From an uncultured Victivallaceae bacterium (GTDB taxonomy: Bacteria > Verrucomicrobiota > Lentisphaeria > Victivallales > Victivallaceae), in assembly GCA_944392655.1 (NCBI GenBank), contig CALXXL010000013.1:1-64000 (forward strand): a stretch of 64,000 nt of DNA, written 5' to 3'. This document shows positions 1 to 64,000 of the stretch, in pieces. A program made the translations under genes and the position numbers. Under the pieces are notes generated by a model. It saw only the letters and a program-made list of their open reading frames with translations. It searched no databases and was not told the origin of the DNA. The number at the start of each line of letters is the position of its first letter. The first letter of the stretch is position 1.

Positions 1-1
1 T

Positions 2-76
2 GAGTTCCTCCAGCTTGATATGACACCGGAGTTCATGGAGATGTTCTATGTAGTAATCCAACTTGGTGCAATTTTG
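2..76 (+). pseudogene. uppP: UppP/BacA-like fragment (undecaprenyl-diphosphatase), truncated at window edge
   Basis: Frame 2 from base 2 encodes about 25 residues ending in VVIQLGAIL, preceded by a segment reading TPEFMEMFY. This is the conserved stretch of UppP just after its first catalytic motif, and it looks closest to Firmicutes-type sequences. Similarity stops at about base 76, where UppP should continue into a hydrophobic segment; the frame then runs through unrelated sequence to a stop near base 157. The gene is therefore broken at a sharp junction with the next feature. It could be a genuine deletion joint or an assembly chimera at a contig end. UppP recycles undecaprenyl pyrophosphate at the membrane; this piece cannot be functional. 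Confidence 0.6.
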
Positions 77-288
77 GAAATCAATCCTATTGTTTCTACC
101 GCGATAATCCAAATTGGAGTGGTTTATTCGGATATCATGAAGGAATCGGTAATATTGGCTATCTAGATGGACATGTTGGCGACAGCATAGATAAAAACGC
201 TTTATGGGAGCTATCAAAACTACACGCTATTCTGATTGATGACGGATATACGGTGTTCTGGCTCGATGGCTCTAATAACGAAAATTAA
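73..288 (+). pseudogene. C-terminal part of an H-X9-DG (DUF1559-like) pseudopilin-type protein
   Basis: Frame 1 reads into a TAA at 286-288 and contains HEGIGNIGYLDGHVG, an exact H-x9-DG spacing of the C-terminal domain found on prepilin-like proteins of Planctomycetes, Lentisphaerae and Verrucomicrobia. About 70 residues are recognisable. Upstream in the same frame there are stops at 1-3 and 16-18, so the N-terminal part (prepilin cleavage/methylation helix) is absent here and is replaced by the UppP-like segment. Full-length relatives are usually 200-300 residues and are thought to be exported pseudopilins of unknown role. A hairpin terminator follows at 310-336. Confidence 0.7.
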
Positions 289-309
289 TGTTCATAAACT
301 TATTTTTCG

Positions 310-336
310 GCGGACTATTTTGGTCCGCTTTTTTTA
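310..336 (+). terminator. Rho-independent terminator after the H-X9-DG gene
   Basis: Six-base stem GCGGAC/GTCCGC (310-315 with 323-328) followed by eight T residues. It lies 22 bases past the stop codon at 288. Confidence 0.75.
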
Positions 337-430
337 TAACCTGTTTATAAGAAAATCTCTTGAAAACAATATTTTATCAAAAAAATAAAAGCGATATTAA
401 AATTTATCCAGTTCTTTTAAAAGCATATAT

Positions 431-459
431 TTGATTTTTATAGCCACAGGTGCTATATT
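431..459 (+). promoter_or_regulatory. Predicted sigma-70 promoter of the small lipoprotein gene
   Basis: TTGATT at 431-436 and TATATT at 454-459 are separated by 17 bases. The expected start near 466 leaves a leader of about 40 bases before the ATG at 507. Confidence 0.5.
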
Positions 460-481
460 GAGAAACGTATATTATATAGCA
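451..481. promoter_or_regulatory. Inverted repeat overlapping the promoter, possible operator
   Basis: TGCTATAT at 451-458 and ATATAGCA at 474-481 are perfect 8-base inverted arms separated by 15 bases. The left arm overlaps the predicted -10 box and the right arm lies just past the predicted start site, a typical position for a repressor site. No regulator gene is adjacent. The arms are AT-rich, so chance is possible. Confidence 0.35.
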
Positions 482-506
482 CAATCATTAAAGCAAGGAT
501 ATCATA

Positions 507-875
507 ATGAATAAAAACTATTGGAGTATGCTTCTGGCCGCTGGCCTGTTAGCTTTCACCGGTTGCAACGAAGTTGTAGAATCACCGTCAGTTACTATAA
601 ACCCGGCCGCCAGCATGGAAGAATTATCTAAACAGGCATCTGAAGCTGACCAGAATACTTTAAAGCAAATCATTGCTGCTTATGATGAGGCTATCGTGCA
701 GACACAGAAAGATATCACAAAACAGACAAATGAAATCGGTAAATATAAGGTCGTAGAATTAAATAGCGATGCAGCAAAACAAGATATTGACCTATTGGAT
801 AATTACAAGGCAAAAGCTGAAAAACTGGCAAAAGACAAAGCTATTTTTACTGATGCCATGACAAATAAGCAGTAG
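507..875 (+). CDS. Small predicted lipoprotein, helical
   Basis: Encodes 122 residues. The N-terminus is a lipoprotein signal: charged start, hydrophobic run, then the lipobox-like LLAFTGC with the modified Cys at about residue 20. The remainder (residues 35-120) is rich in Ala, Lys, Gln and Glu with heptad-like spacing, suggesting long helices or a coiled coil, so the mature protein is probably a lipid-anchored periplasmic helical protein. The SD-like AAGGA sits about eight bases before the ATG. The gene stands alone with its own promoter and a strong terminator. I do not recognise the family. Confidence 0.75.
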   Translation: MNKNYWSMLLAAGLLAFTGCNEVVESPSVTINPAASMEELSKQASEADQNTLKQIIAAYDEAIVQTQKDITKQTNEIGKYKVVELNSDAAKQDIDLLDNYKAKAEKLAKDKAIFTDAMTNKQ

Positions 876-900
876 AACGACTTAACTCGCAAATTTGTTC

Positions 901-937
901 ATCACTCCTTCTGTTCAACAGATGGAGTGATTTTTTT
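901..937 (+). terminator. Strong hairpin terminator of the lipoprotein gene
   Basis: ATCACTCC pairs with GGAGTGAT and the stem continues inward through TCTGTT/AACAGA with one mismatch. Seven T residues follow. Confidence 0.85.
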
Positions 938-1167
938 ATATCCTATCAACATAAATAATCTTATAAATTATCAATGAGAAACGACATATTTATATAGGTC
1001 GTCTTAAAGTAATCGCCTATATTAATCTTGCCAATACTAGCTTATAATGTAATTATAAACCCGTTTAACAATTTTCAAAATACAATAGCATATCCATCCA
1101 CAATAACAGCGTGTCGTATATTGAATAATGCTTTTGTAATTTCATATCTTATCTAACGCTTAGAGAT
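938..1167. other. AT-rich intergenic region, nothing recognised
   Basis: About 230 bases between two terminators (from the plus and minus sides). No open frame with a ribosome site and no further hairpin was noticed. Confidence 0.5.
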
Positions 1168-1203
1168 ATAAAAAAACCGGCGCAAATAAATATTGCGCCG
1201 GTT
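1168..1203 (-). terminator. Terminator of the secretin/PilM-like operon
   Basis: An 11-base perfect stem AACCGGCGCAA/TTGCGCCGGTT (1175-1185 with 1193-1203). Read on the minus strand it is followed by a run of seven T residues. It lies 22 bases past the stop of the last operon gene. Confidence 0.9.
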
Positions 1204-1225
1204 CATAATCAAGTTATTCTAACTT

Positions 1226-3778
1226 TTAGATAGCTTCTGTAAACGTCGGAACTCCAGTCGGTTTAACAGAATCTGGGAAGAACGGAGAACCATCCGGATT
1301 CACCAGAGAACAGGTCATGAATATCAACATGTTCACTTTCTGGGAATCTTCAGAATTACTTCTGAAGAAGCGCCCGATCAAGGGAATATCACCAAGAATC
1401 GGCACTTTATCCTCAATAACTGAAGTCTGATCTTTCACAATACCGCCCAATACAATAGTTTCTCCATCTCGGGCTGTAACCAATGTGTCTATCAAACGTT
1501 CAGCAAAAGCCGGTTCACGCAGAATTTCCATCGGCTGATTACCAAATTCGTCAGCCGGGAATGCCGATCCGGACAGAACGTATTCATAGGTAGACCAACC
1601 AATGAACTGACGCACCATAGGAGTCATACGCAAAGTAATTGTACGACGTTTTAAGTCCACCTCCGGCTTAACCATCAGCTGAATACCAATTTCTGTCGGA
1701 TCGCCATCAAAGTTAGGAATAGGACTGATATATGAGTACGCCTGCGCATTGGCATAATCAGACTGAGTAGTGGTCTGGGTTGATTCATTGTAGTCATCCG
1801 GGAAATATACCCGGCGGACCATCTTGATGATCGCAGTTTCGCCATTAAGTGTAGTAACACGCGGTGCAAACATCACATCCTTTGAATCCGACCAATCCAA
1901 CGCATATACCGAGCCGGAGAAATTATAACCATCCTGACTCCGCTGGAAAGTAAAGACTCTATCAGAACCATTGTTCAGGTGATTCATAATGGAATCGTTC
2001 TGCGAAAATTCCAACTGCCCATTGGTACCGCCTTCCGGCGTTCTGCTCAAGGTATAGTCAAAGCCAAGTTCCTGCATGTCGTTTTGAGTAACTTCGATGA
2101 ATTTCGCTTCAATCTTGACCTGCACATCCTTCATGCTCATCTGAGTCTGGATAAGTTCTTCTATTTTATCCAGATTTTCTGCCGTATTCTTGACAATCAG
2201 ACGGCTGCTGCGCCAATCATAGACAATCGTCGAACCACGCGGGAATAATATGCCATGGCTGGCAAAGAAGATCATCAGCTGATCCGGATTATGAAAATCG
2301 GTAGCCAGCAACGCTTCACGCTTTAACGGGAAAAGTTTGATTTCCATATCCCCAATCGGAACAAAAATCGGAGCAATAATAACAGCATTATTGTCAACCT
2401 TGTATTTCAGCTGAGCCTGGCGACAAATACGCTCTATAATTTCATCCAATGTCGCATTGGAAAGATTCAATGCAATTTTCGGATACTTAAGATCGTTTTC
2501 GTCAATCTCTTCATTGGCGTTGTTATAACCACCCATCGGCATCCCACCTCCAGCAGCAGGAGCCATACCGCCACCCATCATCATCATCGCCATCTGCTGT
2601 TCCGCATTCATTGGAACTCCACGCTGCTGATTATTGCGCTGATTGCGATTATTGTTATTATTGTTGCGATTACGATTATTGTTTCTCTGATTGCGGGTAT
2701 TATTACGATAGAAGTTGTTGTTGTCCTGGCTGTATGCTCCGGTATCTATCGGAATACCATTTTGGTCAACCTGAATATCTTCAGGCCAAATACAGATGAT
2801 ATTCACACCTTCGCCACTCGGGTCATTTACTCGAGCTTCATCCATTACTAAGTTGATAGCATCAGGCAAATGTTCCCCGGAAATAGAAATTTCGGGAATC
2901 CGGATGTCTTTAAGCTTATTGACCAATTCACTGGACATCGCAACCGATTTAGCTACCGGAGTATTACCAATATGAGCCTTGCTTGCCGTTTCTTTAGCAG
3001 AACGGATAGGCACTACATACCCGTTAGCCGCTTCTGCAATCATGCGCTGACCGGTTGTATTGGCACGACGTTCACCAGCATCATAAAGTTTCATATTGCA
3101 AACTTTAACGCCACGCAAAGCCTTGGTGTTGGTGTTCTGGATAGTCAATACTTCATTATATTTGGCTTTAGCTTCAATTATCTTATTATTACGATAAAGA
3201 TTATCCGCCTGAGCCAGCAAACGCGCTATTTTATCGTTGTCTGCTTTGAGATTAGGAATTACAAGCTCTTCCGTTACCTGATTGCGACGTTCTATCGCTT
3301 TCTTTTCAAAATTGTAACGCTCAATAGCTTTATCCATCTGCTCTTTCATATCAGGAGAAACTTCAGCAGCTTTCTTGGCCAATGCTATAGCCTTATCATA
3401 CTGTTCAGCTACAGATTCCCGCTCAGCTTCCTGAGCCAAAGACTGAGCATATAATTTATAGCATTCTCCAATCTGGGCCTGACAGAATTTTATTTTATCT
3501 GACAGCAATTCACTCTGCCCAATCTCTTCGTATGCCTTCCAAGCCTGCATATAGTTTTCTATAGCAGATTCATAATTGGAATTCAAATAATCCTCTTTGG
3601 CTTTGGTCACAAAGGATTCAGCTTTGACATAACGCGCATCATGTACAATTTCTTCAATAGAAATGTCCCGGCGAATGTCTAATTCTTTACTGCTTTGCGC
3701 CTCCTGGGCGCATAGCATAGCGGAACTGCAGGTAAATACCGCAACCGCCAAAAACTTTTTATTTAACTTTAAAAACAT
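1226..3778 (-). CDS. Secretin B: TPR-containing type II/IV pilus secretin
   Basis: An 850-residue outer-membrane secretin. An N-terminal signal peptide is followed by a helical TPR-like region (about 40-250), an Asn/Arg-rich then Met/Gly-rich linker (about 354-418), an STN-like N-domain (about 436-468), an N1-type repeat, and the secretin core from about 549. The core ends with the signature VPILGDIPLIGRFF near 788-802 and LIFMTCSLV. Secretins form ring channels for type IV pili, type II secretion or filamentous phage. The start at 3778 is chosen because GGAGG lies at ideal spacing; an earlier in-frame ATG at 3808 would overlap the upstream gene and leave the SD inside the coding region. It is the last gene of the operon and paralogous to its neighbour at 3802-6579. 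It resembles the Amuc_1098 type. Confidence 0.88.
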   Translation of the reverse strand: MFLKLNKKFLAVAVFTCSSAMLCAQEAQSSKELDIRRDISIEEIVHDARYVKAESFVTKAKEDYLNSNYESAIENYMQAWKAYEEIGQSELLSDKIKFCQAQIGECYKLYAQSLAQEAERESVAEQYDKAIALAKKAAEVSPDMKEQMDKAIERYNFEKKAIERRNQVTEELVIPNLKADNDKIARLLAQADNLYRNNKIIEAKAKYNEVLTIQNTNTKALRGVKVCNMKLYDAGERRANTTGQRMIAEAANGYVVPIRSAKETASKAHIGNTPVAKSVAMSSELVNKLKDIRIPEISISGEHLPDAINLVMDEARVNDPSGEGVNIICIWPEDIQVDQNGIPIDTGAYSQDNNNFYRNNTRNQRNNNRNRNNNNNNRNQRNNQQRGVPMNAEQQMAMMMMGGGMAPAAGGGMPMGGYNNANEEIDENDLKYPKIALNLSNATLDEIIERICRQAQLKYKVDNNAVIIAPIFVPIGDMEIKLFPLKREALLATDFHNPDQLMIFFASHGILFPRGSTIVYDWRSSRLIVKNTAENLDKIEELIQTQMSMKDVQVKIEAKFIEVTQNDMQELGFDYTLSRTPEGGTNGQLEFSQNDSIMNHLNNGSDRVFTFQRSQDGYNFSGSVYALDWSDSKDVMFAPRVTTLNGETAIIKMVRRVYFPDDYNESTQTTTQSDYANAQAYSYISPIPNFDGDPTEIGIQLMVKPEVDLKRRTITLRMTPMVRQFIGWSTYEYVLSGSAFPADEFGNQPMEILREPAFAERLIDTLVTARDGETIVLGGIVKDQTSVIEDKVPILGDIPLIGRFFRSNSEDSQKVNMLIFMTCSLVNPDGSPFFPDSVKPTGVPTFTEAI

Positions 3779-3801
3779 CTTTGCCTCCGGCAGTATTGTT
3801 A

Positions 3802-6579
3802 TTACCAAGTGAATTCCGAAACGCCGAATTCAGAAACACCATATTGCGACATTGACCGCCACGGAGTACCGTCTGCATTAATCAGTCTGGCAGTCACGAA
3901 AATCAGCATGTTACGCTTTTCGGAAGACGTCATCTGACTGGAGAACAGTCTGCCAATCAAAGGTATCTCACCCAACACCGGCCATTTATCATCACGATTT
4001 GTGTTATACTGTTCCATCATACCACCAAGTACTACTGTGGCTCCATCATATACCTGTACGTTAACTTCAAGTTCACGTACTGCTATTTCAGGCATCCACA
4101 TATTAACAGTCTGCTTGATAGTCGGAACTTTGGTCGTTGTCGTCGTAGGCGGATCTCCGTCAATTACAGTTGTATAGATGTAGCCAGCTTCAAGTGTCAC
4201 CGGATAATTGGAGTTTTCATGCCCCAAATATTCAGTAACCTGAGGATAAATGTACAACGAAATCGTGTAATTATCCGGATGAACAATCGGACGGCAGGCA
4301 AATACTACACCAAGATCGTTACCATCGTCAAATTCAGGTACTGGAGTCGTGATTTCAACCGTACTGCCATCGATATCAATTTCAGGATCTTCCCAGGATT
4401 CAGGATAACACCATCTTTCAACCATCTTGATCAATGCCAAATCACCACTGGTCGCAGTAAGATGAGGACTGGAAAGAACTTCAGTTCTGGAGTTCTGGCT
4501 GATCGCATTTACTGACAGTGAAAGATTTACATCACTATTCTTACCAAAAAGCGATTCACCAAAATTCGGGAAAATCTTAAGATCGTTGATAATTCTATAA
4601 GAGTTGGTTGTTGTGTCTGACGAATTTTCATTATCAGCAGCATAATGGCGCAACGGATTCTGGTTGTTCGGAACCTGCCAACTGCTTTCACCACTGGCGT
4701 ATTCAGTCGTGTGGATATTTAACGCCCAGTCAAAACCAAGCTCCTGCAAATCCAGCTCGCTGAGTTCTACAATGCGCGCTTCTATCGACACCAATGGCGA
4801 ACGGACTTCGTCCAACTGACGCAGCAGATCTTCCATCCGGCGCAGGTTTTCAACCGTATTGGTTACCAGAATTTCACCAGCACGACGATTATAGGTAATC
4901 GTAGCATTGTTCGGGAAATCTATACCACGGGCTTTAAAGTAATTTATCAAACGCGGAGTCGTTACAGGAGGAGTAGGTGCACCTATCTGTCCCATTTCAT
5001 TACGTTCATCTCCGCCATCAGTATCACTTGTATCCAGACCAAGTTCGTTCATATCAAAACCAAGAGAACCAAGACCGTTGGTAACTCCGGTCGCATAAGT
5101 TGCACCTTCATTGGTATTGGAAACCATTGATTCCATTATCGATGAGGAAATTCGACCTTCGGCAGAAATATTGTCACCATTGGCACTCATGCCCCGGCCT
5201 CCGGCCATCATAGCCAATGGATCCATCGCTCCGCCGCCCATCCCGGCACCGCCGCGATTGCCACCAAACGGGCTATTATTGTTGCGATTGGCCAAATTAC
5301 TGCCACGCACATTGGTATTACGGTTGTTGCCAGAACCCTCTTCCTGGGCAAGCTCAACATTACCCAAATGATAATACGGATCATCACTTTCAGCAATATC
5401 ATGTATCAGATCAGCACTGATGCTGAAATGACGAGTTGAAAGATCATCCATTCCACTGAATCCTAGGATTACAGCGTTGTTATCTATTTTCATTTTAAGA
5501 TTGGTCTGCATACAGACATAACGAATAAGGTCAATCAGAGGGATATTCGATACCTGCATGGTAATCTTCGGAATAGTGTCGCCAACCTGATAGGTAAACT
5601 GAGTTACAATAGAGGCTTTGGAATCAGGAGCTTCTCGCAGCAAGTTACGATTCTGCTCTGCAATAACTTCAAAAATAGATTCATCCTGATAATCAGCCGT
5701 TACCATAATCGATTCCAGCAACTGATACAGCTCATCACTGTTATTCCGCGCCTTCACTTCAATGGCTTCATCATTCTTTACACTGCCACGGATATATTTT
5801 GGAACATAGCCCCAGCTGCCATCAGCCAATAAACCATAAAGAACACCACGGCTCTGCTCAACACCCAAGCCGTACAGTTTACTCCATATACGACGCAGAC
5901 GACGATCTGCTTCCATGTTCAAAGGATCTATAAGGAATATTTTTTCCAATTTCTTGGAAGCATCCATCAAGCGATCCGCGCGTTCAAGAATGTCGGCTTC
6001 ACGGAAAAGAATGTCTATCTGTTCCTGATCATCCGGCAACTGCGGATATACTGCCAGAACATCAGTCGCTTTGTCAAACTTGATCTTTTCAATTCTTATA
6101 TTGCAGCGAGTAATAAAACGATCAACTTCATCTATCGAACGTTCATCTGCCAACAACGCACTGGATGCTTTCTTAATGGCTTCGGCGTATTTGTCTTCAT
6201 CAGCCAGAGCCTGAGCCTCGGCCATAATAGCACCAACCCATTGCGTCTTCATGGCATCATATTCCAATGTATACGCAGCTGACAGCTCCTTCGCCCAGTC
6301 TCCAGGCGCTGCTTTTAACATCTCAATCGCCTTGGCATACTCAACTCCGGCTTCCGAATACTTTCCTTCCTGAGTCAGCTTCGCAGCTGTATCACGAACA
6401 GCTATCGCAGCTTCAATCTCGGCGGAACGCTCCTGGTTGATCTGCTCTGCAGCAGACAGCTCAGTCGCGGAATCAGTATCTTCGGCAGCAACCGCCGTGC
6501 CAAGCGTAACCGTCAACTGACAGGCCAACCACAAGGCGCAGAACCGACCCGGAAATTTTGTTATTCCCAATCCTTTCAT
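3802..6579 (-). CDS. Secretin A: Amuc_1098-like TPR secretin
   Basis: A 925-residue protein. The signal peptide ends near AVAAE; TPR-like helices follow (about 40-240), then an STN-type N-domain (about 345-370), a low-complexity Asn/Gly/Met-rich insert (about 416-476), an N1-type domain with VTNTVENLRRMEDLL, and the secretin core from about 595. The core includes VVLGGMMEQ and the terminal signature VLGEIPLIGRLF near 868-880. It should assemble as an outer-membrane multimer with periplasmic N-domains reaching the inner-membrane proteins encoded upstream. Only 23 bases separate it from secretin B, with which it shares domain order but not lengths. In Akkermansia the matching position holds a single secretin; the tandem pair here is the notable difference. 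Confidence 0.88.
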   Translation of the reverse strand: MKGLGITKFPGRFCALWLACQLTVTLGTAVAAEDTDSATELSAAEQINQERSAEIEAAIAVRDTAAKLTQEGKYSEAGVEYAKAIEMLKAAPGDWAKELSAAYTLEYDAMKTQWVGAIMAEAQALADEDKYAEAIKKASSALLADERSIDEVDRFITRCNIRIEKIKFDKATDVLAVYPQLPDDQEQIDILFREADILERADRLMDASKKLEKIFLIDPLNMEADRRLRRIWSKLYGLGVEQSRGVLYGLLADGSWGYVPKYIRGSVKNDEAIEVKARNNSDELYQLLESIMVTADYQDESIFEVIAEQNRNLLREAPDSKASIVTQFTYQVGDTIPKITMQVSNIPLIDLIRYVCMQTNLKMKIDNNAVILGFSGMDDLSTRHFSISADLIHDIAESDDPYYHLGNVELAQEEGSGNNRNTNVRGSNLANRNNNSPFGGNRGGAGMGGGAMDPLAMMAGGRGMSANGDNISAEGRISSSIMESMVSNTNEGATYATGVTNGLGSLGFDMNELGLDTSDTDGGDERNEMGQIGAPTPPVTTPRLINYFKARGIDFPNNATITYNRRAGEILVTNTVENLRRMEDLLRQLDEVRSPLVSIEARIVELSELDLQELGFDWALNIHTTEYASGESSWQVPNNQNPLRHYAADNENSSDTTTNSYRIINDLKIFPNFGESLFGKNSDVNLSLSVNAISQNSRTEVLSSPHLTATSGDLALIKMVERWCYPESWEDPEIDIDGSTVEITTPVPEFDDGNDLGVVFACRPIVHPDNYTISLYIYPQVTEYLGHENSNYPVTLEAGYIYTTVIDGDPPTTTTTKVPTIKQTVNMWMPEIAVRELEVNVQVYDGATVVLGGMMEQYNTNRDDKWPVLGEIPLIGRLFSSQMTSSEKRNMLIFVTARLINADGTPWRSMSQYGVSEFGVSEFTW

Positions 6580-6624
6580 TCTTTTCTACCTTATTTTTTT
6601 ATTGTTCAAGACAAATTTGTTTTC

Positions 6625-7731
6625 TTATCTATCTATTCGGGCACGCATCGGAATCTTAGCTTGAGTTGTTAATTCAAACTTTTCACCATCTTGATTTTCC
6701 AATGAGACTACGCCTTTGTTCATATCCATAGACATAACCTCCCAACGCTCTCTGCCGCTTGCCGAATTGCCGATATCTATCTTAGTACCTTCCTTAATAG
6801 CAATACTGCGACCGGTACCTAAATTCATTATCGTCATTGTCATCTCAGGAATATCACATGATTCCTGCCCAACAGAAATAACAAAATCTTTTCCATTGCT
6901 GTTCAATTTCATCTTGGCACTGTTTTCATCCAAAATCTCTACCAATGTGTAGGAACGACGATCTATGGATATCAAACCTCCAACACGCAAATCCCTGGTA
7001 CGGCCATTACTCGCCAGAAGAAGCGAAATTGATCCGCGGGCACTATCTACAGACTGCAGACTTGCTCCAAATTGCGGCGGACGGGCACTCTCTATGTAAA
7101 GCAGGTCCGTCAGCGGCGGATGAGATGCCGCATCTTCCAAATCCGTTCCACACATATATTCATAAAGATTGCTGAAACCATCTCCATCCTGATCCCGCTT
7201 CGCATCCCCCGCATAAGCCGGATTCAAGAACGAAAATTGCTCTTCATAAATGTCCGGCAAACCATCACCATCAGTATCTGATGGACGGGTACCGAAGTCC
7301 GCATCATCATTAAAACTCTTCGCCGGAGCAGTCAAACCGTTGCCGCAGACCGGACAGGCTCCATTGGCAACAAAGTAATAGGTCGGGATAAAACGACCAC
7401 ATCCAGGACAGGCAGCCGCCTTTAACGGAGATAACAAATCTGTTACATGATCAACCGCAATCCCTGAAACTTGTTTGCCTTCAGCATCAACCATGCGAGT
7501 ACCATAAGCCTTCCATTCAACTTTCGGCTTGAATACGGAGTCTATAATGAAACGACCTTCCTTAAAGTTGACAGGTTCATAGTCAACTTCCGGTTCCTTA
7601 ATCTGCAAGTCACGCTCACTTATATTCTTGGCATCTTTGGTAATCTGCAAAAGATATATCAACAGAACAAAGAACACCAGGAGCAATACACCCAGCAGAA
7701 CCTTCTCATAATGTTTTGAAAAAAAGTTCAA
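6625..7731 (-). CDS. Membrane-anchored zinc-ribbon/TSP3-repeat protein (Amuc_1099 position)
   Basis: A 368-residue protein with one N-terminal transmembrane helix (about 10-30) and a large, presumably periplasmic, domain. A CPGCG...CPVCG pair at about 106-129 forms a zinc-ribbon motif. Two Asp-rich calcium-type repeats follow, DTDGDGLPD (about 150) and DQDGDGFSN (about 179), as in thrombospondin type 3 repeats. The C-terminal third is probably beta-rich (SH3-like, PilP-like?). The start is TTG at 7731: AGGAGG sits five bases upstream, overlapping the stop of the preceding gene. By gene order it corresponds to Amuc_1099 of Akkermansia; a PilO/PilP-like alignment role is inference. Confidence 0.75.
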   Translation of the reverse strand: MNFFSKHYEKVLLGVLLLVFFVLLIYLLQITKDAKNISERDLQIKEPEVDYEPVNFKEGRFIIDSVFKPKVEWKAYGTRMVDAEGKQVSGIAVDHVTDLLSPLKAAACPGCGRFIPTYYFVANGACPVCGNGLTAPAKSFNDDADFGTRPSDTDGDGLPDIYEEQFSFLNPAYAGDAKRDQDGDGFSNLYEYMCGTDLEDAASHPPLTDLLYIESARPPQFGASLQSVDSARGSISLLLASNGRTRDLRVGGLISIDRRSYTLVEILDENSAKMKLNSNGKDFVISVGQESCDIPEMTMTIMNLGTGRSIAIKEGTKIDIGNSASGRERWEVMSMDMNKGVVSLENQDGEKFELTTQAKIPMRARIDR

Positions 7732-7740
7732 AATAGCCTC

Positions 7741-9159
7741 CTATTCGGTCTCTAATTCATCTGTTTCATAAGCAACATAATCCACGACAATTGAAGCCGT
7801 ACAGCGATCGCCAACCCCAATTACCGGACGACCATAATTACGACGCATTCCAGCCGCAATCTTCTCTTCAGATTCTTCGACCTTCATGACTTCTTCTATA
7901 AAAGTACGACCTTCTTCGTATATAGTCGGATTAGCCCATGATACATCCTCTATGCTGCCACGCCGAATAGACAAAGCTGAACTGCGGCCATCCGATGACA
8001 CCCCAACACTTCCGGTCATCCGACGTACAGGCTGTGCCGCCACAGCTCCAGCTGCCGCATTTTCATTCGTCTCAGATATACTCTTGTTTATATTTTCATC
8101 TATAAGGATCTGAGCCGCATCGAAATCCTTCATCAGCGCCATGCGACGGACTATATATACACGACTGTCTACATAAGCATCAGCCAACACTTCTGTAAGA
8201 TTACGAATCTCATCCAAAGTACCGGAAACCTCTATCTGGAACCGATAATAACGGAATCCATTCGAACCTTCAATCCCGTCAAGACTGTCTATTGAAAATG
8301 TCTCCAGAGAGCCGATGTCACTCTTGGCAATCCGCTGGCAAAGGTCACAAACAATGTCCCAAACTTTACTTATTTTTACAATGTCAGCAGGCGCAGGTTC
8401 ACCACTACCGGTGTAGACAAATGAGAAATTCTGCGCATCCTTACTCAAACCAACATTGTTTTCAATAAAGACATCTATCAATTTCTTTTTGGTCGAGTTC
8501 ACATACGCTTTACAACGAGCTCCGTTACCACCAAAATTACGCGGAACACCAAGTGATGCCAACAACAACTCTTTCGCTGAAGCAGAATCAGCATTGCCAA
8601 TATCTTCCAACGTGTACTTGCTGGCTTCCTTTACAAAAGCCTCCATCGCACGATTCCACTTCGCACGATCCCATGTACATACCTTAACCGTGGTTACACT
8701 GCCGTCTTCGTTCTCTATTTCCTGCTCAGGAGCACCTTCTATATTTCCGTTGCTTTCGACAAACAAAGCATATATCTGATCCCCCTGCTGGTTGCGGTTT
8801 ATACCATCTTCCCAATAAGAGCGGAACAACGACCTGAAATCATCCGACTCGATGCCGAGGACTTCGCAGAAGCTGTTCAAGGCACGCTCATAAGGACGAC
8901 CAAAGTGCTGATACAAGATTTCAACTTTTTCCTTGTATTTAGCAGCATCAGCCAACAAATTGTCATAGTTTTCCTCAGCGGGAGATGGTTTCGCCGAATT
9001 TAACTGCTCAATCTTAGACTTCTGACCTTGCAGATCTTTCGCCGCTTTCAGCATCTCTCCATTCTGAATTAAAACAAATACTAACAATACCAGCACAATT
9101 ATAACAGATACCGCAATAGCTGTCATAAACCCGATATGTTTTTTTATGAGTCTTTTCAT
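7741..9159 (-). CDS. Amuc_1100-like pilus-associated membrane protein
   Basis: A 472-residue protein with a short cytoplasmic tail, one transmembrane helix (about 12-32), a helical stretch (about 35-85), and an alpha/beta periplasmic region. Part of that region, around GTLDEIRNLTEVLADA, resembles the ferredoxin-like fold of PilO/GspM-type proteins. The conserved block YERALNSFCEVLGI and the operon position between a PilM-like protein and the secretin side match the Amuc_1100 family. Akkermansia Amuc_1100 is reported as an outer-membrane-associated, TLR2-active protein of a pilus-like locus. The Ala-rich segment near 365-385 is probably a flexible linker. Membership is judged from motif, topology and synteny together. 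Confidence 0.72.
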   Translation of the reverse strand: MKRLIKKHIGFMTAIAVSVIIVLVLLVFVLIQNGEMLKAAKDLQGQKSKIEQLNSAKPSPAEENYDNLLADAAKYKEKVEILYQHFGRPYERALNSFCEVLGIESDDFRSLFRSYWEDGINRNQQGDQIYALFVESNGNIEGAPEQEIENEDGSVTTVKVCTWDRAKWNRAMEAFVKEASKYTLEDIGNADSASAKELLLASLGVPRNFGGNGARCKAYVNSTKKKLIDVFIENNVGLSKDAQNFSFVYTGSGEPAPADIVKISKVWDIVCDLCQRIAKSDIGSLETFSIDSLDGIEGSNGFRYYRFQIEVSGTLDEIRNLTEVLADAYVDSRVYIVRRMALMKDFDAAQILIDENINKSISETNENAAAGAVAAQPVRRMTGSVGVSSDGRSSALSIRRGSIEDVSWANPTIYEEGRTFIEEVMKVEESEEKIAAGMRRNYGRPVIGVGDRCTASIVVDYVAYETDELETE

Positions 9160-9174
9160 AATCTTCTCCCGTTA

Positions 9175-11034
9175 TTAATCCTGCGCAAGCGAGTCTTTCA
9201 GGCGAAGACAGATGCGGAACGAAGTAACATTCATACTGCCATCAGTACCCTGAGTATATTCGTATTTGAATGAATCACTGTCTCCTCCGGCAAAGTATTC
9301 GGAATTGTTCAGGTTTTCCTGAAGTATCGTTTCCGGAGGAATACCACCGGCCAAAACCAGGGAGTGACCTTCTATAACAATCCACTCAACTGTATTCATC
9401 TCTATCAGCTTCGACGGAGCAAGATTCATCCCGCCCATAGTAGTATTGCCACCACGGGCACCACCACCAGGAGCCATACCCCCCATCATCATCATCATCA
9501 TCGGATCTACACCGCCAGCAGCACTTCCCACCACACGACGACTCTGAGTAATGTCATTGAACGGCTCCATATAAGTAAGCCACATCGTATCCGGCATGAC
9601 ACGTTCAAGTTCCATTATCAATTTAGTCCAATCATCCCGTTTGTCTATGAGACTCAATGCCGCATCATAATCGGAAACAGCAGAATCCAATTCACTTTTG
9701 GCAGCTGCAACCTTATCCGCCTGAGCCTTGATCTCCTTATACTTGCCAAGACTGCGCTCATAAAGCTGTCTGTCATAATTGGTACGCTGATTTAATCCGA
9801 ACCATAATAAACACATACATACTATTGCCGAAATCGCACTGGCATAGAAGAACGGTTTACGCCGGCGTAATGCTTCATCCTGCTTGATTGATTTCGACAT
9901 TAAAGATATCTGCACCGGACAGTTGGCTATTTGACGCAACCCCAACCCAAGCAACGACGGGAATAACTGCGCAACATCTTTCAACTTATCCTTGTCTACA
10001 TCATCCGCAATTACCGCAATCGGGAACACATTCAAATATTCTACCGGAATACGCAGCTTTTCACAGAAGAAGTGCGGCGTATAGGGAATAATAGAACTGC
10101 CACCACACAAGTACAGCTTTTCCGGCTTCTTTCCGGAATACTGGGAACGCCAGAGGTTAATCGAACGGTTAACTTCCCCGTGCAAACGGGTCATTACGTT
10201 ACGGCAGATCTTGGATATCGTTGCCGCAACTTCAGAATCAGGATCCTCATAAGCACCGCCCAAGGCAACAAATCCCTGACGCCGCTTGAGCTCTTCAGCA
10301 TCTATAAAACTTATATTGAATTCTTTGGCTATCTGCTGAGTAACCGCATCGCCAGCAATCGGAATCGGACGGATAAATACCCGGCCACGTTCCAGGAATA
10401 TCAAACTGGATGAACGGCCGCCAATATCAAGAATCATTTCACAGGCATTCTCGCCTACATGATTGGCTGTCGCCGCATTAAATGTCGCAGTGGAGGCGAT
10501 TTCTATGGAAAGTATGTCCTTTCCGGAATCCTGTATTACATCTGTTACCTGTGAAAGCAGATCAGCTTTTACCGCAACATACAGTGCTTCCAACTCATTT
10601 CCGCCAAGCAGTGCTTCTGCATCATCAACGCTGGAGGACTCGTCCGCAGAAATAGAGTGACTGATTAACTGATAAGCCCATGCCACTTCATCCATCGGAT
10701 AAGGCACGGTCTGACGGGCTTCAAATTCAATGATCTTGGCCAACTGCTCACGCTGCCCGGCCAAGGGGGGCAACTTGCTTAAACGCGAAAAGGCAGCCTG
10801 CCCAGAAATAGCCACCCGCACCTGCTTTGAGCTGAAATGGTTATTGGCCAGCATTTTACGATAAGCCACCGCAAAGCCGTCCAGAAATTCGCCCTGCGCA
10901 TACTCTTCGCCATATTCCTCAATAGCGTAACCGGTAAGAATCATTCCACCGGACAACGGCATCAAGAATTCGGCCATTTTTAGACTGTTGGCGCCAACGT
11001 CTATCGCCAGAATTGTATTTTCCTTTTTTGCCAT
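9175..11034 (-). CDS. PilM-PilN-like fusion protein (Amuc_1101 type)
   Basis: A 619-residue protein. Residues 1-370 form an actin-like ATPase of the PilM/FtsA type: IDVGANSLKMAE phosphate-1 loop, ILDIGGRSSSLIFLERG phosphate-2 loop, and LYLCGGSS near the adenosine site. A single transmembrane helix follows (about 390-412), then a coiled coil (about 415-455) and a PilN-like periplasmic part. The periplasmic part carries a run of six Met then Gly-rich sequence near 511-530. In classical type IV pili PilM and PilN are separate proteins; here one polypeptide bridges cytoplasm and periplasm. It is the first gene of the operon and has only a weak SD. Confidence 0.82.
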   Translation of the reverse strand: MAKKENTILAIDVGANSLKMAEFLMPLSGGMILTGYAIEEYGEEYAQGEFLDGFAVAYRKMLANNHFSSKQVRVAISGQAAFSRLSKLPPLAGQREQLAKIIEFEARQTVPYPMDEVAWAYQLISHSISADESSSVDDAEALLGGNELEALYVAVKADLLSQVTDVIQDSGKDILSIEIASTATFNAATANHVGENACEMILDIGGRSSSLIFLERGRVFIRPIPIAGDAVTQQIAKEFNISFIDAEELKRRQGFVALGGAYEDPDSEVAATISKICRNVMTRLHGEVNRSINLWRSQYSGKKPEKLYLCGGSSIIPYTPHFFCEKLRIPVEYLNVFPIAVIADDVDKDKLKDVAQLFPSLLGLGLRQIANCPVQISLMSKSIKQDEALRRRKPFFYASAISAIVCMCLLWFGLNQRTNYDRQLYERSLGKYKEIKAQADKVAAAKSELDSAVSDYDAALSLIDKRDDWTKLIMELERVMPDTMWLTYMEPFNDITQSRRVVGSAAGGVDPMMMMMMGGMAPGGGARGGNTTMGGMNLAPSKLIEMNTVEWIVIEGHSLVLAGGIPPETILQENLNNSEYFAGGDSDSFKYEYTQGTDGSMNVTSFRICLRLKDSLAQD

Positions 11035-11361
11035 TTCAATATCTTTATGTTAAAGTTAAAACTGATAGTCTCCCCAATCGCTTCTCCATACGAAGTTATC
11101 CGCCGGAAATACGACCGCCGTACCTAATCCTCCGAGTTCAATATGTCTCTGTTTTTAATAAAAACTATATTCAAAATGCCAATAAAAGCATTTAATCCAT
11201 CACTTTTTACGCTTTTTCTCAGTCAAATATTCAAAAAACACCAAAATAAATCCGCAAAATATAATACTACTGTATTTTTATTTTGCAAGTATGCCGCTAT
11301 AACACGCCATACCAAATATACATGTTTTTTTGGTTTTTTTTACAATTTTACAATAAAATCA
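11035..11361. other. AT-rich intergenic region upstream of the pilus-like operon
   Basis: About 330 bases between secG (ends at 11362, same strand) and the PilM-like gene. It holds a candidate minus-strand promoter at 11261-11288. I see no convincing terminator after secG, so read-through into the pilus-like operon cannot be excluded. No plausible small gene was found. Confidence 0.5.
11261..11288 (-). promoter_or_regulatory. Candidate promoter of the pilus-like operon
   Basis: On the minus strand TTGCAA (11288-11283) and TATTAT (11266-11261) are separated by 16 bases. The predicted start leaves a leader of about 220 bases before the PilM-like gene. Confidence 0.35.
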
Positions 11362-11772
11362 TCAATTTTCCACCACTGGCGAGCTGGCTGCCGCCGGCAC
11401 ATCAGCCTTAATTTCGCCTTCAGGTGCGGCCTCCAAAACCGTATCTGCCGACGCTTCTGCAGCAACGGCCGCCTCCTGCTCCGCGGCTATCGCACTGAGA
11501 CGAGCTCCAGGGTCATCCTCGATCCCCGACTTGTGCCCGACCAGAAATGCTAAAGCCAGCGTTAATACAAAAAATACTGTAATGAATACCACTGTCAGCT
11601 TCGTCAGATGGCTGCCAGCCTGGGCTCCAAACACCGACTGGCCTATCCCTCCGAACGCAGCCCCCATGCCGCCACTTTTTGATGGCTGCACCAACACCAG
11701 GCAAATCAGCAGAAAGGAGACGATCACCACTGCGGTGTACATCACATTGGTCAATATATCTATTATATCCAT
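11362..11772 (-). CDS. secG: Preprotein translocase subunit SecG
   Basis: A 136-residue protein with two transmembrane helices (about 10-30 and 55-80). The connecting loop QPSKSGGMGAAFGG is characteristic of SecG. SecG binds SecYE and assists SecA-driven export. The C-terminal extension (about 90-136) is Ala/Glu-rich, longer than in Escherichia coli SecG but common in this phylum. It lies 55 bases downstream of tpiA on the same strand, an arrangement also frequent elsewhere. AGGA is placed upstream of the ATG. Confidence 0.9.
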   Translation of the reverse strand: MDIIDILTNVMYTAVVIVSFLLICLVLVQPSKSGGMGAAFGGIGQSVFGAQAGSHLTKLTVVFITVFFVLTLALAFLVGHKSGIEDDPGARLSAIAAEQEAAVAAEASADTVLEAAPEGEIKADVPAAASSPVVEN

Positions 11773-11827
11773 ATCTTATAGTCCTAACACGTAGAAGTGA
11801 ACGTCTACCTTCCCGTTATGACAGCCC

Positions 11828-12604
11828 TTACTTGGACTGCGCACCTTTGATGCCGTTGGCTATCAGTTCGGCAAAACTACCGGCCTTCAATGCGGCTCCG
11901 CCGATAAGACCTCCATCAATATCCTTCTTGGAAACCAGCGCTTCAGCATTATCAGCCTTCATGCTGCCACCATACTGAATGCGGATATTTTCAGCAACTT
12001 CCTTGCTGTACAGCGCAGCCAGCTTGGCACGGATGCCAGCCTGGGTTTCTTCTGCAACGTCAGGAGTAGCAGTCTTGCCGGTGCCAATCGCCCATACCGG
12101 CTCGTAAGCAATCACAATACCTTCTGCATCGGCAGCAGAAATTCCAGCCAGGCCGCCTTCCAGTTGCGCATCAAGCACCGCCTGGGTCTTGTTGCTTTCA
12201 CGTTCTTCAAGCGTTTCACCAACGCACATGATAACCTTAAGTCCGGCAGCGATTGCAGCCTTTACACGCTTATTAACCGTTTCATCGGTTTCACCGAAAT
12301 ACTGACGGCGTTCGCTATGGCCGATAATAACATATTCTACGCCGGCTTCAACCAGCATATCAGCAGAAATTTCGCCGGTGAACGCTCCGGATTTTTCCCA
12401 GTGGACATTCTGCGCACCAACCTTGATGTTGGAACCTTTAGCCGCCTCGATTACTGCACCAAGAGTGGTAAACGGAGGACAAACTACGATATCCGCAGCG
12501 GTAACTCCTGCAACCAGAGGCTTCAATTCTTCTACCAACGCTTTACCTTCAGCGGCGGTTTTATTCATTTTCCAGTTACCGGCAATAATTACTTTTCTGG
12601 CCAT
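11828..12604 (-). CDS. tpiA: Triosephosphate isomerase
   Basis: A 258-residue protein, normal for this TIM-barrel enzyme, interconverting dihydroxyacetone phosphate and glyceraldehyde 3-phosphate in glycolysis. Visible active-site parts are GNWKMNK near the N-terminus (catalytic Lys), IIGHSERR (electrophilic His), YEPVWAIGTG (catalytic Glu with the mobile loop), and IQYGGSMK for phosphate binding. GGAGC precedes the ATG. It is probably cotranscribed with secG. Confidence 0.96.
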   Translation of the reverse strand: MARKVIIAGNWKMNKTAAEGKALVEELKPLVAGVTAADIVVCPPFTTLGAVIEAAKGSNIKVGAQNVHWEKSGAFTGEISADMLVEAGVEYVIIGHSERRQYFGETDETVNKRVKAAIAAGLKVIMCVGETLEERESNKTQAVLDAQLEGGLAGISAADAEGIVIAYEPVWAIGTGKTATPDVAEETQAGIRAKLAALYSKEVAENIRIQYGGSMKADNAEALVSKKDIDGGLIGGAALKAGSFAELIANGIKGAQSK

Positions 12605-12647
12605 TTTAAGCTCCTTTTATATATTTGTGGTTATACAATAGCCTTTA

Positions 12648-12676
12648 AAAATAGCACACAGCTTGATTTTTTTCAA
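12648..12676 (-). promoter_or_regulatory. Candidate promoter of tpiA-secG
   Basis: Minus-strand TTGAAA (12676-12671) and TATTTT (12653-12648) are 17 bases apart. The start site would lie about 35 bases upstream of tpiA. Confidence 0.35.
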
Positions 12677-12782
12677 ACTATTTTGAGATATTTTCCCCAA
12701 TAAACCAGTACCGTGTATATATATACAATATAGAAAAGATAGCATTACAACAGGAAAAAAGACTTTTTTTAAACAATTGCAT

Positions 12783-12811
12783 TTGCATTTTTCCTAAAAA
12801 TGTCGTAAATT
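12783..12811 (+). promoter_or_regulatory. Promoter of tRNA-His
   Basis: TTGCAT at 12783-12788 and TAAATT at 12806-12811 are separated by 17 bases. The leader to the tRNA is about ten bases. Confidence 0.45.
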
Positions 12812-12827
12812 AAAGAACATTATTTGC

Positions 12828-12905
12828 GGTGGTTGTAGCTCAGTTGGTTAGAGCGCCTGGTTGTGGCCCAGGAGGTCGCCGGTTCGAGTCCGGTCTACCA
12901 CCCCA
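12828..12905 (+). tRNA. tRNA-His (anticodon GTG)
   Basis: A cloverleaf can be drawn. The acceptor stem carries the extra 5' G typical of tRNA-His at 12828. The D arm contains TAGCTCAGTTGGTTAGAGC, the anticodon stem CCTGG/CCAGG encloses the loop TTGTGGC with anticodon GTG, and the T arm contains GGTTCGAGTCC. The CCA end is encoded. A run of T residues follows immediately and may end transcription. It closely resembles other bacterial tRNA-His sequences. Confidence 0.97.
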
Positions 12906-12954
12906 TTTTTTTATAATGAATTGCGACTCATATCATTTTATTACAAGTCTGTAA

Positions 12955-13011
12955 AAAATCAGCAGGACATCCTGAACCGCACTATAAAAATATCCCGGTA
13001 GAAGTCCTGCT
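12955..13011 (-). terminator. Long-loop terminator after the GH2 gene
   Basis: AGCAGGAC (12961-12968) and GTCCTGCT (13004-13011) are a perfect 8-base inverted repeat enclosing a secondary ACCG/CGGT stem. On the minus strand a T run follows. It lies about 35 bases past the GH2 stop codon. Confidence 0.6.
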
Positions 13012-13045
13012 TGATACAGTTTAGATTTTCAAATTTCTAAATACA

Positions 13046-14806
13046 TCATGGACGGCGCAAAAATATCTCCCGTATTTTATCCATAGGAAATTTTTCGCTG
13101 CGGTCGTAGTTGTAAATCCCGTTTTCCTCCTGCTCAACATCCGTAAGCTGTGTGTAGCAGTATCCGGCAAGTCCATGTTTTATCACTATATCAACCTGTT
13201 CGGATATTTTATTCAATACCTCTTCCATCCGCTCAAAACCATAATAACTCCACGAACGCTCCGAATATAATTTTCGTTCCGGCGGTACATAACCAAAACC
13301 GCCAAACTCGTCAAGCAAATACGGCTGTCCGCAATACCCGTAATCTTCCGGCCGGGAATATACTTCCGCTCCGGCAGGACAAAGCTGTGTTTCCAGTTCT
13401 GCCGCCGAACCGGTATAGAGATGTACCGTCCACAAATCACTCTTCACATGGTAGTAGCCGCTTGTGTCATTCACCGGTCGAGTCGGATCCAGATCTTTAG
13501 TCAGCATATACAATTCGCGCATAATATGACGATAATCTGCCAGATTGGCGCCAGTAGCCGTTTCATTCGCCGGAGTCCAGACGATAATTGATGGATGGTT
13601 GACATCCCGCAATACAATTTCCCGCCACTCATTACTGAAATTATAGGCCCCCTGCCAGTAATTCTCCCGCGACAACGCCCCAGTTCCGCCGACACCAAGA
13701 AATGCCGCCCCCCAGCTGGGTGTTTCTCCCCATGTAAGATAACCTAATTTATCCGCCCAGTAGTGAAAACGTTCCTCAAATACTTTCTGATGCAGACGCG
13801 CACCGTTAAATCCTGCTGCCTGCGACAGCATTATATCACGTTTCAGCGCTTCATCTGATGGAGCAGTCCAGATCCCGTCCGGATAAAACCCCTGATCCAA
13901 TACCAGACGCTGAAACAGTTCAACCCCGTTCAAAAATACCCGTTTACCGGATACCTCGATCTTACGCAATCCGGCATAGGAACTTACCCGGTCTATCACG
14001 TTATTGTCCGCATCCAGAAGTTCCAATATAATATCATATAAAAACGGATCGTCAGGTGACCAGTCACGGCGAATACTCACCGGTAGAACATGAGAAACCC
14101 CCGATGCGGCCTTGAATTCACCACATGCCGCCTGTTTCCCTTCTGCATCTGTTTGAATACGCAGACGGCAATCACACGGATCAGCCCAATACTCCGGAGT
14201 AAATGTAAATGCTCCATTATCCCAGTCCGGAGTGATCCGGCAACGTTTAAGCCCAGTTAACGCCACAGCCTCCAGCCACACCGTCTGCCATATTCCGGTT
14301 ACTCTGGTGTAATGACAGCCACTCGAAGCATAATTAACACTCTGTTTGCCGGAGGCCTGAATTCCACTGCGGACATCATCCTTTACACGCAAGACAAAAT
14401 CATATTCATTCCCGGCAGCGACATAATTTGTCAAATCAAAACTGAATGACGATGAACCACCGCGATGGCAGCCGACACTTGCGCCATTGATAAAGCCCTC
14501 GCACTCATAATCCACCGCGCCAAAATTTAATAATACTCTCTTACCACCCCATTCTTCCGGAATTGCAAGTTTACGATGGTAAAACATCGCCGGAATGAAA
14601 TCAGTATAACCGACACCGGATAACTCACTCTCAGGGCAGAACGGCACATTTATCGATTTTGAAAAACCTTTTGATGCACATAACCCGCGCGCAACTCCGC
14701 TTTGACCGAAGTCAAACTCATAGCTCCATTCACTACCGTTAAGATTTAGCCAGCTATCTCTGAAAAATTGCGGACGCGGATATTCCGGACGCGGAATCGT
14801 ACTCAT
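13046..14806 (-). CDS. Glycoside hydrolase family 2 protein
   Basis: A 586-residue protein with no signal peptide, so probably cytoplasmic. Domain order follows GH2: an N-terminal jelly-roll sugar-binding domain (about 1-180, opening with PRPEYPRPQFFRDSWLNLNG), an immunoglobulin-like domain (about 180-285), and a TIM barrel (about 290-586). The general acid/base Glu is in NHPSIIVWTPANET near 416, and a likely nucleophile Glu is in LLDEFGG near 501. The barrel motif GFNGARLHQKVFEERFHYWA is also typical. Substrate (beta-galactoside, glucuronide or mannoside) cannot be set by eye. It is divergent from the GH172 gene. GGGAGG precedes the ATG. Confidence 0.85.
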   Translation of the reverse strand: MSTIPRPEYPRPQFFRDSWLNLNGSEWSYEFDFGQSGVARGLCASKGFSKSINVPFCPESELSGVGYTDFIPAMFYHRKLAIPEEWGGKRVLLNFGAVDYECEGFINGASVGCHRGGSSSFSFDLTNYVAAGNEYDFVLRVKDDVRSGIQASGKQSVNYASSGCHYTRVTGIWQTVWLEAVALTGLKRCRITPDWDNGAFTFTPEYWADPCDCRLRIQTDAEGKQAACGEFKAASGVSHVLPVSIRRDWSPDDPFLYDIILELLDADNNVIDRVSSYAGLRKIEVSGKRVFLNGVELFQRLVLDQGFYPDGIWTAPSDEALKRDIMLSQAAGFNGARLHQKVFEERFHYWADKLGYLTWGETPSWGAAFLGVGGTGALSRENYWQGAYNFSNEWREIVLRDVNHPSIIVWTPANETATGANLADYRHIMRELYMLTKDLDPTRPVNDTSGYYHVKSDLWTVHLYTGSAAELETQLCPAGAEVYSRPEDYGYCGQPYLLDEFGGFGYVPPERKLYSERSWSYYGFERMEEVLNKISEQVDIVIKHGLAGYCYTQLTDVEQEENGIYNYDRSEKFPMDKIREIFLRRP

Positions 14807-14969
14807 TGTCTACCTCCCATTTTGGTTTTCTTCTTATTTTAATGCTATTGAGTCAAACTGCAACCCCGACAATTTACATTATTATAAAAATATCACCGTA
14901 AAATCAGGTGGCATTTCCCAAACAGAACGTTATATTACCACAAAACAGAAATAATCAAGGAATAATACC

Positions 14970-16082
14970 ATGAGTTATTTTAACGGTCTGGGCATGAATC
15001 TGGGCAATCTTTCCCGGCTCTCCAATGCTGAATCCCGCTCTATAACCGCCGAAAATCCCGACGGCAGCAAATCAGGCGGCGCCAAATTTATACCGCGCGA
15101 AGATGATCCGGTAAGCTATCCGGCTACTGAACTGGGCAAGGGGTGGAAGTGTCAGCCATACTGTCAGATAAAACCCGGCGAAATTAAAACCATTGCCGAT
15201 ATCGACGGCCCGGGAGCAATTCAGAGCATCTGGTGTACCGGCGGCATCAGCCGTTTTATAATCCTGCGTATATATTGGGAAAATCAGCCGTTTCCACAGG
15301 TGGAAACACCAATATGCGATTTTTTTGCCCTGCCGTGGGGAGATCACCATCTGCCGCGTACCAATCCGGATTTTTATCCCGTGGTAAACTCCATGCCTGT
15401 TGCAGTGAACCCCCTCAACGGGTTGAACGCCTTCTGGGAGATGCCATTCCGTAAACACTGCCGTATAACTGTCGAAAACCGCCATGCAGGTGAAACTATC
15501 AATTTATATTACCAGATAAATTACACGCTTACAGACATCCCGGATGATGCGGCTCTGTTCCACGCCCAGTTCCGCCGCAAAAATCCGCTCGATGCCAAAA
15601 CTCCATACACGATTTTAGACAATGTATCCGGACAGGGACATTATGTCGGTACTGTAATGGGATGGGGCATCAACAATTGCGGCTGGTGGGGGGAAGGAGA
15701 GATAAAGTTTTTTATTGACGATGACGATGAATATCCAACTATCTGCGGAACCGGTACTGAAGACTATTTCTGCGGCTCATACAACTGGGATTTAAACGGA
15801 TACAAAACCTATACCACTAACTTTGCCGGTATGCATCAGGTAATTCATCCTGACGGACTTTACAACTCTCAGCAACGACACGCCATGTACCGGTGGCACA
15901 TTATGGATCCTATCCGGTTCAGAAAAAATTTGAAGGTGACAATTCAAGCCCTCGGATGGCGCGACCGCGGCAAATTCCTCGCTCACCGCCCGGATATATC
16001 ATCCGTCGCATTCTGGTATCAACAGTTGCCATCTTCACAGTTCCCGCCGCTGCCGGGCGTAGAAGAGCTTGAAGTAATATAA
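14970..16082 (+). CDS. GH172 (DUF2961) family glycosidase
   Basis: A 370-residue protein without signal peptide. It matches the DUF2961 family, now GH172, through GEGEIKFFID followed by TICGTGTEDYFCGSYN (about 240-273). This segment holds the two Glu residues that act as acid/base and nucleophile in characterised members. Known activities include alpha-D-fructofuranosidase/difructose dianhydride synthase and alpha-D-arabinofuranosidase; the subgroup here cannot be decided. It is divergently transcribed from the GH2 gene with 163 bases between them, suggesting joint control of sugar use. AAGGA lies before the ATG. Confidence 0.88.
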   Translation: MSYFNGLGMNLGNLSRLSNAESRSITAENPDGSKSGGAKFIPREDDPVSYPATELGKGWKCQPYCQIKPGEIKTIADIDGPGAIQSIWCTGGISRFIILRIYWENQPFPQVETPICDFFALPWGDHHLPRTNPDFYPVVNSMPVAVNPLNGLNAFWEMPFRKHCRITVENRHAGETINLYYQINYTLTDIPDDAALFHAQFRRKNPLDAKTPYTILDNVSGQGHYVGTVMGWGINNCGWWGEGEIKFFIDDDDEYPTICGTGTEDYFCGSYNWDLNGYKTYTTNFAGMHQVIHPDGLYNSQQRHAMYRWHIMDPIRFRKNLKVTIQALGWRDRGKFLAHRPDISSVAFWYQQLPSSQFPPLPGVEELEVI

Positions 16083-16086
16083 ATTA

Positions 16087-16115
16087 TGAAAAATCCGCCC
16101 TCTACGGCGGATTTT
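16087..16115. terminator. Bidirectional terminator between GH172 and kinase genes
   Basis: AAAATCCGCC (16090-16099) pairs with GGCGGATTTT (16106-16115). It sits between convergent stop codons, and the A/T flanks provide a short T tract in either direction. Confidence 0.7.
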
Positions 16116-16119
16116 CAAC

Positions 16120-17220
16120 TTATATCTGTAACAGCAGATCTTTCATTTTACTCATCTGCGCTTCCATCGACTCTACCAGTTTGAACTGATTACGGGCACG
16201 CTCTAAATTGTGTTCCGGACGCTTCGTCTTGAAATAGATGTCGCCTTTCAGATAGTCCGTAAGAAATCGTGTCCCTATCTCCATGGTTATCAGTTTGGCT
16301 GAGAACGGCAGATATTCCCGTTCAGCCGGAGTCAGAAACGCACCGGCCGCCCCGGTATAGCCACGCAACAGCGCTTCAAAACGGGATAGACTCATCTCAA
16401 CTTTGTCCAGATTGACCTCGTCCTCCTCTGCCACACTGGCACCGGTGCGAACCATGTCGCCAAAATCATATAACGCCAATCCGGGCATCACCGTATCAAG
16501 ATCCATCACACAAACCCCTTCGCCGGTATAATCGTCTATCAGAAGATTGTTTACCTTGGTGTCGTTATGAGTAATCCGCTCCGGAATATCACCTGATTTA
16601 TGCAGTTCTATCAATGTCCCGGCCTCTTTGCAACGCTGATAGACAAAGTCCAACTCACGCGCCACTTTATTCGCACGCCCGCATACATCCTGTTTCGCCG
16701 CGTCAAAAAGATTACTTATCCGCCACGGCGTATTGTGAAAATTAGGTATGGTCTCATACAGCCGTTCACCAGGAAGATCTACCAGATCGCGCTGAAATTC
16801 CCCAAAGGCATAGGCGACCGAATAGGCCATTTTATCGCTCTCCAGCACATTGTAACTGCGGGCATTCTCAACAAATACATACGCCCGCCAGCAATTGCCG
16901 TTATCATCAAATACATACGGCACATTGGTATATGTCCGCAACAAACGCAATGTCCGACGGTGAAGAAAGCGGTTGTTCTCGCGATATTTACGGCATAAAT
17001 GCGCTGTAACCCGGTCTACATTATCCATCACCCGGTGCGGATTGTGAAAAACTTTCGGATTTATCTTCTGCAATGTGTAATGCACACGCAATCCGCCCTG
17101 ATCGCAGGTGATCTGGTAGGTGTCATTAATATGACCGGCGCCAAATGGAACTCCAACTATGAAGTCACCGTAAATTATAAACTTTTCACAAATTTCATGC
17201 AGTTCCTGCTGCCCCAGCAT
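16120..17220 (-). CDS. Aminoglycoside-phosphotransferase-fold sugar kinase, NahK-like
   Basis: A 366-residue kinase of the APH/choline kinase fold. The catalytic loop is HNDTKVNNLL near 214 (Asp base, Asn metal ligand) and the DFG equivalent is MDLDTVMPG near 239. The N-terminal FGAGHINDTY replaces the glycine loop. Length, the GHINDTY motif and the DLDTVMPGL motif agree with N-acetylhexosamine 1-kinases (NahK), which phosphorylate GlcNAc or GalNAc at C1 in host-glycan salvage. An assignment to other hexose 1-kinases is possible. The position beside GH172 and GH2 supports a sugar role. The gene is convergent with GH172. Confidence 0.7.
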   Translation of the reverse strand: MLGQQELHEICEKFIIYGDFIVGVPFGAGHINDTYQITCDQGGLRVHYTLQKINPKVFHNPHRVMDNVDRVTAHLCRKYRENNRFLHRRTLRLLRTYTNVPYVFDDNGNCWRAYVFVENARSYNVLESDKMAYSVAYAFGEFQRDLVDLPGERLYETIPNFHNTPWRISNLFDAAKQDVCGRANKVARELDFVYQRCKEAGTLIELHKSGDIPERITHNDTKVNNLLIDDYTGEGVCVMDLDTVMPGLALYDFGDMVRTGASVAEEDEVNLDKVEMSLSRFEALLRGYTGAAGAFLTPAEREYLPFSAKLITMEIGTRFLTDYLKGDIYFKTKRPEHNLERARNQFKLVESMEAQMSKMKDLLLQI

Positions 17221-17293
17221 CTCAAATCCCTCTTTATTATTTCTGTGGATAACATAACATCTTTTTCTTTTTTTTCCACCTTAACAATAATAA

Positions 17294-17328
17294 TATAAAA
17301 AAAGACCGCGGTATATACCGCGGTCTTT
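17294..17328 (-). terminator. Terminator of rpsA
   Basis: AAAGACCGCGGTA (17301-17313) pairs with TACCGCGGTCTTT (17316-17328). On the minus strand a T-rich tract follows, 22 bases after the rpsA stop codon. Confidence 0.9.
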
Positions 17329-17350
17329 GGGGGATCAGAATCAATTCAGA

Positions 17351-19084
17351 TTACTGAATATCAAGCCCTTCAAACGCTTCTCCGATGCCAACCATATCTT
17401 CGCCGGGAGTCAAAGCAGCTGTGTATTCTTCTTCAGCAGCTTTCAGCTCTTCTGCGGAGTAGTGTTCATTGGCAGCCTTAAGCGACAGACCGATACGACG
17501 TTCGTCATGATCCATCTTAATTACACGAGCTTCAACTTCATCACCAACCTTGAGCACATCTTTGACCTTGTCAACGTGTTCCTTGCTGATCTGGGAGATG
17601 TGAATCAAACCGTCAATCTTGTTGGAAAGTTCAACGAATGCACCGAAAGCGGTAATTTTAGTGATTTTGCCCTTCACCAGATCACCGACTTTGTACTGTT
17701 CGTCAATATTCGCCCACGGATCGTTTTCAGTCTGTTTGAGACCGAGGCTGATGCGCTGCTGATCGGCATTGATGTCAAGAATTACCGCTTCAACTTCATC
17801 ACCCGGCTTCAGGATTTCGCTCGGATTGTTGATCTTGCGGGTCCAGGACATATCAGAAACATGGATCATACCATCAATGTCATTTTCAATTTCCACAAAT
17901 GCACCATAGCTGGTCATATTGCGTACTTTACCGACAATCTTGCTGCCAACCGGATATTTTTCCGCCAGAACTTCCCACGGATTGCGTTCTTTCTGACGCA
18001 GACCGAGAGAGATCTTCTTGCTTTCCTTGTCGATATCCAGTACAACCGCTTCAACCGTTTCACCAACCCGGACAACTTCACCAGCTTTGGTAATGCGTTT
18101 GGTCCAGCTCATTTCCGAAACGTGAATCAAACCTTCCACGCCTTCTTCAATTTCCACAAACGCACCATACGGCATAATATTGACTACGCGGCCGGTAACT
18201 TTGCTGCCAACCGGATATTTTTCCGCAACATTTTCCCACGGATTGGCAGTTTTCTGCTTGTAGCCGAGAGATACACGTTCTTTCTGGGTGTCGATATCAA
18301 GAATGACAACTTCAACTTCCTGACCAACTTCAAACAGTTCGCTCGGATGAGCAATGCGGCCCCAGGACATATCAGTGATGTGCAGAAGACCATCTACGCC
18401 GCCAAGATCAATGAACGCACCGAAATCGGTGATGTTCTTGATAACGCCTTTGCGGGTCTGGCCAACTTCCATTTCCGCAAGCAACTGGCTGCGGCGGGCA
18501 CGCATGGATTCTTCCAGCAGATCGCGGCGTGAAACCACGATGTTGCGACGTTCGCTGTTTATCTTCAAAATCTTGACATCATATTCTTTGCCGATATAGG
18601 CGTCCATATCGCGAACAGAGCCGATATCGATCTGCGAACCTGGCAGAAACGCTTCAACCCCGTCAATGTCCACAATAATACCGCCTTTGACCCGATGACG
18701 CATAAGACCTTTAACCACGCTGCCTTCGCCGCACTCTTCAGTGATGCGGTTCCAGGCCTTGATGCTCGCAGCCTTCTGTACGCTGATGCCAGGCATACTG
18801 TTGTCGTTTTCCACCTCTTCAAGGTATACATCCACCTGATCGCCAACCTTCAGTTCATCCCACTTGGCGAATTCAGCTGCCGGAACAAAGCCTTCGGCCT
18901 TGTAACCGATGTCAATCAACGCGCCGTCATTGCGCTTTTCCACCACTTTACCGCTGATGATGGAGTTTACCGCAAATTCATTCCTGATCGAGTCGCCGCC
19001 GAGAAGCTGATCCATCGTCGGCATGTTGTCCAGTTCGACGTAATTGCTGCCGACGGACATGTCTTTGTCTTGATTTTTTACCAT
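17351..19084 (-). CDS. rpsA: 30S ribosomal protein S1
   Basis: A 577-residue protein with six S1-type OB-fold domains (roughly 36-105, 119-190, 205-275, 290-362, 377-449 and 464-536). Domains 3-6 carry the clear pattern GAFVEI...GLIHVSEMSW and ISLGLKQ. S1 binds mRNA leaders on the 30S subunit and helps start translation of weak-SD genes. The ATG itself has only an A-rich stretch and AAAAAAG upstream, as often seen for rpsA, which can be controlled by its own product. The promoter lies at 19210-19237 with a leader of about 118 bases. Confidence 0.95.
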   Translation of the reverse strand: MVKNQDKDMSVGSNYVELDNMPTMDQLLGGDSIRNEFAVNSIISGKVVEKRNDGALIDIGYKAEGFVPAAEFAKWDELKVGDQVDVYLEEVENDNSMPGISVQKAASIKAWNRITEECGEGSVVKGLMRHRVKGGIIVDIDGVEAFLPGSQIDIGSVRDMDAYIGKEYDVKILKINSERRNIVVSRRDLLEESMRARRSQLLAEMEVGQTRKGVIKNITDFGAFIDLGGVDGLLHITDMSWGRIAHPSELFEVGQEVEVVILDIDTQKERVSLGYKQKTANPWENVAEKYPVGSKVTGRVVNIMPYGAFVEIEEGVEGLIHVSEMSWTKRITKAGEVVRVGETVEAVVLDIDKESKKISLGLRQKERNPWEVLAEKYPVGSKIVGKVRNMTSYGAFVEIENDIDGMIHVSDMSWTRKINNPSEILKPGDEVEAVILDINADQQRISLGLKQTENDPWANIDEQYKVGDLVKGKITKITAFGAFVELSNKIDGLIHISQISKEHVDKVKDVLKVGDEVEARVIKMDHDERRIGLSLKAANEHYSAEELKAAEEEYTAALTPGEDMVGIGEAFEGLDIQ

Positions 19085-19398
19085 TATTACTTTTTTCGAC
19101 GCTATGAGCCGATTTTAACTCATCGCGCACGGTTAAAATTACCGGAGTAATACAACTCCGAACTCAAAAAACTTCCGCATACCTACCAAACAGTATGCCC
19201 GAATTATTTATTATACAGCCATTTTTCCCTTTTACAAGCCCGGTAATTGTTTATTTTTAACTTTTTATGAAAAATTCAATACTCGATAAACATCTGCCGG
19301 CAAAACCGGAAGTACTGTCGACAAACCTCATCGCGTCAGATGAGTTTCTACTTTTTTATATTTTTTTCATTTTTTTTAATTTTATTGCTTTTTTACAC
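19085..19398. other. rpsA leader and divergent intergenic region
   Basis: Holds the rpsA leader, with a small CGGAGT/ACTCCG hairpin at 19143-19160, and the rpsA promoter. On the plus strand, two hairpins (CCGG/CCGG near 19297-19309 and CTCATC/GATGAG at 19327-19344) are followed by a T-rich stretch and could end a short transcript. No open frame with a ribosome site was seen in the part to the right of the rpsA promoter. Confidence 0.45.
19210..19237 (-). promoter_or_regulatory. Promoter of rpsA
   Basis: On the minus strand a perfect TATAAT (19215-19210) lies 16 bases after TTGTAA (19237-19232). Confidence 0.65.
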
Positions 19399-19426
19399 TT
19401 GACAAAGCGCAAAAACCCTTTAATAT
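19399..19426 (+). promoter_or_regulatory. Promoter of the 57-residue gene
   Basis: Consensus TTGACA at 19399-19404 and TAATAT at 19421-19426 with 16 bases between. The start near 19433 leaves a leader of about 50 bases. Confidence 0.65.
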
Positions 19427-19484
19427 TGTAGTTAAGAAGAAAGAGCTTTACCCATAAACCATAACACTTTAGGGAGATTTGGAA

Positions 19485-19658
19485 ATGAAACACTCTTTTT
19501 ACGACGTAAAGACCAAAAGCAAAGTCGAAACTGAAGTTACTGAAAAGGTAACCTATGAAGCCGCAGGCACCACCCGTTATGCTTTCAAGGGTAAAACTGC
19601 CGACGGTCGTCCGCTTACCGCTTTTGTCAGCAAGGCTGTATGGGACAAAATGAAGTAA
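19485..19658 (+). CDS. Small conserved-looking protein, 57 residues
   Basis: The ATG at 19485 is preceded by AGGGAG at good spacing, and the frame ends with TAA at 19656-19658. The protein begins MKHSFYDVKTKSKVETEV, is Lys-rich and ends FVSKAVWDKMK. The central pattern TTRYAFKGKTADGRPLTAFVSK looks like a small beta-rich domain. Short PVC-group proteins with a FYDVKT...RYA...L..FVSK layout seem familiar to me, but I cannot name a family or function. A consensus promoter and a hairpin terminator enclose it, making this a complete single-gene unit; the strong promoter suggests high expression. Cytoplasmic, no signal peptide. Confidence 0.85.
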   Translation: MKHSFYDVKTKSKVETEVTEKVTYEAAGTTRYAFKGKTADGRPLTAFVSKAVWDKMK

Positions 19659-19691
19659 GTCTATCTTGCTTTCACTCTTTTTTAAATTGTC

Positions 19692-19716
19692 AGCGCGGTT
19701 CAACCGCGCTTTTTTA
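19692..19716 (+). terminator. Terminator of the 57-residue gene
   Basis: AGCGCGG/CCGCGCT stem with loop TTCAA, followed by six further T residues. Confidence 0.88.
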
Positions 19717-19792
19717 TTTTATGCCAGTTAGCAGACAATCAAACCTTGCATCAACCGACAGAACTAAAATAGGATTATTTCTATTGAAGCTA

Positions 19793-19821
19793 TTGAATAA
19801 AAGCCGCCGGGAATGTATGTT
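19793..19821 (+). promoter_or_regulatory. Candidate promoter of the murE operon
   Basis: TTGAAT at 19793-19798 and TATGTT at 19816-19821, 17 bases apart, about 45 bases upstream of the murE start. Confidence 0.4.
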
Positions 19822-19865
19822 ATTCTAAGTATATTTAAAATATAAACATAATCTGGAGCTGGGGA

Positions 19866-21356
19866 TTGATTTCGGCAGAAAAATTTTATTCCTACCTGGG
19901 GGAATTGATTGTTGAAGAGCGTGACGTCCGGGCTGATGCGTTTCCATCATGCGCGGTAAAAGTGAATAAACTGACTCCCGGGGGAATATTCATAGCATTT
20001 GATGATGAAGAAAATGACGGGTTGGAGCATCTTGATGAAGCAGTCGCTGTTCCGGCCTCGGTAATTGCTACAACAATGGATTACGATGAACTGCCACAGG
20101 CGGTTAGAGATAATTCCATTGGCTATATGAAAATTATCCGGCCTACCCTGTTTGCGGCAAAAGCAGCAGAACTCTTCGCCGGATTTCCAGCCGGACAGCT
20201 GAAGCTCTATTCGGTGACAGGAACCAATGGCAAAACCACTTCAGTCTCTCTGTTGTATCAGATTTTAAAACATCATTACGGCAAAGCAGGCCTTATCTCA
20301 ACTGTCGGCTGTGAAAATGGATGCGAAACTCTGCAAACCGGCTATACCACGCCTCCCCCATTTGTTACACAGGAAATTCTGGCGCAGATGGTAAACCACG
20401 GTATTTCCGCAGCGGCACTGGAAAATTCAAGTCACGGGCTGGATCAATTCCGGACAAGCAGCGCAAAATTTCAGGCGGCAATATTCACCAATCTGTCCGG
20501 AGATCACCTCGATTACCACAAAACCATGGAGAATTACTTTGCGGCAAAAGCAAGAATGTTCTCCGAGCTTATTGCGCCGGATGGCGTCGGAGTAGTGAAT
20601 ATTGACGATCCATGGGGAGAAAAGCTGTTTAAACTGACGATTGAACACGGCCACCGGTGCGCAACAGTCGGCCAGAAAGAAGATGCAACTTGGAAGATTG
20701 AAAATATGCAATTGTCCGGCTCCGGCACGGAATATGATCTATCTAATAAACAGTTCGGGAGAATTAAAATAAAAACTCCTCTATGCGGCGCACATAATGT
20801 TTACAATACAGCAGAAGTTGCAGTTGCCGCTATTGAAACCGGTATCCCCTGGGAAGAGGTGGTGAAGGTACTGGCAAATAATATTCAAGTCCCGGGACGG
20901 CTGGAACGGTTGAGCAACGGTAAAATCGACTGCTTTGTCGATTACGCTCATACTGACGACGCGTTGTGCAGAGTGCTCTCCGCAGTAAAACCGTGGTGCA
21001 AAGGCAAACTTATTGTGGTGTTCGGCGCAGGCGGCGACCGCGACCGCACCAAGCGCCCCAGAATGGGAAAAGTTGCCGCCGACATCGCCGATATTGCGGT
21101 TATAACCAGCGACAATCCGCGCACAGAACCGCCACAGCAGATTATTGACGACATCTGTTCCGGCATTCCCAACGGCACTGCCTGCCGCTGTATAGTGGAA
21201 CCGGATCGGCATAATGCAATAAAAATGGCGATTAAAGAGCTTGCCGGCGAAGGCGATGTGGTTGTTCTGGCCGGCAAAGGACATGAAACATATCAGGAAA
21301 TTAACGGGGTTCGAACCCACTTTGATGATCGGGAGGAGGCCGCAAAATGGCTTTGA
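19866..21356 (+). CDS. murE: UDP-MurNAc-tripeptide synthetase MurE
   Basis: A 496-residue cytoplasmic Mur ligase adding the third amino acid to UDP-MurNAc-L-Ala-D-Glu. The ATP loop VTGTNGKTT is near 118, TNLSGDHLDYH and the carbamylated-Lys region YFAAKARMF follow, and the C-terminal TSDNPRTEPP (near 415) contains the DNPR signature of enzymes that add meso-diaminopimelate rather than lysine. dapB downstream fits this choice. The start is TTG with GGAG seven bases upstream. The gene heads a long plus-strand cluster and overlaps the next gene by ten bases. Confidence 0.95.
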   Translation: MISAEKFYSYLGELIVEERDVRADAFPSCAVKVNKLTPGGIFIAFDDEENDGLEHLDEAVAVPASVIATTMDYDELPQAVRDNSIGYMKIIRPTLFAAKAAELFAGFPAGQLKLYSVTGTNGKTTSVSLLYQILKHHYGKAGLISTVGCENGCETLQTGYTTPPPFVTQEILAQMVNHGISAAALENSSHGLDQFRTSSAKFQAAIFTNLSGDHLDYHKTMENYFAAKARMFSELIAPDGVGVVNIDDPWGEKLFKLTIEHGHRCATVGQKEDATWKIENMQLSGSGTEYDLSNKQFGRIKIKTPLCGAHNVYNTAEVAVAAIETGIPWEEVVKVLANNIQVPGRLERLSNGKIDCFVDYAHTDDALCRVLSAVKPWCKGKLIVVFGAGGDRDRTKRPRMGKVAADIADIAVITSDNPRTEPPQQIIDDICSGIPNGTACRCIVEPDRHNAIKMAIKELAGEGDVVVLAGKGHETYQEINGVRTHFDDREEAAKWL

Positions 21357-22324
21357 ATTTGGTTAAATTGATGTTTTTTACATGCTGCATTGCGGCAATT
21401 TCAGCACAGGCGGCATTTTATCCGGTCTGGCTGGAATCATTAAGTTCTGAAGACAACGGTACTGCTATTACCGCTGACGCCATGACTAATCGCGACGCGA
21501 TGATCAGAGCGGCACGGCAGCTGCGTTACAACCTTGAGGTATATCCGCAAAGTCAATACCGGACATGGTATCTGGTGGAATTGGCCGATGCCCTTTTTGA
21601 ACTCGGAGAAATCGACAGCGCAATAAGCTGGTATCAGGTAGTTGAAGCTCTGCCTGATTCAGCCCAATACGGCAGTTTTGATTCGCTGAGTTCTGCAAAA
21701 ACGGAGGCTTGGCTTGGCCTGACCCGCTGTTATATTCAGAAACAGGAAATATTAAACGCCATCAATTATCTGAATAAAATCCTTCCCCGTAATGATAAAG
21801 ACCGCTTGACCATGGCGGAGCTGCAGCTGAAACTAAACCGGAGAAACACCGCATTGCAACTGCTGGATGAAACAGCCGGAGTAAATATGCCGGATGCCGC
21901 ATCAAAAATGCGCGCCGCACTGTTATACCGGCAGCTCCGGCGTTATGCCAATGCGGAAAAATTGCTGAAAAATATCGCCAACGACAGTTCAACTCCGGCA
22001 GAGTTCCGCAGTCAGGCTCAGGCATTGCTTAAATTTCTCCCATACGGCACCCCGTTTAAGTGGACAAACGGCGTCTTCGAAGGCAAAGCCGCCACCAGAA
22101 ACGGAGAGTTGATCGTCAATGTAACCATAAAACGTGATAGAATTGACAACATAGTTTTCCGCGGCAATCCGTTGAAAGATCAATTTTTTGCCTGTGATGC
22201 AACTGCACGGAAAATCGTTGCCGCCAACCATATTGCCGTAGATGCCATTGACGGCGCCGAAGATGCCTGCGTTACCGTGGCTGTAGCTGTGGCAGACGCT
22301 TTGCAGAAGGCCAGACGTGATTAA
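21347..22324 (+). CDS. Exported TPR protein with C-terminal FMN_bind-like domain
   Basis: A 325-residue protein with a signal peptide (about 1-22), TPR-like helical repeats (about 60-230) and a C-terminal domain (about 240-325). The C-terminal domain reads GVFEGKAATRNGELIVNVTIK ... VDAIDGAEDACVTVAVAVADAL in outline, closely following the FMN_bind pattern (G-x-Y/F-x-G, V-x-V-x-I, then VDAVSGAT and a terminal helix). The SGATxT motif whose Thr receives covalent FMN in NqrC/RnfG is replaced by DGAED, so flavin attachment is unlikely. GGAGG precedes the ATG, inside the end of murE. The function is unknown. Confidence 0.72.
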   Translation: MALNLVKLMFFTCCIAAISAQAAFYPVWLESLSSEDNGTAITADAMTNRDAMIRAARQLRYNLEVYPQSQYRTWYLVELADALFELGEIDSAISWYQVVEALPDSAQYGSFDSLSSAKTEAWLGLTRCYIQKQEILNAINYLNKILPRNDKDRLTMAELQLKLNRRNTALQLLDETAGVNMPDAASKMRAALLYRQLRRYANAEKLLKNIANDSSTPAEFRSQAQALLKFLPYGTPFKWTNGVFEGKAATRNGELIVNVTIKRDRIDNIVFRGNPLKDQFFACDATARKIVAANHIAVDAIDGAEDACVTVAVAVADALQKARRD

Positions 22325-22345
22325 AATCCGGGAGACAAACTGAAT

Positions 22346-23017
22346 ATGGCAATCGCACGTTTCAATAAAACTTCACTCGCCAGAATGAGTCAGATGCTGT
22401 GGCACCTGACCAGAGGCGACGCCAAAAGTCCGAACCAGATCGACTATCTGGTGAAGATGAATCTGCCGCCGCTGCTGGGACGGCGCAACGCCATATTCTC
22501 CCAGGCGGCAAGACTGCTCAAAGGAGACCTGTTTGCAATTCCGGATCTGGAACGCCAGACCATCCTGAACAGTTGTGTGAACCTGTTAGATGAGGCTATC
22601 AATAATACCGAGGCGATTATTATGACCTTGAGCAACGCAGACACCGCCGCCCGCGAACACCAATTGCATACATTTTTCGTTATGGTGCGGGATCTGGTGG
22701 AATCGGCGGCAAAATTGACCACTTTCGGTGACTCTCTCGAAAAAGACAACCGGGCGATGATCAAATTCTTCGGCTCGGATTTCAATAAATCGCTGAATAA
22801 AAGTCAGACCACTTTTGCCAGCTGCGAACTGCATATCGTATCAATTGCCCAACAGATGGTCAAGGACGCGGAAAAACCGATTAAACGTTACTGGCAGTAT
22901 ACTATCGGCAGCTTCAATCAGCACAGCGCGCAGCGTTATCAGCATGCCTTTGACCGCACAACGGCAATATATTTTACTAACGCGCTGGAAAAACCAACTC
23001 CACCGGAAGGATGGTAG
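22346..23017 (+). CDS. Uncharacterised helical protein, 223 residues
   Basis: No signal peptide or membrane segment. The sequence looks almost entirely alpha-helical, with a Leu-rich N-terminal half and a Tyr/Gln-rich C-terminal part (RYWQYTIGSFNQHSAQRYQ). I do not recognise a family. It lies between an exported TPR protein and a small zinc-finger protein, 21 bases after the former, and overlaps the region upstream of the latter. GGGAG lies about eleven bases before the ATG. Cotranscription with murE is likely from spacing, but no functional link is visible. Confidence 0.75.
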   Translation: MAIARFNKTSLARMSQMLWHLTRGDAKSPNQIDYLVKMNLPPLLGRRNAIFSQAARLLKGDLFAIPDLERQTILNSCVNLLDEAINNTEAIIMTLSNADTAAREHQLHTFFVMVRDLVESAAKLTTFGDSLEKDNRAMIKFFGSDFNKSLNKSQTTFASCELHIVSIAQQMVKDAEKPIKRYWQYTIGSFNQHSAQRYQHAFDRTTAIYFTNALEKPTPPEGW

Positions 23018-23028
23018 GACGGATAGAT

Positions 23029-23442
23029 ATGTTTGACGCCGGCAAAAAGATAATTTGTCCGCACTGCGGCGAAGCAACAGCCCCGCAGCGCAAAACAATT
23101 GAAGATCCCAATGGCGGATTTGCAATGATAGAAGAATTTCATTGCCTTTTCTGCAATGGTCTATTACCGGCAAAAACAGACGCTAAACCGCAAAATAGTG
23201 ACAATACGCCCAATACAGCCGGGCTAAAAGGACTGCTGGGCTTGAAAGACGACGAACTTGTAAAACCGGTTATCCAAGCAGATGAAAACGAGAAAAGATT
23301 TTGCCGCGACTGTCAATTTTATGTGGCACACCCATTCCTTTCCCGCTGCGATAAACATAAACGCACTGCTGACCCAATGGGCGACTGCCGGGATTTTATC
23401 CGACGTAATACAGAAACGAAAGAAGAGAATAGAAGTTTATGA
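23029..23442 (+). CDS. Small cysteine-rich protein with two predicted zinc sites
   Basis: A 137-residue protein. Residues near the N-terminus form a zinc-ribbon pattern, CPHCG and CLFC about 30 residues apart. The C-terminal part has FCRDCQFYVAHPFLSRCDKH followed by GDCRDF, a Cys/His cluster seen in short proteins of unknown role. The two are joined by a polar linker. The start at 23029 is preferred (AGGA upstream); an ATG at 23011 overlapping the previous stop is the alternative. The stop overlaps the thiE start (ATGA). A protein- or nucleic-acid-binding role is only a guess. Confidence 0.75.
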   Translation: MFDAGKKIICPHCGEATAPQRKTIEDPNGGFAMIEEFHCLFCNGLLPAKTDAKPQNSDNTPNTAGLKGLLGLKDDELVKPVIQADENEKRFCRDCQFYVAHPFLSRCDKHKRTADPMGDCRDFIRRNTETKEENRSL

Positions 23443-24113
23443 TAACGGAAAAACGCAGTAAAAGAATAGAAAAATTTGCCGGAATAGATATCTATCCGGT
23501 AATCTCTTCGGAATTCACTTGCGGCCGGGATCCTCTGGATATCCTGAAAGCGGTGGCCGACGGCGGGGCAAAGATTGTCCAGATGCGCGAAAAACACCGT
23601 ACCGCCAAAGAGGCCTTCGCCATGGCGGAGAAGTACCGGGAGATCTGCTCCAACTATGATATGCTGTTGATTATAGACGATTATGCCGCAATCGCCGCGG
23701 CTGTTGATGCCGACGGGGTGCATCTTGGCCAGGACGATTTGCCGTTGGCTGCGGCAAGAGAGCTTTTTCCGGACTTGATTATCGGAGCATCAACACATAA
23801 TGAGGATGAGGCCGTTGCCGCCCAGAAAGACGGGTGCGACTACCTGAATATCGGTCCGATTTTCGCTACGCAAACCAAATCACTTGCCATGCCGCCTCTG
23901 GGCTTGGATACCCTTGACCGGGTAAAACAGTTGGTAAAATGTCCTTTCACGGTAATGGGCGGAATTAAACAGCATCACCTGCCGGAATTGGTGCGCCATG
24001 GAGCAAGGAGAATTGCAATGGTCACTGAAATAACCGCAGCTGAAGATGTTACCGCCAAGGTAACCGAGCTGAGAAATGCTATTATAACTGCCATACAACA
24101 GGAAAATAAATGA
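23439..24113 (+). CDS. thiE: Thiamine-phosphate synthase
   Basis: A 224-residue TIM-barrel enzyme joining hydroxymethylpyrimidine diphosphate and thiazole phosphate to thiamine phosphate. Family marks are VQMREKH (diphosphate contacts), LLIIDDYAAIAAAVDADGVHLGQDD, IIGASTHNEDEA, YLNIGPIFATQTK and the glycine-rich VMGGI. It overlaps the preceding gene by ATGA and the following gene likewise. No TPP riboswitch precedes it, in keeping with its internal operon position. Confidence 0.92.
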   Translation: MITEKRSKRIEKFAGIDIYPVISSEFTCGRDPLDILKAVADGGAKIVQMREKHRTAKEAFAMAEKYREICSNYDMLLIIDDYAAIAAAVDADGVHLGQDDLPLAAARELFPDLIIGASTHNEDEAVAAQKDGCDYLNIGPIFATQTKSLAMPPLGLDTLDRVKQLVKCPFTVMGGIKQHHLPELVRHGARRIAMVTEITAAEDVTAKVTELRNAIITAIQQENK

Positions 24114-25192
24114 AGACGCTTAACTGGTATATTGTAAAAAACTTTCTGATCGCATTCGGAATGTCCATCGGGATTCTCACATTCTGTATGCTCGGGGCAA
24201 GACTGGTGCAGGTATTGGAATTTGTAGCACGTGGAGCGCCTTTATCCGCATTCGGGCAGTTCCTGCTTTATGTAATGCCGATTGTTCTGACGTTTACCAT
24301 CCCGTTATCAGTGTTGGTGGCAATCATGCTGGTTTTCGGGCGTATGGCGGCTGACTCGGAAATCACCGCCATGAGGGCGTGCGGAATTTCCATTCTCCAA
24401 TTGGTTTCACCCATTATGATTATAACCATACTGCTCACCGCATTCTGTCTCTATTTGCAGGTACAGGTCGGACCGCCGTGGCTGGGTAAAGCACGTTATG
24501 TACTGCAGGATGCGCTGACTGAAGAACCTATGGCGTTTTTCCGTCCCGGAGAGTCTATTTCATACGATAACCGCATTATATATGTGGACGACATTGTAGG
24601 CGAAAATGGCCTCAAGGATATTCAGATCTTTGAATACAACAAAGATGAGTCCATCAACGACTACCGCGCCGCATACGGAGAAATTCATGTTGATCAGGCA
24701 ACCGAAAAATTCTCCATCGTTATGCAGGACTGCGAAATGGTTACTGCCATGGGTGATGAGAGAGTCCACATGCGTGCGGATCAGCTGGAATTCACCTTCG
24801 ATTTCGGCAAAGAACGCAACAGCCGCAATATATCTCAACGCCCCAAGCATATGACGCTTGAGGATTTAATGGCCAGAATCCGCATTGCCAAGGTTAATAA
24901 CGAGGATACCTGTGAGCTGGAAGTGGAATTGAATCAGCGGATCGCATTTGCGCTTTCACCTATCGCTTTTCTTTTACTGGGTATTCCAATGGCTATTCAT
25001 ACATCGCGCCGGGAAACATCGGTCGGACTTTTTATCGGAGCTATCGCCGGAGGAGCGCTGTTTCTGGCTATCATCCTATGTGAATCCCTGACGAAAATTC
25101 CACAGATTTATCCGCAATACCTGTTGTGGCTGCCTAATCTGCTCTATCAGGTAGCCGGAGCATATATGGTATACAAAATTACCAGAAAGTGA
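24110..25192 (+). CDS. LptF/LptG-family LPS export permease
   Basis: A 360-residue protein of the YjgP/YjgQ family. It has transmembrane helices near 12-35, 58-80 and 100-122, a periplasmic beta-jellyroll-like domain (about 130-265), then three more helices (about 275-355). The N-terminal LNWYIVKNFLIAF and the loop FGRMAADSEITAMRACGIS are diagnostic: this loop couples to the LptB ATPase. LptF/G extract LPS from the inner membrane toward the Lpt bridge. Only one of the usual two permeases is in the window; which of LptF or LptG it is cannot be decided. It is near lpxB. Confidence 0.9.
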   Translation: MKTLNWYIVKNFLIAFGMSIGILTFCMLGARLVQVLEFVARGAPLSAFGQFLLYVMPIVLTFTIPLSVLVAIMLVFGRMAADSEITAMRACGISILQLVSPIMIITILLTAFCLYLQVQVGPPWLGKARYVLQDALTEEPMAFFRPGESISYDNRIIYVDDIVGENGLKDIQIFEYNKDESINDYRAAYGEIHVDQATEKFSIVMQDCEMVTAMGDERVHMRADQLEFTFDFGKERNSRNISQRPKHMTLEDLMARIRIAKVNNEDTCELEVELNQRIAFALSPIAFLLLGIPMAIHTSRRETSVGLFIGAIAGGALFLAIILCESLTKIPQIYPQYLLWLPNLLYQVAGAYMVYKITRK

Positions 25193-25208
25193 ATCCGGAA
25201 CAGATATT

Positions 25209-27068
25209 ATGGGACGGAATACTTACAGTAATGTTCTGATAACGGCGGTGGCCGTCGGAGTAATTTTCTTTGCCTGGCAGATGCTTGCATCGCTCGACCG
25301 GCTGATTTTCGCAGTGGAAAAACTCGAAAAACAGATTGCCGTAATAGAAAACAAATCCGGATTTACCCCTCCAAGACTGGTGAGCCCTCAAGCTGCCCAG
25401 GTTGTTTCCGGCAATACAGAAGAGTTCGCCAACGCGGAATATTTTGATCCTGACGCGCAGGAGGGCGGCAGATTGATTATGGCTATCAGCGCCAGCCCGG
25501 AAAATCTCAATCCGATTATCTGCAATGATGCGGACTTGTCTGCCATCGTCTCATTGTGCGGCGCTGCACTGGCCAACCGCGACTGCGAAGATCCTACCGT
25601 ATTCGCTCCGGAACTGGCCGAAGAGTGGCAGGAGTCTGACGATCATAAAACCTACCACATAAAGCTTAAGCGTGGTATCCTTTGGCACGATTTTACCGAT
25701 CCGGATAGTGGTAAATTTTTTCATAACGTAGAAGTAACTGCCGGTGATTTTAAATTTTTTGTGGATGTCGTAAAGAACCCCGATGTCAATTGTGCGCCGC
25801 TGCGCGGACTTTATGCCGGACTGGAAAAGGTGGAGATAATCAACGATTATGAGTTCATTGTCCATTGGAGCGAACCATTCTTCCGCACCAGAGAACTGAC
25901 ACTGTCTCTCTCTCCCCTGCCACGTCACCTGTACTGGAATTACGATGGAGAATTCGATGCCGCTAAATTTAACGACGACTTTAAACGCAACGAAATGATC
26001 GTGGGATGCGGCCCATATAAACTGCACAGCTACAAGCGGAATCAGAGATTGATACTGGAAAGGTTTGATAATTATATCGGGCGCCGCTATGGTGCAAAAC
26101 CTGCACTTAAATATATTGTTTTCGATGTTGTATCACATCCCAATACAAGATTTCAGATGCTGCTTGCAAAAGAACTTGACGAACTGGGATTGTCTCCGGA
26201 GCAGTGGGTGAAGAGAACCAATATTCCGGAATTCGGAGAAGATGGCTTCCTGAAGAAAAGCCAGCAGTCAAGAATGGCATACTTCTATATTGGCTGGAAT
26301 ATGCGCAAACCGCCGTTTGACGACATAAAAGTCCGCAACGCCATGACCATGCTGGTCAACCGCCCAAAGATCATCAACGACGTTTTTATGGGGCTGGCTG
26401 AGGAGATTTCCGGCCCATTCTATATCAACAGTCCCTACAATGATTCCAGTATAACCCCACTGCCGTTTGACGTGAAAAAAGCCAAAGAGCTCCTGGCCGA
26501 AGCGGGATGGCGGGATTCCGACAACAACGGTATTCTGGATAAAGATGGCAGGGAATTTGATTTTGTTCTTCTGTATCCGGCTGATCAGCCTACCTATGAA
26601 CGCCTGTTGACCATTGTTAAAGAGGATATGGCCAAAGCCGGAATCAATATGCGCCTGCAATCGTTTGAATGGTCTGTATTTGTGCAGCGGATTGAAGCCA
26701 GAGATTTTGATGCGTACACAATGGGATGGCAGCTGGCGTATGAGTCCGACCCGTATCAGCTGTGGCACTCAAGTCAGGCCGAAATTCCCAGCGGAAGCAA
26801 TTACGTTGGCTTCAAAAACCCGGAAGCGGATCAGCTTATCGCCGCAATACGCAGCGAATTCGATACCGGAAAGCGCATCGAACTGTGTAATCGCTTTCAT
26901 CAGCTGATTCATGAATTCCAGCCATACACGTTTCTGGCGGCGCCTTACCAGCTGTCCGCTACAGCCCGCAGATATCGCAATTTGCGGCAGTTTCCAGTTG
27001 ATAATACCACACCAAAACTGATTCGCTGGACTCCGGTCTCCGAACAGCTTAAGGTTCCTGATTTATAA
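25209..27068 (+). CDS. Family 5 extracellular solute-binding protein with N-terminal membrane anchor
   Basis: A 619-residue protein. A transmembrane helix (about 9-28) followed by a short coiled-coil stretch replaces the usual cleavable signal. The rest is an oligopeptide/nickel-type binding protein: GGRLIMAISASPENLNPI, a core with FAPELAEEW and YHIKLKRGILWHDF, the NAMTMLVNR region, and YNDSSITPLPFDVKKAKELL. No permease or ATPase genes adjoin, so its partner is elsewhere or it works differently. It lies between an Lpt permease and dapB in a tight cluster. Confidence 0.86.
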   Translation: MGRNTYSNVLITAVAVGVIFFAWQMLASLDRLIFAVEKLEKQIAVIENKSGFTPPRLVSPQAAQVVSGNTEEFANAEYFDPDAQEGGRLIMAISASPENLNPIICNDADLSAIVSLCGAALANRDCEDPTVFAPELAEEWQESDDHKTYHIKLKRGILWHDFTDPDSGKFFHNVEVTAGDFKFFVDVVKNPDVNCAPLRGLYAGLEKVEIINDYEFIVHWSEPFFRTRELTLSLSPLPRHLYWNYDGEFDAAKFNDDFKRNEMIVGCGPYKLHSYKRNQRLILERFDNYIGRRYGAKPALKYIVFDVVSHPNTRFQMLLAKELDELGLSPEQWVKRTNIPEFGEDGFLKKSQQSRMAYFYIGWNMRKPPFDDIKVRNAMTMLVNRPKIINDVFMGLAEEISGPFYINSPYNDSSITPLPFDVKKAKELLAEAGWRDSDNNGILDKDGREFDFVLLYPADQPTYERLLTIVKEDMAKAGINMRLQSFEWSVFVQRIEARDFDAYTMGWQLAYESDPYQLWHSSQAEIPSGSNYVGFKNPEADQLIAAIRSEFDTGKRIELCNRFHQLIHEFQPYTFLAAPYQLSATARRYRNLRQFPVDNTTPKLIRWTPVSEQLKVPDL

Positions 27069-27094
27069 AATTTTTACTTTTAAGGAGTTTTTCT

Positions 27095-27898
27095 ATGATT
27101 AAAGTTGCAGTAGTGGGCGCCGCCGGGCGCATGGGACAGAGATTGGTCGCAAATGTTATGGCGGCGGAAGATATGACTCTTGCCGGAGCCTTGGAAGCTC
27201 CGGCATCTCCGGCGATTGGCAAAGATTCCGGTATGGTTGCCGGATGCGGAGAAAATGGGGTAAAGATCACCGCATCTCCGGAAGAGGCTCTGGCCAATGC
27301 CGACGCCGTTATTAATTTTGGCACCTCAGGCGTTCTGGAAATTACCAGAATTGCAGTAGCCAGAAATGCAACGGTTGTTATCGGAACCACCGCGTTGACC
27401 GATGCGGAAAAAGCCGAACTGAAAAATATGGCGGAGAAAGGTGCTAGAATCGTATTTGCCCCCAATATGTCTATCGGAGTAAATCTGCTTTTCCATCTCT
27501 GCCGGCAGGTTGCGGCAATCCTCGATGAAGACTATGATATTGAGGTTGTCGAAATGCACCACAATCAGAAAAAGGACGCTCCAAGCGGTACCGCGGTACG
27601 GTTGGCGGAAATTCTTTGCGAAGCCCGCGGTCTCGACTATAACAACGACGTCCGGCACGGCCGGGAGGGCATCACCGGAGCGCGCACCAAACATGAAATC
27701 GGTATGCATGCACTGCGCGGCGGCGATGTGGTAGGCGATCACACGGTAATTTTTGCCACTACCGGCGAACGTATCGAATTAACCCATAAGGCTTCCAGCC
27801 GCGATACCTTTGCACGCGGCGCATTGCGGGCGGTACGCTTTCTCGCTGACGCCAACCCCGGACTCTATGACATGCAGGACGTTCTGAAGCTGAAATGA
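27095..27898 (+). CDS. dapB: 4-hydroxy-tetrahydrodipicolinate reductase
   Basis: A 267-residue protein. The N-terminal NAD(P)-binding motif is VVGAAGRMGQRL; the substrate domain carries EMHHNQKKDAPSGTA, with the catalytic His pair and the Lys/Gly/Thr substrate contacts. It reduces HTPA to tetrahydrodipicolinate in the lysine/diaminopimelate pathway, supplying the DAP that MurE uses. AAGGAG lies seven bases before the ATG. It overlaps lpxB by four bases. Confidence 0.95.
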   Translation: MIKVAVVGAAGRMGQRLVANVMAAEDMTLAGALEAPASPAIGKDSGMVAGCGENGVKITASPEEALANADAVINFGTSGVLEITRIAVARNATVVIGTTALTDAEKAELKNMAEKGARIVFAPNMSIGVNLLFHLCRQVAAILDEDYDIEVVEMHHNQKKDAPSGTAVRLAEILCEARGLDYNNDVRHGREGITGARTKHEIGMHALRGGDVVGDHTVIFATTGERIELTHKASSRDTFARGALRAVRFLADANPGLYDMQDVLKLK

Positions 27899-29085
27899 GC
27901 GCAATGAACGATAATACTCCCAAAAATATCTGGCTGATCGCCGGAGAGACCTCCGGCGAAATGTACGGTGCACGGCTGGCAACGGAGTTAAAGGATTTGG
28001 CCGCCAAAGAAGGACGGGATCTTCATATTTCCGGTATGGGCGGAATAAAAATGCGCGACGCCGGAGTAGATATTCTTGTCGATTCATCCGAACTGGATGT
28101 TATAGGTATTCTGGAGGTATTCAAGCATATTTTCACCTTTATAAGAATATTCAAATATCTGGTAAATAAGGCCAAAACCGAACGCCCGGATGCAGTAGTG
28201 CTGATCGACTACCCCGGATTCAATATGATGTTGGCCAAGGCACTCCACAAGGCTGGCATCCCGGTTATATGGTATATCAGCCCACAGGTGTGGGCATGGA
28301 AAAAATACCGGATAAAACAGCTGGAACAATATTGCCGGAAAATGCTGGTCATATTTCCATTTGAAGTTGAGGTCTATCAGGATACAACACTTGACACAGA
28401 ATTTGTCGGGCATCCCCTCCTGGAAATGGTGGAGGCAAGACGTGATCCGGCCATCGTCCGCGACCCGGATACCGTAGTTCTATTGCCCGGCAGCCGTTCC
28501 GTGGAAATTAACCGGCTGCTGAAACCTATGCTTGAAACTGCAACTCAACTTAAAAAACGCCATCCTGCGCTGAAGTTTGTTCTTACCGCACCACGGGAGA
28601 AGATCGCCAAACGCTGTCAGGAAATATACAACTGCTTTAAGCAGCGTAATCCGGACGTGCCGGACGTGACTATTCTCACCGGAGAAACCGCTAAATATCA
28701 GCAGCTTGCCGGAACCGGACTGGCTGCCTCAGGAACCGTAACGGTAGAGTCGGCTATCGCCGGGCTGCCGTTGGTGGTGGTGTACCGTATAAACTGGATT
28801 TCCCTCCTGATCGCTGCACCGTTCATCAAGCTGTTCCGCGGATTCTTTACCATGGCCAATGTAATCGCCGACAAGATGGTGTTTGAGGAATTTCTTCAGC
28901 ATCATGTCCGCAAGGAAGAGCTGATTCCGGCATTGGAACGGGTTCTGCCGGGCGGCGAACGCCGATCAGAAGTAGAACAGGATATGGCCAATATCAAAAA
29001 ATTACTCTCCCCGGATAACCGCACCGGTGTTTTAAAATACACCGCCGGAAAAATTTATGAAACTGTAAACCAGAATAACCGGTAA
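27895..29085 (+). CDS. lpxB: Lipid-A-disaccharide synthase
   Basis: A 396-residue glycosyltransferase (GT19) joining UDP-diacylglucosamine and lipid X in lipid A synthesis at the inner membrane. Recognised blocks are IAGETSGEMYGARL, VDSSELDVIGILEV, IDYPGFNMMLAKALHKAG, YISPQVWAWKKYRIKQ, FVGHPLLE, LLPGSRSVEI, ASGTVTVESAI and the PLVVVYR region. The start overlaps the dapB stop (ATGA). It confirms that the organism makes LPS. Confidence 0.96.
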   Translation: MSAMNDNTPKNIWLIAGETSGEMYGARLATELKDLAAKEGRDLHISGMGGIKMRDAGVDILVDSSELDVIGILEVFKHIFTFIRIFKYLVNKAKTERPDAVVLIDYPGFNMMLAKALHKAGIPVIWYISPQVWAWKKYRIKQLEQYCRKMLVIFPFEVEVYQDTTLDTEFVGHPLLEMVEARRDPAIVRDPDTVVLLPGSRSVEINRLLKPMLETATQLKKRHPALKFVLTAPREKIAKRCQEIYNCFKQRNPDVPDVTILTGETAKYQQLAGTGLAASGTVTVESAIAGLPLVVVYRINWISLLIAAPFIKLFRGFFTMANVIADKMVFEEFLQHHVRKEELIPALERVLPGGERRSEVEQDMANIKKLLSPDNRTGVLKYTAGKIYETVNQNNR

Positions 29086-29092
29086 TTTAAAA

Positions 29093-30331
29093 ATGAAAAA
29101 TTTGTCTATACCGGATAATAACGGTATTGTCTTTCCACAATTCGGCGAGTTCGAAACGCTGTTTGCATTGTTTAACCGCTTAATCGAAACGACTCTCAAT
29201 TTCTGGACACGGCAGGAAATTATCAATCATCAGCGCGGCGGATTTAATTTATGGTTTGATGAAAACGGCCTTCCAATGCCACCAGATAAAGATTTCTGCG
29301 GTATATCTTTAATCAATCACATGCGCGTCCTTCACATGCAGGCGAGATTTTCAGCCGCGCATCCTGACGATATTCAGGCCAGAGAACGCTTTGAACATGG
29401 ATTCGATTTTATCGACCGGTTTATCGCACAAGACGGCAACTATCATGACTGGTTGCAACTGGACGGCAAGCCTTTTCCTGACGGCAAAACCCCGGGATTG
29501 ATGCTTAATAACAAAGGCTCCATTGCAACAATTTACGTCATGTATATCTGCAGCGAAAACGCATTGCTGCTCAATCATGCGCCATCGCTGGCTAAAGCAG
29601 AAGAATGCTTTCAGATTCTGGAAAATAACGCCTGGGACAGAGAGTTTGGCGGATATTTCAATACAACCGTAGAACAAACCCGTACCGATTTCACTAAAAA
29701 TATGGGACAGAATATGCATGGAGCTCTGGCTTTGAGCAGATTATATTCTGCCAAGCCGGATAACAGGGTTTTGGCCAGAACAAAATGTCTCTATGAACAT
29801 CTGTCGCGCGACTATTTCACGGAGTTTCTGGCCTGTGATGACCTGACCCGCAACTGGCAGAAACCGAACTCCGTACCGGAAAGAGTAATGCTGGGACACT
29901 TTGCCGAGCTGGTATGGTATCTGGAGGATGTAACCAGAGTTACCGGACAGCCATATGCCGATGAGCTGACCGGATTTGGGCGGGCAATTGCCTCCAAAGC
30001 ATCCCCACAGGGATTTTTAAATCCATATATCAGCTATGACGGCACTCCTTTACCGATGAAAAATATCATCTGGTGGACGCAAATGGAAATGATGATTCTC
30101 CTTGCCCGCATGTACCGACGTACCGGAGAGGAACAATTCCTGCAGCAATTCTGGCAAACAGCGGAAAACAACTGTAAGCTGCTTATCAATCAAAATAATC
30201 TGGTATGGTATGGCGGCATGGAAATTGCCACAGGAAAACACTTCCCGCAGGGAGGCTGGGCATGGAAAGGCGGATTACATGTAGTCAGATCACTGACAAA
30301 ATGCCTTGAAACACTTCAATCCTGTCTCTGA
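29093..30331 (+). CDS. AGE-family (N-acylglucosamine 2-epimerase/cellobiose 2-epimerase-like) protein
   Basis: A 412-residue alpha/alpha-barrel protein. Typical motifs are FWTRQEIINHQRGGF at the N-terminus, NNKGSIATIYVMY, WDREFGGYFNT, KNMGQNMHGALALSRLY, and toward the end the GWAWKGGLH block carrying His. Family members epimerise C2 of GlcNAc/ManNAc, cellobiose or free monosaccharides using a His pair. The exact substrate is unclear. It is the last gene of the murE cluster, seven bases after lpxB, with only a weak SD. A strong terminator follows. Confidence 0.8.
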   Translation: MKNLSIPDNNGIVFPQFGEFETLFALFNRLIETTLNFWTRQEIINHQRGGFNLWFDENGLPMPPDKDFCGISLINHMRVLHMQARFSAAHPDDIQARERFEHGFDFIDRFIAQDGNYHDWLQLDGKPFPDGKTPGLMLNNKGSIATIYVMYICSENALLLNHAPSLAKAEECFQILENNAWDREFGGYFNTTVEQTRTDFTKNMGQNMHGALALSRLYSAKPDNRVLARTKCLYEHLSRDYFTEFLACDDLTRNWQKPNSVPERVMLGHFAELVWYLEDVTRVTGQPYADELTGFGRAIASKASPQGFLNPYISYDGTPLPMKNIIWWTQMEMMILLARMYRRTGEEQFLQQFWQTAENNCKLLINQNNLVWYGGMEIATGKHFPQGGWAWKGGLHVVRSLTKCLETLQSCL

Positions 30332-30342
30332 AATATATCGCT

Positions 30343-30378
30343 ATGCGGTACAGTAAAAACTGTGCCGCATTTTTTTTA
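30343..30378 (+). terminator. Terminator ending the murE-lpxB cluster
   Basis: ATGCGGTACAGT (30343-30354) pairs with ACTGTGCCGCAT with one G-T wobble and an AAAA loop. Eight T residues follow. Confidence 0.92.
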
Positions 30379-30419
30379 TTCTTTTAACACCTTTAATATT
30401 CTCAAAAAACAGAAATGTC

Positions 30420-30448
30420 TTGAAATCTCTTATTTTCTCTTATATATT
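30420..30448 (+). promoter_or_regulatory. Promoter of the mreC operon
   Basis: TTGAAA at 30420-30425 and TATATT at 30443-30448 with 17-base spacing, 53 bases upstream of the chosen mreC start. Confidence 0.6.
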
Positions 30449-30501
30449 AATATTTGTATTTTTGTGTCGTGTTAACCGGAAATAAATCAAAAAGGACGGT
30501 C

Positions 30502-31389
30502 ATGAAGAACGTACGCGGCGGAAGATTCTTTTTCAATATCTACTTTGTTATTATTATAATTCTCGCCGGACTGCTGATCTGGGCCGCCGCTCCGGCGCTC
30601 GGCAACTTTTCCCGCCGGATTGCGGCGGATTTCTTCCACCCATATCTGGCCGCTGCCGCATCAGTACAGGGTGCAATAGCTGATCGTACATTGCTGGCTC
30701 AGGATAAAGAGACTCTGGCCGCTGCCTTGGGAAATACCAGAGAAGAGCTGGCTCAGGCACTGGCCGCATCCGCCAGATTTGACGCAGTAAAGAAGGAGAA
30801 CAATGAGTTGCGGGCATTGCTGCAACTTGAACCACTGGTCAATTACCGGTATGTGGCTGGCGAAGTAGAACAGTTTGATCCACTATACTGGAAAAAACGT
30901 TTCCGGCTCAACCGGGGCAGCGATTCCGGAATAATACCCGGATGCGCGGTAATTGCCTTGATTGATAACAACAATCAAAATTATGCTGTCGTAGCCGGAT
31001 TTGTCCGCTCCGTATCACAGCACAGTTCAGAGGTAATAACCCTGCATAATCCGGAACTGAGAATGCCGGTAAAACTGGTTGACGCTAATGCCGTAGGATA
31101 CATCAACGGCGAAAATCTGCCCGCACCGCTTGAAGATTTGGCCAGCATAAGCTATCTGCCGCTGCAAAATCAATACCGGATTGGCGACAGCGCCGTTACT
31201 ACTGACTTTGACCCGATAGTACCGGCCGGGCTTAAACTTGGAGAGCTCGCTATTATGGACAGTGATAACCCGGTGTTCAGCTCCATGCTTTACCGCCGCG
31301 GCTATCTGCGTCCGGCATTGAGCAATCCGGATGAAGCCAACTTTATGTTGATAATCGTTCCGGAAAATACCGGAGAGCAAAAACCATGA
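30502..31389 (+). CDS. mreC: Rod shape-determining protein MreC
   Basis: A 295-residue protein with an N-terminal membrane helix (about 10-32), a periplasmic coiled coil (about 55-115) ending KENNELRALLQL, and two beta domains: VNYRYVAGEVEQFDPLYWKK, then LNRGSDSGIIPGCAV, typical of MreC. It organises the elongation machinery with MreD, PBP2 and RodA. The start at 30502 is set by AAGGA five bases upstream; an in-frame upstream start at 30454 lacks an SD. It overlaps mreD by four bases. Confidence 0.92.
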   Translation: MKNVRGGRFFFNIYFVIIIILAGLLIWAAAPALGNFSRRIAADFFHPYLAAAASVQGAIADRTLLAQDKETLAAALGNTREELAQALAASARFDAVKKENNELRALLQLEPLVNYRYVAGEVEQFDPLYWKKRFRLNRGSDSGIIPGCAVIALIDNNNQNYAVVAGFVRSVSQHSSEVITLHNPELRMPVKLVDANAVGYINGENLPAPLEDLASISYLPLQNQYRIGDSAVTTDFDPIVPAGLKLGELAIMDSDNPVFSSMLYRRGYLRPALSNPDEANFMLIIVPENTGEQKP

Positions 31390-31913
31390 CCATACTTTAC
31401 CTGCTACTGGGAATTATTGTCGCAGCCTTTTGCGAGTTTGTCCTGGGCAACTGGCGGCTGCCTCTGCCGCTTATTGCCAATGTGGTTTTTTATATTACCG
31501 TTGCCAACTCTTACAGAATGGGCGTCTTTGCCGCATTTCTGGGAGGAATGACCCTTGATCTGGTCTATATGAGACACGCCTTTTTTACTCCGGCGGCAAT
31601 GTTTATCGTGGTTCTCGCCGCATTCTACTGGAAAAAGGAGAGACTCACATCACCTTTGATCTTCAATGCGGTTTTCGGTTTTATTCTGCCGGCAATAATG
31701 ATGTTCTCCACCAGGATTATGCAGGAGTGTACCAGAGCGGCAATTAAACTGGAGTTTTCCGGGGAGAGAATATCAGAACTGATTCTTGCCGGCGCGGTAA
31801 ACGCCGTAATTCTGCCGGTGATGATCATTATTTTCGACCTGATTGCCAATAAACTGGAAATCAATACCTTTTCCGGATGGATTCTGCGGCAGAAGAATGA
31901 GGATGCGGAGTAG
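31386..31913 (+). CDS. mreD: MreD-like membrane protein
   Basis: A 175-residue integral membrane protein with five or six hydrophobic segments and a FAAFLGGMTLDLVY motif like that of MreD. Sequence conservation in MreD is low; the position between mreC and the PBP2 gene carries the assignment. Its start overlaps the mreC stop. Confidence 0.82.
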   Translation: MTILYLLLGIIVAAFCEFVLGNWRLPLPLIANVVFYITVANSYRMGVFAAFLGGMTLDLVYMRHAFFTPAAMFIVVLAAFYWKKERLTSPLIFNAVFGFILPAIMMFSTRIMQECTRAAIKLEFSGERISELILAGAVNAVILPVMIIIFDLIANKLEINTFSGWILRQKNEDAE

Positions 31914-31919
31914 TAGATA

Positions 31920-33734
31920 ATGGCACTCAATATTGATGATAAAAGATGGCGCATTGTCATTATTCTGGGTGTGATAATGATGATTTTCCTGCTTATGCTG
32001 ATCAAAGCATTCCAGGAACAGATCAGCTTGAGCGATGAACACCAGCAGGCGGTGTCGCGCCAGTCTCTCCGCCGCATACGCATTCCGGCCAACCGCGGAA
32101 AAATATTTTCAGCTGATTTGCAGGTTATGGCGGAAAATATTGTCTCTTATGACGTAAACTTTTATCTGGCGGAAATGCGTCAGCCGGGCGGCCCCGGCAG
32201 AACCGTAAAATATGCCTATGAGCTCTATAAAGAATTGGCAGAGAAACTCAATCGCCAGGCAGTGCTGCGCGAAGAGGATATCAGCCATCATGTCAACTGG
32301 AAACCGGGTCTGCCTTTGACTGTGTTCACCAACCTCTCTGACAGGGAAATCGCCAAAGTCTTCAAACTTGCCGCTGAACACCCGGGAATAGAGGTAACCC
32401 CAAACTCTATCCGTTACTATCCATTGTTCGATTCAGCCGCCCAGATAATCGGCTATGCCCAAAAGCAGAGACAGGAACTTGCGCTTGACCGCAAAGATTT
32501 TTTTGCTCAATATTATCAGAGCGACCTCGTAGGTATAGAAGGCCTGGAGAAATATTGTGATTCTTTCCCGAATGTGCGTGGATTGCGTGGCGAACCGGGA
32601 TTTCAGGTTATAAAGGTGGATAATTACGGTTTTGTTCGCGAAATTGTCGATCGCTCAAAAAATACCGAAGACGGAAACAACGTTGTCCTGACTATCGATT
32701 CACACGCCCAGCGTATCGCGGAAAACCTAATGCATAATTTAGTCGGATCAATGATTGTTATGGATGCCGAAACCGGCGAAATTATTGCCATAACCTCTCA
32801 GCCATCCTACAATTTGAATCTCTTCTCGCCATTCATTACCGCTCCACGATACAGAGCCCTGCTTAATGACCCGGATAAACCATTATTCAATAGAGCACTT
32901 TATGGATCATATATGCCGGGTTCGATTATAAAACCTTTGTCAGCGCTGGCTTTTCTGGCAAATGGAATTGATCCGGAAGAGGAGATGATCTGTGACGGAC
33001 ACACCATTGTCAATGGTGTGCGAATCAACTGTACCGCCAGAAACGGACATGGTCCCGTCAATCTTTATTCCGCATTGGAAAAATCATGTAACGATTATAT
33101 TATTGAGCACGCTGTAGCCGTTGGCTTGGATGAATTGGTGAAGCAGTTCAGTGCCGCCGGTATCGGCAGAGATACCGGATTTGAACTGGGCAACGCTAAA
33201 GGACATTTACCTGATCGGGAATATCTCAAAAAACGGGAAAACCGAAACTGGTCCAATACTGACACCGGATATGTGTCGATTGGACAGGGGCAGGTTGAAA
33301 TGTCGCCTATGCAGGCCGTGGTTTATGCAGGCGCATTGGCAAACGGCGGCAAACTTATGAAGCCATTCATCGTCAAAAAAGTAGTTGACGGCAATGGCGC
33401 AGTTCTATGGGAAAATATCCCGGAAATAACCGGACGACTGGCAACGTCCCAGAAACATCTGGATATTATAAAGCAGGCGATGTTTCAAGTGGTCCATGCC
33501 GCGCGCGGCACAGGAAGAAGAGCTTACAGCGATCTTCTGACGATATACGCAAAAACCGGCACCGCAGAAGTAGGACGGAAACCAAATTTACGCAACAACA
33601 GCCTGCTTATCTGCTTCGCCACATATGGTAAACGTACTTATGCAATGGTTATAATAGTAGAAAACGGCACCGGCGGCGGACGCGATTGCGCTCCGTTGAC
33701 CAAGGAGTTTTTTGAAAAATATCTTCAACTATAG
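31920..33734 (+). CDS. mrdA: Penicillin-binding protein 2 (peptidoglycan transpeptidase)
   Basis: A 604-residue class B PBP with an N-terminal membrane anchor (about 12-32), a pedestal/dimerisation domain containing RIPANRGKIFSAD and GIEGLEKY, and the transpeptidase domain. The active-site triads are SIIK (Ser near 333), SCN (near 388) and KTG in YAKTGTAEVG (near 544). It cross-links lateral wall peptidoglycan in the elongasome, consistent with mreCD upstream. GGAG is positioned upstream of the ATG. No rodA follows; a phosphofructokinase gene does. Confidence 0.94.
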   Translation: MALNIDDKRWRIVIILGVIMMIFLLMLIKAFQEQISLSDEHQQAVSRQSLRRIRIPANRGKIFSADLQVMAENIVSYDVNFYLAEMRQPGGPGRTVKYAYELYKELAEKLNRQAVLREEDISHHVNWKPGLPLTVFTNLSDREIAKVFKLAAEHPGIEVTPNSIRYYPLFDSAAQIIGYAQKQRQELALDRKDFFAQYYQSDLVGIEGLEKYCDSFPNVRGLRGEPGFQVIKVDNYGFVREIVDRSKNTEDGNNVVLTIDSHAQRIAENLMHNLVGSMIVMDAETGEIIAITSQPSYNLNLFSPFITAPRYRALLNDPDKPLFNRALYGSYMPGSIIKPLSALAFLANGIDPEEEMICDGHTIVNGVRINCTARNGHGPVNLYSALEKSCNDYIIEHAVAVGLDELVKQFSAAGIGRDTGFELGNAKGHLPDREYLKKRENRNWSNTDTGYVSIGQGQVEMSPMQAVVYAGALANGGKLMKPFIVKKVVDGNGAVLWENIPEITGRLATSQKHLDIIKQAMFQVVHAARGTGRRAYSDLLTIYAKTGTAEVGRKPNLRNNSLLICFATYGKRTYAMVIIVENGTGGGRDCAPLTKEFFEKYLQL

Positions 33735-33744
33735 GAGTTTTATA

Positions 33745-35997
33745 ATGGAGAAAAAGACAGCTAAACCATCTATCGCAGTAATGACTTCCGGCGGCGATGC
33801 CCCGGGAATGAATGCCGCAGTTCGAGCTGTGGTTAGATCGGGCATAAACAATGGATTCCGGGTATTTGCCATTCAGGAGGGATATCAGGGACTGGTTGAG
33901 GGAATTATTGAAGAATCTCACTGGGAGGATGTAAGCGGCATCCTGAACCGTGGAGGCACTATTATCGGCACTGCGCGCAGCAAGGAATTCCGGGAACACT
34001 CTGGACTGCTTAAAGCGGCATTGAATCTGCATAAATTCGGCATTAACAAATTAGTCGTGATCGGCGGCGACGGCTCTCTCTCTGGCGCAGACGAACTGCG
34101 GGACAAATGGCCGCAGTTGCAACAGGAATTGCTGGAGACAAAACAGATCACTCAACAGGAGGCTGATTTCTGCAAAAATCTGTTCCTGGTCGGCCTGGTA
34201 GGATCAATCGATAACGATATGGCTGAAACTGAAATGACTATCGGCGCCGATACCGCGCTCCACCGAATCACCGAGTCAATCGACGACCTCCGCAGCACTG
34301 CATACAGCCATCAGCGCACATTTATTGTGGAAGTTATGGGACGCAACTGCGGATATCTTGCACTTATGAGCGCTATAGCTACGGGAGCCTCTGTGGTGTT
34401 TATTCCTGAAGCACCGGCACGCAAAGAGTGGCGTGAAAACCTCTGCACCCTGCTTGATGCAGGCCGCAACGCCGGACGACGTGACAATATTGTTATCGTT
34501 GCCGAAGGCGCAAAGGATACCGAAGGCAACCCAGTTACCGCTGCTGACATTAAGGATGCTATTCAGAGCGGTCTTGATATTGAAGCACGCGTTACGATCC
34601 TCGGCCATGTTCAGCGCGGCGGAAGCCCAAGCGCATTTGACCGTTATATGAGTACTGCCAGCGGTTGTGCCGCAGTACAGGAACTGCTTAAAGCCGATGC
34701 CAACAGTGAATCCATGATGATCGCCCTCCGCGGCAATCGCATTACCCCGGTTCCTCTGATGGACGCTGTGGCAAAAACCCGGGCAATCGCCAAGGCGATC
34801 GCCGCCGGAGACAGCACCCTTGCATCAGAACTTCGCGGCGCATCGTGGATTCAGGCATTGAGAATATACCGGACGCTATGCCTTGCTGTACCATCCATCG
34901 AAAAAACCGGCAAACCCAAACGCCGGATGAAGATAGGTATCATGACCTGCGGTTGGCCGGCTCCCGGCATGAACAGCGCTATCCGCACCGCCACCAGAAT
35001 GGCTCTTGACCAGGGTCACGAAATTCTGGCGATCGAAAACGGCGTGGAAGGATTGATTGAAAAACATGCCCGTAAACTCGATTGGATGGAGGTGGAAGAC
35101 TGGAATATGGAAGGCGGTTCAAAAATCGGCGCCAACCGCAGACTGCCGGAAGAACAGGACCTTTACCAGATCGCCCGCAATTTAGATGACTGGAAGCTTG
35201 ACGGCCTCCTGATCGTCGGTGGATGGAGCGGTTATTTACTGGTGGATCGGCTGCGTCAGGCCAGAAAAAGTTATCCGGCTTTTAAACTGCCAATGGTATG
35301 CGTCCCCTCAACTATCAGCAATAATCTGCCGGGAGCAGAGCTCTCCATCGGCGCGGATACTGCGCTCAACAGCATTATTGAATCGGTTGACCGGGTAAAA
35401 AATTCGGCCGATAGCTCCAGACGGCTGTTTATGGTCGAAGTAATGGGGCGCTACTGCGGATATCTCGCATTAATGAGCGGTATTGCCACCGGTGCTGAAT
35501 TTGTCTATCTGCACGAAACCGGCATAACTCTGGATATGATGCAGCATGACTTGAAACTCCTTTGCGAAAGCTTCCACAAACAGGAACGTAAGGTCGCTTT
35601 GATGATCCGCAACGAAAATGCCAATAAAACCTATACCACAGATTTTATGTGCGCATTGTACGAAGAGGAAGGCGGCGATCTCTTTGACGTACGCCGTACT
35701 GTCCTCGGACCGTTGCAGCAGGGCGGAATACCGACTCCGTTCGACCGCATTCAGGGTACCCGTATGGCTTATGAAGGCATGACATCTTTAATGAGCTTAA
35801 TTGAAAATCATGAAAACACCTGCGGGTTTATCGGCCAGACCAACGGACTGTACGCATTCCATGACTGGTTTGAACTGGAGCGGTTGGTTCACGAAGAGTA
35901 TCAGCGCCCAAAGAAACAGTGGTGGCTTTCATTGGGCGAGATCAACTCTCAGCTTACTTTCCCACCGGCAGGATATCACGAAAAGGCGGAAAAGTAA
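33745..35997 (+). CDS. Eukaryotic-type two-domain 6-phosphofructokinase
   Basis: A 750-residue protein made of two PFK-A domains in tandem (about 1-375 and 390-750), the layout of animal and fungal PFK-1. The N-half is catalytic: MTSGGDAPGMNAAVRAV, IGGDGSLSGA (near 106), GLVGSIDND (near 152, catalytic Asp) and SHQRTFIVEVMGR. The C-half has STISNNLPGAE (near 522) in place of T-I-D-N-D, so it should be catalytically dead and possibly allosteric, as in eukaryotes. It ends with QWWLSL (near 724), a eukaryotic PFK hallmark as I recall those sequences. GGDG favours ATP. The start at 33745 has AGGAG upstream. Bacterial PfkA is usually about 320 residues. Confidence 0.9.
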   Translation: MEKKTAKPSIAVMTSGGDAPGMNAAVRAVVRSGINNGFRVFAIQEGYQGLVEGIIEESHWEDVSGILNRGGTIIGTARSKEFREHSGLLKAALNLHKFGINKLVVIGGDGSLSGADELRDKWPQLQQELLETKQITQQEADFCKNLFLVGLVGSIDNDMAETEMTIGADTALHRITESIDDLRSTAYSHQRTFIVEVMGRNCGYLALMSAIATGASVVFIPEAPARKEWRENLCTLLDAGRNAGRRDNIVIVAEGAKDTEGNPVTAADIKDAIQSGLDIEARVTILGHVQRGGSPSAFDRYMSTASGCAAVQELLKADANSESMMIALRGNRITPVPLMDAVAKTRAIAKAIAAGDSTLASELRGASWIQALRIYRTLCLAVPSIEKTGKPKRRMKIGIMTCGWPAPGMNSAIRTATRMALDQGHEILAIENGVEGLIEKHARKLDWMEVEDWNMEGGSKIGANRRLPEEQDLYQIARNLDDWKLDGLLIVGGWSGYLLVDRLRQARKSYPAFKLPMVCVPSTISNNLPGAELSIGADTALNSIIESVDRVKNSADSSRRLFMVEVMGRYCGYLALMSGIATGAEFVYLHETGITLDMMQHDLKLLCESFHKQERKVALMIRNENANKTYTTDFMCALYEEEGGDLFDVRRTVLGPLQQGGIPTPFDRIQGTRMAYEGMTSLMSLIENHENTCGFIGQTNGLYAFHDWFELERLVHEEYQRPKKQWWLSLGEINSQLTFPPAGYHEKAEK

Positions 35998-35999
35998 CT

Positions 36000-36695
36000 A
36001 TGAATATTTCCGGCAAACGCATTTTAATTACCGGCGGTGCACGCCGGATTGGAGCTGAAATTACCAGACTTCTGGCACAATCCGGCGCAGAGATGATTAT
36101 TCACTGCAATAATTCAACCGCAGAGGCTCAGACTCTGGCAGAATCTCTGCCCGGAGCACCGCAAATAGTGCAAATGCGTTTTGCCGGAGATCCAGAGATT
36201 GGAGCAAAAAAACTCCTGCAGCAGTGCGGCAGAGTAGATGTATTGGTCAATAACGCTTCAGCCTACCGAAATGCATCCGACGAAGAACTGTGGGCAGTTA
36301 ATTTTCTGTGGCCTGAAAAGATCATGGCGTGCTTTGCCATTGACTGTCAGAAACGCAATGGAGTTATTATAAATATGCTTGACGCAATGACGCTTGAGGG
36401 CAACATGCATTCAGAATATGAAAAAAGCAAATACGCTTTGACCCAGAAAACTCTGGAATATGCGCTTAAATTTGCTCCTGAAATCCGGGTGAACGGCGTT
36501 GCACCGGGGCCGTCTATTCCACCGGATGATCTGGCACACTTGAAGATGCGTAAAACATTGCCGTTAATTCCGCTTCATAAAGCTGTTGCTCCGGCCGATA
36601 TTGCCTGTGCGGTTAAGTTTTTAATTGAAAATGACTCCGCCACCGGATCCATTATTCCCATAGACGGAGGAATGAGGTTGATTAAATGCGTTTGA
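36000..36695 (+). CDS. Short-chain dehydrogenase, FolM/pteridine reductase-like
   Basis: A 231-residue SDR. The cofactor motif TGGARRIG fits the TGxxxRxG variant of pteridine reductases, followed by VLVNNASAY, a Tyr-x3-Lys catalytic pair in SEYEKSKYAL, and IRVNGVAPGPSIPP. FolM reduces dihydromonapterin (and dihydrofolate) with NADPH; this is the closest known role, though other SDR functions are possible. The start at 36000 sits two bases after the PFK stop; a longer frame from 35919 would overlap PFK by 79 bases. It overlaps the next gene by ten bases. Confidence 0.75.
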   Translation: MNISGKRILITGGARRIGAEITRLLAQSGAEMIIHCNNSTAEAQTLAESLPGAPQIVQMRFAGDPEIGAKKLLQQCGRVDVLVNNASAYRNASDEELWAVNFLWPEKIMACFAIDCQKRNGVIINMLDAMTLEGNMHSEYEKSKYALTQKTLEYALKFAPEIRVNGVAPGPSIPPDDLAHLKMRKTLPLIPLHKAVAPADIACAVKFLIENDSATGSIIPIDGGMRLIKCV

Positions 36696-38161
36696 TCTCC
36701 ACTGATACTATGCGCGCTCTTGAACGGGCGGCGGTCGAAAACGGAATTTCCGAAATTCAGCTGATGGGTGAAGCCGGCAGCGGCGCTGCGCAGATAATTG
36801 CTGAATGGAGCTGCAATACATTACCTGAAATACATCGGAGAAAATTTAAAATTGTATGCGGACGCGGCAATAACGGCGGCGACGGCTTAAAAGTTGCTCA
36901 GGATTTAATTAATAAGTTCAATCTGGATTGTGAAGTTTTTATGATGGCTCCGGTAGAAAAAATGTCGGAGACCAGTCAGTATTACAGTAAAGGCCTACCG
37001 CTGCATCCCATCAGTGAGTTCTCAATAACCCGGGGAGATGTAATTATTGACGCTCTGCTGGGAACCGGGTTGAACGGCCCGCTTAAAGATAATTTCCGCC
37101 AGATAATTGAAGTAATCAACCATTCTAAAGCTCCTGTTGTATCGCTTGATTGCCCAAGCGGACTCTCCGGCGACAGTGGACTGGCTGACCCGACCGCGGT
37201 AATCGCATCGTTTACTATAACCTTCGGCTATCCCAAAATCGGACTGGCCATCGCCGATGCATCAAAATATACCGGACCAATCCGGGTTGTTCCCATATCG
37301 ATTCCAATGCCTGACTGCGTCGGACCGGAATTGATTACTATCCAGGATTGCGCTACGTTCCTGTCCCCCCTGGACCACTGTGCCCACAAAAACAGCCGTC
37401 CGCGAGTCGCTGTAATTGGCGGCAGTATACAATATCCGGGAGCGCCGCAATTGAGTGCAATCGCAGCTCTACGCGCCGGCGCCGGACTTGTCAGGCTGTT
37501 GCTGCCGGAAAATGCACCGGTAAAGACTCCCTTGGCAATAATCCCCCGTTTTACCGGTAATAATTTTATGGAAACGGAAGAGTTGATGTACAATTCCGAT
37601 ATTGCAGTAATCGGCCCGGGATGGAGCAACGGCAACATTGAAGTACTGCAAAAGCTGATTAACGGCGATAAAACTGTGGTAATCGATGCAGATGCCTTGA
37701 ATCTGATTGCCCGTAATCCGGAAATTATCCAACGCTCCGGCTCCGCTCCGTTAATCATGACCCCGCATCCCGGCGAACTCACCCGGCTGCAACAGGCATT
37801 TTCACTGCCTCAGACAATCAGCCGGATCGAGGCGGCACAGCAAATGGCCAGCTACTGCAATGCAATTGTGGTTTTAAAAGGAGCAAGAACAGTAATCGCC
37901 GCACCAGACGGTCTCACCGCATTTAACGGCTCAGGTTCACCGGCTCTAGCAACTGCGGGGTCAGGAGATGTTCTGGCCGGAGTCATCGCGGCAACAGCAG
38001 GTAAACAGCGCGGACAGAAGTTGTTCAATGCCGTCTGTACCGCAGTATTTCTGCACGGATTGGCTGGCGAACTGCATCCGGATGCTGAACGTTCTGTAAT
38101 TGCTGACGATCTGCCGCTTTTAGTGGCAAAAGCGTTGAAAACGATTATGCCCAGAGCCTGA
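36686..38161 (+). CDS. nnr: Bifunctional NAD(P)H-hydrate epimerase / ADP- or ATP-dependent dehydratase
   Basis: A 491-residue YjeF-type fusion. The N-terminal epimerase (about 1-215) has GRGNNGGDGLKVA near 59 and DALLGTGLNGPL. The C-terminal ribokinase-like dehydratase (about 225-490) has IGPGWSNG, VIDADALNLI, MTPHPGELTRL and GSGDVLAG near 425. It repairs hydrated NADH and NADPH. GAGG lies eight bases before the ATG, within the end of the SDR gene. It is convergent with the next gene, one base apart, and I see no terminator between. Confidence 0.94.
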   Translation: MRLISTDTMRALERAAVENGISEIQLMGEAGSGAAQIIAEWSCNTLPEIHRRKFKIVCGRGNNGGDGLKVAQDLINKFNLDCEVFMMAPVEKMSETSQYYSKGLPLHPISEFSITRGDVIIDALLGTGLNGPLKDNFRQIIEVINHSKAPVVSLDCPSGLSGDSGLADPTAVIASFTITFGYPKIGLAIADASKYTGPIRVVPISIPMPDCVGPELITIQDCATFLSPLDHCAHKNSRPRVAVIGGSIQYPGAPQLSAIAALRAGAGLVRLLLPENAPVKTPLAIIPRFTGNNFMETEELMYNSDIAVIGPGWSNGNIEVLQKLINGDKTVVIDADALNLIARNPEIIQRSGSAPLIMTPHPGELTRLQQAFSLPQTISRIEAAQQMASYCNAIVVLKGARTVIAAPDGLTAFNGSGSPALATAGSGDVLAGVIAATAGKQRGQKLFNAVCTAVFLHGLAGELHPDAERSVIADDLPLLVAKALKTIMPRA

Positions 38162-38162
38162 C

Positions 38163-38660
38163 TTACTGCAATATAGGTTCTGCCGTAATTCTGGAGATAT
38201 ACCAGTCGTCATCCAGCTTGACAAGTTCTATTGTAACATCACGGGATTCGGTACCGGATTTGCCGCTCTTGGTCTCTACATACCCTGTTGCTTCAAGCAT
38301 CACCGTACTGAGTTCAGGACTGGACAACTCTATATCTATATGAGCAAAGTCAATATCTATTACCCGACAGAATGAAACTCCTCGGAAAACCTGCGAGGAG
38401 AATTCATTGCGGTCATATACTCCGTCTATCCCCTTATAAGTCCCGGTTATTGCGATCTCCGGCGCAATATAATTGATCAGCGCCTGATTTCTGACCATGC
38501 CGGCTATATTGCCGGAATTTTCATCTTTTTCCAACGTCTCGCGGAAACCCTCCACTTTACGGCGGATAATAGCCTCATCGCTCCGGTAATACCCCCAATA
38601 CCATATCCCCGCAGCAATTAATGCCACAATTATAAATCCTGCTATAAGTTTTTTTACCAT
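38163..38660 (-). CDS. Anchored NTF2/SnoaL-like protein of unknown function
   Basis: A 165-residue protein with an N-terminal membrane helix or uncleaved signal (about 5-25) and a domain resembling the NTF2-like fold: helices around DEAIIRRKVEGFRETL followed by beta strands ending DDDWYISRI, the usual closing strand of such domains. No catalytic residues can be proposed. GGAG precedes the ATG. Its start overlaps the end of the signal peptidase gene by seven bases, so the two are cotranscribed. Confidence 0.7.
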   Translation of the reverse strand: MVKKLIAGFIIVALIAAGIWYWGYYRSDEAIIRRKVEGFRETLEKDENSGNIAGMVRNQALINYIAPEIAITGTYKGIDGVYDRNEFSSQVFRGVSFCRVIDIDFAHIDIELSSPELSTVMLEATGYVETKSGKSGTESRDVTIELVKLDDDWYISRITAEPILQ

Positions 38661-39160
38661 GATGGAACTCCAACTATTCTGCGCGCCAGTAACTGCCCGT
38701 GCCGATGATTTCTTTTATTCATACTGCGGTTGTCTCCCACAACAAAATAATGCCCCGGCTCAACTTTAACCGGCTCGGAATTCCACTCGCACGGCAGTTT
38801 TACATATGGCTCATCAACAACCTCGCCGTTACGGATCAGCCGACCATCCCGCCACTCAATAACATCACCCGGCACCCCGACAATCCGCTTAAGATAGTAA
38901 ATGTCATCCGTAAACCGGCAGATTACCACTTCTCCAAGCTGGGGAGTGCGAAACCAGAAGGCTCCATTCCATGAAAACAGAAATCCTGACTCCGGATAGG
39001 TCGGCAACATACTGCCGCCGTTTAAGATCATCGGCCGGAAAAGATAACCGAACACTATGAATGCCAATCCTGCAATGATCAGCAGTCGTATTAAGTATTT
39101 CCAACTCAATTTTGGAAACAGAAAATAAATCAGTGCCCCGCGCAAACCATCAGACCTCAT
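38654..39160 (-). CDS. lepB: Signal peptidase I, short type
   Basis: A 168-residue membrane protease. An N-terminal helix (about 22-42) precedes the nucleophile box NGGSMLPTYPE (Ser near 50), and the general-base box YYLKRIVGVPGD carries the catalytic Lys near 90. It removes signal peptides from exported proteins on the periplasmic side. The usual box E, GDNRDNSxDSR, reads GDNRSMNKRNHRHGQ here, so the conserved Asp-Ser-Arg is absent. Length is near the minimum for the family. It may be a second, specialised leader peptidase; a main lepB could lie elsewhere. Confidence 0.85.
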   Translation of the reverse strand: MRSDGLRGALIYFLFPKLSWKYLIRLLIIAGLAFIVFGYLFRPMILNGGSMLPTYPESGFLFSWNGAFWFRTPQLGEVVICRFTDDIYYLKRIVGVPGDVIEWRDGRLIRNGEVVDEPYVKLPCEWNSEPVKVEPGHYFVVGDNRSMNKRNHRHGQLLARRIVGVPSW

Positions 39161-39271
39161 TGCGCAAATTCTCCGGAATTATCATCTTTACTCTTAGAAT
39201 TATTATAGCAATTTTCCTGCTCTAATGCAACCCCGCGTAAAGATGTTTCTATGTAACTTTTACAAATTTTT

Positions 39272-39877
39272 TCAATGCCGGACAATTTTAAAATCGCGCC
39301 AGTAATATTCGCGGTCATGTTCATTAATTTCACGCAATATCCGGCAGGGATTGCCAACTGCAACAACATTGGCTGGAATATCTTTGGTTACCACACTGCC
39401 GGCGCCAACAACTGAGTTGTCGCCAATCGTCACTCCCGGCAGTACAATAACTCCTGCTCCAAGCCAGACATTGTTGCCTATATGAATAGGCTGATTAAAC
39501 TGATATACCAATCGACGCAGTTCCGGATCCACCGGATGACCGGCAGTCGCCAATACTACATTGGGCCCCAGCATGACACTGTCTCCAATATATATATCGG
39601 TATCATCAACTAAAGTAAGATTGAAGTTGGCATAAACGTTATTACCCAAATGAGTATGACAGCCCCAGTTGGCATGCAAAGGTGGCTCAATATAGCAATT
39701 CTCACCCATATTGGCAAGCAGCTTATTCAACAACTCAACCCGCCGCTTTGTTTCCCCGGGACGGCTGTGATTGTAATCGTACAATACCTCAAGACACTCC
39801 TGCTGCCGCTGCTGCAGTTCAGGATCAATACAAGAGTAGAGTTCTCCCGACCGCAGTTTATCGTCCAAGCTCTGCAT
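39272..39877 (-). CDS. Maltose/galactoside O-acetyltransferase-like protein 1
   Basis: A 201-residue left-handed beta-helix acetyltransferase of the LacA/Maa/NodL group. The N-terminal helical cap (Mac domain) precedes hexapeptide repeats from about 55. The motif ATAGHPVDPELR holds the catalytic His, and IGNNVWLGAGVIVLPGVTIG with VVGAGSVVTKDIPANVVAVGNPCRI gives the coil and loop pattern. The acceptor sugar is unknown. It overlaps the end of a paralog by 20 bases. GGGAGAG precedes the ATG. Confidence 0.9.
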   Translation of the reverse strand: MQSLDDKLRSGELYSCIDPELQQRQQECLEVLYDYNHSRPGETKRRVELLNKLLANMGENCYIEPPLHANWGCHTHLGNNVYANFNLTLVDDTDIYIGDSVMLGPNVVLATAGHPVDPELRRLVYQFNQPIHIGNNVWLGAGVIVLPGVTIGDNSVVGAGSVVTKDIPANVVAVGNPCRILREINEHDREYYWRDFKIVRH

Positions 39878-40535
39878 TTATTCTCTCCCATTGATCCGGA
39901 GGAATCACGCGATTATCCGCGATAATATCCGGCTTGTTTACCATACTCTCTTTCTCAGTTATCTCACGAATCACCCGGCAGGGATTACCGGCGGCAAAAG
40001 AGTTGGCCGGAATATCACGCGTAACCACACTGCCAGCGCCAATAACACAATTGTCACCAATCGTCACCCCAGGACATACTACTACATTGGCGCCAAACCA
40101 GCAGTCGTTACCGATCTTTACCGGTTTGGCATAACAGAAGCGCGTCGGCTTCCCATCCTTATCCAACATAAGCCGTCTTTCTGTGGCAACCATAGGATGA
40201 ACCGGAGTAACTATTGTAGTATTAGGCCCGAAATTGTTGTCATTGCCAATAGTCACCTCGGCATCATCCTGTATTATCAGATTATAATTGAAGAAACAGC
40301 GTTTCCCGATTCTGGTATGCTGACCATAATGGAAAAATACCGGCCCCTGAATAAAACTGCCCTCGCCAAACTCTTTCACCATATGGCGGATTAACTCCGC
40401 CCGGATTTCAATTTCATCTTCATCTGTCTTACTGTATGCGAAGCTTAGCTTATGAGAGCGTAATTTCAACGCCCGCAGCTCCGGATCTCCGGGACAGAAA
40501 AGTATCCCCTGAAAAATTTTTTCTTCTTCTTTCAT
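39858..40535 (-). CDS. Maltose/galactoside O-acetyltransferase-like protein 2
   Basis: A 225-residue paralog of the downstream gene: same N-terminal cap, hexapeptide coils, TPVHPMVATERR with the catalytic His, and VIGAGSVVTRDIPANSFAAGNPCRV. A C-terminal tail of about 30 residues is extra. The start at 40535 is preferred because GGAAGG lies six bases upstream; an ATG at 40550 has no SD and would place that SD inside the gene. It is 18 bases downstream of the GH84-like gene, so acetylation may act on sugars released there; this is inference. Confidence 0.9.
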   Translation of the reverse strand: MKEEEKIFQGILFCPGDPELRALKLRSHKLSFAYSKTDEDEIEIRAELIRHMVKEFGEGSFIQGPVFFHYGQHTRIGKRCFFNYNLIIQDDAEVTIGNDNNFGPNTTIVTPVHPMVATERRLMLDKDGKPTRFCYAKPVKIGNDCWFGANVVVCPGVTIGDNCVIGAGSVVTRDIPANSFAAGNPCRVIREITEKESMVNKPDIIADNRVIPPDQWERINAELGR

Positions 40536-40553
40536 AATCTGCCTTCCCATTCT

Positions 40554-42749
40554 TTAACGGAAAAACAGTTCACCAAAATATTCTGTCTGATGGAAACTCC
40601 AACCACCCGGCACCCATGAATATACCTTGTCCGCCAGCATGTCTCCACGGTGAACATTGCACCGCCACATAACACCCGGTTCCGGCTTGGTGGGCGCCAG
40701 AAGCTCCAACTCTATATCCGGAACATATAGTTCCGCATTCCAACCGGAATCGGTTTTCATGGTCTTCAGTTTCCAGTCGGAATTCCAGGCATAACCGCCG
40801 TCATCACGGATCTCGTCATATTGATTGCCGGCATAATCGAAAGTCAACTGGCAGTAGCTTCCCCCTGCGGATGGTTGCAGGAAAATAGAGACGAAATCTT
40901 TATGCGTAAATACCGGACTGTCGTAAGGCAACTCTCCCAATTCCGGCAATTCACCGGGATTTTCCAATATAACGGCAAAATATACTCCGTTGCTATCATA
41001 TTTCACCAATACCTTTCCGGAATGTAATTCACCGGGTTTGTTATCACGCGGAACCAGTGTCATCTCCGCCGCGCCATCCCACTCTGCCGCCGTTACATTG
41101 CCATCGACATATATCTTAGCAGTAATTGGCGGAATTTCCAATTGCGGCACATTGCGATCCAACAATGCCTGCATTGATGCAACATTCAAGTGATAAGGCT
41201 TGCTGTTATACGGTTTGCCTTCAAGGTCCGTCAATTTCAACGCATCGAGAGCCGCCAGATATTTTTTAAGTTCCGGCAATTCTTTCTTCAATGTCTTGCG
41301 GTCGCCAACCATAAACGCCTGACGGCATATAGTAAGTTTTTCGCGCAGATTGTTCATTATTGCAACCGCGTCTTCACCAAAAAATTCACTTATCGCATAG
41401 TTGTTGGAAGCAACCTCGTCATAAGCAGACGGATTCCATATACTGTCATTCGCACCCAAATTGTAGATCACATCCCACGAATTAGTGAATAGACGGCCAT
41501 TGTAGTACAGCACTCCATTACTGTCATCTCTGAAGCCATCATAGAACTCGGTATGCCAGCGCGGCATGGGAGCATCTATCACATTGCTGTTATCCCACAC
41601 AAACATATCATGATCGCCGATCAAGCCCTTTATAAGATCATGAGCATCCTTATGTATATACGGAGTGGTCACGTCCACCCCGGTCCATACCCACGCAACT
41701 TCAGGCGGAGCTGCTTTGCCCCAGTCGATCAGATAACGGTCTATCTCCGGAAATTTACCAATACCGTGACTCACCGCATAGGGAGCACCAACCATGGACA
41801 ATTTTAAATCGGGAAATTCATCTTTTAATTCATCATAAAGCACCCGCATCAGGTGACCATGAGCTTTGCCGATGGAGTTGTCAAAATAATCGGCTTCATC
41901 CTGATTTTCATCAAAAAATGTGTAAGCGTTGTTTTTACGCGGAGTATGATCATCGGCACAAATCATAATCGAGGTCACTCCGTAACCCGCTGCCAGCCGG
42001 CAAGCCTCAGCAAGCGCTTTGACATCAGCCTCACGGGCAATATTGAAATGAGGCTCTCCTGCCGGAGTAGTATAGATATGCAGCAACAACATAAAATCCA
42101 TCATACCGCGATCATGAATATTTTTTATTGCTTCAAGCGTTGTCTTTACTTTGGAATTGTCAAGTTTGAACGTACGCCAGTCAAAACGATACTGCCAGGC
42201 AAAATTCCCCAGCTTCAAATATGCAATATTTTCAAAATCTTTGACCGTCGGGAAGGCTAAATCATCGGAGAAATAACGATACGGCCAGTAAGGATAATCC
42301 TCCACTTCAAGCAATTTTACATCAATTTGATCGCCGTTGATTTCCAACATTTGCAAAAGCGAACAGAAACCGTAAAACAGACCACGCAGATCTCCGCCAA
42401 TAACTTCAATTGCCGCATTGCCGTCACTTCCGGCATTGCGGATTATATAACCATGTTCCGGAAGTTCCACTTCTCCGGGCGCAGCGACTTTATAATAAAT
42501 TTTTAATGCAGCATCACCGTCTGTGATTTTCGCCCCGAGGCGAACTCCGAAATCAGACGCCAGCTGTTTCTCCTGTACTCCAACTTCACCTTGCGGTATA
42601 AGCTGTAAAGCATTATTTACCGAAAAACAGTTAACCTCACTTAACACCTTTTGCGGACTCGGATAAATGACAAAATCCTTTGTCTCTTCAGCCACAGTTA
42701 CTGCCATGGCAACCATTCCTGTCAGCAACAACAGCAATACCTTTTTCAT
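40554..42749 (-). CDS. Secreted GH84/GH20-like N-acetylhexosaminidase with C-terminal CBM9-like domain
   Basis: A 731-residue protein with a signal peptide (about 1-21). An N-terminal GH20b-like domain (YPSPQKVLS onward, about 28-140) precedes a TIM barrel (about 145-400). In the barrel ICADDHTPR (near 260-268) provides an Asp-Asp pair like the catalytic dyad of GH84 O-GlcNAcases. Residues about 548-731 (KIYVDGNVTAAEWDGAAEMTL onward) look like a carbohydrate-binding/DOMON-type CBM9 domain. Family placement is by motif only; the barrel is divergent. The start at 42749 has GGAGG eight bases upstream; a start at 42764 would contain that SD. Confidence 0.72.
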   Translation of the reverse strand: MKKVLLLLLTGMVAMAVTVAEETKDFVIYPSPQKVLSEVNCFSVNNALQLIPQGEVGVQEKQLASDFGVRLGAKITDGDAALKIYYKVAAPGEVELPEHGYIIRNAGSDGNAAIEVIGGDLRGLFYGFCSLLQMLEINGDQIDVKLLEVEDYPYWPYRYFSDDLAFPTVKDFENIAYLKLGNFAWQYRFDWRTFKLDNSKVKTTLEAIKNIHDRGMMDFMLLLHIYTTPAGEPHFNIAREADVKALAEACRLAAGYGVTSIMICADDHTPRKNNAYTFFDENQDEADYFDNSIGKAHGHLMRVLYDELKDEFPDLKLSMVGAPYAVSHGIGKFPEIDRYLIDWGKAAPPEVAWVWTGVDVTTPYIHKDAHDLIKGLIGDHDMFVWDNSNVIDAPMPRWHTEFYDGFRDDSNGVLYYNGRLFTNSWDVIYNLGANDSIWNPSAYDEVASNNYAISEFFGEDAVAIMNNLREKLTICRQAFMVGDRKTLKKELPELKKYLAALDALKLTDLEGKPYNSKPYHLNVASMQALLDRNVPQLEIPPITAKIYVDGNVTAAEWDGAAEMTLVPRDNKPGELHSGKVLVKYDSNGVYFAVILENPGELPELGELPYDSPVFTHKDFVSIFLQPSAGGSYCQLTFDYAGNQYDEIRDDGGYAWNSDWKLKTMKTDSGWNAELYVPDIELELLAPTKPEPGVMWRCNVHRGDMLADKVYSWVPGGWSFHQTEYFGELFFR

Positions 42750-42786
42750 TAGATATACCTCCATTTTTATACGTTATAGCCTTTTA

Positions 42787-42814
42787 ATAATACAGTCATG
42801 AGCTCATTTTTCAA
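42787..42814 (-). promoter_or_regulatory. Promoter of the GH84-like/acetyltransferase operon
   Basis: Minus-strand TTGAAA (42814-42809) and TATTAT (42792-42787) with 16-base spacing. Confidence 0.5.
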
Positions 42815-42867
42815 GCGACTTAAACCAGTATAACATAAAAAATAAGCTAATTTTTGCAATATTTGAA

Positions 42868-42905
42868 TAAAAAAACCCTGAGACGTGGCAATTCACATCT
42901 CAGGG
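42868..42905 (-). terminator. Terminator after the thioredoxin-fold/TPR gene
   Basis: CCCTGAGA...GTG pairs with CAC...TCTCAGGG with one internal mismatch. On the minus strand seven T residues follow. Confidence 0.9.
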
Positions 42906-42926
42906 TAATCTATGTCAAATATTTTT

Positions 42927-44054
42927 TTACAAAGTATTACCAGTCGCCGCCAACATCGCCGCCTGATAAAATTGCAGAAATCCCATGAAATATTCTTTCT
43001 GCTTGGCATTGCCCTCCTGGGAAACCGCTAAACTCTGCAATTCAACCGCCTTGGCCAAATTTCCGATACGACTGTAATACAACGCACGTGTCGTAAGCAT
43101 TTCCGGAGTATTGCCGCTGCTGTTATCCAATATCTGAACCAACGCTCCGGCTGCCTGCAATGCCGCAGCCTGCATGGGGAAAGAGGTCAACAGCCCCCAT
43201 GCCACCCGGTTGACATCCTCCACCCGATCCGGAAAGCGCGCGGCAAACTCCATTGCCAACGGAGCAGCATGGTTTACCAATTCGGCCGATCCGGCACAGA
43301 GATCCAGCATTGTAAGATAAATATTGGCGGTGTCGGGATGTAGATTGCGTAAAGCCTCAAAATAGGCAAATGTCTCTTCCGTTGACTGCAACATGCCAGA
43401 GGCATAAAGATAACCACGCAAGGCCAACGTGTTATTGGGATTGCGCCGGAGTATCTGGTCGCTGATATTCATTATTGCGGCCGGATTGCCGGAGGATACA
43501 GCAGTATCTAAGTCATCCTGTAAACGCGATTCCATCCGATAGTTCAATTCGTTGAAAGTACCATTATACATCGATTCCAGCGCGTTGCCCAAATCATCCG
43601 GAGAACCATCCCATATTATCATCTTATCAGCATTGATTATAAAACTGCGCGGTGATAGCGTCTGATCACTCAGATACATCTTGGCTGTTACGCCATTGGG
43701 ATCTTGCGCAACTGCCAATTTATCCACTCCTGTGAGGTTCTTGAGGAACTCCTGTATCGTGTTTTCCGGCTCCGGAGAAAATGCCACGATCTTCAGATCC
43801 TGATCTTCATATTTCTTCTGTAATTCATTTAAAAAACGCAATACCTCATCAGTATTGGGGAACATTGTGCCGAAGATTGTTACAACCCTAAGTTTTTTAT
43901 ACGGATTGCGCGAAGAATAGATACCGTCGCCTATGGAAACGGGCCCGTTCTGCAAGAATTTCAGTTGCAATTCAGGAGCTTCATAGCCGGAAATCAATGC
44001 AAAAAGCGACACCGGCAATATGCCGCACAAAAACAACAATATCTTTCTCGTCAT
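42927..44054 (-). CDS. Exported thioredoxin-fold/TPR protein lacking CxxC
   Basis: A 375-residue protein with a signal peptide (about 1-20). Residues 25-155 follow a TlpA/AhpC-like thioredoxin fold: LRVVTIFGTMFPNTDEVLRFLNEL, later LSPRSFIINADKMIIWDG. The active-site CxxC is replaced by TMFPN, so redox activity is unlikely. Residues about 170-370 are TPR-like helical repeats. Together they suggest a periplasmic scaffold or binding protein. AGGAGG precedes the ATG. It follows the methyltransferase gene on the same strand by about 34 bases. The function is unknown. Confidence 0.75.
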   Translation of the reverse strand: MTRKILLFLCGILPVSLFALISGYEAPELQLKFLQNGPVSIGDGIYSSRNPYKKLRVVTIFGTMFPNTDEVLRFLNELQKKYEDQDLKIVAFSPEPENTIQEFLKNLTGVDKLAVAQDPNGVTAKMYLSDQTLSPRSFIINADKMIIWDGSPDDLGNALESMYNGTFNELNYRMESRLQDDLDTAVSSGNPAAIMNISDQILRRNPNNTLALRGYLYASGMLQSTEETFAYFEALRNLHPDTANIYLTMLDLCAGSAELVNHAAPLAMEFAARFPDRVEDVNRVAWGLLTSFPMQAAALQAAGALVQILDNSSGNTPEMLTTRALYYSRIGNLAKAVELQSLAVSQEGNAKQKEYFMGFLQFYQAAMLAATGNTL

Positions 44055-44088
44055 ATTTTACCTCCTATTGTTTACATCCATCATGTTT

Positions 44089-44832
44089 TTATTTGCATGC
44101 AATCGCTCTCAACCTACGGTAATCGGCACGCCATTCATGGCCATTCCAAAGCTCATGCCGGGTCAAACCTTCAACCTTCCGGAGAATATACTCCAACTCT
44201 GCTCCCGAAACCACCTGTAATTCGGATGCGAAAAATTGCCTCAGCCAATTCCTCAACCCCATTTTACCATCGCTCAACGGCGTGGGACGGTCAAAATCAT
44301 AAATCAGCTCAATTTTAAAACCGTTCTTTTCCAGTAGTCCGGAAAAAGTTTTCACCTCCGGAAAATTGAATTCAGAATGATAATCCCTGCCGGTTTCCGC
44401 ATAGGCGCAGGCAAAGGCCGCCTCAATTTTGGCGATATTCCGGCTACCCCCGAACTCGCATATCAACTTTCCGTTATCCCTCATCGCTCTATATATCGCC
44501 TTCAGCAGGGCATCATGATCTTTGATCCAATGAAATACCGCGTTGGAAAATATCACGTCAAACTCAGCCGTAAACGGCATATTCAACGCATCGCAGATAC
44601 AAAATTCCGCCTCAGGCAGAATATTTTTAGCTCTGGCAATCATCTCTTCAGAACTGTCTACCCCGACAACCCTTGCCCCCAACTTCGCTAACTGCACCGT
44701 TAATGTTCCCGAACCACACCCAACATCAAGAATAGCCTGTTCCAGGTTATCAGGAACATAACTCAAAAGTTCCTTACCGTATTCCGCGACAAAGGCGTGC
44801 TTCTGATCATATAATCCGGAGTCCCAGTCCAT
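44089..44832 (-). CDS. Class I SAM-dependent methyltransferase
   Basis: A 247-residue protein with motif I AILDVGCGSGTLTVQLAK, the acidic end of strand 2 in VVGVDSSEEM, motif II ICDALNMPF and motif III DVIFSNAVFHWI. The FHWI pattern and length resemble trans-aconitate 2-methyltransferase and related Methyltransf_11/25 enzymes; the substrate is not known. The start at 44832 is chosen because GGAG lies eight bases upstream; a GTG at 44856 is the alternative. A 15-base stem hairpin lies between it and gatA. Confidence 0.82.
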   Translation of the reverse strand: MDWDSGLYDQKHAFVAEYGKELLSYVPDNLEQAILDVGCGSGTLTVQLAKLGARVVGVDSSEEMIARAKNILPEAEFCICDALNMPFTAEFDVIFSNAVFHWIKDHDALLKAIYRAMRDNGKLICEFGGSRNIAKIEAAFACAYAETGRDYHSEFNFPEVKTFSGLLEKNGFKIELIYDFDRPTPLSDGKMGLRNWLRQFFASELQVVSGAELEYILRKVEGLTRHELWNGHEWRADYRRLRAIACK

Positions 44833-44901
44833 CTTGCGCTCCTTTTTATCTTTCACAACCTTATAAACGGTATAACCGGCCTTTTAATTGTAATAAGATG
44901 G

Positions 44902-44944
44902 AATTCCCTCTGCCGGTTGATTGCTGTATCCGGCAGAGGGAATT
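44902..44944 (-). terminator. Long perfect hairpin downstream of gatA
   Basis: Fifteen-base perfect arms (44902-44916 with 44930-44944) starting 21 bases past the gatA stop. The tail on the minus strand is only moderately T-rich, so termination or mRNA 3' end protection are both possible. Confidence 0.55.
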
Positions 44945-44964
44945 GATTTTTATCACGGTCTTTA

Positions 44965-46434
44965 TCATATATCCGGAATAAATTCCGGTTTTTCCGCATT
45001 GGCTTCCAACACCCGTCCGAACGACAACAGCCGCTCTTCCGCCAGCGCCGGCGCAATCACCTGCAACCCGATCGGCATTCCGCCGGAATCAAGCGTATAA
45101 GGAACGCTCATACCGCAGTTACCGGAAAGATTCAGCGCAATTGTGAAAATGTCCGACAAATACATCTGCAACGGATCCGATTTTTCACCAAACTTAAACG
45201 CCGTTGCCGGAGTTACCGGAGTTAACAGCACATCGCACTGTTTAAACGCGTTGTCAAAGTCCTGACGAATCAGCGTACGCACCTTCTGCGCCCGCAGATA
45301 ATAGGCATCATAATAGCCGCTGGACAACACATAGGTCCCCAGCAGAATACGCCGTTTAACCTCATCGCCAAAGCCGGCACCGCGGCTGGCAAAGTAACTC
45401 TGCACCAGATCTCCAGCCTCCTTGCGGGCACCGTAACGTATGCCGTCAAATCTAGCCAGGTTGGCGCTCGCCTCCGCCGTGGCAATGATGTAATATACCG
45501 CTACCGCATATTTGGTGTGCGGCAAAGATACTTCTACCAGTTCAGCACCAAGCGATTTTAACTTTTCCAGAGCCGAATCCAACGCCTTACGGACATCTTC
45601 AGACAACCCGGGAGCATTTAAATACTCCTGCGGCAGGCCGATCTTAACCCCTTTCAACGTAGTCGTATCGGTATTTCTTACCGCATCAAGCAGTTTCGGC
45701 GCCGGAACATCCAAACTGGTGGAATCGGCCGGATCCTTGCCGCAAATCGCATCAAGAATTATCGCCGCATCTTCAACCGAGTTGGTCATTGGTCCAATCT
45801 GATCCAGAGAAGAGGCAAATGCAACCAGACCATAACGCGGCACTCTCCCGTAAGTAGGCTTAACCCCGACAATACCGCAAAATGACGCCGGCTGACGGAT
45901 TGAACCGCCGGTATCCGAACCCAGAGCAGCTGTGACCATTCTGGCCGCTACCGCTGCCGCGGAACCACCGGATGAACCTCCAGGTACTCTTGTGATATCC
46001 CAGGGATTCGCCGTCTTTTTAAACGCGCTGTTCTCACAGCTGGAGCCCATGGCAAACTCGTCCATATTCAGACGGCCGAAAGGAATGAAACCCAACTTTT
46101 TCAGACGGGCAACCGCAGTGGAATCATAGGGGGAAACCACATTTTCCAATAATTTGGAGGCGCACGAACATGTTTCACCCTCTACAACAATACAGTCTTT
46201 TATCCCGATCGGAATTCCGTCCCACTCCGACAACGCATTCCCGGCCTTGCGGCGGGCATCAGAGGCATCTGCCAACGCAAGAAGTTTTTCTGCATCGGTC
46301 TTCAAAAAGGCATTTACCTTTACATCTTTTTCCGCCACCGCATTTAAATAGGCTGTCACCAACTCACGGCTGGACAACTCTCCCTTTGCCATTGCCGCCG
46401 CAGCACGGGCGATAGTCATTCTCTGAAGATCCAT
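44965..46434 (-). CDS. gatA: Asp/Glu-tRNA amidotransferase subunit A
   Basis: A 489-residue amidase-signature protein. The Ser-cisSer-Lys triad is visible as PIGIKDCIV (Lys), GGSSGGSAAAVAAR (cis-Ser) and GSDTGGSIRQPASFCG (nucleophile Ser). GatA releases ammonia from glutamine for transamidation of Glu-tRNA(Gln) or Asp-tRNA(Asn). It begins one base after gatC ends; gatB is not in the window. The operon order PPi-PFK, gatC, gatA is tight. Confidence 0.96.
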   Translation of the reverse strand: MDLQRMTIARAAAAMAKGELSSRELVTAYLNAVAEKDVKVNAFLKTDAEKLLALADASDARRKAGNALSEWDGIPIGIKDCIVVEGETCSCASKLLENVVSPYDSTAVARLKKLGFIPFGRLNMDEFAMGSSCENSAFKKTANPWDITRVPGGSSGGSAAAVAARMVTAALGSDTGGSIRQPASFCGIVGVKPTYGRVPRYGLVAFASSLDQIGPMTNSVEDAAIILDAICGKDPADSTSLDVPAPKLLDAVRNTDTTTLKGVKIGLPQEYLNAPGLSEDVRKALDSALEKLKSLGAELVEVSLPHTKYAVAVYYIIATAEASANLARFDGIRYGARKEAGDLVQSYFASRGAGFGDEVKRRILLGTYVLSSGYYDAYYLRAQKVRTLIRQDFDNAFKQCDVLLTPVTPATAFKFGEKSDPLQMYLSDIFTIALNLSGNCGMSVPYTLDSGGMPIGLQVIAPALAEERLLSFGRVLEANAEKPEFIPDI

Positions 46435-46435
46435 A

Positions 46436-46750
46436 TCAACTCATCCCCTCTCCCGGCAATACCTGAGGCACACGAATCAGCTCCTCTTCAATAATCGCCG
46501 GAGCGTTGGCAAGCATCTGTTCCCTGGCATATCCCGGCCGGGATATATCTTCACGCCATACATTAGTCTGCTCCATCGCGTGAGCAGTCGGCTGAATCCC
46601 GGAGACATCCAGCTCGCTCAATTCATTGATATAATCGACGATAGCCTCCATGTCACGCTGAAGCGCGGCAACTGAACCGGGATCCAGTTCCAACCGCGCC
46701 AACTGCGCAACATAGGCAACGTCCAGTTTGTTATTTTCCGGCGAAGCCAT
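46436..46750 (-). CDS. gatC: Asp/Glu-tRNA amidotransferase subunit C
   Basis: A 104-residue protein with the family pattern VAYVAQLARLELDPG, MEAIVDYINELSELDVSGIQPTAHA in outline, and a C-terminal VPQVLPGEG. GatC is a belt wrapping the GatA-GatB interface. It lies between the PPi-PFK gene (five bases upstream) and gatA. A weak GAGAG is upstream. Confidence 0.94.
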   Translation of the reverse strand: MASPENNKLDVAYVAQLARLELDPGSVAALQRDMEAIVDYINELSELDVSGIQPTAHAMEQTNVWREDISRPGYAREQMLANAPAIIEEELIRVPQVLPGEGMS

Positions 46751-46755
46751 CAGAC

Positions 46756-48408
46756 TTACTCTCTTTCCAGCATCAGAGTCTTAGTGACCTGATCACATAC
46801 TTCAGACGGCCCAAAGTACTGTATCGGGCCCGGATATACATAGCTGGTTTCCACCGCCCATTCCGCACGGTGAGCAGCAAATTCGCGGAACGGCGCACCA
46901 TCAAGTTTTACCAGCGCCTTCTGGATAACCGGCTTATCCTGACCGTGACGGCGTTCAACGTTCATCATCATAGTAATCGGAATACCGCCGGCTACCCATT
47001 CAGAAGCTGGTTTAGTGGTATTGCGGACACTCGCCATATAGCCGGTGGCACCGGCGCCGAGCAACGCGGCGGCGGTATAACCGAGGCTGTAGCAGTAGTC
47101 TGCATCGTAATTGGACGGAGCAGCACAGCGACCTTCATAACCGAAGAAGTGAGTCTGGGCACTGAATTTGCCTTTGTAAACTCCGGCACTCTTAAGCTCA
47201 TTCAAACGAACACGAACCATCTCAGCAAGCATTTTTTCCGTTTCAATCAGCGAAACCTGCACGTTGCCATGCGGGTCGCGATCCAGGCAGAGCTGAACCT
47301 GAATTTCACGCGGCAGAGAGCTGAATACAAAGCTGGAATCCTGCGACAGACGGCTGCTGATAAACTGCAGCTTTTCACTGGTATCAAAAAGACTGTTGAA
47401 GGTTTCCGCTTCCTGCGCCAGAAGATCATTCAAAGAGGCGATAAGTGTTTTCATTTCCGGAATGAACTCAATCAAACCTTCAGGAATCAACGCTACACCA
47501 AAGTTCATGCCGCGGTCAGCACGGGCAGCGACAACTTCAGCGATGTTTTCCACCAAATCTTTAAGCGTCATCTTTCTGGCCGCAACTTCTTCCGAAATAA
47601 TCGCAATGTTCGGCTGGGTCTGCAACGCGCATTCCAACGCGATATGACTGGCGCTGCGTCCCATCAATTTGATGAAGTGCCAATATTTCTTGGCAGAGTT
47701 GGCATCACGCCCGATATTGCCGATAAGTTCGCTGTATACACGGCAGGCGGTATCAAAACCAAAGGAAGTTTCAATGCAATCATTCTTCAGGTCGCCGTCA
47801 ATTGTCTTCGGACAGCCGATGACGTTAATGCCAATGCCGTTCTTCTTGTAGTATTCAGCCAGCAGACAGGCGTTGGTATTGGAGTCGTCACCGCCGATGA
47901 TTACCAGAGACTTGATTCCAAGTTCTTCACAGTGCTTCTGGGCAGACTTGAAATGTTCTTCGGTTTCCAGTTTAGTACGTCCGGAACCGATCATATCAAA
48001 ACCACCGGTATTGCGATAAGCGTCAATGATCTCATCCGTCAAAAGGATCTGTTCCCCTTTAATCAAACCGTCCGGCCCCTTGAGGAAGCCGTAAAGTTTG
48101 CTCGCCGGATTCAACGATTTCAACCCGTCATAAAGCCCCGCAATTACGTTGTGACCGCCAGGAGCCTGACCACCGGAAAGAATCACCCCGACTGTCAACG
48201 CAGGCAGCGTTCCACTCTGACCGGGCTGGAAGGTTAATTCCGGACTGCCGAAAGTGGCGGAAAAATACTGGGAGATCTTGTCGGCATCAGCCACGCAGGA
48301 GGTCTTTGCTCCTTCAATTACTTTTACCATAGCACCATTCGCAAATGCGGGCGGAAGTTTGGGCTGATAGGCCGCACGGGCTTTCTGCAAAGCGGAAATT
48401 TTGTTCAT
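46756..48408 (-). CDS. PPi-dependent 6-phosphofructokinase, long (PfpB) type
   Basis: A 550-residue PFK of the long PPi-dependent group. An N-terminal extension precedes VGVILSGGQAPGGHNVI; IIGGDDSNTNA (near 168) has Asp in place of the Gly that ATP enzymes use, and CPKTIDGDL (near 196) has the Lys and catalytic Asp of PPi enzymes. KLMGRSASHIALE and a large helical insert follow. It reversibly phosphorylates fructose 6-phosphate with pyrophosphate. It lies directly upstream of gatC. The window also encodes an unrelated-subgroup eukaryotic-type PFK, so both directions of this step may be served. Confidence 0.93.
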   Translation of the reverse strand: MNKISALQKARAAYQPKLPPAFANGAMVKVIEGAKTSCVADADKISQYFSATFGSPELTFQPGQSGTLPALTVGVILSGGQAPGGHNVIAGLYDGLKSLNPASKLYGFLKGPDGLIKGEQILLTDEIIDAYRNTGGFDMIGSGRTKLETEEHFKSAQKHCEELGIKSLVIIGGDDSNTNACLLAEYYKKNGIGINVIGCPKTIDGDLKNDCIETSFGFDTACRVYSELIGNIGRDANSAKKYWHFIKLMGRSASHIALECALQTQPNIAIISEEVAARKMTLKDLVENIAEVVAARADRGMNFGVALIPEGLIEFIPEMKTLIASLNDLLAQEAETFNSLFDTSEKLQFISSRLSQDSSFVFSSLPREIQVQLCLDRDPHGNVQVSLIETEKMLAEMVRVRLNELKSAGVYKGKFSAQTHFFGYEGRCAAPSNYDADYCYSLGYTAAALLGAGATGYMASVRNTTKPASEWVAGGIPITMMMNVERRHGQDKPVIQKALVKLDGAPFREFAAHRAEWAVETSYVYPGPIQYFGPSEVCDQVTKTLMLERE

Positions 48409-48522
48409 CGTTTAAAATCCTTTTTGTTTTATGTTTCAAATTGTTGATATTCGCAATATTATATTAAAATAACACTCAAATGCGGTTTTCGCAAATATTT
48501 ACCCCCGCTTTCACCAGGCTTT

Positions 48523-49425
48523 TCACTTGATCACGCGGTATTCTCCGGAAGCCAGAAATTCAATTGATACAACAGGGGAAAAATCTTCACCATGTGCCGA
48601 AAAATATAGTGCTTCTCCACTTTCATCTGTACGATAATACCTGCGGGCAAAGAAATCCGCCGCCCGCGGCAACACAACATGATCTCCAGCATATTTCAAG
48701 CGATCCTGATTGTGAGCCGCAACCTCCTCTAAAACATCTTTATACCCGCCAACAGGTCTCTTGCCCGGACGCTGTTCCGCACAATGCTTTAACTCCTCCA
48801 GCGTATGGCCGCAGAAATCAATTGCCACTTTGCCGGAAACACCCAATAACGGACCAGCATCCATATTCCCGCCGCCATTTTCCAGCTTCTGAACCACCAT
48901 TACGCTGCTGCGCATATAATCAAAGCCGGATAATATCGCCCGTTCCACCGGTAAAGTGTGCAAACCAACCAAGGTCCGGTTGCCATCCGCATCAGTAACC
49001 GTTAAATCTCCCGGATGCACGTTCAGACACGGGAAGGCCTCCGGAACATTGCACAAGGGTACAAATCCGGCAAATATACCAAAGTCTATCTGATAATCCT
49101 CCAAACGCTTGAGCAGCTCTCCGGTCCACTCTTCACGAATTTCACAACCTCTAGCCGTTGCCAGCGATACCCGGCTCTCTCCACGTTCCCGATAGAAGGC
49201 TCTTATGCTTAACGAAACCAACGGTAATCCGAACATTTCCGCAAGTTCACCTGCACGGCTGCTCTCCGGATTGTCAGTAACTATAACCACAATCTCATAG
49301 TCCGGATTTTCCGAGGCTGCAAAACGCTTAAGCAACACTTCGGCATTGCTGCCGGAACCGGAGAGAAAAATTGCCACCCGCGGAAGACGGCGGGTTGCGG
49401 GAAGTTCGAAAAACGTTCTCATCAT
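48523..49425 (-). CDS. Formyltransferase-fold protein, PurN-like
   Basis: A 300-residue protein with the GART fold: VAIFLSGSGSNAEVLL at the N-terminus as in PurN, DFGIFAGFVPL, and LNVHPGDLT with the conserved His (HPG). The typical catalytic Asn-His-Asp set cannot be fully confirmed: the downstream region around NGGGNMDAGPLL looks like the usual MDxGPI segment. The C-terminal part (about 215-300) is longer than in PurN. Formate carrier and acceptor are unknown. The start at 49425 has AGGAG nine bases upstream; an ATG at 49452 without SD is the alternative. Confidence 0.75.
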   Translation of the reverse strand: MMRTFFELPATRRLPRVAIFLSGSGSNAEVLLKRFAASENPDYEIVVIVTDNPESSRAGELAEMFGLPLVSLSIRAFYRERGESRVSLATARGCEIREEWTGELLKRLEDYQIDFGIFAGFVPLCNVPEAFPCLNVHPGDLTVTDADGNRTLVGLHTLPVERAILSGFDYMRSSVMVVQKLENGGGNMDAGPLLGVSGKVAIDFCGHTLEELKHCAEQRPGKRPVGGYKDVLEEVAAHNQDRLKYAGDHVVLPRAADFFARRYYRTDESGEALYFSAHGEDFSPVVSIEFLASGEYRVIK

Positions 49426-49563
49426 CAACCGCTTCTCCTCTGTTTCTGCCATATTTTATTTCTTACACATAAAGCATAATATACCGCACTTCCGCCTTGA
49501 ATGCAATCTTTTCAATATTAATTAAAGGCTCAGGAAAAATATAATTTTTTTGCTATCGGCTCT

Positions 49564-49572
49564 TGCTATAAT
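49564..49572 (+). promoter_or_regulatory. Extended -10 promoter of the 187-residue secreted protein gene
   Basis: TTGCTATAAT contains a TGn extension before a perfect TATAAT at 49567-49572. The -35 region is only T-rich. Confidence 0.45.
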
Positions 49573-49648
49573 TCTATAAAGAGTTTATCTTATTTCATAC
49601 TGTTGTGTGATGTTGATAAAATTTTAAATAATATACGAGGTCTGTAAA

Positions 49649-50212
49649 ATGAAAAAATTGATTGCTTTACTTGCCATGCTGGTAATCGGATCAGGTTCCG
49701 TCTTTGCCGGATTCTGGGATTGGTCCACCCCATATCAGGGACCGGATAAAGATGTGATAACCCTGGTAATAACAGGAAATTATAAAACCTCCCGCACAAT
49801 GGCGGAGTTGATTCAGTATGAGACCAGACAGCCGTTTATTCTGTTGCCATACAGCGGAGCCAAAGGCATATTCTTCTGTCCGGCAGGAGGGGCTGATGCA
49901 GTGGCAATGGAAATTGAGCCGGATAAATTTGCCCAGTTTGTGGGCTTCCTCAATCCCAAACGGATCATCATTCTGGGCGATGAACGCTATGTCGATCCGG
50001 AATATCGCCGGTTATTACAGCATATCGGCTTTGCCCCGGTAACCTTCTCGGGAGACTGGAACAATGTCGCCCGCGACGTTGCCGCCTTCATGCGTTTACA
50101 ATATCTGGAAAAGAATTTTGAATATGTCCAGAAACATATCGGCACATATGTCCCGGGACAGGGTAAGAGCATAGCCGTACCGGCCACGGTTATTACGGTA
50201 ACCGAAAAGTAA
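49649..50212 (+). CDS. Secreted protein of unknown function, 187 residues
   Basis: Signal peptide about 1-20 (AAGFWDWST follows the cleavage site in register with FAGFWDW). The mature part has an alternating alpha/beta pattern: DVITLVITGNYKTSRTMAELI, PFILLPYSG, KRIIILGDERYV, and ends in a beta-rich tail. The ILGDERYVDPEYRRLL segment resembles a Rossmann-like strand and helix, but I do not recognise a family. GAGG lies eight bases upstream of the ATG. It is 31 bases before an ABC-2 permease gene and probably cotranscribed with it. Confidence 0.75.
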   Translation: MKKLIALLAMLVIGSGSVFAGFWDWSTPYQGPDKDVITLVITGNYKTSRTMAELIQYETRQPFILLPYSGAKGIFFCPAGGADAVAMEIEPDKFAQFVGFLNPKRIIILGDERYVDPEYRRLLQHIGFAPVTFSGDWNNVARDVAAFMRLQYLEKNFEYVQKHIGTYVPGQGKSIAVPATVITVTEK

Positions 50213-50243
50213 CTCCGCAATAACCTAAAAAGGGCGTTTTATT

Positions 50244-51200
50244 ATGTTCAATTTGTTCCGGGTTGCGTCGAGCACATTCAAAGAATCTATCCGCGAACCT
50301 GTATATTGTCTTCTGCTTGTATGTGCGGCAGTACTGATTGCCCACTTCCCGGCGATTTCATTGTTCGTATTTTATGAGCAGCTGAAAATGGTTGTAGATT
50401 CATCCATGGCCACAGGATTGGTCTTCGGATTATTCGCTGCGGTTCTTACCAGCAGTCACACTGTAACCCAGGAGATGCGTAATGGCACTGTGTTGCTTCT
50501 GCTCTCTAAACCAGTACACCGCTGGAGTTTTGTATTGGCAAAAATTCTCGGTGTTGTCGCAGCAGTTGTGCTTATGATGTTTATTCTCAACTGCGCAACA
50601 GTTATCTCGGTGTACATGGCAGTGGATCAATTCCGCTACGACAGTTTCTCCTATTATATGATGTTGGGATTAATGGTAGCGGCGGCAGGCGTAGGCGCAA
50701 TATTCAACTATTTCCGCGGAAACAGTTTTTCAGCGATTACCGTGTTGGCATTGGGGGTGTTTTTCACCATTTTTGCCGGATACTGCCTCGTTTTTCAGCC
50801 GGAGCCGGAATTGTCGCTGCCGGATCTGCTGAAAGCGCTGGTTCTGCTTTTCGGCGCAGTCGCGGCAATGGCAACGATTGCGGTTGTATTCGCACTGTGG
50901 CTGGATATGGTGCCCAATCTCTGTGTATGTTCGGTTGTATTCTTTCTGGGAATGGTATCCAGTTATCTCTTCAACCGGGAAACCGGTTCAGTTATATTGG
51001 ATTACATACTGCAGGCACTGTATGCTGTATTCCCAAATTGGCAGTTCTTCTGGCTGGCGGACGCAATTGCAGTGGATTCAGCTATTCCACTGACATATGT
51101 GTTTAAGACTTTTATTTATGTAATATGTTACATTATTCTCTGCTCCCTGTGGGCAGTGGTACTTTTCCGCCGACGCGAAATTGCCAAGGATTCACGTTGA
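50244..51200 (+). CDS. ABC-2 type transporter permease
   Basis: A 318-residue protein with six or more hydrophobic segments. The pattern FKESIREPVYCLLLVCAAV at the N-terminus and VTQEMRNGTVLLLLSKPVHRW after the second helix is diagnostic of ABC-2 permeases (the NosY/Nat type). No ATPase gene is adjacent, so the partner must be encoded elsewhere. The preceding secreted protein may act with it. A strong terminator follows. Confidence 0.85.
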   Translation: MFNLFRVASSTFKESIREPVYCLLLVCAAVLIAHFPAISLFVFYEQLKMVVDSSMATGLVFGLFAAVLTSSHTVTQEMRNGTVLLLLSKPVHRWSFVLAKILGVVAAVVLMMFILNCATVISVYMAVDQFRYDSFSYYMMLGLMVAAAGVGAIFNYFRGNSFSAITVLALGVFFTIFAGYCLVFQPEPELSLPDLLKALVLLFGAVAAMATIAVVFALWLDMVPNLCVCSVVFFLGMVSSYLFNRETGSVILDYILQALYAVFPNWQFFWLADAIAVDSAIPLTYVFKTFIYVICYIILCSLWAVVLFRRREIAKDSR

Positions 51201-51216
51201 TTTTTTAACTTGTCAC

Positions 51217-51240
51217 AACCCCGTTTCTACGGGGTTTTTT
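51217..51240 (+). terminator. Terminator after the ABC-2 permease gene
   Basis: AACCCCG/CGGGGTT stem (51217-51223 with 51230-51236), then four further T residues. Confidence 0.88.
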
Positions 51241-51262
51241 ATTTGTCATTTAAGGAGCTAAG

Positions 51263-53503
51263 ATGGAAAATAGTGAATATTCTTTGATTCGAGAGAGTAT
51301 AAACCATTTCGATTTACTGGTAATTATAATTTATTTATTATTATCGTTAATTATCGGCTTGTTCGGCAGTAAACTGATGGGACTCTCAAGCACCAAGGAA
51401 GAAGACTATTACCTGGCCGGAAGAAAAATGCCGGGATGGCTTAACGGCCTCTCAAATGCCGCAACTGCACTTAACTCCGATGTGGCACCTCTGTATTGCG
51501 GCATTGCTGTGGTTGCCGGACTTTCTGGAGCGTGGTTCTATCTCTCCAGATTCTGCTTCGGGATGTTGGTGGTCGCGCTGCTTTTTGTCGTAAAATGGCG
51601 GCAACTGCGAATTAAAACCGGTCCGGAATTCTTCTCTTTACGTTACGGCAGAATCAGCAAATTGCCACGGGTATATTCCTCTATTCACGGAATTTTGCTT
51701 GGCATGATTCCATGGATCGGAGCCGGTATGGTCGGCATGCATAAAGTCGCAGGCCCCATCTTCGGTTATGAATCAATATGGATTACAATCGGAGTAATTA
51801 TTCCGTTGCTTACCATATATGTATGGAGTTCCGGTCTGGCGGGGGTATTGCTCACTGACGGAATACAGAGTTTTGTTATCATTATAGGCAATCTGGTTCT
51901 TGTTGCTGCGGTATTGTTCTACTTTGGCGGCCCATCCGGAATGGGGCGGGCGATACATGCCGCATACGACAACAATGATGCACAAAGTATGAAAATACTG
52001 GTTGGCGATATAGCTTTTTACGAACTGAAAAACCAGGACGGCATACGACAAATCGCAATATATCCTCAGAAAAGAAGCGGTTATTACTCCAACACCAGAA
52101 ACGCTGAGCCCGTAACAACTCAAATCAATTACACTGGAAAAGGTACTTTCCAGCCCCCGCAGCGTTTTGTATTTGATAACGGCATTGTAATTGAAGATCG
52201 CTCCTTCTCCATCCAGGATGCCAGACCGCAAACCTTGAACGGCAAACGGCCGGTTGCTATAACGACACTTTCAGGATTGAGTTATTGCGGAATTCCCCTG
52301 CTTTTTGCCGACGGTCAATGGCAATGCGGAAATCCGCCGCAAGACAATGCCGATTATGGCGATCGCCTGACCAGCACGCTGCCTGTTCCGGGTAATCGTA
52401 TTGTTGAACCGTTAGGCGTTCTTTTGTGGATTATCATAACCGTAGTAGGTTCCGGAGGAAGCGTGGGCAGCGATGGACAACGCTATTTTTCATGTAAAAA
52501 CAATTATGAGGCCGCAAAAGTCGGCTTATGGGGCAATGTGGCTCTGTTCGGAATGCTGCTGTTTCTGATGCTTCCGGTTCTGGGTATGTTGGCAAAATAT
52601 CCGGAACTGCACTTTATAAGTTCTGGAGGAGACCGCGAAAATATTTACGGGCGTATGTTAACCGAGTTTTTACCGACCGGCGCTGTCGGGATAACAGTTG
52701 CCGCACTTCTGGCGTCGGTAATGTCAACTGTTTCCACCCATTTGAATTACGGCAGCCAAACCCTGCTTAACGACGTATACCGGCCGATATTCGGGGAGCC
52801 CAAGCCGGGACGCGAGGTGTGGCTCGGCAGAATGCTGATGCTGATTATAGTTATTCTTGCGGTGTTAGTAACGATTTCAGCCGATTCGCTCATGGGCATC
52901 ACCTTGATCGTTGTCGGCCTCTGCGGCTCTTCCGCGACATTCGGCTGGGGTCAGTGGTGGTGGTATCGCGTAAACCTGCCCGCATGGATTACCTCTGTTG
53001 TTACCGGACCGGTCTTTTATGTAATTTTCATGTATCTGTTGCCGTTGATCCCATGGTGGAAAGAACAGCAATTAAGCAGTCCGGAAACCATGGCAATCCT
53101 GCAGGCGGTATTATCCATGATTATGAGCACTACGTCCTGGGTGATTGCCACATTGCTCACCAAGCCGGAAGATATGGAGATTCTGAAAGAATTCTATTTG
53201 CGCGTCCGCCCATGCGGTTACTGGCGACCGGTGCGACAGGCATTGATAGCTGAAGGCCGCCTGCAGGATGAACCGCAACATTATAATATTCTCACCGGCT
53301 TCGGAGTGGCGGTGGTAGGATTTGTCATGATGGCAGCAGGAACTCTGACAATTGCAGCACTCTTTGTCGGGGATTATCTTGAAGTCATCATCTACGCCGT
53401 TATAGCCATAGTAATAGGCTTGATATTCAAGCGACTGTTCCGTTGGCACCTTAAGAGACTTGGTGCAGATATAGACACATATATCCCGATAGATATGCAG
53501 TAG
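51263..53503 (+). CDS. Sodium:solute symporter (SSS family) with large loop insert
   Basis: A 746-residue membrane protein; ordinary SSS proteins are about 500-600. The first part has about six helices, with EEDYYLAGRKMPGWLNGLS, a typical SSS loop, and GPEFFSLRYGR. Residues about 235-380 are a hydrophilic, beta-rich insert (RFVFDNGIVIEDRSFSIQD, LFADGQWQCGNP) absent from standard members as I know them. The helical core resumes with GVLLWIIITVVGSGGSVGSDGQRYFSC and continues to about 570; two more helices lie in the last 120 residues. The substrate is unknown (sugar, carboxylate or nucleobase). AAGGAG precedes the ATG. Confidence 0.88.
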   Translation: MENSEYSLIRESINHFDLLVIIIYLLLSLIIGLFGSKLMGLSSTKEEDYYLAGRKMPGWLNGLSNAATALNSDVAPLYCGIAVVAGLSGAWFYLSRFCFGMLVVALLFVVKWRQLRIKTGPEFFSLRYGRISKLPRVYSSIHGILLGMIPWIGAGMVGMHKVAGPIFGYESIWITIGVIIPLLTIYVWSSGLAGVLLTDGIQSFVIIIGNLVLVAAVLFYFGGPSGMGRAIHAAYDNNDAQSMKILVGDIAFYELKNQDGIRQIAIYPQKRSGYYSNTRNAEPVTTQINYTGKGTFQPPQRFVFDNGIVIEDRSFSIQDARPQTLNGKRPVAITTLSGLSYCGIPLLFADGQWQCGNPPQDNADYGDRLTSTLPVPGNRIVEPLGVLLWIIITVVGSGGSVGSDGQRYFSCKNNYEAAKVGLWGNVALFGMLLFLMLPVLGMLAKYPELHFISSGGDRENIYGRMLTEFLPTGAVGITVAALLASVMSTVSTHLNYGSQTLLNDVYRPIFGEPKPGREVWLGRMLMLIIVILAVLVTISADSLMGITLIVVGLCGSSATFGWGQWWWYRVNLPAWITSVVTGPVFYVIFMYLLPLIPWWKEQQLSSPETMAILQAVLSMIMSTTSWVIATLLTKPEDMEILKEFYLRVRPCGYWRPVRQALIAEGRLQDEPQHYNILTGFGVAVVGFVMMAAGTLTIAALFVGDYLEVIIYAVIAIVIGLIFKRLFRWHLKRLGADIDTYIPIDMQ

Positions 53504-53506
53504 GCA

Positions 53507-54607
53507 ATGCAGATCGACTTCTCCATTATTCCTGATACTGCCTTACCAGAGGCGCCGTTTGTTATATACGGCGCCGGCAATATCGGGCGTACCATTATTA
53601 ACGTGCTGTCGACTAAAAGCATCCCGGTTGCGGCATGGCTGGATCGCAGAGCAGGCTTGCCGGAATATTGCGGCATTACGCCAATCATACCGGAAGATGC
53701 AAATGATAACACAAAGCATCTGCCGGTTATTGTGGCGGTTTTCAGTCCGCCTGCAGAATGCGGTTTTTCAGTAATAGAAAAATATCTATGCGGTCTTGGT
53801 TTTGCTCAGATTTACAGCTTTGAATACGTTTTTCAGGCTGGACTTCTGGGATTTGATTCAACTTTTATGTGGATGGCGGCTCCGGCATTTTTCCGGCAAC
53901 ATAAAAACGAAATCATTTCAGCTGAACAACTTTTCAGAGATGAAAAAAGCCGCGATCTTTTTTCCCGACTGATAAATCTCCGCCTGGGAGCAGATTTAAG
54001 CATTCTGCCGGAGCCAGATCCACTGGAACAACAATATTTTGATTCCGGCATTCATAACCTTCCACTGCAAGACGGTTTTATTTTTGCCGATATCGGCGCA
54101 TATAATGGCGATACGATCGCCAGTATAATTGCGCATAAACTCACCCCGGGTACAATAATTGCACTTGAACCGGATCAGAAAAATTTTGCCGCACTCCAAG
54201 AATTTGTAGAGTCTTCTACATTAAATAATGTGTGCCATCTCCATATGGCAGGAGCCGGAAAAAATAATGGTGTTGCCGGGTTCGCCTGCGGCTGTAATGA
54301 TGCATCACATATAGAAGCTGACGCGCAGGATATTATAAGAATTATTGCTTTTGATGAACTGTTTTCAGATATACCATTTGATTTTATAAAAATGGATATC
54401 GAAGGCGGTGAGCAGGATGCTCTACTAGGCATGAAAAAAATTATTGCCACACGAAAACCGGCGTTGGCAATATCATTATATCACCGCCCCGAAGATATTT
54501 TCTCTATCCCGCTGTTTTTAAATCAGTTGAATCCTGACTATTCGTTTTACCTGCGCAATTACGGTGAACACGCCATGGAAACCGTATTATATGCTATAAA
54601 TCAGTGA
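53507..54607 (+). CDS. FkbM-family methyltransferase with N-terminal Rossmann domain
   Basis: A 366-residue protein. Residues 1-110 resemble a nucleotide-binding fold (FVIYGAGNIGRTIINVL, then PVIVAVFSP). Residues about 185-360 form the FkbM-type SAM methyltransferase: FADIGAYNGDTIA as motif I, IIALEPDQKNFAAL, and FIKMDIEGGEQDALLG, the FkbM hallmark. Such fusions are found in polysaccharide and glycan modification clusters, usually acting on sugar hydroxyls. It begins three bases after the symporter stop with a weak SD. Confidence 0.87.
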   Translation: MQIDFSIIPDTALPEAPFVIYGAGNIGRTIINVLSTKSIPVAAWLDRRAGLPEYCGITPIIPEDANDNTKHLPVIVAVFSPPAECGFSVIEKYLCGLGFAQIYSFEYVFQAGLLGFDSTFMWMAAPAFFRQHKNEIISAEQLFRDEKSRDLFSRLINLRLGADLSILPEPDPLEQQYFDSGIHNLPLQDGFIFADIGAYNGDTIASIIAHKLTPGTIIALEPDQKNFAALQEFVESSTLNNVCHLHMAGAGKNNGVAGFACGCNDASHIEADAQDIIRIIAFDELFSDIPFDFIKMDIEGGEQDALLGMKKIIATRKPALAISLYHRPEDIFSIPLFLNQLNPDYSFYLRNYGEHAMETVLYAINQ

Positions 54608-54623
54608 TTTTTCCTGAATAATC

Positions 54624-54652
54624 TTGACTTCAGATTATTTTTATAGTAATAT
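54624..54652 (+). promoter_or_regulatory. Promoter of the repeat-protein gene
   Basis: TTGACT at 54624-54629 and TAATAT at 54647-54652, 17 bases apart, about 36 bases before the ATG. Confidence 0.6.
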
Positions 54653-54688
54653 TTAGAATATCCAACCAATTATAAAAAGGAGCGAAAT

Positions 54689-55612
54689 ATGAGAAGGCTT
54701 GGAATTGCAGTAATGGTTTTTGCCGTATTCGCAGGAATAATCAGGGCAGAGGAAGAGACGGCAGCCCCATTGGCTCCACCCAATTACGATTACTTTGAAT
54801 ATGCTGCTGATAGTAATAAATATCTCAAGGATTGGACAAAATTCCTCAGTGCCGTCATGGCTCAAAAAGCCGAAGGTGCGCCTGAGTTTACTTTTGTTTC
54901 AATCTACGATGCCGGATTACCTACTTATATGGGAAGTTTTACCGACTTGATTCTTATCGGGCGTAAAGGAACAGCATTCAAATTTTCCGGTAAAGCAAAA
55001 GATTTTCTCAGCAAATATTATCCGGAACTTACCAATTACCAATTCCCGGAAAACCAGAAATCTCAACCTATTATAGGAGTTCTGCCGGATAATAAAATCG
55101 TAATCCATTCAATATATTTTGCTATGGTCGACTCCGACCGGAATACACTTAATCTCTATCCCAACGAAGATTTTAATATCAATGTCGGACCAAGTCTTTC
55201 TATTGGCAGTACTGTATTCGGTATTACAGCCACACTTTTTCAGAATTATAACTCCTCTCTGAACGGTATAATAGTCTCTTTAAACCATGATGCAGTCGAA
55301 TTTAATGGTATCGCGGCCGGATTGGTTAACCGCGCTGAATTCTCCCGGTTCTGTGCCATGCAGGCCGGTTTGAGCAATTATCTCGGCAATAGCAATGGCG
55401 TCAATTTCCAGGCCGGCGTTAACAATCATGCCAACCGCTCCGGTGGAGTTAATCTGCAGTTCGGGTTAAATAATGAATGTGATCTGAGTAATGGATTCTC
55501 CTTGCAGGCAGGAGTTGCCAACTCTGCAGATGGCGAAGGATTCGGGATCCAGATCGGCCTCTTAAATGATAACGGCGTCTTCTACATGCCAATAATCAAC
55601 ATCGTATTTTAG
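54689..55612 (+). CDS. Secreted protein with C-terminal G-x3-Q-x-G-L-x-N surface-type repeats
   Basis: A 307-residue protein with a signal peptide (about 1-20). The N-terminal part (about 30-165) is unfamiliar. Residues about 190-300 hold at least four copies of a repeat about 20-22 residues long built on GVNFQAGVNN / GVNLQFGLNN / GFSLQAGVAN / GFGIQIGLLN. This resembles the repeats of proteins annotated as LA_2272-type surface repeat proteins, predicted beta-rich and possibly barrel- or solenoid-forming. An outer-surface role is inference. It has its own promoter; no terminator is seen before the next gene. Confidence 0.72.
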   Translation: MRRLGIAVMVFAVFAGIIRAEEETAAPLAPPNYDYFEYAADSNKYLKDWTKFLSAVMAQKAEGAPEFTFVSIYDAGLPTYMGSFTDLILIGRKGTAFKFSGKAKDFLSKYYPELTNYQFPENQKSQPIIGVLPDNKIVIHSIYFAMVDSDRNTLNLYPNEDFNINVGPSLSIGSTVFGITATLFQNYNSSLNGIIVSLNHDAVEFNGIAAGLVNRAEFSRFCAMQAGLSNYLGNSNGVNFQAGVNNHANRSGGVNLQFGLNNECDLSNGFSLQAGVANSADGEGFGIQIGLLNDNGVFYMPIINIVF

Positions 55613-55693
55613 TTGTGGCCGGTATTGGCGAAAAGTGTTTACTGTGATATATTAAATAATACTTTTTGTCAATACAACCAAAGGATTACAACT

Positions 55694-56530
55694 ATGAGTG
55701 AAAAGTGTTCGCATAATTGTTCGAGCTGCGGCGGCAATCCCGCCACATGCGGCCAGACTCCGCCGGTTCCGGAGTGGCAGAACCGGATAAAAAATAAAGT
55801 AATGGTACTCTCCGGCAAAGGCGGCGTAGGGAAAAGCACTGTAGCAGCCTCGTTGGCTGTACGGTTGGCCGCCAAAGAATATAAGGTCGGCCTTTTAGAC
55901 GTCGATTTTCACGGTCCGTCCCAACCGACGCTGTTTCAGGTCAGCCATATGCGCATGGAGCAGGGCGTTAACGGGCTTATCCCGCTTGAGTCTCAGGGAG
56001 TGAAGTTAGTTTCGCTTGGGGTTTTGATGGAAAACCCGGATTCTGCTGTTATTTGGCGCGGCCCGGCCAAAATGGGAGTACTGGAACAACTGCTCAATCA
56101 GACGGATTGGGGAGATCTGGATTTTCTGATTCTTGACTTCCCGCCAGGAACTGGCGACGAGTCTCTTTCGGCCGCTCAGCTCTTACAGGGAGAAAAGAAG
56201 GCCATTGTCGTAACTACACCGCAGGAACTGTCTCTCGCAGATTGTCGTAAATGTCTTGATTTCTGTCGCCAGCTGGATTTGAAGATATCAGGAATAGTTG
56301 AAAATATGAGCGGGTTTGTATGTCCGCATTGCAATCAGCGTTCAGACATATTCTCTTCCGGCGGCGGAGAACATTTGGCTCAGAAATACAGCGTTCCTCT
56401 TCTTGCAACTCTGCCGCTGGATCCGGAATTCATGAACTATTGCGACCACGGAGAAATCGGAGAAGGCTTGATTCAACGCGATATTGTTCGTAAAGAGATA
56501 GATAAAATTATTGATGGACTCATAAAATAA
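55694..56530 (+). CDS. Mrp/NBP35-family Fe-S cluster carrier ATPase
   Basis: A 278-residue deviant Walker A P-loop protein. LSGKGGVGKSTVAASLA (near 41), GLLDVDFHGPSQPTLF and LDFPPGTGDESLS are the family motifs. The N-terminal CSHNCSSCGGNPATC recalls the Cys-rich tail of NBP35-type members, and CPHC in FVCPHCNQRS binds the bridging cluster. It delivers Fe-S clusters to apo-proteins in the cytoplasm. The start at 55694 is fixed by AAGGA eight bases upstream and by the conserved Cys tail; a TTG at 55613 gives an implausible leader peptide. Confidence 0.92.
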   Translation: MSEKCSHNCSSCGGNPATCGQTPPVPEWQNRIKNKVMVLSGKGGVGKSTVAASLAVRLAAKEYKVGLLDVDFHGPSQPTLFQVSHMRMEQGVNGLIPLESQGVKLVSLGVLMENPDSAVIWRGPAKMGVLEQLLNQTDWGDLDFLILDFPPGTGDESLSAAQLLQGEKKAIVVTTPQELSLADCRKCLDFCRQLDLKISGIVENMSGFVCPHCNQRSDIFSSGGGEHLAQKYSVPLLATLPLDPEFMNYCDHGEIGEGLIQRDIVRKEIDKIIDGLIK

Positions 56531-56560
56531 TTTTATCTTTATATTTTTAAATTTTGTTTT

Positions 56561-56596
56561 GACCGGATTGATTCTAATCACTCCGGTCTTTTTTTA
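56561..56596 (+). terminator. Terminator of the Mrp gene
   Basis: GACCGGA/TCCGGTC stem with an inner GATT/AATC pairing, followed by eight T residues. Confidence 0.88.
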
Positions 56597-56635
56597 TTAA
56601 AATTCAAAAAAATAATAACTTTTCCTATTTTTTAC

Positions 56636-56663
56636 TTGACTTATTTCTTTATTGATATATATT
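56636..56663 (+). promoter_or_regulatory. Promoter of the Fur-family gene
   Basis: TTGACT at 56636-56641 and TATATT at 56658-56663 with 16-base spacing. Confidence 0.55.
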
Positions 56664-56674
56664 CTTAATTAGAA
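56662..56674. promoter_or_regulatory. Imperfect palindrome, possible Fur/PerR autoregulatory site
   Basis: TTCTTAATTAGAA has five of six pairs matching and overlaps the end of the -10 box. It is AT-rich and roughly half the length of a full Fur box, so this is a weak candidate. Confidence 0.3.
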
Positions 56675-56687
56675 ATCAATACTAATA

Positions 56688-57089
56688 ATGGAGCATTTAA
56701 AAATATTAATGGTTACACGGAACACTTTACAAGAATCGCTGGTGTTTGAAGCAGTAAATGAACTGCGCAATCATGCGACAGCAGATGAAATTTATGAGTT
56801 GATTGTGAAAAAATATCCCGGTATAAGTAAAGGAACGGTTTATAGAAATTTAAATAAACTCGACCGCCAGAACAGGATTCACAAACTTGAAATGCCGGAT
56901 GGAGCTGATCGTTTTGATCACTGCTGCCACGAGCACTATCATATAAAATGCGGTAAATGCGGCAGGGTATTTGATGTTGATATGGATGCAATTGAAGACT
57001 TGCGCCAAAGAATAAAGGCAACTCACGGATTTGAGTTTACCGGATATGATATCATATTCAAGGGATTCTGCCCTGAATGCAACAAATGA
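56688..57089 (+). CDS. Fur-family transcriptional regulator, PerR-like
   Basis: A 133-residue regulator. The winged helix (about 10-75) includes ATADEIYELIVKKYPGISKGTVYRNLNKL. The metal-sensing part has HCCHEHYHIKCGKCG and a C-terminal CPECNK, giving the two CxxC pairs of the structural zinc site, plus His and Asp residues for a regulatory metal. The length and motif order suit PerR as well as Fur. Start choice is uncertain: the ATG at 56688 lacks an SD, while the ATG at 56709 has GGAG but far upstream. It has its own promoter with a palindrome, suggesting autoregulation. Confidence 0.85.
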   Translation: MEHLKILMVTRNTLQESLVFEAVNELRNHATADEIYELIVKKYPGISKGTVYRNLNKLDRQNRIHKLEMPDGADRFDHCCHEHYHIKCGKCGRVFDVDMDAIEDLRQRIKATHGFEFTGYDIIFKGFCPECNK

Positions 57090-57139
57090 TATTTTATGGC
57101 ATAATAGAGAAAAACAACAACCAAGAAAAGGAATGAAAA

Positions 57140-57706
57140 ATGAGAAGTATCACAACATTGGAATTGCAGTATGCGCACAGATTCTACAATTTTAAAGGTG
57201 AAGCGCAGTATCTTCACGGTCATACCGGTGTGCTGACCATTGAAGTGGAAGATTCTGTTGAGCCCGGTGTAAACATGGTTTTTCCATGCAACGAAATCCA
57301 GAAAACTGCCTGGGAAGTACTCAAGAATTTTGACCATGCCTTGATTTTGCGGGAAGATGACCCGTTGCTGCCTGCGGTTCTTAAAGTCTATGAAGAACAG
57401 GGCATTCGCAATGGCGCTCCTACCAATAAAATGAAAGGACCGGCTTTTAAAACCGAACTGGCAACCGCTTATCCGGAATGCCGCCTGGTTGTAACCAAAG
57501 AAACCATGACGGTTGAAGGAATGATCAAGATTGTTTACGATTTATTGAAAGATAAATTGAACATCGCTAAAATTACCTTCACCAGTGGCGTAAATGCCGG
57601 TTCTGCTGACTTTAAGCCGGATAAGAAGATCGACCGCTGTCCGTGGTGCGGCATCGCCTTAAATGAAAACGGCGTCTGCCCGAAATGCGGTTATAAAAAG
57701 AAATAA
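57140..57706 (+). CDS. 6-pyruvoyl-tetrahydropterin synthase/QueD-like protein with C-terminal zinc ribbon
   Basis: A 188-residue protein. Residues 1-140 follow the PTPS/QueD fold, with zinc-binding His residues in YAHRFYNF and YLHGHTG, FDHALIL for the active-site His, and ETMTVEGM carrying the substrate-binding Glu region. A catalytic Cys at the usual spot is not evident, so activity (QueD, PTPS or an archaeosine-type variant) is unsettled. Residues about 164-186 add CPWCG...CPKCG, a zinc ribbon not part of standard QueD. It follows the Fur-family gene by 50 bases, with AAGGA upstream. A terminator follows. Confidence 0.82.
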   Translation: MRSITTLELQYAHRFYNFKGEAQYLHGHTGVLTIEVEDSVEPGVNMVFPCNEIQKTAWEVLKNFDHALILREDDPLLPAVLKVYEEQGIRNGAPTNKMKGPAFKTELATAYPECRLVVTKETMTVEGMIKIVYDLLKDKLNIAKITFTSGVNAGSADFKPDKKIDRCPWCGIALNENGVCPKCGYKKK

Positions 57707-57728
57707 TAATCGTAAAAGTCACGATCAG

Positions 57729-57754
57729 GCCGCAGGTAAACCTGCGGCTTTTTT
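57729..57754 (+). terminator. Terminator of the PTPS-like gene
   Basis: GCCGCAGGT/ACCTGCGGC stem with a two-base centre (effective loop TAAA), then six T residues. Confidence 0.9.
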
Positions 57755-57755
57755 A

Positions 57756-59231
57756 TTATAAAAACTTATTTTGTAAATAATCCAAGTAAGGTTCAGAAGA
57801 GAGCGGCTCGCCACAAATATTTGCTAAAGCCTCTTCGGCATCGTACGCTCCGCCAAAAGAGTAAAGTTTATCCGTGAGATATTGCCGCAAAGCCGAAGTT
57901 TGCCCGTTTTGCAACTGATCGGCCAGATCCGGAATTGATCGTTGTGCAGCACGCCAAATCTGACCGGCAATCAGATTTCCAAGCAAATAAGTCGGGAAAT
58001 AACCTATTAAACCACATGCCCAATGAACATCCTGCAGCACCCCGTCGGCATCTCTCTCCGGCGCAATGCCTAAATATTCGATCATTTTGGCTCGCCATGC
58101 TTCCGGCAGCTCTTTTACATCAAGCTCGCCGCGCAGCAATGCTAATTCCAGTTCAAAACGAATGATAATATGCAGATTATAAGTGGCCTCGTCAGCATCG
58201 ACTCTTATCAGCGAAGGTCTTACCTCATTCACATACGCAATAAATTCTCTCTCGCCAACCTTGGCAATATCAGGAAAAAGCCGTGCAACTTTTTTATACA
58301 CAAAATGCAGAAAGTCCGGCGACTTTCCAACCATATTTTCCCACAGCCTGGATTGCGACTCATGCAGCGAAAGCGAAACTTGCGAACCTAATACACCGCC
58401 TATCAGCGATTCTGACACATTCTGCTCATATAACGCATGACCGGTTTCATGAAAGGTTGAGAACAGACTGCTTAAATCCGACTCCCGGTAATTTGTGGTT
58501 ATCCTTACATCATGCACACCCGCAGTACAGGTAAATGGATGCATTGATTCAGCTATTGTACCGCAGTTAAAATCAAACCCCAATACGCCAGCAGCCCACT
58601 GCGTCAACTTTTTCTGCGCAGCAATTGAAAACTTGTATTGAAATAAATCCTTACCTTTTCCTCTTGTCACAGCCACAGCGTGCTTTGCCAACTCCACCTG
58701 TCCCGGGCGTAACTCTTCTATTACCTTTTCTACCGTTGCGGCTGAAAAACCAGGCTCAAATCTCTTCAATAGCGGCTCATAAATATGCTCCGGCGAAAAA
58801 AAACCGCTGTATTCCGCGCTCATACGGAATATATCATGTAAAAACGGTGCAAACCGCTTAAAATCATTGCCGCTCCGAGCATCTTCCCAGGCTTTTTGCG
58901 CAGTAACAGTCAGTTTAGTAAACCGGGAAACAAAACGCGCCGGAACTCTTTTATTAATTTCATATTCCCGGCGAAAAAAACGTATCAATCTGGAATTAAA
59001 GAACTCTTCTGACTCCGGCGCCTGATCTGCGGCATCAAGTAATCTCCCCAACGCAGAGGAGGATAATTTCCGGTGCATTAATCCGCTTAACAATGCCGCC
59101 TGTGCCGCCCGGCCTTCCACGCCGCCATCAGGAGCACCTGTCTGCGAATCCCAATCTAATAATTCAAGAACACCCTCCAGATGACGGATCTGAGTGGATA
59201 TCTCCTGTAACTTTCTCAACGGTGATGCCAT
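57756..59231 (-). CDS. M32-family metallocarboxypeptidase
   Basis: A 491-residue cytoplasmic zinc carboxypeptidase of the Taq/Pfu type. The HExxH motif is in TFHETGHALYEQN near 259, with a downstream Glu ligand in SLHESQSRLWEN. Conserved blocks also include DWDSQTGAP near the N-terminus, YRESDLSSLF, and RVDADEATYNLHIIIRFELE. It trims C-terminal residues from peptides. GAGG precedes the ATG. It is the last gene of the minus-strand run from uppS. Confidence 0.94.
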   Translation of the reverse strand: MASPLRKLQEISTQIRHLEGVLELLDWDSQTGAPDGGVEGRAAQAALLSGLMHRKLSSSALGRLLDAADQAPESEEFFNSRLIRFFRREYEINKRVPARFVSRFTKLTVTAQKAWEDARSGNDFKRFAPFLHDIFRMSAEYSGFFSPEHIYEPLLKRFEPGFSAATVEKVIEELRPGQVELAKHAVAVTRGKGKDLFQYKFSIAAQKKLTQWAAGVLGFDFNCGTIAESMHPFTCTAGVHDVRITTNYRESDLSSLFSTFHETGHALYEQNVSESLIGGVLGSQVSLSLHESQSRLWENMVGKSPDFLHFVYKKVARLFPDIAKVGEREFIAYVNEVRPSLIRVDADEATYNLHIIIRFELELALLRGELDVKELPEAWRAKMIEYLGIAPERDADGVLQDVHWACGLIGYFPTYLLGNLIAGQIWRAAQRSIPDLADQLQNGQTSALRQYLTDKLYSFGGAYDAEEALANICGEPLSSEPYLDYLQNKFL

Positions 59232-59240
59232 TTGCTGCCT

Positions 59241-60053
59241 CTATTTGTCCCATGTTGACTCAAATTTTCCATCCAGCAAATCCTGCAACCCATTCTTATC
59301 TCCGGAATTTATAATCTCACGGGCAAAATTCATATAACGGTGCATCCTCTCGGCCAACGCCTTGCGTCCCTCTCCAGGATTGGCATGCTGACATGGCAGA
59401 ATATATACTTGTACTGTCACACCTTTGCGATATCCCAGCAATCTACTGGCATGCGGCGCAAGACTTTCATCACCATACCAGGCCAGATTCCCGCCATCTT
59501 CTCCCGGTAACGCAATCGTAATGACAGGCTGAATTGGCAGATTTGTTTCACAAATCGCCTCAAAAGATGTTGATTTGAATGGCAGGAACGCGCCTTGTCC
59601 ATCAGTCGATGTTCCCTCCGGATATACCATTACGTTAATCCGGTTCTCCAGAGATTGCTTTATCTCCTGCAGCGTTTTCTCCGAAGCTACTTTATTTTTC
59701 CGATTGACCCAAATCGGCCTGCTGGTTCCCAACATCCAACCGATTACCGGATAATTGCGAACCTCTGCCTTGGAAACAAACCGAAGCCGGAATAACGCGG
59801 CATGAGAAAGAATGTCTAAATATCCAGAATGGTTGGAGATAAACAGCCTACCCCGCGTATCAGCCAATTCTCCGAACTTTTCCAGCCTTATCTTAATGAT
59901 CCGGCACATTCCACGCCCCCAGAGATTGCTGAAATAAGTAGCGCGGCGCACACCACGCCAACCTCGTCCCTGGGCAATAATACAAATAGTGGCAACGTAT
60001 AGCATCCAACCGATAATCGCCACTACTTTCCAGGCAATTCTGAATAACCTCAT
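59241..60053 (-). CDS. PlsC-type 1-acyl-glycerol-phosphate acyltransferase (OlsA candidate)
   Basis: A 270-residue protein with an N-terminal membrane helix (about 8-28). The acyltransferase motifs are NHSGYLD (HX4D, near 69) and YPEGTST (near 144). It acylates a lyso-acceptor: lysophosphatidic acid, or lyso-ornithine lipid if paired with the neighbour. The start overlaps the end of the OlsB-like gene by four bases, favouring the second choice. AGAG precedes the ATG. The gene order olsB-olsA is as in ornithine-lipid makers. Confidence 0.85.
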   Translation of the reverse strand: MRLFRIAWKVVAIIGWMLYVATICIIAQGRGWRGVRRATYFSNLWGRGMCRIIKIRLEKFGELADTRGRLFISNHSGYLDILSHAALFRLRFVSKAEVRNYPVIGWMLGTSRPIWVNRKNKVASEKTLQEIKQSLENRINVMVYPEGTSTDGQGAFLPFKSTSFEAICETNLPIQPVITIALPGEDGGNLAWYGDESLAPHASRLLGYRKGVTVQVYILPCQHANPGEGRKALAERMHRYMNFAREIINSGDKNGLQDLLDGKFESTWDK

Positions 60054-60883
60054 ATCTCTATCCCGTTCATAAAATGACGCAGATAACGTTCAGGAATATT
60101 CTTTATGTCCAACCAAATCAAGAAGTCTATCGAGCCGAAATCCGCATCCAGCACCGGTTCCCCGGACAGCGATGCGCCCAAACGCAGATATCCTTTCAGC
60201 AACGGCGGCAGATGTGCCAGCAACTCATCCCAGTGGTTTCGCCGGAACTCATCTATCGCCTCTTCGCCGGGAAAAGGCAACGCATACCCCGGCCTTGGCG
60301 TACCACGCACTACTGATTCCACAGCCCGGCACATCCCTAAAGCATGACGGTAAACCGCCCAGCCAATTACCGGATCAACGGTTTCCAAGCTGACACATCC
60401 CAGCATATATCTGGCTTTGGTGCGGCGATGCAATTCGCTTATTCCGGACCACAAAAGCGATACGACTGCACCATTACGATAATCCGCAGCAACACAGCTG
60501 CGTCCATACTCCAACACGGATTCGGCCACATCATCTATATTCGCGATATCATATTCACTGGATGAGTAAAAGCCTATTCCGGTTTTAGCAATTACCCCTG
60601 GATGCACACGATAGGTACCAACTATCTGATTCGACCGGTTTTTATCCAACACCACCAAATGTATGCAATACTGATCATATTCATCGCTGTCAACGCCTTC
60701 AACTGCCTGCGTCATATGCCCCATTCGCCCTTGCTCAGATTTGAAGATGTCATACCGCAATCTCTGGGCAGCTTCCAGCTCAGCAGGTGTTTCTGCAATC
60801 TTTATCGCAAAATTGTCGCCATCCGCTAAAATCGCCGGAGAACAATAGGGTATAAATTTTGAAGGTATTATACAGCTTGCCAT
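60050..60883 (-). CDS. OlsB-like ornithine N-acyltransferase (GNAT)
   Basis: A 277-residue acyltransferase. Typical OlsB blocks are AAQRLRYDIFKSEQG near the N-terminus, VLEYGRSCVAADYRNGAVVSLLW, VSLETVDPV, and LLKGYLRLGA followed by EPVLDADFGSIDFLIWL. OlsB attaches a 3-hydroxy fatty acid to ornithine, the first step of ornithine lipid synthesis; related proteins in PVC and Bacteroidetes use glycine or other amino acids. The acceptor is not proven. It sits directly upstream of the PlsC-type gene. Confidence 0.82.
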   Translation of the reverse strand: MASCIIPSKFIPYCSPAILADGDNFAIKIAETPAELEAAQRLRYDIFKSEQGRMGHMTQAVEGVDSDEYDQYCIHLVVLDKNRSNQIVGTYRVHPGVIAKTGIGFYSSSEYDIANIDDVAESVLEYGRSCVAADYRNGAVVSLLWSGISELHRRTKARYMLGCVSLETVDPVIGWAVYRHALGMCRAVESVVRGTPRPGYALPFPGEEAIDEFRRNHWDELLAHLPPLLKGYLRLGASLSGEPVLDADFGSIDFLIWLDIKNIPERYLRHFMNGIEI

Positions 60884-60889
60884 GCTATC

Positions 60890-62083
60890 TTATCCCTTTA
60901 AGCTATTTAAGAACCGCTCCATCCGCTCCAGTGCGACCAGAATATCCGGCAACTTTGTTGCATAACAACAGCGAACAAAACCCTCTCCGCAGTCACCGAA
61001 AGCCGTACCCGGCACCACTGCCACATTCTGCTCTTTAACTAATTTTGTGGCAAAGTCATGACTGCGCAATCCACTTATTTTTATACTCGGGAATGCATAA
61101 AATGCACCATTGGGCAACAGACATTTCAAGCCAATACGGTTGAATCCATCAACCATTACATCACGCCTCGCCATGTAGCTTTCACGCATCTTTTCCATCT
61201 CTGTCCGGCCATTACGCAACGCCTCCAGCGCCGCCTCCTGACTGGTAATTGATGCACAAAGCATACTGTACTGGTGTATCTTCATCATTGCCCCGATAAT
61301 ATCAGCCGGACCGCATGCATAACCAATGCGGAACCCCGTCATCGCAAATGCCTTGGAAAAACCATGCAAAAAGATGGTTCGCTCCTGCATACCCGGCAGG
61401 GAAGCGATACTGGGCAGCCGGTCTGTATATGTAAGCTCAGAATATATTTCATCGGTAATCACTAAAAGATCATGCTCAACCGCAATGGCTGCAATTTCAC
61501 GCATATCTTCCATAGAAAGCGTTGCTCCGGTAGGATTACACGGAAAATTCAACATCAGCAACTTTGTTCTGGGGGTGATCTTTTCTCTTAATATTTTGGG
61601 ATTAAGAGCAAACTTGTCTTCTACTCTTGTTTCTACCGGCACCGGAATACCGTGTGCCATTGCCACTTCGGCCGGATATGATACATAACATGGCGCACTG
61701 TATACCACCTCATCCCCGGGATTAATTACTGCTCTTATTGCCAGATCCAACGCTTCGCTGACTCCGACGGTAATCAAACATTCATTGTCCGGATTATAAT
61801 CTACGCCATAATCAGAACGCAGATAGTCGCAAATCTCCCGGCGCAATTGTATCAATCCCAGGTTACTGGTATAACTAGTTTTCCCACGCTCCAAAGAATA
61901 AATTGCATTCTCTCTTATGGTCCATGGAGTTACAAAATCTGGCTCCCCCACCCCGAGAGAAATCACATCTTTCATGGTGGTTACTAAATCAAAAAATTCT
62001 CTTATGCCGCTCTTCGGCAAAACCGCTATATTTTCCGCTACTCGACTACGGCGAGACTGCGAGTCTTTCAAGTTCCGGGTCAT
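60890..62083 (-). CDS. Class I/II aminotransferase (MalY/PatB or AspC-like)
   Basis: A 397-residue PLP enzyme. SLGVGEPDFVTP, the cofactor-binding NFPCNPTGA and ITDEIYSELTY, and the Schiff-base Lys in FLHGFSKAFAMTGFRIGY (near 240) are clear. Its layout resembles aminotransferases of the aspartate/aromatic type, and the pairing with an Lrp regulator suggests a role in amino acid metabolism, possibly DAP (LL-DAP aminotransferase-like) or aromatic amino acids. The start at 62083 overlaps the end of the Lrp gene by 38 bases and has AAGGA nine bases upstream. Confidence 0.88.
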   Translation of the reverse strand: MTRNLKDSQSRRSRVAENIAVLPKSGIREFFDLVTTMKDVISLGVGEPDFVTPWTIRENAIYSLERGKTSYTSNLGLIQLRREICDYLRSDYGVDYNPDNECLITVGVSEALDLAIRAVINPGDEVVYSAPCYVSYPAEVAMAHGIPVPVETRVEDKFALNPKILREKITPRTKLLMLNFPCNPTGATLSMEDMREIAAIAVEHDLLVITDEIYSELTYTDRLPSIASLPGMQERTIFLHGFSKAFAMTGFRIGYACGPADIIGAMMKIHQYSMLCASITSQEAALEALRNGRTEMEKMRESYMARRDVMVDGFNRIGLKCLLPNGAFYAFPSIKISGLRSHDFATKLVKEQNVAVVPGTAFGDCGEGFVRCCYATKLPDILVALERMERFLNSLKG

Positions 62084-62528
62084 TATTCATCATCCTTCCG
62101 GATTCTTTGTATTTCTTCAACATAAAAAAGGTCGAACATGAGATTATGCCTTCAATAGTGGAGAGCTTTGCCGATACAAAACTGGCGATCTCCTGCAAAG
62201 AACGGCCACAAACCTCTAACTGCAAATCATATCCCCCGGAGACCAGATAAAGATCTGTAACCTCCGGGAATCGCGCAATACGCTGCGCCACCTTGTCAAA
62301 TCCGCCGTCACGCTGAGGCGTAACCTTTACTTCAATCAATGCACGCACCAAATTATCATCGCACAGCTCATTATTAATAACTGCATGATAACCGCAAATA
62401 ACATTACTATCTTCAAGTTCCTTTATCAATGCGCTTACATGTGCTGCATCAGTATGTAAAAGCGCCGCAATTTCAGCGACATCCGCCCGGGCATTGCGGC
62501 TTAGAATATCCAACAGCTTCTTTTTCAT
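62046..62528 (-). CDS. Lrp/AsnC-family transcriptional regulator
   Basis: A 160-residue protein with a helix-turn-helix (about 5-50, LLDILSRNARADVAEIAALL and HVSALIKELEDS) and a RAM ligand-binding domain (about 65-145, including VTDLYLVSGGYDLQLEV). The gene overlaps the start of the aminotransferase and probably controls it in response to an amino acid. AAGGG is upstream of the ATG. Confidence 0.93.
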   Translation of the reverse strand: MKKKLLDILSRNARADVAEIAALLHTDAAHVSALIKELEDSNVICGYHAVINNELCDDNLVRALIEVKVTPQRDGGFDKVAQRIARFPEVTDLYLVSGGYDLQLEVCGRSLQEIASFVSAKLSTIEGIISCSTFFMLKKYKESGRMMNNDPELERLAVSP

Positions 62529-62552
62529 AAATATTTAACCCTTTCTGAGAAA

Positions 62553-63386
62553 TTAATTTAGTTGAAAAAGATGAAATATCAAGCAGAAAAGCGGACCGTT
62601 GTATATAAAACTGTCCATCACATCCCAAATTCCACCCATACCCGGCAGCAGAGCTCCGGAATCTTTTATTCCGCAGCCGCGCTTCATGACAGACTCGGTC
62701 AGATCTCCCAGAAACCCACCCCAGAAAAAAGCAAATCCTAAAATCGCCAGCACTGCCGGAGAGAAACTCACCAACCTGCCATAATAACCTAAAACCATCG
62801 TTACTGCAATTGCAAAAATTATTCCGCCAATCGTTCCTTCAACCGATTTTTTAGGACTGATTCGCGGAGCAATAGGATGATTACGGCCTTTGGTAATCTT
62901 ATTGGAAAGCATACCCACACAGTACGCCCCGGTATCTCCGCTTTTAGTTCCCAGAACAAAAAAGGCAAATAAACTTAAATTGGCATTCCCGATCATTGCT
63001 GCGCCGCCGGCAGTCACTATGGAAATCATGAATATACCAACTGTAATGACAACCTTTTTCAATGTCAATGCAAAATTATCCGACACCAGCAAGGCACCGC
63101 CGCAGAATAATACCGGCAACGCAAATGCCACTGCAAAAATTAAAGGATTCCACCAGAATTGATATAACATGCAAATTGTAAACACCCCGCCAAAAAGCGC
63201 AGCGGGCAATTTATAAGATGTCATATCCAAACGTTCGATCATCTGCCCCAATTCAAAAATCATCAGGCCGACAACAACTCCGGCCAACACCCGGAACAGA
63301 GCTGTATTATACGGCTCCGGCCCGAAAAAAATCAGGGCCAATACCCCCAGCAGTACGATAAAACTGATTATCCGGTACTTAAACAT
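62553..63386 (-). CDS. cdsA: Phosphatidate cytidylyltransferase
   Basis: A 277-residue integral membrane protein with about eight helices. The signature near the C-terminus, SVMKRGCGIKDSGALLPGMGG, followed by WDVMDSFIYNG, is that of CdsA, which makes CDP-diacylglycerol. A loop GTKSGDTGAY and KITKGRNHPIAPRISPKKSVEG also agree. It begins 11 bases after uppS on the same strand. AAAGG precedes the ATG. Confidence 0.95.
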   Translation of the reverse strand: MFKYRIISFIVLLGVLALIFFGPEPYNTALFRVLAGVVVGLMIFELGQMIERLDMTSYKLPAALFGGVFTICMLYQFWWNPLIFAVAFALPVLFCGGALLVSDNFALTLKKVVITVGIFMISIVTAGGAAMIGNANLSLFAFFVLGTKSGDTGAYCVGMLSNKITKGRNHPIAPRISPKKSVEGTIGGIIFAIAVTMVLGYYGRLVSFSPAVLAILGFAFFWGGFLGDLTESVMKRGCGIKDSGALLPGMGGIWDVMDSFIYNGPLFCLIFHLFQLN

Positions 63387-63397
63387 TCTTGCCTTTC

Positions 63398-64000
63398 TTA
63401 TTTTTGCTCTTCATTTTTCCGGCCGCCAAAACGCCGTTCTCTTTTTGAATAGGCCTCTATTGCAGCCAACATCTCCTTTTTGCCGAAATCAGGCCACAAA
63501 ACATCAGTCACATACAGTTCAGCATAAGCCAGTTCATAAAGCATAAAATTACTTATTCTCAACTCGCCGCTGGTACGGATCATCAGATCTGGATCCGGCA
63601 ATTCCGGACAATATAGATAAGTTGAAAAAAGTTTTTCATCCACCTTCTCTGGATCAAGCTTGCCCATCGCAGCCAACTTTGCAATTTTCTTCGCTGCATC
63701 GGCGATTTCCGCGCGCCCACCATAACTCAAGGCTAGCGTAAGCGTTCCAGCAGTATTATTCTTTGTCTTTTCAACACTATCAAGCAACAGTTTACGCACT
63801 CCAAGCGGCAAATCACCTGTACGGCCAATCGTCAGCAATCTTACATTATGCTTCATTAAGGTATCGGTTTTAGTCGTTAAAAAGTCTCTTAAAAGCGCCA
63901 TTAACGCCGATATCTCCTGCGGCGACCTCCGCCAGTTCTCCGTACTGAAAGCGTAAAGTGTAAGATACTCGATACCTAAATCTCGGGCACACTCTACCGC
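63398..64000 (-). CDS. uppS: Isoprenyl transferase (undecaprenyl pyrophosphate synthase), 5' end beyond window
   Basis: At least 200 residues, the frame being open to base 64000. The upstream part reads AVECARDLGIEYLTLYAFSTENW, the downstream part has TLALSYGGRAEIADA, PDPDLMIRTSGELRISNF and ELYVTDVLWPDF, all typical of the cis-prenyltransferase family. It condenses isopentenyl units onto farnesyl diphosphate to make the lipid carrier for cell-wall and glycan precursors. The N-terminal active-site region (HMDGNGRWA) lies outside the window. An internal Met near 63901 should not be taken as the start. Confidence 0.94.
   Translation of the reverse strand, partial: AVECARDLGIEYLTLYAFSTENWRRSPQEISALMALLRDFLTTKTDTLMKHNVRLLTIGRTGDLPLGVRKLLLDSVEKTKNNTAGTLTLALSYGGRAEIADAAKKIAKLAAMGKLDPEKVDEKLFSTYLYCPELPDPDLMIRTSGELRISNFMLYELAYAELYVTDVLWPDFGKKEMLAAIEAYSKRERRFGGRKNEEQK

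Follow-up and report, generated by a model that had tools for sequence, protein, structure and literature searches.

In Akkermansia muciniphila the Amuc_1098-1101(-1102) genes form a type IV pilus cluster (PMC5332112, PMC4960237), whose PilQ (Amuc_1098) has been described as the outer-membrane type IV pilus secretin; a homologue was also noted in Lentisphaera araneosa (PMC4960237). The window analysed here, a 64,000-nucleotide stretch of DNA from an uncultured Victivallaceae bacterium, holds a related operon. Reading of its open reading frames gave five collinear genes on the minus strand from 11034 to 1226, listed here in transcription order with the terminator that follows them.

9175..11034, minus strand: PilM/PilN fusion (Amuc_1101-like), 619 aa; NCBIfam NF045709 and Pfam PilM_2
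7741..9159, minus strand: Amuc_1100-like, predicted PilO-type inner-membrane protein with an extra helical insertion, 472 aa; AlphaFold2, VIA-align and Foldseek
6625..7731, minus strand: Amuc_1099-like protein (zinc and TSP3 motifs), probable PilP/GspC counterpart; NCBIfam NF042425, conserved residues and structural match
3802..6579, minus strand: secretin A, 925 aa; Pfam Secretin, NCBIfam Amuc_1098 and tree clade A
1226..3778, minus strand: secretin B, 850 aa; Pfam Secretin, NCBIfam Amuc_1098 and tree clade B
1174..1204, minus strand: intrinsic terminator closing the operon; 12-pair stem with seven GC pairs, and a T tract

The Akkermansia cluster (our locus L078) shares with the operon the order PilM-like, Amuc_1100, Amuc_1099 and secretin in the direction of transcription, as well as the Amuc_1100 fold, and in both genomes the motor genes lie elsewhere. 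However, Akkermansia has a single secretin where the operon and the whole order have two, the Amuc_1100-like protein of the operon is larger by an added helical region, and by inspection a SecG-like gene adjoins its PilM, with no Amuc_1102 counterpart recognised there. The proteobacterial type IVa PilM-N-O-P-Q system resembles the operon in the Pfam PilM domain, the PilO fold (Z 10.1), a secretin with N-domains and the M-N-O-P-Q order, but the operon fuses PilM with PilN, duplicates PilQ and may assign the role of PilP to a membrane-anchored zinc/TSP3 protein. With the GspC/GspD/GspL/GspM proteins of type II secretion systems (T2SS) the operon has the ancestry of the secretin and, from a match to GspB, of the putative HR domain in common, whereas the genome keeps a separate complete T2SS beside it. 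The original prediction of an envelope module of the Amuc_1098-1101 type is thus borne out by family matches of all five genes; its gene order and terminator hold, and its single secretin gives way to two tandem genes.

In Pfam and NCBIfam, PilM and the two secretins gave secure matches, whereas those of the two middle proteins were weak. Scores relative to the curated NCBIfam cut-offs were 260 and 237 bits for the secretins (Amuc_1098, cut-off 750), 43 of 50 for Amuc_1099, 29 of 180 for Amuc_1100 and 395 of 650 for Amuc_1101. Since all of these fall below the Akkermansia equivalog cut-offs, we class the five proteins, by that standard of sequence scoring, as homologues of Amuc_1098-1101 and not as equivalogs. 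The gene order recurs far above chance: of about 120 related loci, selected for carrying a PilM gene, nearly all have it, and a component went undetected in six. The Rfam search of the operon's 5' leader returned no riboswitch or known RNA above chance.

The PilM/N fusion matched the Amuc_1101 model NF045709 with an E value of 5e-118, TIGR01175 with 2.5e-30, and Pfam PilM_2 with 1.7e-22 across residues 11-368. Beyond residue 368 follow a predicted membrane stretch and then a PilN-like tail, in which coverage by the Amuc_1101 model reaches only residue 498. The PilN tail and both secretins (positions 9175-11034, 3802-6579 and 1226-3778) contain mutually similar, low-complexity loops rich in Met and Gly, for example DPMMMMMMGGMAPGGG and MAMMMMGGGMAPAAGGG. 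Among 149 long frames sampled from the same genome such loops were limited to these three proteins. Among relatives they occurred in both PilN and secretin in 11 cases, in PilN only in 6, in the secretin only in 1 and in neither in 82, so that the loops of the two proteins tend to co-occur, in counts that ignore kinship.

The NCBIfam match of the Amuc_1100-like protein was weak (E 6e-7), and neither it nor the Amuc_1099-like protein had a useful sequence match among PDB sequences; the folds of both were therefore predicted with AlphaFold2, using 60 homologues each. The model of the Amuc_1100-like protein (pLDDT 85.5) aligned in VIA-align to Amuc_1100 crystal structures with Z scores of 17-19 over about 164 residues (6lad_B: Z 19.2, rmsd 2.4 over 164) and to PilO 2rjz_B with Z 10.1 and rmsd 2.0 over 92 residues, and Foldseek matched it to 6laf (E 1e-6). 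The original prediction pointed to the host signalling known for Amuc_1100; what the protein here has in common with Amuc_1100 is the predicted fold, at about 11% identity. From the Z scores to Amuc_1100 and PilO, we read the modelled protein as PilO-type, enlarged by a helical region.

The Amuc_1099-like protein matched NCBIfam NF042425 with an E value of 4e-11. Its architecture comprises a membrane anchor, a Cys4 (CPxC..CPxC) zinc-type site, Asp-rich TSP3-type motifs and C-terminal beta domains; Cys108, Cys111, Cys126, Cys129 and the Asp motifs are nearly invariant across 60 homologues. Among 982 chains the structure closest to its model (pLDDT 88.7) was the GspB HR domain 4wfw, with 69 residues aligned within residues 217-297 and a Z score of 7.1, a value short of what we treat as safe and in the range possible for a common arrangement. 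GspB belongs to the HR family together with PilP and GspC, and on the strength of that membership the match suggests that the Amuc_1099-like protein is a PilP/GspC counterpart with an HR-type domain. Of the structures that the original prediction had wanted modelled, the Amuc_1100/PilO fold was thus recovered, while the HR domain is only suggested.

The five-gene operon, examined through its open reading frames and Pfam, encodes no PilB, PilT, PilC, PilD or pilin, and its locus no GspE, GspF or pseudopilins. In that narrow sense the original description of a system with no motor stands, but it fails for the genome (2.34 Mb, 95% complete), where another contig (C3, minus strand) carries PilB, PilB, PilT and PilC in one cluster, without PilM or a secretin and with CoaX just past it. 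A prepilin peptidase (PilD) is encoded on contig C18, and 15 N-methyl prepilin N-termini are scattered over the genome, among which a confident major pilin was not found. The proposed search for PilB, PilC and PilD therefore located all three, and prepilins in addition. PilM was found nowhere else in the genome, and since the motor cluster lacks it, the two half-clusters complement each other. For the same reason, the uniqueness of PilM, we rejected the operon as a duplicate of a complete type IV pilus operon elsewhere; contrary to that earlier concern, the other complete system is a T2SS on contig C11, with its own GspL, GspM, GspC, GspD, GspE, GspF and pseudopilins, accompanied by a Tad-type set on contig C1. 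Both PilB proteins on C3 carry MshEN domains, which often bind c-di-GMP; such a tandem pair of PilB-type ATPases with MshEN domains (L011:8322-11766) recurs across the phylum. A further 464-aa secretin (L118:5556-10405, corresponding to about 81.5-86.4 kb of contig C1 in G000) adjoins an HlyD-type adaptor, an ABC ATPase and a MacB-like permease, and the set looks as if a secretin had replaced TolC in an ABC exporter.

Relatives connect the two halves. In genome G052, which belongs to the same order of bacteria, a single strand carries, in this sequence, PilM/N, the Amuc_1100-like and Amuc_1099-like genes, secretin A, secretin B, PilB, PilB, PilT, PilC and CoaX. In G135, a member of the same genus, motor and operon share one contig and strand at a distance of 23 kb, and the orthologues are 78-94% identical to those studied here; the flanking genes on contigs C13 and C3 had no match among the G135 genes that lie between motor and operon. 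Of the 41 loci read, only G052 has a full motor next to the operon, and two others have some of the motor genes nearby; because adjacency is this rare, gene order points to the separation of motor and envelope genes as the usual layout across the phylum. PilM-type matches, some of them weak, were obtained in 139 of 145 phylum genomes, and PilT exceeded its cut-off in 137 of 145. One genome of the same class at 92% completeness (G083) has PilT and no PilM-type match.

We consider it likely, with a probability of roughly 0.8, that the operon encodes the alignment and outer-membrane parts of a type IV pilus of the PVC type, that the motor of this pilus acts in trans, and that one machine needs both secretins. 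The separate cluster would provide the extension ATPases (the two PilB), the retraction ATPase PilT and the platform protein PilC, and other loci would contribute the pilins and PilD. We infer that the envelope and motor modules function jointly despite lying on different contigs here, and that their product would be a retractable pilus. Recruitment of a motor from elsewhere, one of the two options in the original prediction, fits the C3 cluster, the unique PilM and the adjacency in G052. The other option, assembly of something different from a classical pilus, started from the missing motor in the operon itself; the complete PilB-PilB-PilT-PilC set in the genome, adjoining the operon in a relative, largely refutes a motorless structure, which we regard as highly improbable. 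Less remote, though still unlikely, is a role of the module in type II-like secretion or in the export of a pseudopilus, powered by the T2SS motor, instead of in a retractable pilus. The genome does hold a complete T2SS, PilM/N/O/P-type and GspL/M/C-type parts have a common ancestry, and many long prepilins occur in the lineage. However, the C11 system brings its own set from GspL to GspF, small relatives such as G022 retain the tandem secretins without a good GspD match, and it is PilT that tracks the module, whereas the T2SS has no PilT.

Both secretin genes matched the family models, with E values of 6e-28 (secretin A) and 1e-30 (secretin B) to Pfam Secretin and of 4e-70 and 5e-77, respectively, to NCBIfam Amuc_1098. 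Secretin A consists of a signal peptide, a TPR-like N-terminus, N0/N1-type domains and the secretin core. For secretin B we read the start as ATG 3778, behind a GGAGG site, rather than the mechanical TTG 3808; it is probably the true start and lies 23 bases past the stop of secretin A, a spacing equal in many relatives. In both proteins the core is intact and the whole domain set is kept, and group-specific residues are few, which led us to reject domain loss as what separates A from B; self-piloting by lipidation was rejected as well, the lipobox being present in neither.

Of 64 untruncated loci in the genome_contigs set, 63 have both secretins, and the tree places the remaining one, L199, as a class-level outgroup. 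Both are also present in 16 order loci of the first panel and in all 18 extra order genomes; the three sets partly overlap. The second secretin is split only in locus L152, possibly by a sequencing frameshift. Class outgroups have one secretin, and so do the other loci of the phylum that could be read, apart from G078 (locus L079), which belongs to another bacterial family and has an independent tandem duplication of the pilus secretin. In the secretin tree (LG+G4) A and B form reciprocal clades (SH-aLRT 100 and 99), and their grouping received 88 with and 97 without a distant outgroup. We interpret this topology as a single duplication in the ancestor of the order, with both copies retained. 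The two evolve at similar rates (tree lengths 35.8 and 33.3). An older duplication followed by loss in the class outgroups, with A grouped with the single secretins of the class, was 16.8 log units worse (p-AU 0.063) and is disfavoured rather than rejected, and joint duplication with the PilB pair was rejected because the latter is phylum-wide. In the literature searched, a limited library, we found no description of a pilus operon with two secretins.

Branch rates were compared on a fixed species tree across 67 loci. With the other three genes removed, the A-B partial correlation was 0.66, that of the PilO-type/PilP-type pair 0.45 and that of all remaining pairs at most 0.25. GspD of the T2SS served as a control for paralogy in 26 genomes, although GspD paralogues may be mixed among them; there A-B gave 0.63, while A-GspD (0.20) and B-GspD (0.12) were not significant. 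These values argue against fold likeness alone as the source of the covariation, to which adjacency or joint expression possibly contributes. Because PilM with the Amuc_1100-like protein reached 0.85 in the 26-genome set, above A-B, we read rate covariation as reflecting partnership in the operon and not direct contact.

On this sequence-based evidence we favour service of both secretins in one pilus machine, the ancestral gene having duplicated once and both copies having been kept because that machine would need both. How they might be arranged is a more tentative matter. Two homomeric gates, in which A and B form separate rings on a common inner-membrane platform and pass different filaments or cargo, such as the many long DG-type prepilins, are a serious possibility that we place a little short of even odds: a complete domain set and core with few group-specific residues would allow each to form its own ring, and the pair of PilB copies, together with the prepilin-like proteins, of which there are at least 15, offers alternative partners. 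Yet the PilB pair, being found phylum-wide, did not arise together with the secretin pair, neither secretin is ever lost singly in untruncated loci of the order, and the A-B rate covariation is strong. Co-assembly of A and B into one hetero-oligomeric outer-membrane channel of the type IV pilus is a real possibility, to which we give less than even odds. The secretins of solved structure that we know of are homo-oligomers, and the literature searched yielded no report of a mixed one. That one of the two is a decaying or regulatory copy, as clade-specific substitutions at a few otherwise conserved positions might hint, is scarcely credible, since both frames are open in essentially all loci, core residues are conserved and tree lengths are alike.

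Across the PVC bacteria, these results firmly assign the Amuc_1100 family to the PilO-type components of a pilus machine, and the usual split layout of motor and envelope genes warns against labelling such operons motorless. What is new in the operon is the order-wide secretin pair, where nearly all relatives have one. With two secretin paralogues that seem obligate throughout an order, nature offers a direct route to the question of whether secretins can form heteromeric rings, or whether a single pilus platform can serve two gates.
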